IMG/VR virus record: IMGVR_UViG_3300001450_000416 | Location: 1-21,072 of that record | DNA from: a virus | Strand: one strand, 5' to 3' | DNA: 21,072 nt | Notes under the pieces: model-generated | Databases searched by the model: none | The model's input: the letters and a program-made list of their open reading frames with translations, nothing else | Told to the model about the DNA's origin: nothing | Shown here: positions 1 to 21,072 of the stretch, one piece after another | Numbering within the stretch: position 1 is the stretch's first letter | How the letters are laid out: each line of letters begins with the position of its first letter | Position numbers and translations under genes: made by a program

Positions 1-8
1 TAACTAAT

Positions 9-1520
9 ATGTCTGATGGTACATTTTCTGGAACAGTTGATGCTACTAAAGTTACTGCAACTGATGTTTATGCTGATAGATTTGTAACTGGTTCAATAGT
101 AGATTCTATGTTAATGATGGCTACTGCATCAATTGGTGTACTAAAAGGTAATGATGCAACAACGACAGGATTAGAAGTTTCAGGATATATTTTAGCAAAT
201 CACATAACAGCATCAGGTAATATAAGTGCAAGTGGAGCAATATATACAAATACAATATTTGGAGAAACTACATTAAATATCAATCCTAACTCAAATGGCC
301 CACAATTCGCAGCACCTTATTCTCATACACTTCAAGTATATGGGGGCATAAGAGCTAAAGATGATTCGTTCTTTATGGGCAAAATAACAGCCTCAGGTGA
401 TATAAGTTCAAGTGGTCAAATATTTGGAGATCAATGGGTTGGAAATGGTACAGTTTTTCCAGATTTTAATACAAACCCCCAAGCAAAAATAAAAGTAAAT
501 GAATCTGGAGTAACTATAAATCAGGGTCTTACTGTTAATAGTGATTTGATTGGAGGTGTAGGCCACATAACAGCCTCAGGTAATATAAGTTCAAGTGGTA
601 ATATATATGGAACTATTGGAACAGCGACACAAGGAACAATTGATATACATTCGTTAAGTGGTTATGTAGCAAATGAACATTTAGATTGGACTAATAGTGT
701 CGGTACAATACATGCAGGTAATTATACAAACACTATGGGATCCGGGTTTACAGTATCCGCAACAACTGATTCTAATGCTACGACTATAACACAAGGTGAT
801 GACCTAATGTTTACCGCTGGTACTGGAATTACTTGTGAAACAACAGCAGATGGAACAGTAACAATTACAAATACAGTTTCAGATACAAATACAACCTATA
901 CAGTAGGAGAATTAACTCCTGCAGGAACGTATTCAAGTTCATTACAAGCCTTAGGTAATGTAACCGCTTCAGGTAATATAAGCGCAAGTGGAACAATAGA
1001 AGCTAGTTCATATAAAGGCAGTCCAATACATATAAATTCAGCAACTGGTTTTATAAATGTAAATGCCGCAACTATGGACAATGCAACAGTACACTTAGGA
1101 AGTAGCAATTATGGACATACAGATGCAAGAGATTATGGAGCTGCAGGAGGTACGGTAACCGTTTCATCTCCATCAATAACTGATGAAAAACAATTTATGG
1201 GTATAATAGTCCCAGCCGATTTAAAGTCTGTAACAATACGATCACAAGGAAGGTTCCAGAGTGCTCACGCTAAAATGCGTATGTGTCTGTTTACATCAGA
1301 TAGGCAAGAAGGAGGAACACCATCTTCAATTACATTAACAAAAATATTAGAAGTAGAAACAGCTTCCAGTAATACATGGGGAATGTTCCAAAACATGGAT
1401 GGAACTGCAACTGTTGATATTGATGCAGGATCTATTATATATGTAGGCTTTGGTAGAACTGAAGGGAGCACCGCTGCAAAACCAAGAGTATCATACACAC
1501 TAACAGGAATAACTAGATAA
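9..1520 (+). CDS. Repeat-containing tail fibre or virion surface protein (possibly 5'-partial)
   Basis: Probable structural fibre or appendage protein of 503 residues, rich in Ser, Thr, Gly, Ala and Asn and with almost no long helices, as expected of a beta-rich trimeric fibre. Four modules of the form (I/V)TASG(N/D)IS(A/S)SG start near residues 66, 126, 187 and 318, separated by unrelated segments. I recall this module from fibre-like proteins of marine phages. The last 120 or so residues contain no repeat and look like a compact beta domain (ITDEKQFMGIIVP onward), a plausible receptor-facing tip. No S74 chaperone motif is visible. The ATG at 9 has no visible ribosome binding site and its frame is open to the window edge, so the true start may lie upstream. 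A TAA at 1-3 in another frame could end the preceding gene. Exact role and receptor are unknown. Confidence 0.65.
   Translation: MSDGTFSGTVDATKVTATDVYADRFVTGSIVDSMLMMATASIGVLKGNDATTTGLEVSGYILANHITASGNISASGAIYTNTIFGETTLNINPNSNGPQFAAPYSHTLQVYGGIRAKDDSFFMGKITASGDISSSGQIFGDQWVGNGTVFPDFNTNPQAKIKVNESGVTINQGLTVNSDLIGGVGHITASGNISSSGNIYGTIGTATQGTIDIHSLSGYVANEHLDWTNSVGTIHAGNYTNTMGSGFTVSATTDSNATTITQGDDLMFTAGTGITCETTADGTVTITNTVSDTNTTYTVGELTPAGTYSSSLQALGNVTASGNISASGTIEASSYKGSPIHINSATGFINVNAATMDNATVHLGSSNYGHTDARDYGAAGGTVTVSSPSITDEKQFMGIIVPADLKSVTIRSQGRFQSAHAKMRMCLFTSDRQEGGTPSSITLTKILEVETASSNTWGMFQNMDGTATVDIDAGSIIYVGFGRTEGSTAAKPRVSYTLTGITR
201..991 (+). repeat. Four dispersed copies of a 35-base coding repeat (ITASGNISASG module)
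   Basis: Copies lie at 201-235, 381-415, 564-598 and 957-991. They share the core ACAGC(A/C)TCAGGTAATATAAG or close variants; the fourth differs most (GTAACCGCTTCAGG). Spacing between starts is 180, 183 and 393 bases, so the first three are nearly regular at about 60 residues. The conservation is visible in the DNA as well as the protein, which fits recent duplication or recombination between modules. Confidence 0.85.
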
Positions 1521-1524
1521 TACT

Positions 1525-1953
1525 ATGGCAAGAAAAATAATTAAAACAATGGCAGATAAAATGGCTGAATCAGGAAAATCAATTGGAAAAAATGTATTAG
1601 ATGATACTGATTTAGCAACAGATCCAATAATAAGTGCATTGCAAACATTGAGATTAACTATAGATGATATGCAATACAATGATGCTAATCATGGTACAGA
1701 TAAGCAGACGTCTCTAATATCAGCTAACACAGCAAAAACAGGTATAACAACAGGCCAAGCCAGTGCAATTACGGCAAATACAGCTAAAACAGGTATATCA
1801 GATTCTCAAGCAAGTGCAATCACAGCTAATTCTACAATTGTAAATAAAACTAAAGGAACAATAGAATTTGGAGCCCCAGATAGAAATGGAGCAATGACTA
1901 TTACAGTTAAGGCAGGTGATAATAAATTTACATACACAATAGCAGCTAATTAA
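1525..1953 (+). CDS. Small virion-associated protein with 17-residue tandem repeats
   Basis: Unrecognised 142-residue protein following the fibre gene by four bases. Residues 1-60 are polar and probably helical. Residues 63-79 and 80-96 are near-identical 17-residue units (core SAITANTAKTGI), with a third partial unit at 97-102. The last 30 residues are beta-like (MTITVKAGDNKFTYTIAAN). Regular Ala/Thr/Asn repeats of this kind often build trimeric coiled-coil or fibre shafts, so a connecting fibre or fibre-adaptor role is likely but inferred only from the repeats and position. Translation is probably coupled to the preceding gene, since no convincing ribosome binding site is visible. Confidence 0.6.
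   Translation: MARKIIKTMADKMAESGKSIGKNVLDDTDLATDPIISALQTLRLTIDDMQYNDANHGTDKQTSLISANTAKTGITTGQASAITANTAKTGISDSQASAITANSTIVNKTKGTIEFGAPDRNGAMTITVKAGDNKFTYTIAAN
1711..1830 (+). repeat. 51-base tandem repeat in the 142-aa gene
   Basis: Two full units (1711-1761 and 1762-1812) and the start of a third (from 1813) encode S(L/A)I(S/T)ANTAKTGI followed by a variable TTGQA or SDSQA. The period is exactly 17 codons, so loss or gain of units keeps the frame and would change shaft length. Confidence 0.8.
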
Positions 1954-1979
1954 CATAGCAATGAAAGGATTAGAATAAT

Positions 1980-2501
1980 ATGGCAACAATCACATTAAGA
2001 CCAAATTCAACAATAAGCGCTGGGGATTGGAACGTTGCTGATAATGATATACCAGATACATTAAATGATGGTAGTAATGTAACTGTTGTATATAATACCA
2101 ATGGAAATCAACAAATGCTTCTAACGTTACAATCCGATACCAATTCTGCAGAAACGTTTGTTACAGCTAAAATTACTATAAATGCACGTCGTGGAGCTAA
2201 AGGAACAGAGATTATCCAAGTTAACCTGGAAACAGAAGCAGGTGATGTTCTAGTAACAGGGGAGATAACATTATCCGATATCAACCTAGCAGTTCATGAA
2301 ATAGAATTTACCACCATTGAAGGAATAAATATTGACACTGCAAATACCTTACGATTCAAACTTACAGGATTAACTGGTAAACAATCTTTTATTACAGAAG
2401 CATCTGTTACGTTAAGTACTGATGCATTAACTCTTACCGGAAGTCCAATTAAATTAACTTCAGGCCGAATACAATTAACGTCAGGTAAAATATCTCTTTA
2501 A
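1980..2501 (+). CDS. Beta-rich virion protein of unknown function
   Basis: Unrecognised 173-residue protein. It has alternating hydrophobic and polar strands throughout (for example EIIQVNLETEAGDVLVTGEI), few helices and no signal peptide, consistent with a beta-sandwich structural or decoration protein. The end, residues 152-173, consists of three seven-residue units: LTGSPIK, LTSGRIQ and LTSGKIS. The start at 1980 follows an AAAGGA ribosome binding sequence about 10 bases upstream. It ends the fibre block: the next gene begins after a gap holding the first TATTTATA element. It could be a fibre-tip, collar or head decoration protein; the sequence does not decide. Confidence 0.6.
   Translation: MATITLRPNSTISAGDWNVADNDIPDTLNDGSNVTVVYNTNGNQQMLLTLQSDTNSAETFVTAKITINARRGAKGTEIIQVNLETEAGDVLVTGEITLSDINLAVHEIEFTTIEGINIDTANTLRFKLTGLTGKQSFITEASVTLSTDALTLTGSPIKLTSGRIQLTSGKISL
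2433..2498 (+). repeat. C-terminal seven-residue repeat, three units
   Basis: The last 22 codons of the 173-aa gene encode LTGSPIK, LTSGRIQ and LTSGKIS followed by Leu. The DNA is also repetitive (AATTAACTTCAGG and AATTAACGTCAGG). A beta-spiral or strand-turn edge is plausible. Confidence 0.6.
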
Positions 2502-2514
2502 TCTTTCGTTTCTT

Positions 2515-2526
2515 CATATTTATATT
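2515..2526 (+). promoter_or_regulatory. Candidate late promoter, TATTTATA element before the connector block
   Basis: CATATTTATATT, with core TATTTATA at 2517-2524, lies 24 bases before the ATG of the neck gene in a 47-base gap. A GAGAAAAGG ribosome binding sequence follows. It matches six other gaps in the window. Promoter function is inferred from this recurrence. Confidence 0.6.
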
Positions 2527-2548
2527 AAAATAAGAGAAAAGGTAAATT

Positions 2549-3712
2549 ATGGCAGTAAAAATTCCAATTTGGCCAGGGTCATCATCATTTTCAGCAGGAG
2601 ATACTCCTTTTGGATTATATGATACAGATAATGAATTCACATCATCTGCAGACAATACAGCTCTTTGGTGTGCCAGAAAATTAGGACATCCATTAACTGA
2701 TATTGAATTACAAGATATAAATCTCTATGCATGTTTTGAAGAAGCGGTAACTGAATATAGTAATCAAGTTAATACATATAATATACGTGATAATATGGTT
2801 AACTTATTTGGAGCATCTACTGGTAGTAATTTAACTCAACAAAAAGTGTCATCTAACTTAGGTGGATTAATAGAACTTGCAGAAGAGTATGGAACAGAAG
2901 CAGGAAGTGGTGGTAATGTAACATATTATACTGGTTCATTAACAGTTGCCTCAAGTAAACAGATATATGACTTATCAGATCCAACAATTGTAACATTAGA
3001 ATCTGGAGAAGCTGGAACAGATGTAATTGAGATAAAAAGAATATTTCATGAAGCACCACCTGCAATTGCAAGATATTTTGATCCATTTATAGGCACGGGG
3101 TTAGGTTCTCAACAAATGTTAGATTCATTTGGAATGGGTAATTATTCTCCAGGGGTATCATTTATGATGATGCCGGTATATGCAGATGTATTACGATTAC
3201 AAGGAATTGAATTTAATGATCAAATAAGAAAATCATCATATTCATTCCAGATATTAAATAATAGAATTAAAATATTTCCAATACCTGATGGTTCTTCGTT
3301 TACAAAAATATTTTTTGAATATATTAAAAAGGCTGATAGGTCAGCTCCATTAAAAGGAAATACCGGAACAATTTCAGATTTTTCTAATGTACCATATGAT
3401 AACATGTTATATGCAGATATTAATGATGTTGGTAGACAATGGATTAGAAAATATGCATTAGCATTATCAAAAGAGTTATTAGGATATATTAGAGGAAAAT
3501 ATTCTGGAATACCAATACCAAACGCTGAAATAACATTAAACGGAAGCGATTTATTATCAGCCGGACAAACTGAAAAAGAGGGCCTTATAACGGAACTAAA
3601 AGAAATTCTAGATTCAATGTCTAGGCAAGCACAATTAGAAAGAAAACAAGCAGAGTCAGATGCATTACAAATGCAAATGAATAAAATACCACTTAAAATA
3701 TACGTAGGGTAA
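2549..3712 (+). CDS. Probable head-tail connector (neck) protein, gp13 position
   Basis: A 387-residue soluble structural protein, probably part of the neck between portal and tail. The N-terminus (IWPGSSSFSAGDTPFGLYD) and the acidic helical stretch around residues 51-75 (DIELQDINLYACFEEAVTEY) match a family I recall from many marine T4-type phages, usually annotated only as structural or neck. The C-terminus is helical with SGIPIPNAEITLNGSDLL and ends in IPLKIYVG. T4 gp13 is about 309 residues, so this one is larger. It lies directly before the gp14-like and gp15-like genes, the same order as T4 13-14-15, which is the main argument for the role. The start follows GAGAAAAGG. Its own TATTTATA element suggests it opens a transcription unit. 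It could instead be another connector or adaptor protein. Confidence 0.55.
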   Translation: MAVKIPIWPGSSSFSAGDTPFGLYDTDNEFTSSADNTALWCARKLGHPLTDIELQDINLYACFEEAVTEYSNQVNTYNIRDNMVNLFGASTGSNLTQQKVSSNLGGLIELAEEYGTEAGSGGNVTYYTGSLTVASSKQIYDLSDPTIVTLESGEAGTDVIEIKRIFHEAPPAIARYFDPFIGTGLGSQQMLDSFGMGNYSPGVSFMMMPVYADVLRLQGIEFNDQIRKSSYSFQILNNRIKIFPIPDGSSFTKIFFEYIKKADRSAPLKGNTGTISDFSNVPYDNMLYADINDVGRQWIRKYALALSKELLGYIRGKYSGIPIPNAEITLNGSDLLSAGQTEKEGLITELKEILDSMSRQAQLERKQAESDALQMQMNKIPLKIYVG

Positions 3713-3714
3713 TT

Positions 3715-4254
3715 ATGGCATTATTTGGATCAGGTAGAGATGCAAGTCTCATTAGACATATAAATAACGAACTTATAGTTAAGATAGTAGATACAGAAAT
3801 CGAATTATATAAGTTAGTATTAGAAGACACTAGAGAAAATTTATATGGAGAATCAGATCAAAAGAAATATTATAATCCAATTGTTATTCCATGTTTAATT
3901 CAAAAAGATGAAAAGGCTATTATTGGTGATGATTATGGAATGGATTCTACAAGAACAGGAATATTTGGATTCTCTAGAGATTATCTTAAAGATAGAACAA
4001 TAATTATAGAGATAGGCGATATATTAAATTATGATAATGAATTCTATGAAGTAGATGTAGTACATAGTGGTAATTATTGGGCAGGTAAGAATCCTTCAAC
4101 TGATTTAGGATTTACAAGAGGACAAACAGATGAGCATGGATATAGTGTAGAAGTTAGAGTAGAGGCACATGTTACACAAAGAAATAAATTAAACTTAATA
4201 GAAGTTAGATCTGGCGGAACTAACCAAGAATATCAATTACCAAAAAATCTTTAA
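3715..4254 (+). CDS. Neck protein, gp14-like
   Basis: A 179-residue protein that probably joins the capped tail to the head. The early segment (ELIVKIVDTEIELYKLV, then a run naming a preferred location such as YYNPIVIPCLIQ) has the pattern of T4 gp14, where a short helical start is followed by LIVETIEIYGLD and a strand describing a beta-barrel edge. Later come DIGDILNYDNEFYEV-type strands and YWAGKNPSTDLGF, which I recall from gp14 relatives in marine T4-type phages. T4 gp14 is 256 residues, so this is a short form. It starts two bases after the preceding stop, suggesting translational coupling. Position between the gp13-position and gp15-like genes supports the call. Confidence 0.6.
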   Translation: MALFGSGRDASLIRHINNELIVKIVDTEIELYKLVLEDTRENLYGESDQKKYYNPIVIPCLIQKDEKAIIGDDYGMDSTRTGIFGFSRDYLKDRTIIIEIGDILNYDNEFYEVDVVHSGNYWAGKNPSTDLGFTRGQTDEHGYSVEVRVEAHVTQRNKLNLIEVRSGGTNQEYQLPKNL

Positions 4255-4257
4255 TAA

Positions 4258-5145
4258 ATGGGCAAGATAAAATTAAATAGAACATATAGTACATTTTCAA
4301 AGGATAAACAAATTGAACGTGCAAATGAAGTTCGTAGAGATACTGATGTTATAAAAACTCCATCATGTACTATATATGATGTTGATTATGCTATTATGTC
4401 TTATTTACGTGATGTCATTAAACCTACTGTTGTAGAAGATGGAAATGTAATTGACGTTCCTGTAATATATGCAAACGGAGAGAAATGGAGCCAAGTACAG
4501 AAACATGGTTATATGCGAGATACTAAAGGAAAAATAATGGCTCCTGTAATGATCATAAAAAGAAATTCTATTGTAGAAAGAGATACATTAAAGAAATTAG
4601 ATGTAAACCAAAACCCATCAGGTAATGCAATGGTAATGAAGAATGCATTCACCCAACAAAACAAATATGATAGATTTAGTGTATTAACAAACATACGTCA
4701 ATCAAATGAAGTTTATATAACATCAGTACCAGAATTTATTGATGTATCATATGAATTACTATTATGGACAAATTATACAGATCAATTAAATGGTATAATT
4801 GAACAGATAATGCCAACCGGAGGATTTGCCTGGGGTACTACATGGAAGTTTAATACATATATAGATGACTATTCATTTGAGACAATGAATAATTCAGGTG
4901 AAGATAGAATGATAAGAGCTACATTACCATTACGAGTCAAAGCCACAATATTACTTGAGAATGAGTTAAGAAAATCAACCATTCAAAAACGATTCTCAGT
5001 TAAAAAAATATTATTTTCATCGGAATATGAAAGTGATAAATTCGCAGCAGAAACAGAAGTTGCACCACCAGGAGGTTACACATCAATAAAAGCAGAATCT
5101 GACTTAATTTCAGAACTGGAAAGAAAAATAAAAGATAGGAGATAG
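4258..5145 (+). CDS. gp15: Proximal tail sheath stabilisation / tail terminator protein, gp15-like
   Basis: A 295-residue protein likely to form the ring that caps the finished tail, stabilises the last sheath ring and binds the neck. Residues 165-185 (VSYELLLWTNYTDQLNGIIE) followed by QIMPTGGFAW correspond to T4 gp15 YELSIFTRYEDDMFQIVEQILPY. The upstream VPVIYANGEKW corresponds to gp15 VPITYASKEHF, and the later RMIRATLPLRVKATILL to gp15 RRRIEWSLTFEV. These matches are from memory but are in the right order and spacing. T4 gp15 is 272 residues. The charged C-terminus (residues 240-295) is extra or divergent. It starts three bases after the gp14-like stop without a clear ribosome binding site, so it probably depends on coupling. 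Confidence 0.75.
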   Translation: MGKIKLNRTYSTFSKDKQIERANEVRRDTDVIKTPSCTIYDVDYAIMSYLRDVIKPTVVEDGNVIDVPVIYANGEKWSQVQKHGYMRDTKGKIMAPVMIIKRNSIVERDTLKKLDVNQNPSGNAMVMKNAFTQQNKYDRFSVLTNIRQSNEVYITSVPEFIDVSYELLLWTNYTDQLNGIIEQIMPTGGFAWGTTWKFNTYIDDYSFETMNNSGEDRMIRATLPLRVKATILLENELRKSTIQKRFSVKKILFSSEYESDKFAAETEVAPPGGYTSIKAESDLISELERKIKDRR

Positions 5146-5147
5146 TT

Positions 5148-5435
5148 ATGCCGTTAAATTTACCAGCATTACAAGTGGCAATATATGCCGCATTTAGGAA
5201 GCAAGCAGTTAAAAGAGGTCCGGGCAAAATAGGGACAGAAATAGAATTAGCAACAGATATTGCATTAGCTGTTGATACATATGTTAGATCAGGAACAGTT
5301 ATAACAGGGAATGTCGATGTCAATGTTGGTACTGGACTTGGACTTGCATTATTACCATACTGGCCAGGAATAGCACCAGTGTTTACAGCAACAACATCAG
5401 TTGGTGTAGGAACAGGTTTAGGAATGGTTGTTTAG
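5148..5435 (+). CDS. Small Gly-rich protein between tail terminator and sheath genes
   Basis: A 95-residue protein of unknown function. Residues 1-50 form a helix-rich segment (MPLNLPALQVAIYAAFRKQA, then DIALAVDTYVRSG). The second half is Gly/Val/Thr-rich, with two copies of the pentamer GTGLG at residues 61-65 and 88-92. I recall similar small proteins near connector genes in other T4-type marine phages but know no function. A clear AGGAG site precedes the ATG and the start is two bases after the preceding stop. The hydrophobic tail could insert into an assembly interface; it is too irregular for a confident membrane segment. Confidence 0.6.
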   Translation: MPLNLPALQVAIYAAFRKQAVKRGPGKIGTEIELATDIALAVDTYVRSGTVITGNVDVNVGTGLGLALLPYWPGIAPVFTATTSVGVGTGLGMVV

Positions 5436-5446
5436 GAATATAGTTG

Positions 5447-5457
5447 CATATTTATAT
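5447..5457 (+). promoter_or_regulatory. Candidate late promoter, TATTTATA element before the 91-aa gene
   Basis: CATATTTATAT (core 5449-5456) lies 33 bases before the ATG at 5490, preceded by TTG as in two other copies. The leader continues ATAAAATAAAAATAGGAGAAAAGG, close to the sheath and tube leaders. Confidence 0.6.
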
Positions 5458-5489
5458 GTGTATATAAAATAAAAATAGGAGAAAAGGTT

Positions 5490-5765
5490 ATGTCAGAAAC
5501 AAAAAAGTTTACAGATGAAGAACTAAAAGAAGTTCAAAGTTTACGTGATAGAATGTCCAAATTAGTAGCAAATTTTGGAGAATTAAAGTTAGAACAGATT
5601 TTGCATGAGCAAAAGGCCGATAATATTAAAAAAGCCGATGAAAATCTAAATAATGAATATTCAGACATTCAAACAAAAGAAATGGAATTAGTTAAAGTAT
5701 TTAATGAAAAATACGGCCGAGGAACTTTAGATTTAGATTCAGGAACATTTACACCAGCAAATTAA
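5490..5765 (+). CDS. Conserved coiled-coil protein upstream of the sheath gene
   Basis: A 91-residue, highly charged protein that is helical almost throughout. Residues 7-73 show heptad-like spacing of Leu, Val and Ile (EVQSLRDRMSKLVANFGELK and following). It ends with KYGRGTLDLDSGTFTP, a pattern I recall from small unannotated proteins of marine T4-type phages. No catalytic motif is visible. It has its own candidate promoter and a strong GGAG site, so it is probably well expressed late with the tail genes. It might be a tail assembly factor, scaffold or minor virion protein; the sequence does not say which. Confidence 0.6.
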   Translation: MSETKKFTDEELKEVQSLRDRMSKLVANFGELKLEQILHEQKADNIKKADENLNNEYSDIQTKEMELVKVFNEKYGRGTLDLDSGTFTPAN

Positions 5766-5783
5766 AGGTTTGAAGGCAGTTTA

Positions 5784-5821
5784 GTATATTTATAGAAAAA
5801 TAAAATAGAGGAGAAACAACA
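5784..5821 (+). promoter_or_regulatory. Candidate late promoter and leader of the sheath gene
   Basis: GTATATTTATAG (core 5787-5794) is followed by AAAATAAAATAGAGGAGAAAC, which contains a strong GAGGAG ribosome binding site, and then the ATG at 5822. The leader is almost identical to that of the tube gene at 7636-7677. Confidence 0.65.
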
Positions 5822-7612
5822 ATGGCCGAAAAAATAGTATCGCCAGGAGTATTTACCAGAGAAAGAGACTTAACATTCTTACCAGCTGGAGTACAAAACA
5901 TAGGCGCAGCAGTAATAGGACCAACAGTAAAAGGACCTGCATTAATTCCAACCATAGTATCAAACTTTGCTGAATATAGACAAATATTCGGAGATAGTTT
6001 TGAAAGTGGTTCAGGAGCAAATTTAGGATATTATTCATATCTAACTTCAATAGCAGCCGAAGAATATTTAAGACATCATGACACATTAACAGTTGTTAGA
6101 ATATTAAATGGTGACTTTGGTGGAGCAAATTCAAAAGTACAAAATTCATTAGGAAATTCATCTTCCTTTACATTACATACATTATCAGATGGTGCAATAT
6201 TAAATAATGGTTTAGCTGCAGCATCAACTGCAGGATCTGGATCAGCAGCTGATTCTGGAACTAATGGTTCATTATATTCTGGATCAAAAGATAACATAAG
6301 ATGGGAAATCGCAAGTAAAAATAATTCAAGAGGTACTTTTTCATTATATATTAGATCAGGTAATGATACAGTTAAAAGAAAAAATATTCTTGAAACTTGG
6401 AATAACTTATCATTAGATCCAAATTCAACAAATTATATTGCAAAACGAATTGGAGATGCAAAACTTAATTTAAGAGGATCAGGAACAACCGATCCTTATA
6501 TACAAGCATCAGGTTCATATCTTAACAAATCAAAATATGTAAGAGTTGCAGTAGAAGAAACAACATTAAATTATTTAGATGAAAATGGTAATATTAGAGA
6601 TGATGGTACAGGTGCAATAGCAGCAGCACTATCAAGTTCACTTCCATTACAAGTATCAGGAACATTTAGTGGTGGTAGTGATGGAACTATTGCTCATCCA
6701 CAAAATTTCTATGATCAAATTACTGCAACAAATACGCAAGGATATAATCCAGCTACATGTGATGAGTATACAGATGCAATTAACTTATTAGGTAACCAAG
6801 ATGAATATGATATTAACTTATTACTGATACCTGGTATTTGTTCTGCCTTAGCTGGACATTCAACTATTGCAGCAACTGCAATACAAATGTGTGAAGATAG
6901 AGGAGATTGCTTTACGATTATTGATCCAGTAGCTTATGCATCACAAATATCAGATGCAACATCTGAAGCAGAGAATAGAGATTCAAATTATGCAGCCGTT
7001 TATTGGCCTTGGATACAAATAGCAGATAATTATGCATCCAAAAATGTTTGGGTTCCTGCATCAGCTGCAATGGGTGGTGTATATGCATTTAATGATAAGG
7101 TAGCAGCTGAATGGTTTGCTCCTGCAGGTTTGAATAGAGGTGGAATTGATAGAGCAATACAACCAGAAAGAAAATTAACTCATTCTAATAGAGATTCATT
7201 ATATGATTCAAATGTTAATCCATTAGCAACTTTCCCTAATAGTGGAGTTGTTGCATTTGGACAAAAAACATTACAGAAGAAAGCATCTGCATTGGATAGA
7301 GTAAATGTTCGAAGATTGTTAATCGCAGCTAAGAAATTTATTGCATCAGCAACTAGATATTTAGTATTTGAACAAAATACATCAGAAACTAGAAATAGAT
7401 TCTTAAGTATAGTTAATCCATACTTAGAAAGTGTACAACAAAGACAAGGTTTATATGCATTTAAGGTAGTAATGGATGAGTCAAATAATACACCAGATGT
7501 AATTGATAGAAATGAAATGGTTGGGCAATTATTTTTACAACCAACTAGAACAGCAGAATTTATAATCATTGACTTTAATGTGTTACCAACGGGTGCAGCA
7601 TTTCCGGAATAG
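5822..7612 (+). CDS. gp18: Contractile tail sheath protein (gp18-like)
   Basis: A 596-residue protein forming the contractile outer layer of the tail. The N-terminus has the classic sheath start (IVSPGVFTRERDLT, then VIGPTVKGPALIPTIVSNFAEY and the IFGD segment). LTSIAAEEYLRHHDTLTVVR at about residues 72-91 is the conserved segment that follows. The central region (roughly 100-300) is the variable surface-exposed part. The C-terminal part (about 470-596) matches the sheath C-terminal domain: NVRRLLIAAKKFIASATRY, a long helical stretch, then TRTAEFIIIDFNVLPTGA as the final strand. T4 gp18 is 659 residues, so the length is typical. It has its own candidate promoter and a strong ribosome binding site, as expected for a highly expressed virion protein. 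The tube gene follows. Confidence 0.93.
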   Translation: MAEKIVSPGVFTRERDLTFLPAGVQNIGAAVIGPTVKGPALIPTIVSNFAEYRQIFGDSFESGSGANLGYYSYLTSIAAEEYLRHHDTLTVVRILNGDFGGANSKVQNSLGNSSSFTLHTLSDGAILNNGLAAASTAGSGSAADSGTNGSLYSGSKDNIRWEIASKNNSRGTFSLYIRSGNDTVKRKNILETWNNLSLDPNSTNYIAKRIGDAKLNLRGSGTTDPYIQASGSYLNKSKYVRVAVEETTLNYLDENGNIRDDGTGAIAAALSSSLPLQVSGTFSGGSDGTIAHPQNFYDQITATNTQGYNPATCDEYTDAINLLGNQDEYDINLLLIPGICSALAGHSTIAATAIQMCEDRGDCFTIIDPVAYASQISDATSEAENRDSNYAAVYWPWIQIADNYASKNVWVPASAAMGGVYAFNDKVAAEWFAPAGLNRGGIDRAIQPERKLTHSNRDSLYDSNVNPLATFPNSGVVAFGQKTLQKKASALDRVNVRRLLIAAKKFIASATRYLVFEQNTSETRNRFLSIVNPYLESVQQRQGLYAFKVVMDESNNTPDVIDRNEMVGQLFLQPTRTAEFIIIDFNVLPTGAAFPE

Positions 7613-7635
7613 AAGGTAGTTAAAAGATAATAATT

Positions 7636-7677
7636 GTATATTTATATATAAGAAAATAAAATAGAGGAGAAACAAAA
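7636..7677 (+). promoter_or_regulatory. Candidate late promoter and leader of the tube gene
   Basis: GTATATTTATAT (core 7639-7646) is followed by a spacer and AAAATAAAATAGAGGAGAAAC before the ATG at 7678. The match to the sheath leader suggests coordinated high expression of the two major tail proteins. Confidence 0.65.
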
Positions 7678-8166
7678 ATGGCAGATTTATTAAGTCCGAA
7701 CGAAGTGATGTATACCGCATATGAACCAAAAGTAGCTAACAGGTTTATAATGTATATAGAAGGAATTCCTGCTTATATCATTAAGGCATCATCAAGACCT
7801 TCAATTGATCAAGGTGAATTGATTTTAGATCATATTAACGTTGAAAGAAAGTTAAAAGGAAAATCTAGATGGCAAGATATTACAGTAACATTATATGATC
7901 CAGTTGTTCCATCAGGAGCGCAAGCAGTTATGGAATGGGTTAGATTACATCACGAATCAGTAACAGGTAGAGATGGATATAGTGATTTCTATAAGAAAGA
8001 TATTGTAATGAATACATTAGGACCTGTAGGTGATAAGGTTGAAGAATGGACAATTAAAGGAGCATTTATTTCTTCTGCAACATTCGGTGATATGGATTGG
8101 GCAACAGAAGATGCTATTAATATTGAATTAACTCTAAAATATGATTATGCAATCCTTCAATTCTAG
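7678..8166 (+). CDS. gp19: Tail tube protein (gp19-like)
   Basis: A 162-residue major tube subunit, almost the length of T4 gp19 (163). The N-terminus (MADLLSPNEVMYTAYEPKVA) leads into RFIMYIEGIPAYIIKASSRP, the typical tube strand pattern. WQDITVTLYDPVVPSGAQAV and VMEWVRLHHESVTGRDGY are signature segments of this family. EEWTIKGAFISSATFGDMDW and the final INIELTLKYDYAILQF complete the beta barrel. It would stack as hexameric rings inside the sheath. It is monocistronic: its own candidate promoter lies upstream and an intrinsic terminator 27 bases downstream. Confidence 0.95.
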   Translation: MADLLSPNEVMYTAYEPKVANRFIMYIEGIPAYIIKASSRPSIDQGELILDHINVERKLKGKSRWQDITVTLYDPVVPSGAQAVMEWVRLHHESVTGRDGYSDFYKKDIVMNTLGPVGDKVEEWTIKGAFISSATFGDMDWATEDAINIELTLKYDYAILQF

Positions 8167-8192
8167 AAAATAAGATCATAAAGCTTAAGAAG

Positions 8193-8219
8193 TCCTACCT
8201 ATACGGTGGGATTTTTTTT
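8193..8219 (+). terminator. Intrinsic (Rho-independent) terminator after the tube gene
   Basis: Stem TCCTACC (8193-8199), five-base loop TATAC, stem GGTGGGA (8205-8211), then eight T (8212-8219). The seven pairs include one G-T. It separates the highly expressed sheath and tube genes from the chaperone and tape measure unit, which restarts at the TATTTATA element 10 bases later. Confidence 0.88.
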
Positions 8220-8226
8220 GCTCTTG

Positions 8227-8237
8227 CATATTTATAT
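8227..8237 (+). promoter_or_regulatory. Candidate late promoter, TATTTATA element before the chaperone gene
   Basis: CATATTTATAT (core 8229-8236), preceded by CTTG, lies directly after the terminator T-tract and 36 bases before the ATG at 8273. A terminator-promoter pair in a 106-base gap strongly suggests a new transcript starts here. Confidence 0.65.
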
Positions 8238-8272
8238 TAAATGTTATTAATATTATAAAGGAAGATTAAGTT

Positions 8273-9169
8273 ATGGCTAAAAATGTAAGCGAAGAATACC
8301 CAGGTAAAAAACCAACCACTCAAGAAATAGCAGAAGTATCACATATTTCTACTGAAGAATTAAAAGCAAGAGCAATTGATGCTTATGTAGGCGAAACTGC
8401 TAAAAAGCATGATTTCCCAACAGAAATAATAGATTTACCATCAAGAGGCTTATTATATGCTGAAGATAGTACTTTAAGAACTGGTAAAGTAGAATTAAAG
8501 TATATGACCGCTAAGGAAGAAGATATTTTAACTACGCAATCTTATATTAAACAAGGAGTTGTTTTAGATAAATTATTTCAATCATTAATTATAAGTAATG
8601 GTGAAGGTAAGAAAGTTAAATACAATGAACTATTATTAGGTGATAAAAATGCAATTATGATTGCTGTAAGGATATTAGGATATGGAAAAGATTATCCTAT
8701 TGAAATTATGAATCCATCTGGTGAGAAACAAAAAGAAACAGTTGATTTAACTCAATTACCAGAGAAAGAAATTGATGTTGATATATTCAAAAATGGATTA
8801 AATAGATTTCCATTCAAATTACCAGCAGCAAAAAGAACGATAGAATTCAAATTTTTAGTACATGGTGATGAACCTAGTATTGAAGCTGAGATTAAAGCAG
8901 CTAAGAAATTCTCTAGAGGAGTAGATTCGACATTATCAACTAGATTAACATATTCAATTGTATCAGTTGATGGAAATGAAGATAGAATGGCAATTCGTAA
9001 GTTTGTTCAAAATGAACTATTAGCATTAGATTCTAGAGCTCTAAGAAAATATATGAGATCTTTACAGCCAGATATAGATACTACCTTAGTATTAGAAGAC
9101 CCAACCACGGGCGAAGATTTTGAAATAGATCTTCCAATCGGTACAGACTTTTTTTGGCCTGGGGCCTAA
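8273..9169 (+). CDS. Tail assembly chaperone, gp26-like (short, unshifted form)
   Basis: A 298-residue protein of the T4 gp26 / 'T4 base plate protein' type, a non-virion or hub assembly factor. The recognisable core is DLPSRGLLYAEDSTLRTGKV, then LKYMTAKEEDILTTQSYIK and GVVLDKLFQSLII, at residues 54-108. A second region, around 225-285, runs through RALRKYMRSLQPDIDTTLV and ends IGTDFFWPGA at the stop. It lies between the tube and tape measure genes, where lambda G/GT and equivalent chaperones lie in many tailed phages. The stop at 9167-9169 sits in the loop of a hairpin, and a further 65 codons continue in the +1 frame, so a longer form is likely (see the extension). The strong GGAAG site and start at 8273 are unambiguous. 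Confidence 0.75.
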   Translation: MAKNVSEEYPGKKPTTQEIAEVSHISTEELKARAIDAYVGETAKKHDFPTEIIDLPSRGLLYAEDSTLRTGKVELKYMTAKEEDILTTQSYIKQGVVLDKLFQSLIISNGEGKKVKYNELLLGDKNAIMIAVRILGYGKDYPIEIMNPSGEKQKETVDLTQLPEKEIDVDIFKNGLNRFPFKLPAAKRTIEFKFLVHGDEPSIEAEIKAAKKFSRGVDSTLSTRLTYSIVSVDGNEDRMAIRKFVQNELLALDSRALRKYMRSLQPDIDTTLVLEDPTTGEDFEIDLPIGTDFFWPGA

Positions 9170-9362
9170 CTATAGGCCCATTCTGCATAGCCAAATATTT
9201 GATTTGGTATATTGGGGGAAAGGTGGGTTCAATTGGTCTGATGTTTATAACATGCCAGTTTGGCTACGTCTCTTCTATATTGATAAAATTTCAAGAATTC
9301 ATAAGAAAGAAAAAGAAGATAATGATAAGGCTATGAAGAATAACAAAGCCAGAAGACGCTAG
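9129..9362 (+). CDS. +1-frame C-terminal extension of the tail assembly chaperone
   Basis: This reading frame is open from 9129 (after a TAG at 9126-9128) to a TAG at 9360-9362 and is +1 relative to the chaperone. After the overlap it encodes PNYRPILHSQIFDLVYW, then GKGGFNWSDVYNMPVWLRLF and a lysine/arginine-rich helical tail ending KARRR. The segment reads like real protein, and I recall GGFxWxxVYxMPxxLRxFY at the end of gp26-type proteins from other T4-type phages. There is no ATG before the one at 9252, deep inside the motif, and no ribosome binding site, so it is probably made only as a fusion. A +1 slip of GGG at 9161-9163 onto GGG at 9162-9164 would give a 362-residue product (297 + 65). 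A homopolymer sequencing error at T7 or G4 is the main alternative. Confidence 0.7.
   Translation: MFQSVQTFFGLGPNYRPILHSQIFDLVYWGKGGFNWSDVYNMPVWLRLFYIDKISRIHKKEKEDNDKAMKNNKARRR
9149..9179 (+). promoter_or_regulatory. Candidate recoding site with hairpin around the chaperone stop codon
   Basis: Seven T (9149-9155), GGCCT, four G (9161-9164) and the stop TAA (9167-9169) lie within the 41-base window where the shift must occur (9129-9169). GGGCCT (9162-9167) and AGGCCC (9174-9179) form a perfect six-pair stem around the loop AACTAT, overlapping the stop codon. GGG-G allows the P-site glycine tRNA to re-pair perfectly after moving +1. The T7 run is a second possible slip site. Confidence 0.5.
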
Positions 9363-9390
9363 AAAACTCCACGCATAAATTGCATAGTTC

Positions 9391-9402
9391 CATATTTATA
9401 TT
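9391..9402 (+). promoter_or_regulatory. Candidate late promoter, TATTTATA element before the 99-aa gene
   Basis: CATATTTATATT (core 9393-9400), preceded by GTTC, lies 24 bases before the ATG at 9425. It may drive the long unit through the tape measure and baseplate genes, since no further copy occurs between genes until 20735. Confidence 0.6.
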
Positions 9403-9424
9403 AAATTAAATAACGGACAAGACT

Positions 9425-9724
9425 ATGGCAAAATCAGAAAAACATCAACAAGATCAAAACAATCAACTTAACGAAGGATTGTTTTCTCCTTTATTCAAAA
9501 AGCTAATACAAAAGCGATTGAAAAAACAACTTAAAAAGTTAGAAAGAAATCCTGCAATGCGAGGCGCACTCAAACGTCTAGATAAAGCTACGACTGATTT
9601 TGAACGTGAACTAGAAATAAATGGAGAACTGTTAGGAGATATGGATGAAAAGGATATGGATAGAGAGGAGAAAAATCTAGCTGCATTCTATAGAGGTTTA
9701 GGTCTAAAGTGGAGAGGCAAATAG
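9425..9724 (+). CDS. Small basic helical protein upstream of the tape measure
   Basis: A 99-residue protein of unknown function. After a polar N-terminus (residues 1-17), NEGLFSPLFKKLIQKRLKKQ begins a long basic amphipathic helix. An acidic helix follows (about 55-85), and the end is AAFYRGLGLKWRGK. I recall comparable small proteins next to tape measure genes in marine T4-type phages, without a known role. The position between the chaperone and tape measure genes suggests an assembly partner of one of them. T4 has gp51 as a second hub assembly factor, but I see no convincing similarity. A weak CGGAC site precedes the start. Confidence 0.6.
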   Translation: MAKSEKHQQDQNNQLNEGLFSPLFKKLIQKRLKKQLKKLERNPAMRGALKRLDKATTDFERELEINGELLGDMDEKDMDREEKNLAAFYRGLGLKWRGK

Positions 9725-9745
9725 TATATAATTGGGAATCTATAA

Positions 9746-12700
9746 ATGGCTGATAAACAACAAGCAGAAGCATTAAAACTTAGAGAGCGAGAACTCGAAG
9801 TAGTAAAAGAGCTCAAACGAGTCGAACTAGCCGGCAATATCGGTACAGCTAAACACAACCAATTATTAAAAACAAAAGGTGAGTTAGCTGATAAAATTAA
9901 TAAGTTATATGATATAGCCGATAAAAGTATCCAAAAGATTGGTGATGGAATTGGATCACTTGTCAAAGATTCAGGAGAAACGGCTAAATTATTTACTGAT
10001 CTAGTAAAATCTTCAAAAACATTTGGAAAGAATAATCAATTTGCTGCAGCTCAAGCAAAAGCAAATCAACAGTTCGGTAACGGAATTTCTAATAATTTAG
10101 CACGTGGAGTAGATGCACAAAGTGAAATAAATAAACTTACAAATAAGGACCGAATAACAACTGGTAAGGCTGGAAAACTCCGTGATTCACTTGTAAAATC
10201 ATACGGAACTGAGATTGGTTTAGCAAATGCATCATTATTAGTATATAAAAATATAGCTGATGAACAAGCTGAAATTGCAAAAATGGAGGCAACGCGTGGT
10301 TCTCTATTAATGGAGAGCATAAATACTTCATATGCAGAAGAAGCTTTAGCCAAATCCAAATTTGACTTAGCTAAAAATCAACATCAATTAACTGGTAGTG
10401 CATTGAAACGTGCACAAGCAGGTATTAAAGAACAAGAACTGGCAGTTAACTTATTAAAAGAATCTGCAGCCGTTCAACAACTACAAATTAGTCAGCGAGA
10501 TGCAATGACTGAAGCTATTGTAGGACCATTTGAAAAAATGAAAGGGGTTATAGAATCATTACCAGGAGGAGGTATGCTTTCTAAAGCAATGGGATTAAAT
10601 GATTTTGGTAATGAATTAAATGATATTGTTGGAAAGTCTATACAAGTAGGACTTGCAGGTGGAACTCAAGCAGGAGTAGATTCATTCAAAGCCATGACCG
10701 CTCAGTCTAAGGTATTTGGTGTAGTATTAAATAGTGCATTATTACCGCTATTAGGAATTGCAGCAATATTGATAGGTGCAATAATGCTATTCAAATCTAT
10801 GGAAAAAACTACTTTAGATATATCTAAAAATCTAGGACTTTCAGCAAATGAATCAGAACGAATGGCACAATCAGCAAGAGATCTTCAATCATCAAGTGCT
10901 AATAATTTATCAACCACAGAAGAAATAGTTGCTGCCCAAGGTGAGTTAGTTAATGCGTTTGGAAATACATCACAATTTTCAAAAGAAACTGCACTTAATA
11001 TGGCTAATTTATCAACGGCATTTGGTATTGCAGTTGGAGATGCAGCTGCAGTTCAAGCTATATTCCAATCAATGGGAGAATCATCAGAAGATGCATTCCA
11101 AACACAAGCTTTAGCAGCTAACCTATCAGAAGCCGCTGGAGTTGCTCCTGGAAAGGTAATGAAAGATATTGCACAAAATGGAAAGAAGGCAGCAAAATAT
11201 TTAGGTGGTGCAACTAAAGAATTAGCTAGATCAGCAGTAGAGGCAGCTCGATTAGGAATGTCATTAGGAGATATGGTAAGTATTGCAGATGGATTATTAG
11301 ATATTGAATCATCAGTAACAGCTGAATTTGAAGCTTCTGTAATGTTAGGTAAACAGATAAATATGGATAAGGCTAGGCAACTAGCTCTAGAAGGAGATAT
11401 AGCAGGAGCAACAAAAGCAGTATTAGAACAGACCGGTTCATTGCAAGAGTTGAATGATATGACTTATATGCAGCGAAAGAAGATAGCAGAAGCAGCTGGT
11501 ATGGAAGTAGGTGCATTAATGGATGCAGCTCAGAAACAAGAACACTTGAATAATATGACCGGGGAACAAAAAAAGCGGTATGAAGAAGCATCAAAGGCAT
11601 TAGAAGGAGCTACATTATCACCAGAAGATATAGTTGCACAACAAGAGGCCGCATTAGCTACAAAAGAAATGGGAGCTCAATTTGATAAGATAAAAAATAC
11701 GTTAATGAAAGCATTTTATCCAATTGTAAAAGCAATTACAAATATATTTACAAATGTATTGTCACCAGTTATAGATGTTATAGGATCTGCATTTTCAGGT
11801 ATGATGGTTGTATTATGGCCAATACAAAAAGCATTTGAAGGTATAGGTGCAGTAGTTAAATTTATGGCTCCTGCATTAAAACTAGTATTAGGTTTTCTTG
11901 GAGCAATATATGCAATTAAAGCGTTAATATGGGCAGGAGATAAAATAAATTTAGGAATTCAAGCAACTAAAGCGGCATTTGCATCTAAAGAAGCTGCAAG
12001 TGCAACAGGTATTAATCTATTAAAGAAAATGGGACTGATTAGTGATCAAATGGCCGGCAAGGCTTTATTATCAAATTCCATAACAGCAAAAGGTACAGCT
12101 TTAACTGAAGGCCAAGCAGCAATGGTGAAACGAAACTCTTTATTGACTCAACTAAAAACATCTGCAATCGCAGCAAAAGATTGGGTTGTAGCAAAAGGAC
12201 AACTACTAACTCAGTACTTATTTGGCACTGAAAAGGCAAAGGCGTTAGGATCAACAATAAAAGAATCTGCAATTAAGATGAAAGATTGGATAATGGATAA
12301 AGCTACATTGGCACTTGCATATACAAGGAATCTTTTGAAGTCAGGCGAATTAGGAACGACTATTGCAATTGGTGTACAAAAAGGTTTAGCATTTGCAAAA
12401 GATGTTGCATCTAATGCATTATTAGCAGGTAAATGGGTTATGGAGCAAGGCGTGTTAGCAATTCAATTTGCAATTAATGCTGCAAAGGCTGTAGGAAATG
12501 TAATTGCAATGGGTGGAGTTGCACCATTAATGGCCGCGGCAGGAGCTGCTATTGCAGCTGCAATACCTGCAATATTTACTGGACTTGGTATGGTGCCATT
12601 TGGATTAGGTATTCCGTTAGCATTTGCAGCGGTTGCAGGCCTAATAGGATTAATGTCATCAATGACATCTGGAGATGATGTTATGTCAAAACCATCCGGA

Positions 12701-13291
12701 GGATCAGGATATGGATCTAGAACATTATTTGGACCAGAAGGATCTATAGCATTTAATAATAAAGATACAATTGTAGCAGGAACTAATTTATTTGCAAATG
12801 ATATGGTACAAGCACCTAAAGGCTCAATAAAAATGAATGATGGAATGATTGGTGATATGCCAGATCCACCAGAATCTAAAACAATTGATTTAGGAGCTGA
12901 TGCAATTAAGAAAATAGGAATTGCAGTTGGGTTAGGAACATTAGCATCAGGAATGATGTTAAAGGCAATACCACAAATGACATTTGAATTGAATCCATTA
13001 GCTTGGTCTATGTTTGGTGGTTTAGGAGGACTATTTGGAGGAGGATCAAGCGCACCAGGATTAAGTAAAGAAGGTGAAGGAGAAGGGGATGGTGCAACAT
13101 TAGATACTATAGCAGAAAAGTTAGATGCATTAATAGCAGCTGCCAGCGGAACTGGTAAAGGTAAAGGTGCAAAAAGTAATGAACCAGTACAAATTGTAAT
13201 TGGTAATAGAGTAATTGAGGAAATTGGTAGTCAAATTGGCGTTAATAAATCATATAATATTGGCCATGGTAGTGGCGGAGAGGAAGGATAA
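9746..13291 (+). CDS. Tail tape measure protein (gp29-like in role)
   Basis: A 1181-residue protein likely to set tail length and occupy the tube lumen. Residues 1-300 are charged and helical with coiled-coil character. Hydrophobic segments lie near residues 321-350 (VLNSALLPLLGIAAILIGAI), 704-731 and 922-973 (Ala/Gly-rich), as in many tape measure proteins. The long central region is Ala-rich and helical. The C-terminus carries a Gly/Ser/Lys linker and then VQIVIGNRVIEEIGSQIGVN, a compact end domain I recall from related phages. T4 gp29 is 590 residues; at about 1.5 angstroms per residue this one would fit a tail of roughly 170-180 nm, an estimate only. The stop overlaps the next start by one base (TAATG), so the two are translationally coupled. 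Confidence 0.85.
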   Translation: MADKQQAEALKLRERELEVVKELKRVELAGNIGTAKHNQLLKTKGELADKINKLYDIADKSIQKIGDGIGSLVKDSGETAKLFTDLVKSSKTFGKNNQFAAAQAKANQQFGNGISNNLARGVDAQSEINKLTNKDRITTGKAGKLRDSLVKSYGTEIGLANASLLVYKNIADEQAEIAKMEATRGSLLMESINTSYAEEALAKSKFDLAKNQHQLTGSALKRAQAGIKEQELAVNLLKESAAVQQLQISQRDAMTEAIVGPFEKMKGVIESLPGGGMLSKAMGLNDFGNELNDIVGKSIQVGLAGGTQAGVDSFKAMTAQSKVFGVVLNSALLPLLGIAAILIGAIMLFKSMEKTTLDISKNLGLSANESERMAQSARDLQSSSANNLSTTEEIVAAQGELVNAFGNTSQFSKETALNMANLSTAFGIAVGDAAAVQAIFQSMGESSEDAFQTQALAANLSEAAGVAPGKVMKDIAQNGKKAAKYLGGATKELARSAVEAARLGMSLGDMVSIADGLLDIESSVTAEFEASVMLGKQINMDKARQLALEGDIAGATKAVLEQTGSLQELNDMTYMQRKKIAEAAGMEVGALMDAAQKQEHLNNMTGEQKKRYEEASKALEGATLSPEDIVAQQEAALATKEMGAQFDKIKNTLMKAFYPIVKAITNIFTNVLSPVIDVIGSAFSGMMVVLWPIQKAFEGIGAVVKFMAPALKLVLGFLGAIYAIKALIWAGDKINLGIQATKAAFASKEAASATGINLLKKMGLISDQMAGKALLSNSITAKGTALTEGQAAMVKRNSLLTQLKTSAIAAKDWVVAKGQLLTQYLFGTEKAKALGSTIKESAIKMKDWIMDKATLALAYTRNLLKSGELGTTIAIGVQKGLAFAKDVASNALLAGKWVMEQGVLAIQFAINAAKAVGNVIAMGGVAPLMAAAGAAIAAAIPAIFTGLGMVPFGLGIPLAFAAVAGLIGLMSSMTSGDDVMSKPSGGSGYGSRTLFGPEGSIAFNNKDTIVAGTNLFANDMVQAPKGSIKMNDGMIGDMPDPPESKTIDLGADAIKKIGIAVGLGTLASGMMLKAIPQMTFELNPLAWSMFGGLGGLFGGGSSAPGLSKEGEGEGDGATLDTIAEKLDALIAAASGTGKGKGAKSNEPVQIVIGNRVIEEIGSQIGVNKSYNIGHGSGGEEG

Positions 13292-16200
13292 TGTTAAAAG
13301 ACTTGAAATCAAATTTAACATGGCATGGAACTACAGCAAAAGCTCCTGGTAAATATTCACAAACAGAAATTCAGAATAAAACTACATCATATCAAGAAAA
13401 TGATATTAAAGATCAATATAACAAATTTCATATACATGATGCGCCTAATATAAACTTAAATTCATTTGGTAGAGCTACTGACCAACCATTTATAATAAGA
13501 GGTATACAACAAAGAGATGGAGATCCTCAACGATATAAATTAGGAGATGTTGGCACATATGCATCAAGGTTAGCAGAAGATTCTGCAAGATTTGCAAAAC
13601 TATTAATATCACCTAAAGGATTAGTTTGGAACTTAAAGCAATTTGGTTTACATGCATCTAATCCAAATGTAGAAACAAACATTGGTATACGACCAACTAA
13701 AGTATTTGACCCAATATCATTTGCATCAAACATTCCAGGAGCTCCATTAGGAATACATAGTGCAAGGCATGGTACATTTGGTCAACGGGGAAGGTATGAA
13801 GACGTACAAAAACTTATTCTTAAAGAAGATGTAGAAGGAGTTCATAAAAATAGGTTAGAAAAGTTAAGAGTAGAATTAATAGGTAGAGAGGCAGCAGTAT
13901 CTGAAGACCAGGGATCACCAACAGGTTTATGGGGAACGATAGTACAAGGAATTTCAAATTTTGTATCACCATTACAAAGTCTATTAGCAGGATTTGATGG
14001 ATCAGAAATAAAAACATTATCGGGACCAGGTGGACCTAAATCATTATACGGTATTGGATATACAACAATACGAAGAGCATCAACTACTGGTACAGGACTG
14101 AAAGATAACTTAGGTAATGCTTATTGGGGTATACATTATAATATTAAATCAAAATACGAATCAGATACAGTTCCTGGTGCTGCAAGAAATTTAGAAGGAG
14201 GACCAGGAAATTCGATTAAGAAGACGTATAATGATGAAAGACCTCATAGAAATAATCTTCCGATATTTGATGCAGAAACAGGAGGTTATGGATTACTAGA
14301 CGTTACTAATAAATTTAATACAGCCGGATACCTTGCAAATAATAGTTTAGCAGGCGGAAGAGTATATACAGAAGACCAAGAAACAGAATTAAATAGACCA
14401 AAAATAGTTCCTGGCTCAGGAAAGATTGATGACTCAGGAAATATTATAACAGAAGATGCATTAGATCCAAGTCCATCTTATTTAGAAACCAATACTCCAA
14501 AAGGTGGAAGATTTGTAGGAAGTGATCATTCTGCAGAAGATGGCTTAACAAGATCAAAAATAGATACTACATCAGGAAGAATTGATGATTCTGGAAAATC
14601 AATTAAAGAATTAGCTAATCCAGAAACTATAGATAAATATTTTACTTCGAATAGAATAGATGAATCATTAGAAGAACAATTAATACGTCCATTAATTGAT
14701 AATAAAAAGATTAACGAACATATACATTCATTTTTATATGGAACAAAAGAACATTCATTAGATTTAATAAAAGATATCAATACAGGATATAATAAAAACT
14801 TTTTGAATAATACTCCAACTGATGGAGGTGATGATTGGGATACTAGTCCACGAACTAATTTATATGGTAAAATAGATCAAGCCAATGAATCATCACCAGG
14901 TAATACACCACAAATACGTGATTCAGCTTCTAAAGTTTTTGATTTAGGTTCGCCTACAAATATTAAAGGAACGTTAACATTATCTCCAAGTACGACAGGA
15001 ATACTTACATTAGGAGCAATGAATGCCGGTGATAAGATATTTAATTACTTCACACCAGACTTAAGATATATGTCTGCAATGACAAGAGAGCAATTGGATG
15101 ATGGAGGTGGTACTCATGATTATTTAAGCTTAAAACAAGGATATAATTTTGGAGCTGATATATCTCCACCATCTTGGGAAATACATGGAGTAGATTCTCA
15201 AATTGTTCCACCATATAATGGAAAAGATTATTCACCTAAATTTACTCCATCAGCTCCAAAAGTAGGTCCAAGCCCAGATGCAGGCCAAGTTCAGATATCC
15301 GGACAGAAGTCTAATCCAATTACAGAGGTAGATTCACTAATTAAAACAAAATTAGATCCACTTAAGAATGGAAATAGCCCTGATAATTCTGGAACACGTA
15401 TGATAGGAGGAAAACCAAATACATCTGCAGGAACACCGGTTGTATATAGTTATATGAATTATCAAGAATTACGAAACCAAGAATCATCTGTTACTAATCC
15501 TAAACGTATCAATGAATTTAGAAAAGAAGTAATATCAGAAGTATCAGCCGAAATTAAAAGTCGTAGTCGTGATAAATTAGGTTATGGAGGAGCAGGTCAA
15601 CCAGATACATTAAACATGACAGGAGTAGGAGAAGCGCCAGGCCAAGAAGATATAGTACCATTTTATCTTGCACAACTAGGTGGTGGAGATGCTGTATATT
15701 TTAGAGCAGGTATTAATTCAATATCAGATGGATTCAATCCTAGTTGGGTTCAAGAAAAGGAAATAGGAAGAGCTGATCCTAAAATAATTTTAGATGGATG
15801 GGGTAGAAGCTTCTCTTTAGATTTAACATTGGCAGCAGGTTCATCAGGTGAATTAAAACCTATGTGGGATAAATTAAATACAATAGGAGGATGGACAGCA
15901 CCAGATTATTCGAGTGGTAATGGGTATAGTGGAACTTTTATAGAATTAACATTAGGAGATCTATATAGACAAGTACCATGTTATTTATCAACCTTCTCTG
16001 TAGATGTTGATAATGAAACACCATGGGAAATATCAGCAGGTCGAAGATTACCTAAATATGCATCAGTTAGTTTAGAACTTACATATATTGGAACTGAATT
16101 ACCACAAAAAGGAACTAAGTTCTTTTCAGCAGCTGCAGGTGGATCTACCAAATCTGCAGGAGGAAAGGATGATAAATCATGGATGGATTCAGATTATAGC

Positions 16201-16317
16201 GATAATGAAAATTTATATGATATGGCTGAAGACATTGGCAAAGATGTTCTTAAAGGAATTAATACAGCATATAATGGAGCAAAGAAAATATTTAGTAGTT
16301 TGAACCCATTTGATTAA
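13291..16317 (+). CDS. Large baseplate protein with C-terminal tube-like (gp48/gp54-type) domain
   Basis: A 1008-residue structural protein. The N-terminal part (about 1-140) includes FAKLLISPKGLVWNLKQFGL, a segment I recall from long unannotated structural proteins of marine phages. Residues 347-480 contain imperfect repeats of about 50 residues. Residues 775-940 form a separate domain: FRAGINSISDGFNPSWVQEK, then GRADPKIILDGWGRSFSLDL, ELTLGDLYRQVPCYLSTFSV and the final SLELTYIGTELP. That strand order resembles tail-tube-fold baseplate proteins such as T4 gp48 and gp54, which cap the hub and nucleate the tube. They are about 320-360 residues, so two thirds of this protein is extra. It is coupled to the tape measure gene by TAATG. 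The baseplate role is fairly secure; the T4 equivalence is inferred. Confidence 0.65.
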   Translation: MLKDLKSNLTWHGTTAKAPGKYSQTEIQNKTTSYQENDIKDQYNKFHIHDAPNINLNSFGRATDQPFIIRGIQQRDGDPQRYKLGDVGTYASRLAEDSARFAKLLISPKGLVWNLKQFGLHASNPNVETNIGIRPTKVFDPISFASNIPGAPLGIHSARHGTFGQRGRYEDVQKLILKEDVEGVHKNRLEKLRVELIGREAAVSEDQGSPTGLWGTIVQGISNFVSPLQSLLAGFDGSEIKTLSGPGGPKSLYGIGYTTIRRASTTGTGLKDNLGNAYWGIHYNIKSKYESDTVPGAARNLEGGPGNSIKKTYNDERPHRNNLPIFDAETGGYGLLDVTNKFNTAGYLANNSLAGGRVYTEDQETELNRPKIVPGSGKIDDSGNIITEDALDPSPSYLETNTPKGGRFVGSDHSAEDGLTRSKIDTTSGRIDDSGKSIKELANPETIDKYFTSNRIDESLEEQLIRPLIDNKKINEHIHSFLYGTKEHSLDLIKDINTGYNKNFLNNTPTDGGDDWDTSPRTNLYGKIDQANESSPGNTPQIRDSASKVFDLGSPTNIKGTLTLSPSTTGILTLGAMNAGDKIFNYFTPDLRYMSAMTREQLDDGGGTHDYLSLKQGYNFGADISPPSWEIHGVDSQIVPPYNGKDYSPKFTPSAPKVGPSPDAGQVQISGQKSNPITEVDSLIKTKLDPLKNGNSPDNSGTRMIGGKPNTSAGTPVVYSYMNYQELRNQESSVTNPKRINEFRKEVISEVSAEIKSRSRDKLGYGGAGQPDTLNMTGVGEAPGQEDIVPFYLAQLGGGDAVYFRAGINSISDGFNPSWVQEKEIGRADPKIILDGWGRSFSLDLTLAAGSSGELKPMWDKLNTIGGWTAPDYSSGNGYSGTFIELTLGDLYRQVPCYLSTFSVDVDNETPWEISAGRRLPKYASVSLELTYIGTELPQKGTKFFSAAAGGSTKSAGGKDDKSWMDSDYSDNENLYDMAEDIGKDVLKGINTAYNGAKKIFSSLNPFD
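14329..14730 (+). repeat. Imperfect ~50-residue tandem repeats in the baseplate protein
   Basis: Copy 1 starts at residue 347 (YLANNSLAGGRV...SGKIDDSG), copy 2 at 397 (YLETNTPKGGRF...SGRIDDSG), and a shorter copy 3 at 450 (YFTSNRIDE...LIRPLIDNKKI). Shared elements are an aromatic-Leu start, a GGR turn in the first two, an acidic segment, (L)xRxxI and SG(K/R)IDDSG. DNA identity is modest, so the duplication is old. Confidence 0.65.
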
Positions 16318-16328
16318 TAAGGATTAAT

Positions 16329-16634
16329 ATGAATAGATATAAAAATATAATAGAAAAACGATTAGATACTAAACGAAAACGACTTCGTTATAATTCTAAT
16401 TTACCACCAAAACTAGACAAATCATTAGAAGATATTTATATAATTTCTAGAACAGGAGATAGGTTAGATCAGTTAGCATATGAATATTATGGTGACCAAT
16501 CTCAATGGTGGGTTATTGCTCAAGCAAATCATATCGGTAAAGGAACATTTGCAATAGAACCAGGTATACGAATACGAATTCCATCTAAAAAAGAGTATTA
16601 TCAATTGATAAAAAATTCTGATACAGAGAGATAA
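16329..16634 (+). CDS. LysM-type baseplate protein, gp53/gpX-like
   Basis: A 101-residue protein. Residues 1-35 are basic. Residues 38-86 form a LysM-like domain: ISRTGDRLDQLAYEYYGDQS, then QWWVIAQANHI and a final strand of the GIRIRIP type. This order (Asp-x-Leu-x-x-Leu-Ala, Tyr-Tyr-Gly, Trp-Trp, Ala-Asn, pro-strand) is shared by the LysM part of T4 gp53, a baseplate wedge protein, and by P2-type tail protein X. The length (T4 gp53 has 196 residues) is closer to gpX. It would bind other baseplate proteins, or possibly peptidoglycan. It lies between the large baseplate protein and the hub gene, as gpX often lies beside hub genes. The start has an AAGGA site 5 bases upstream. Confidence 0.75.
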   Translation: MNRYKNIIEKRLDTKRKRLRYNSNLPPKLDKSLEDIYIISRTGDRLDQLAYEYYGDQSQWWVIAQANHIGKGTFAIEPGIRIRIPSKKEYYQLIKNSDTER

Positions 16635-16637
16635 ATT

Positions 16638-18494
16638 ATGGGAGTATTTTATTCAGCAGCCCAGCCATATGTATTGGAAGAACTCGCGGCCCGAAAAAAT
16701 AAAGGCTATACAGAAAGTCGTCGACAAATGGGAGTTTATGTTAAAATTGTAACAGATGGAGGAACTTTATCATCATTAGATAATACATCAACCCAAAGTC
16801 GGTATTCTAAATCAACCGGCCGACCAACTCCATCTTTAACAAAATTAAAAGTGGAGATGTCTGGTGATTATGGTTCATTAAAAAAAGCATTTGCAACAGT
16901 TAAATGTTTTGATAAACAATCTTTTGAAGAATTTGAACAAGCATTCTTAATTCCAGGAACGGATATTAAAATTGATTTCGGCCGCGCAGGAGCTCAAGGA
17001 CTTGCTAATAAAGGAAATTTTGATGGTGTAGTATTTGATTATTCATTTAAGTTGAATCCACAATTAGGATATGATTGTGAAATTAAATGTGTTGCAAAAG
17101 GAAGTATGGTAACTGAGATGAATGTAAATACTAAATTAGAAGACACAGGGAGAGAGTTTACTTCAAATTTTGATGGATTTAATTCGACATCAACGGTTGT
17201 AAATATATGTGATGTATTTGATTATGATGTACAAAAAAAGATGGATGATCAAGAAGATTTAGATGAAGACGAAGGATATTCATTTTCTGGTTATTCTAAT
17301 GCACATATGGCAGGAACAGATTGTCCTAACTCAGCTCCTGAACCAACACAAGATGGAATGGTAGGAGGAAATATAATATTCTGTTCAATTGGTTATATAG
17401 TTAATAAATTGATTAATGATGATTTATTAACAAAAAATGCAGAAGCATCAGAGACAACTAAAAAACGTAAGATTAAATTTGTTTGTAATGATAAAGTTAC
17501 AATAGGTAGAAATTTTGATTACATGTTTTCTGCAAACCCGATGAAGGTATTAATATCAGGAAAAAAGAAGAATGAGAAATATGGAGGTGATGGAGGAGGA
17601 ATGTTTGGTGCATGTAAGTGGTGGGGTAAAGAATTCGGAGTTCCAAAAGTATTAGGTGGATCAACAGCCAAACTAGCTAATATATTAATAGGACGAGATA
17701 CATTACGTTCTATAGCAGGAGCAGGTGGATCAGGAGAAGGCGGAGGAAGTAAAGTTAGTATTAATAGTTTCCTTCAAGGTATATTCAAAGAAGTTTATAC
17801 CAACTCTGGAGGTGCATGGGACTTATCAACAACTTCAATGACCAAAGAACAAGCAGCTACATATGGAGTTGCATATGATAAAAATGCAATGTATATAATT
17901 GATAGGAACTGGGCAACAGGAAATGGTGCAAAGAAAATAAAACTAGATGCATTAAATGTAAGTAAATTTGATAATTCAACAAGGAATGTTGCAATAACGG
18001 GTAAAGTTCCAAAGGATATGGCAGCAGCTGCATTTGTAGGAGGATCGGGTACAGCATCAGGAAAGAAAGGAACATTGACTGCAGGAATATTAGGTAAGAG
18101 AATTGATAAAATGATGAGTAGAATATCAGCATTTATTGATGAAGCAAAAACCTTAGCAGCATTAACAGAGAATAGAGAACTTATTCATGACAATGGATAT
18201 AGTGAAGAAGAAATTGCATCAGCAAAGACGAATCTAAAAGCATATATTGAAGGTGGTCAATCAGCCACAGAGAAAGCTAAATTTAGAAAAGATATGTATC
18301 CATTAAATTTATCAGCAACATTAGATGGAATATCAGGTATTCAATTTGGAAATGCTTGTCAATCAGATTTAGTACCTTCAAGATACTTTACTGGATCACC
18401 AAAAGTATGTTTTACAGTAACAAAGGTAATACATAATATATCTGGTAATGATTGGACAACAGATGTAGAAACAATTTGTAGAGCGGAACCTTAA
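16638..18494 (+). CDS. Baseplate hub protein, gp27/gpD-like
   Basis: A 618-residue protein likely to form the trimeric hub that joins tube and central spike. The N-terminus (MGVFYSAAQPYVLEELAARK) and the barrel-like segment DKQSFEEFEQAFLIPGTDI then DYSFKLNPQLGYDCEIKCVA resemble the first hub domain of gp27/gpD-type proteins. The end, KVCFTVTKVIHNISGNDW then TTDVETICRAEP, is the conserved final hub strand pair (FxVxxVxHxIxxxxWxT). T4 gp27 is 391 residues; the extra length is a Gly/Ser-rich middle (about 310-510). Eleven cysteines is a high count for a phage structural protein. No gp5-like lysozyme or needle is fused or adjacent, so the spike must be encoded elsewhere. It starts three bases after the LysM gene. 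Confidence 0.65.
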   Translation: MGVFYSAAQPYVLEELAARKNKGYTESRRQMGVYVKIVTDGGTLSSLDNTSTQSRYSKSTGRPTPSLTKLKVEMSGDYGSLKKAFATVKCFDKQSFEEFEQAFLIPGTDIKIDFGRAGAQGLANKGNFDGVVFDYSFKLNPQLGYDCEIKCVAKGSMVTEMNVNTKLEDTGREFTSNFDGFNSTSTVVNICDVFDYDVQKKMDDQEDLDEDEGYSFSGYSNAHMAGTDCPNSAPEPTQDGMVGGNIIFCSIGYIVNKLINDDLLTKNAEASETTKKRKIKFVCNDKVTIGRNFDYMFSANPMKVLISGKKKNEKYGGDGGGMFGACKWWGKEFGVPKVLGGSTAKLANILIGRDTLRSIAGAGGSGEGGGSKVSINSFLQGIFKEVYTNSGGAWDLSTTSMTKEQAATYGVAYDKNAMYIIDRNWATGNGAKKIKLDALNVSKFDNSTRNVAITGKVPKDMAAAAFVGGSGTASGKKGTLTAGILGKRIDKMMSRISAFIDEAKTLAALTENRELIHDNGYSEEEIASAKTNLKAYIEGGQSATEKAKFRKDMYPLNLSATLDGISGIQFGNACQSDLVPSRYFTGSPKVCFTVTKVIHNISGNDWTTDVETICRAEP

Positions 18495-18496
18495 TT

Positions 18497-19342
18497 ATGG
18501 CATCAAGATATTATCCAAGATCACAACGACATTTCGGATTCTTTACTAAAGGTGAGGAGTGGATGTTTCCTATTACCTTTAAGGAATATAAAGGACCATA
18601 CCATTGGTACGGAGTAGGAGGCAAAAAAGAAATTGTATATACAGGAGCATCAAAAACTCCAACATCCCAAGTAATAATACCTTTTAAAGATGTATCAAAA
18701 GATCCACATACATTTATATATGATTCAATTACAGATGTATCATTAGGAGAATTTATACCACCAATTGGAAAACAACCAGTTGTAACTAAAGAAGATAGAC
18801 AACGTGGATATATGGTACGTTATTTTATAAAAAAATCAAATGATATTACGGCACCTGTAATTGAAGTTGATCGAAAACAATATAAAAAATGTAAAGCTAA
18901 AGAAGGAAGGCATATTAATGGATTTTTATATTCAAGGACATCTATAAGATGGAAACTTACTGGACCACAAAAAGATGTGATAAAAGGTGAATCATTAAAA
19001 ATATCAGTTAAAGGAGTTGAAGATACTAATCGTAGAACTGCATTTGCCCAAAATATAAAAATGGAAGGATTATCAAATCTTTTAAGAGATACAACTAGAT
19101 ATACAGTATATGATCAAATTGATAAACAAAAAGGTCCAGGCTTAATGGCACCACCTAGTTTCTTTGAAACAGATGGTTCAGAATTTGTATTACCTGACGG
19201 ATCTCCGTATGCAGGATTTTATCATATTCATCCAACTAAAGGCGTAATGATCGGAAAAACACATTCCGATAAATTTGATCAAACTAAATTAACTAGTTTC
19301 TCAGAATATGCTATAGCAAAGTCAAATTTTAATAGCTACTAA
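18497..19342 (+). CDS. Virion-associated protein with YxGxYH modules, function unknown
   Basis: A 281-residue protein starting two bases after the hub gene stop, so probably part of the baseplate unit. Two YxGxYH motifs are visible: YKGPYHWYG (residues 31-39), followed by YTGA and a Ser-x-x-Ile-x-Pro element, and YAGFYHIHPTKGVMIGKTH (residues 238-256). I recall YxGPYH...GxxMxGxxH modules from wedge-like or minor structural proteins of marine phages, without a known function. The middle (100-180) is basic and mixed. The HxHP-like motif invites comparison with JAB-type metallopeptidases, but the downstream SxxxxxxD pattern of that family is not convincing, so I do not call an enzyme. A baseplate wedge or adaptor role is the best guess. 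Confidence 0.55.
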   Translation: MASRYYPRSQRHFGFFTKGEEWMFPITFKEYKGPYHWYGVGGKKEIVYTGASKTPTSQVIIPFKDVSKDPHTFIYDSITDVSLGEFIPPIGKQPVVTKEDRQRGYMVRYFIKKSNDITAPVIEVDRKQYKKCKAKEGRHINGFLYSRTSIRWKLTGPQKDVIKGESLKISVKGVEDTNRRTAFAQNIKMEGLSNLLRDTTRYTVYDQIDKQKGPGLMAPPSFFETDGSEFVLPDGSPYAGFYHIHPTKGVMIGKTHSDKFDQTKLTSFSEYAIAKSNFNSY

Positions 19343-19383
19343 AATATTAGGTTTTCTGCAAAAGATTCATTATAATTATATAA

Positions 19384-20730
19384 ATGAAAATTGTTGAAGA
19401 TAAAGCCAGGTTACAAGAGTTAACTAAATCATTAGAAACTTCTGATAGTTTTTGGATACCAGTATTTTCTGATTTGTATCGACATTATGTAAATAATCAA
19501 ATAAGTTTTGTTTATATTTATATAGTTAATACGAAAAAAGAGTATATTATACCATTCCATCATAAGGATTGTATATGCCTAGAATCCGAACATCTAAACC
19601 GGTTTACAAGTAAGGCGGATATCTATGTTTTGGGCAAGAAACGCTTTGTAAATTTCTACCATCATAAGACGTTTGACGCTGATTTAGTTGAATACTTTCA
19701 AAGTAATAAAATGTTACAACTAGAGGATACAGATACAAATGCACATGATTGGTTCAATAAGTGGTATTACAATGAAACAAATGTAAATGATTATATTCCA
19801 ATAGTTAAACATTTTGAAAGATGTTCAGAAATGAAAGATAAATTTATGGAATCATTTACAACTTTCAAAAAATCACAATCATTTGAATATTATAATGATT
19901 TGTTTATAGATAATCTATATGCAATAGAAAGGAATGGATTAAAAGTTAATTATGATAAATTTGTAGAAAAGTTTCAAACAAATAATTTAATTGGAGCAAC
20001 AGCCTATACTGAATATAATATCTATACAACTACAGGAAGGCCATCTAATAAACATGGTGGAGTTAATTATGCTGCAATTAATAAAGAAAATGGGTCTAGA
20101 GAATCATTTATCTCAAGACATGAGTATGGTATGTTATTAGAGTTAGACTATGACTCATACCATTTAAGGCTAATTGGAGATATTATTGATTACGAATTAC
20201 CAGAGTCATCTGTGCATACATATTTAGGAAAACAATATTTTGGTAAAGAAGAATTATCTAAAGAAGAATATGAACAAAGTAAAACAATATCCTTTAGGTT
20301 ATTATATGGAGGAGTAGATAAAGATTTTGCAAAGATTCCATATTTTGGTAAGGTAAGAGAGTATACATATAAATTATGGAAGAAATTCCAGAAACAAGGT
20401 TATATAGAAACTGCCATTCTAAAAAGAAAGTTATTTAGAACTGCAATGACAGATATGAATCCAAGTAAATTATTTAATTATTATTTACAGAGTATGGAAA
20501 CAGAATATAATATGGCAATGATAAATGAAGTAAATGCTTTATTAGGACCATATGATACTAAATTAATTTTATATACATATGATTCATTATTATTTGATTT
20601 TGCTATTAAGGATGGAAAACAATTGATATTAGATATTAAAAAGACAATGACGGCAGACAAATTTCCAGTCAAAATCAAAGCTGGAAAAACAATGCAAGAC
20701 TTACAAAATATGACTGATAAACTAAGTTAG
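19384..20730 (+). CDS. Divergent, compact family A DNA polymerase-like protein
   Basis: A 448-residue protein with the family A polymerase order. TTTGRPSN is at 215-222. Motif A is LELDYDSYHLRLI with D255 at the E. coli Pol I D705 position. Motif B is QSKTISFRLLYGG with K300, F304 and Y308 matching K758, F762 and Y766. NYYLQ (N365, Q369) matches N845 and Q849, and motif C is LYTYDSLLF with D400 matching D882. Several usual residues differ: E710 is H260, R754 is Y296, H881 is Y399 and E883 is S401. Residues 20-100 resemble a shrunken 3'-5' exonuclease domain (YIIPFHHKD recalls Pol I YIPVAHD) without a clear DxE. Activity is therefore uncertain. It starts 41 bases after the baseplate unit with no visible ribosome binding site. 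A replication gene here is unusual. Confidence 0.8.
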   Translation: MKIVEDKARLQELTKSLETSDSFWIPVFSDLYRHYVNNQISFVYIYIVNTKKEYIIPFHHKDCICLESEHLNRFTSKADIYVLGKKRFVNFYHHKTFDADLVEYFQSNKMLQLEDTDTNAHDWFNKWYYNETNVNDYIPIVKHFERCSEMKDKFMESFTTFKKSQSFEYYNDLFIDNLYAIERNGLKVNYDKFVEKFQTNNLIGATAYTEYNIYTTTGRPSNKHGGVNYAAINKENGSRESFISRHEYGMLLELDYDSYHLRLIGDIIDYELPESSVHTYLGKQYFGKEELSKEEYEQSKTISFRLLYGGVDKDFAKIPYFGKVREYTYKLWKKFQKQGYIETAILKRKLFRTAMTDMNPSKLFNYYLQSMETEYNMAMINEVNALLGPYDTKLILYTYDSLLFDFAIKDGKQLILDIKKTMTADKFPVKIKAGKTMQDLQNMTDKLS

Positions 20731-20732
20731 TC

Positions 20733-20742
20733 TATATTTATA
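20733..20742 (+). promoter_or_regulatory. Candidate late promoter, TATTTATA element before the last gene
   Basis: TATATTTATA (core 20735-20742), preceded by AGTC, begins two bases after the polymerase stop and ends four bases before the ATG at 20747. If it acts like a T4-type -10 element, transcription would begin at or next to the ATG, giving a leaderless message. Confidence 0.5.
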
Positions 20743-20746
20743 ATAA

Positions 20747-21072
20747 ATGCAAAGAAACGTAACGGATATATTAAGAGAGTGGTTTTATAGACTACAAAAT
20801 GGTTATGCGATCCAACCGTATAATGATATAGAACTACAGGTTTTATCTAGAATTCTAACAGAAAATAATATAGACCCTAAACCTATTATAGAAAGTTTAC
20901 GTGGAGATGTAATGGAAGCTCCAAAAGAAAAGATACCAGCTGGACTAACTGAAATATTTCATGAATCATTCTTTGCTATAGCACTTGCAGCTATATTAGG
21001 AGGCAAGCCATTATCACCTGATGAGTTTTATACACAAGAGCCTCCTAGTGAGAAATATCCAGATGGGAGAGT
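20747..21072 (+). CDS. Unrecognised protein, cut by the window end
   Basis: This frame is open from the ATG at 20747 to the window edge (108 complete codons) and is closed upstream by a TAA at 20744-20746, so the start cannot be earlier. The N-terminus MQRNVTDILREWFYRLQNGY is a short helical segment followed by a helical region around IELQVLSRILTENNI. Then comes a hydrophobic stretch, SFFAIALAAILGG (about residues 74-87), which is too short and polar-flanked for a confident membrane helix, and a Pro/Glu-rich segment. I recall ILREW-type N-termini on various marine phage proteins but cannot assign a function. There is no ribosome binding site, and the TATTTATA element nearly touches the ATG. 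Confidence 0.6.
   Translation, partial: MQRNVTDILREWFYRLQNGYAIQPYNDIELQVLSRILTENNIDPKPIIESLRGDVMEAPKEKIPAGLTEIFHESFFAIALAAILGGKPLSPDEFYTQEPPSEKYPDGR

Follow-up and report, generated by a model that had tools for sequence, protein, structure and literature searches.

The window, that is, the whole stretch of 21,072 nucleotides of viral DNA analysed here, carries a T4-like tail cluster comprising a sheath gene (5822-7612), a gp19-like tail tube protein gene (7678-8166, plus strand; phrog_4542, E=3e-24), a gp26-like gene (8273-9169, plus strand), a 99-aa ORF and a 1181-aa ORF (9746-13291, plus strand). Based on its position and length, the latter, to which no Pfam or PHROG family could be assigned, is probably the tape measure protein gene, and the same position is annotated as tape measure in L003 and in Listeria phage LIS04. 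The gp26-like gene lies between the tube and tape measure genes, as is typical of a two-form chaperone of the G/GT kind, and the gene order is the same in L002, L003 and L007. The 99-aa ORF (9425-9724) is situated between the reading frame described below and the tape measure gene, a location at which Mel-JY01 has a small ORF, too. Exact copies of ATATTTATATTAAAT occur at 8228-8242 and 9392-9406, upstream of the chaperone gene and of the 99-aa ORF, and near copies at 2516 and 20734; five matches were reached in 3 of 100 shuffles, and the repeat is a candidate T4-type late promoter. A terminator-like hairpin (8187-8217) separates the tube and chaperone genes, and in phage SP-15 a terminator is annotated at the corresponding position. 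Adjoining the tail genes, at 19384-20730, is an ORF resembling family-A DNA polymerases (PF00476, E=4.5e-13); at only 448 aa, it has the appearance of a short polymerase or of part of a split one.

The gp26-like ORF starts with the ATG at 8273, stops with the TAA at 9167-9169 and encodes 298 aa. Its product matches PF12322 (T4_baseplate; E=3.8e-6) with 27.2 bits against a curated cut-off of 24.5, which places it in the T4-like gp26/PF12322 tail chaperone family, and it also matches phrog_150 (E=1.3e-8). The top PDB match of its predicted residues 44-137 is the HK97 tail assembly chaperone 2ob9 (Foldseek E 0.4), with a VIA Z score of 5.9 over 81 residues that is modest and, being under 8, below the safe range; the match is suggestive of, but does not prove, a tail assembly chaperone (TAC) fold for the N domain of the predicted structure. 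Position, family and fold point to a tail assembly chaperone, in a phage related to T4 and with a contractile tail, and we refer to the 298-aa form as TAC-N.

The overlapping frame in the window and its relatives

Near the 3' end of the chaperone gene a second frame of the plus strand, shifted by +1, is open from 9129 to 9359 and closes with TAG at 9360-9362. Joining the two frames at a T-run yields a single protein of 362 aa, whose C-terminal extension domain (TAC-C) is coded by 9156-9362. The joined protein matches phrog_150 with E=7e-9; this match ends at position 237 of 282, so that the profile gives no confirmation of the extension. The initial annotation had read the locus as these two frames with products of 298 and 362 aa and no usable start in the +1 frame, and re-reading bore out the coordinates, the sizes, the T-run (9149-9155) and a G4 run (9161-9164). 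Close to the junction, the +1 frame contains a single start-type codon, the TTG at 9204, which sits inside a conserved block.

A search of IMG/VR proteins returned 598 relatives, the best 80 of which were taken, and each of these 80 loci encodes a homologue of the extension, shifted by +1 against the chaperone frame. Comparison with relatives, which had been proposed as a check, is thus clearly positive, revealing a conserved overlapping extension in another frame close to the 3' end, as is characteristic of a two-form chaperone. The layout is also found in Mel-JY01, in Flavobacterium phage immuto and in the 484-kb phage LR756508, the protein of which retrieved 20 further loci (15 +1, 2 with a separate ORF, 3 truncated). 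Similarly, the extension is present as an open +1 frame in Bacillus phage SP-15, Listeria phage LIS04 and Streptococcus phage GXN1. Once near copies had been removed, 77 non-redundant members, including the window, were left, all of which share this layout, a recurrence far above what chance would produce. SP-15 as IMG/VR query found itself as the sole match, and gp26 of P-SSM2 was not located.

In the extension core, median dN is 0.14 and median dS 1.41 (ratio about 0.10), after 33 further pairs saturated at dS had been left out, and changes per codon position amount to 0.16/0.09/0.43, i.e. they fall mostly on third positions. Judging from these substitution patterns, the extension is under purifying selection and a real protein. 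Alignment of the extensions shows that F1, L3, Y7 and G25 are near-invariant and that Y32, P35 and R39 are invariant. AlphaFold predicts the extension blocks at residues 301-360 with a pLDDT of about 84-96, including helices at 300-314 and 329-360. Comparison of the extension profile to T4 gp51 by hhalign gave no match; neither an Rfam family nor a plasmid was matched.

Putative shift site and downstream hairpin

The putative shift site, TTT TTT TGG (9149-9157, plus strand), consists of the run of seven T residues followed by GG. A P-site TTT can re-pair there one base in the 3' direction, upon which the codon GGC (9156-9158) would be read. Sixty of the 77 members have the identical site, and the remainder carry TTT CTT TGG (5), TTT TTT TAC (4), TTC TTT TGG (3) or, in single members, CTT TTT TGG, TTT CTA TTC, TTT TTT CAC, TTT TTT AGT and TTC TTT CGT. 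At least one option for +1 re-pairing in the P site, as required for a +1 frameshift, is kept in all 77.

The window lacks an X_XXY_YYZ heptamer with an extension in the -1 frame, as the extension is in the +1 frame and the T-run is preceded by a C (9148, plus strand), which spoils the -1 heptamer U_UUU_UUU. Across the 77 members this base is C in 49, G in 19, A in 6 and T in 3, whereas third positions elsewhere in the chaperone gene are 38% T and 11% C; a binomial P of about 3e-12 for the scarcity of T ignores phylogeny and can only serve as a guide, the relatives not being independent. Since a U in front of UUU UUU would create a canonical -1 heptamer, we read the non-T base, which is the reverse of the T_TTT_TTY seen in -1 relatives, as selection against a shift of the wrong sign. 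A slow A-site codon, either a stop or a rare codon, is common in known cases of +1 frameshifting but not universal. Pausing at a rare A-site codon was considered as a stimulus and is unsupported here: the A-site codon UGG is not a stop and, at 8.6 per 1000 codons in the window genes, not rarer than GGC (7.1 per 1000), although tRNA levels in the host may differ.

Four nucleotides past the UGG begins a hairpin of seven pairs, GGGCCTA-ACTA-TAGGCCC (9162-9179, plus strand), which holds the 0-frame stop codon in its 5' arm and loop. Among the 47 members with the same stop position, all seven pairs are formed in 15, compared to 2.2 expected and a maximum of 7 in 10,000 re-deals of the arms, in a test that involved no choice based on pairing and was not corrected for relatedness. 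Within these 15 members, changes on both sides occur at five of the seven pairs, and the covariation is 0.469, compared to 0.226 for shuffled alignments (none of 500 shuffles reached the observed value) and at most 0.099 when the arms are slid; as the 15 were picked for pairing, their percentage of paired positions is uninformative and the other covariation measures are somewhat favoured. The folding energy at this position of the window is ordinary (z -0.93). Members with the stop 15 nt downstream have no common stem, except for L028, L033 and L048, which share a different one. As far as the alignments go, the hairpin is confined to part of the +1 clade, the subclade of the window. Within the set compared, the conservation of frame, site and hairpin is demonstrated, as is selection acting on the extension.

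Proposed mechanism and alternative readings

Taken together, the sequence comparisons make it very likely that the window virus, like a large clade related to it, produces a short and a long tail chaperone through +1 ribosomal frameshifting. We infer slippage as the event, along with its rate and function, in the following form. Most ribosomes would stop at 9169 and yield TAC-N of 298 aa. In a minority, the tRNA-Phe on the P-site UUU of UUU UUU UGG would slip forward by one base to the overlapping UUU, GGC would be read next, and termination at 9362 would yield a long form of 362 aa, TAC-NC. The C in front of the T-run would suppress -1 slippage, and in the subclade of the window the hairpin probably slows the ribosome. 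By analogy to lambda G and GT, a coat of many TAC-N and few TAC-NC molecules might form on the tape measure protein, and tail tube subunits might be recruited through the extension. For lambda, PMC5009743 describes a model in which many G and few GT are placed on the tape measure and T recruits tube subunits; a corresponding division of labour between TAC-N and TAC-NC is suggested by this likeness.

The same frame could be reached by a -2 slip in which two U residues are re-read, as in phage Mu, and in the window as well as most relatives the seven U residues would permit the P-site UUU to re-pair two bases back; in addition, 3' hairpins are more typical of backward than of forward shifts. However, the three members with TTC TTT TGG (L104, L106, L109), the one with TTT CTA TTC (L004) and the one with TTC TTT CGT (L008) lack a -2 option according to a simple pairing rule written for this analysis, which does not consider energies. 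In these five, re-pairing is possible only by +1 and is perfect, which renders the backward slip unlikely. A loss of one U from some mRNAs by transcriptional slippage might be expected at a seven-T run in an AT-rich genome, but the frame relation is unchanged in relatives with runs of only three to four T residues (TTTCTTT, TTCTTTT, TTTCTATT, TTCTTTC), the non-T base before the run is selected, and it is the RNA hairpin that covaries; we consider slippage of the polymerase quite improbable.

Alternatively, the extension might be a separate protein, translated from its own start or by re-initiation at the stop codon, as T4 has separate genes 26 and 51 and two relatives, L114 and L119, are indeed arranged with a start of their own. 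In 33 of the 77 members, however, the window among them, there is no ATG, GTG or TTG between the upstream stop in the +1 frame and the conserved block, which in the extension alignment begins at the shift site itself. For these members an independent start, named at the outset as an observation that would overturn the frameshift, does not come into question, while for L114 and L119 it does apply; for the window, we regard a separate protein as highly unlikely. Finally, a single contig with a homopolymer run invites the suspicion of a sequencing error or a pseudogene. A single indel, the other observation named in advance, cannot be common to 77 divergent relatives: because all of these non-redundant members, sequenced isolates among them, show the same +1 relation, a sequencing error in the window is excluded, and the probability of an error or a pseudogene is practically negligible. 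A +1 ribosomal frameshift is, thus, the reading that we prefer.

Probable other routes to a long form in the wider family

A tree of 54 TAC-N proteins gives good support to the clade of the window (35 rows, 100/98), and all members of this clade are +1 except for L114 and L119. In these two phages, the TTT TTT T site is lost, and a separate ORF starting with an ATG of its own, located just after the stops at 2718 and 2715, respectively, encodes the extension together with new N-terminal residues; both phages are nested beside members with CTT-type sites. Outside this clade, jumbo and other T4-like phages show a -1 extension, in most cases at T_TTT_TTY: RaK2, PBECO4, Vibrio phage 2.275.O, Atu_ph07, Phosso, PA5oct, RAS14, XacN1 and LR756511, as well as cyanophage ACG-2014g, Moby and Va3 and less clearly Klebsiella phage 0507-KN2-1; these assignments were made by reading open frames with similar helical tails, without statistics. 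In T4, genes 26 and 51 lie apart. The initial proposal of a two-form +1 chaperone is supported for close relatives of the window virus, but not for more distant T4-like phages, which use -1. It is probable that a single chaperone family obtains its long form interchangeably by a -1 slip, a +1 slip or separate genes, with a large, mostly uncultured T4-like clade using +1 with signals of its own (UUU_UUU_UGG or UAC, a preceding non-U suppressing -1 and, in a subclade, the covarying hairpin) and two phages in this clade having switched to a separate start codon.

Vladimirov, Gautam and Davidson (2022, Virology 566:9) reportedly identified the TACs of T4-like phages, with frameshifting in some groups and separate 26/51 genes in T4. 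The idea of a short and a long form in the same gp26/PF12322 family is common to that study and ours, and the proposal that the gp26 homologue is the G/GT equivalent agrees with it. In contrast to the poly-T -1 signals given for T4-like TACs in work citing that study (PMC12846349 / PMC10885494), the clade of the window has a different signal and would shift by +1. The layout resembles that of lambda G/GT in its location between tube and tape measure genes, its short and frameshifted long form and its other-frame extension near the stop, a likeness of arrangement; according to PMC5009743, lambda shifts by -1, whereas the window would shift by +1 at UUU_UGG. With respect to the sign of the shift, the window resembles the tail chaperone of HSTV-2, where the same paper considers a +1 shift very likely as the counterpart of the G/GT frameshift, and the forward tail chaperone shifts of the SEA-PHAGES set (PMC10885494); these cases concern other hosts, and the accessible text of both sources reports no covarying hairpin.

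As in the +1 shift of bacterial prfB (RF2) at CUU_UGA, the P-site tRNA would move by one base onto UUU, and the immuto-type variant reads CUU_UGG_C. Unlike prfB, the site has UGG instead of a stop codon in the A site and, in the window, lacks a visible Shine-Dalgarno-like spur upstream. A literature search, largely confined to freely accessible journals, found no report of +1 shifts in the T4-like TAC family. Frameshifting of T4-like tail chaperones has itself been published; what seems to be new is the shift by +1, together with the signals for it and the split genes nested in the clade. Our comparison suggests that the direction of a frameshift can switch within one gene family via a few bases around the same T-run, and the family therefore supplies natural pairs with which the determinants of +1 versus -1 slippage can be tested. 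Several annotations would have to be corrected: the extension is entered as separate or truncated hypothetical genes in Mel-JY01, immuto and SP-15, and in cyanophage ACG-2014g (L125, 2184-2400) an annotated 'gp51' of 96 nt lies within the stretch of the -1 extension of gp26, at TCT TTT TTC.

Follow-up and report, generated by a model that had tools for sequence, protein, structure and literature searches.

Family A polymerases are textbook enzymes, and some of their active-site residues (E710, R754 and H881 in E. coli Pol I), like their thumb subdomain, are treated as universal. What, then, is a viral protein that belongs to family A by its fold and its catalytic aspartates, and yet is devoid of all of these? 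The question is raised by an ORF in a 21,072-base virus fragment, the whole of which is called the window here. The initial annotation of this ORF, made from the sequence, hesitated between a polymerase with altered substrate choice and a binding protein derived from a polymerase.

A family A fold in a T4-type phage

Profile matches identified T4-type tail genes in the window, coding for a tail sheath, a T4 baseplate hub protein, a sheath stabilizer and a head-tail adaptor. At 9-1520, the window codes for a fibre-like protein of 503 aa with repeated ITASGNISASG-type segments.

The ORF under study (19384..20730, + strand) is intact and codes for a compact protein of 448 aa, hereafter the PolA-like protein. 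It matched Pfam DNA_pol_A (PF00476; E=4.5e-13, residues 208-432, above the gathering score), as did 20 of the 21 family members tested, and phrog_17 in PHROGs ('DNA polymerase', 7.4e-9). The AlphaFold2 model (pLDDT 87.4, pTM 0.86) was aligned with the Bst Pol I large fragment by VIA-align with a Z of 26.8 and an rmsd of 3.4 over 408 residues, covering residues 1-441 of the model. The predicted structure thus identifies the protein as a family A polymerase homologue with a full-length fold. The altered family A polymerase of the initial annotation was borne out, as the predicted model has the family A fold throughout and none of our alignments restored the missing residues. Single-subunit RNA polymerases were absent from the top PDB matches. 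Of the features compared, only the xDS of motif C resembles those enzymes, and it is found in DNA polymerases too.

Active-site residues

Active-site positions were read by aligning the profile of 112 relatives to that of ten canonical PolAs with hhalign (99.8% in the global alignment, local E=1.2e-19). Relative to E. coli Pol I, this alignment pairs R219 with R668, D255 with D705, H260 with E710, R262 with R712, H278 with H734, Y296 with R754, K300 with K758, F304 with F762, Y308 with Y766, N365 with N845, Q369 with Q849, Y399 with H881, D400 with D882 and S401 with E883.

All the elements lie on the + strand. The T217-G-R-P-S-N222 motif (20032..20049), in which T217, R219 and N222 are invariant, carries R219 at the position of R668, which contacts the minor groove at the primer terminus. 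Motif A (D255-Y-D257-S-Y259-H260-L-R262; 20146..20169) comprises the catalytic D255, an extra acid, D257, and H260 at the E710 steric gate, all three unchanged in 112/112 relatives. H278 (20215..20217), which corresponds to the triphosphate-contacting H734, is kept in 111 of 112. In motif B, or O-helix (Y296...K300...F304...Y308; 20269..20307), F304 and Y308 never change, K300 is kept in every row bar one unreadable residue, and the R754 position is occupied by Tyr in 101 relatives and Arg in 10. The N365-x-x-x-Q369-x-x-E372 element (20476..20499) has its Asn in 111/112 sequences, and its Gln and an extra acid, E372, in all of them. Motif C (20578..20586) reads Y399-D400-S401 instead of the HDE of E. 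coli. Tyr and Asp are found in 111/111 rows without a gap, followed by Ser (98) or Ala (13), and the AlphaFold2 model places the aspartate at the turn of a palm hairpin predicted at residues 393-398 and 401-406. Because such residues are invariant across 112 relatives, this pattern is not due to chance. It yields a new active-site formula for the family, DxDx[YF]H, [YR]xxxKxxxFxxxY and YD[SA].

The profile alignment and the 112 relatives bear out the initial annotation as regards the residues that it had listed as kept (D255, D400, K300, F304, Y308 and N-x-x-x-Q). Its four replacements (E710, R754, H881 and E883 by H, Y, Y and S) were all confirmed as well, but the last of them is unremarkable. 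E710 and R754 are present in 10/10 canonical PolAs, and H881 in all nine that are readable there. The E883 position, in the nine readable canonical phage and bacterial enzymes, is a Ser in three, an Ala in one and a Gln in two, and S401 is therefore ordinary. Judging from the alignment, three of the substitutions are exceptional and one is not. Position 707, which corresponds to D257, is acidic in 0/10 canonical PolAs, and never an Asp; D257 and E372 may compensate for the lost glutamates.

The register at R754, a contact of the incoming triphosphate in canonical enzymes, is supported by the ten relatives that hold an Arg in the Y296 column (L099, L102, L107, L108, L113, L114, L125, L132, L139 and L141). 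As the only two of them included in the tree, L102 and L113, are located in its unresolved basal part, Tyr at this position may be the derived state.

Published mutants of the Thermus phage Tt72 polymerase indicate how much these positions matter. This active enzyme has a natural Ser at the E883 position, and replacing it with Ala leaves 76% activity (PMC9324360). The mutant of the E710 equivalent keeps 35% activity, and those of the D705 and D882 equivalents keep 4% (PMC9324360). Two of the altered positions, E710 and E883, are thus dispensable to a family A enzyme.

Might the active site have been remodelled for another sugar or substrate, i.e. for ribonucleotides, modified nucleotides, or the synthesis of primers or short RNA-DNA? 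The replacement of the universal E710 steric gate by H260 in 112/112 relatives would fit such a change, as would an xDS motif C like that of single-subunit RNA polymerases. Nevertheless, His is bulky and can still serve as a gate, F304 is kept at the position that selects ddNTPs, xDS is found in ordinary DNA polymerases too, and both complete annotated relatives have a DnaG-type primase, so that priming is already covered. We regard a changed substrate as unlikely; among the alternatives to an accessory DNA polymerase it comes next after the non-synthesising protein considered below.

Loss of the thumb and of the exonuclease site

Between the E-R-N-G (ending at G185) and T-G-R (starting at T217) elements, where the thumb subdomain is found in canonical enzymes, the PolA-like protein has a residual linker of 31 residues (aa 186-216; 19939..20031, + strand). 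This segment has 17-35 residues in all members measured, versus 121 in E. coli Pol I and 119-243 across the ten canonical PolAs. From sequence and secondary structure, we infer that the family is devoid of a thumb. We know of no other family A polymerase without one.

Residues 1-130, approximately, correspond to a vestigial 3'-5' exonuclease-like domain (19384..19773, + strand), as judged from the strands of the AlphaFold2 model (22-28, 40-47 and 52-57) and from a global alignment of the family profile to E. coli Pol I. The positions of D355 and E357 of E. coli are occupied by P26 and by residue 28, the latter being variable and mostly hydrophobic. Position 26 is a Pro in 98/112 sequences and an Asp or Glu in none, and position 28 is mostly Tyr, Leu or Phe. 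The DxE metal site for proofreading is thus gone, in keeping with a vestigial domain. The initial annotation had called the protein compact on account of the 45 residues from D255 to K300, versus 53 in E. coli. That count holds, but the compactness mainly stems from the lost thumb and the vestigial exonuclease domain rather than from this 8-residue difference.

A large family of viral proteins

Close relatives of the PolA-like protein were found at 42 loci, and IMG/VR contains at least 585 matches to it. A search of 84,980 cellular genomes returned four contigs only, all of them in metagenome bins. As we judged these to be viral or mis-binned, we rejected a cellular origin, or a host gene. One of them, L142 (CALBOT010000124.1), was binned with Candidatus Nitrosopelagicus, is 4.1 kb long and codes for a PolA-like protein with 81% identity. 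It is probably a phage contig in the wrong bin and provides no host assignment.

The family forms a single clade with full support and a stem of 4.39 changes per site. The tree leaves its sister group unplaced because long branches meet there. Among close relatives, dN/dS values of 0.07-0.11 indicate purifying selection.

Members in named phages include gp1 of Flavobacterium phage immuto (QQO91919), WWT39333 of Microcystis phage Mel-JY01 and an ORF at position 240919 of LR756508, each with a gene for a 130-residue protein, which we call Y130 (QQO91920 in immuto), downstream. The three bear no more than the labels 'DNA polymerase family A' or 'hypothetical protein', or no label at all. In Mel-JY01 (PP395634.1), the PolA-like protein (50397-51623) and Y130 (51674-52063) are both 'hypothetical protein'. 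Our literature search, which did not cover the family A reclassification of Czernecki et al. 2023, returned no paper describing a phage PolA that lacks the thumb or E710. The family is large and apparently undescribed.

A second polymerase in related genomes

The initial annotation implied that the protein might be the family A replicase of a T4-type phage, and suggested a search for a second polymerase. Such a search, performed in the genomes of relatives, was productive. PolB was found in 6 of the 13 first records and in 10 of 15 further ones, including the 129-197 kb records G011-G014. By coordinate arithmetic it is located ~14-22 kb downstream of the PolA-like gene, in G012 only if that record is circular. 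Its K...YG and YxDTDS motifs are intact where readable. In immuto, the place of PolB is taken by a second PolA, full-length and with an exonuclease domain, and the metagenome bin G021 has a full-length PolA on another contig. All related records that reach at least 15 kb downstream contain PolB or, for immuto and G021, a full-length PolA; those without a second polymerase end before 15 kb. G001, which is the long record for the clade nearest to the window, covers only ~11 kb downstream. As the window is a 21-kb fragment, its own second polymerase, like its Y130, is inferred from these relatives. In the relatives, the PolA-like protein is a second polymerase next to a normal replicative one.

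The implied role as replicase was therefore not borne out. The gene does head a replication operon, and the immuto protein is annotated 'DNA polymerase family A', but an ordinary replicative family A polymerase is very hard to reconcile with the loss of the thumb and exonuclease site and is contradicted by the PolB or full-length PolA of every related record of sufficient length. We give it hardly any credence.

Some features of these genomes deserve mention. The second PolA of immuto (MW353176.1, 37854-40187) has Leu at position 762 and Gln at 883, and its gene adjoins those of GroES/GroEL; this phage also carries 7-deazaguanine DNA-modification genes. In the 484-kb phage LR756508.1, PolB is split between two open frames of 1022 and 625 aa about 4 kb apart (260623-262308, 266583-266900), perhaps interrupted by an insertion or an intein. 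DnaG-type primases (phrog_47) are encoded in the two annotated complete genomes, those of immuto and Mel-JY01, which weakens the hypothesis that the PolA-like protein replaces the primase.

The main rival to an accessory polymerase is a protein that does not synthesise DNA at all, i.e. a PolA derivative that binds DNA, primer ends or nucleotides and recruits Y130, FEN or UvsX to primer-template junctions. The replacement of R754, E710 and H881, the loss of the thumb and exonuclease site, the long stem branch and the occurrence of the protein beside other polymerases are all consistent with it. Nevertheless, both metal aspartates, K300, H278, R219, F304, Y308 and Q369 show little or no variation in the 112 sequences, down to ~30% identity, and a role in binding only does not obviously need such retention. 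We therefore consider this explanation rather unlikely, albeit the strongest of the alternatives.

The replication operon and Y130

Downstream of the PolA-like gene, the relatives have genes for a variable protein, Y130, gp32, UvsX, a FEN-type 5'-3' exonuclease, DnaB and often RNR, in this order. In loci with enough sequence, Y130 is present in 86/87 cases, gp32 in 51/52, UvsX in 47/47, FEN in 44/46 and DnaB in 34/40.

In the window, the gene for the variable protein starts at 20749 and is cut by the window end (20749..21072, + strand); Y130 follows it in relatives. The full protein has 324-736 aa in relatives (e.g. 11364-12443 in L018, 6455-8203 in L021) and is present in 61/103 loci. Its N-terminus is conserved (ILNEWFYRLPNGYA...), it has no Pfam match, and in L018 it harbours a PD-(D/E)XK-like 'PDLIIGGERVEVKS' stretch.

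Y130 lies outside the window and is exemplified by L018 (12449-12841, 130 aa). It harbours an invariant HRKK-x-x-N-x-LY motif, with H68-R-K-K71, N74 and Y77 as invariant residues. The PolA-like gene is found upstream in all 33 Y130 loci with 4 kb of upstream sequence. Of 50,697 phage records, six code for Y130, and these are the same six that have close PolA-like relatives. The AlphaFold2 model of Y130 has a pLDDT of 93.8. No significant match was found in Pfam, PHROG or PDB sequences, and identification with a known T4 protein (UvsY, gp59 or gp33) is therefore not supported. At best, a structural match reached a Z of 6.5 over 67 residues, a level that may reflect no more than a shared arrangement. 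We found no fusions of the PolA-like and Y130 genes among our loci. Pairwise distances correlate with those of the PolA-like protein at r 0.85 for FEN and r 0.76 for Y130, which is weak evidence. That Y130 distances track those of the PolA-like protein more closely than those of UvsX or gp32 is suggestive only.

The presence of UvsX in 47/47 operons, with the loss of the exonuclease site, also brings to mind a low-fidelity polymerase for translesion synthesis or for recombination coupled to UvsX. The actinobacterial PolA2/APEX, with its eclipsed exonuclease, is a precedent (PMC12926913). The operon serves replication in general and contains no pointer to the damage response, however, and APEX is restricted to Actinobacteria, with no thumb loss mentioned in the text consulted (PMC12926913). 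We regard this explanation as improbable.

A candidate accessory polymerase

Our preferred explanation, to which we give an even chance, is that the PolA-like protein would be a catalytically competent, minimal, non-proofreading accessory polymerase of family A, additional to the replicative polymerase. It probably has an auxiliary function and is not the main enzyme that copies the genome. Metal-dependent nucleotide addition is suggested by the constancy of both aspartates and of most substrate contacts, and by the Tt72 mutants, in which the aspartates are essential and the E710 and E883 equivalents only accessory. As far as sequences can tell, the retention of D255 and D400 in the 112 relatives favours an enzyme. 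D257, H260 and E372 might stand in for E710 and E883 in positioning the metals and Y308.

Without a thumb, such an enzyme would hold its primer-template poorly and add only a few nucleotides at a time, in a distributive manner. Y130, with its basic H-R-K-K stretch, could be a second subunit that supplies the missing grip on DNA. The two proteins would cooperate with the operon's FEN-type 5' nuclease to fill short gaps, in effect as a split Pol I, on lagging-strand or recombination intermediates coated with gp32 or UvsX, while PolB copies the genome. We tentatively envisage a two-subunit nucleotidyltransferase with a thumbless core and a thumb provided by Y130. It would be part of the replisome across a large clade of marine T4-type phages and missing from T4 and from almost every cellular genome sampled. 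This is a possibility rather than an expectation. Several points count against an accessory polymerase. R754, with its triphosphate contact, is replaced in most members, a thumbless family A enzyme has no known precedent, T4 matures its Okazaki fragments without a PolA-like protein, and co-location in an operon does not prove joint action.

A widespread viral branch devoid of the thumb and of "universal" residues offers a test of what the active site really needs. The model of the T4 replisome is incomplete for this clade, which has an extra polymerase-like core gene beside PolB and an equally conserved partner, Y130. One member comes from an isolated phage, immuto, which opens the way to biochemical and genetic work. 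As the branch is probably not a replicase, virome surveys based on polA as a marker gene should treat it separately.

Comparison with known systems

Rhodothermus phage RM378, offered in the initial annotation as a related case, is T4-related and has a split polymerase, whose PolA-type parts are in separate genes. The comparison did not hold, as profile searches found no homologue of the PolA-like protein in RM378 or T4; RM378 has no match to Y130 either.

Like the PolA-like protein, actinobacterial PolA2/APEX is an additional family A enzyme whose 3'-5' exonuclease domain is inactivated (PMC12926913). It differs from the viral PolA-like family in being bacterial and having a clamp-binding motif, and the text consulted mentions neither thumb loss nor changes at E710, R754 or H881 (PMC12926913). 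The PolAs of Thermus phages Tt72 and YS40 are phage family A enzymes with a Ser at the E883 position, but they have a full thumb, strong proofreading and E710 (PMC9324360).

The bacterial Pol I large fragment (E. coli Klenow, Bst, Taq) differs from the PolA-like protein in that the latter has E710, R754 and H881 replaced, D257 and E372 invariant, a thumb segment of 31 instead of 121 residues, and the exonuclease residues lost. Both nevertheless share a family A palm and fingers and an N-terminal exonuclease-like domain in the same order, and D705, D882, K758, F762, Y766, H734, R668, N845 and Q849 are kept.
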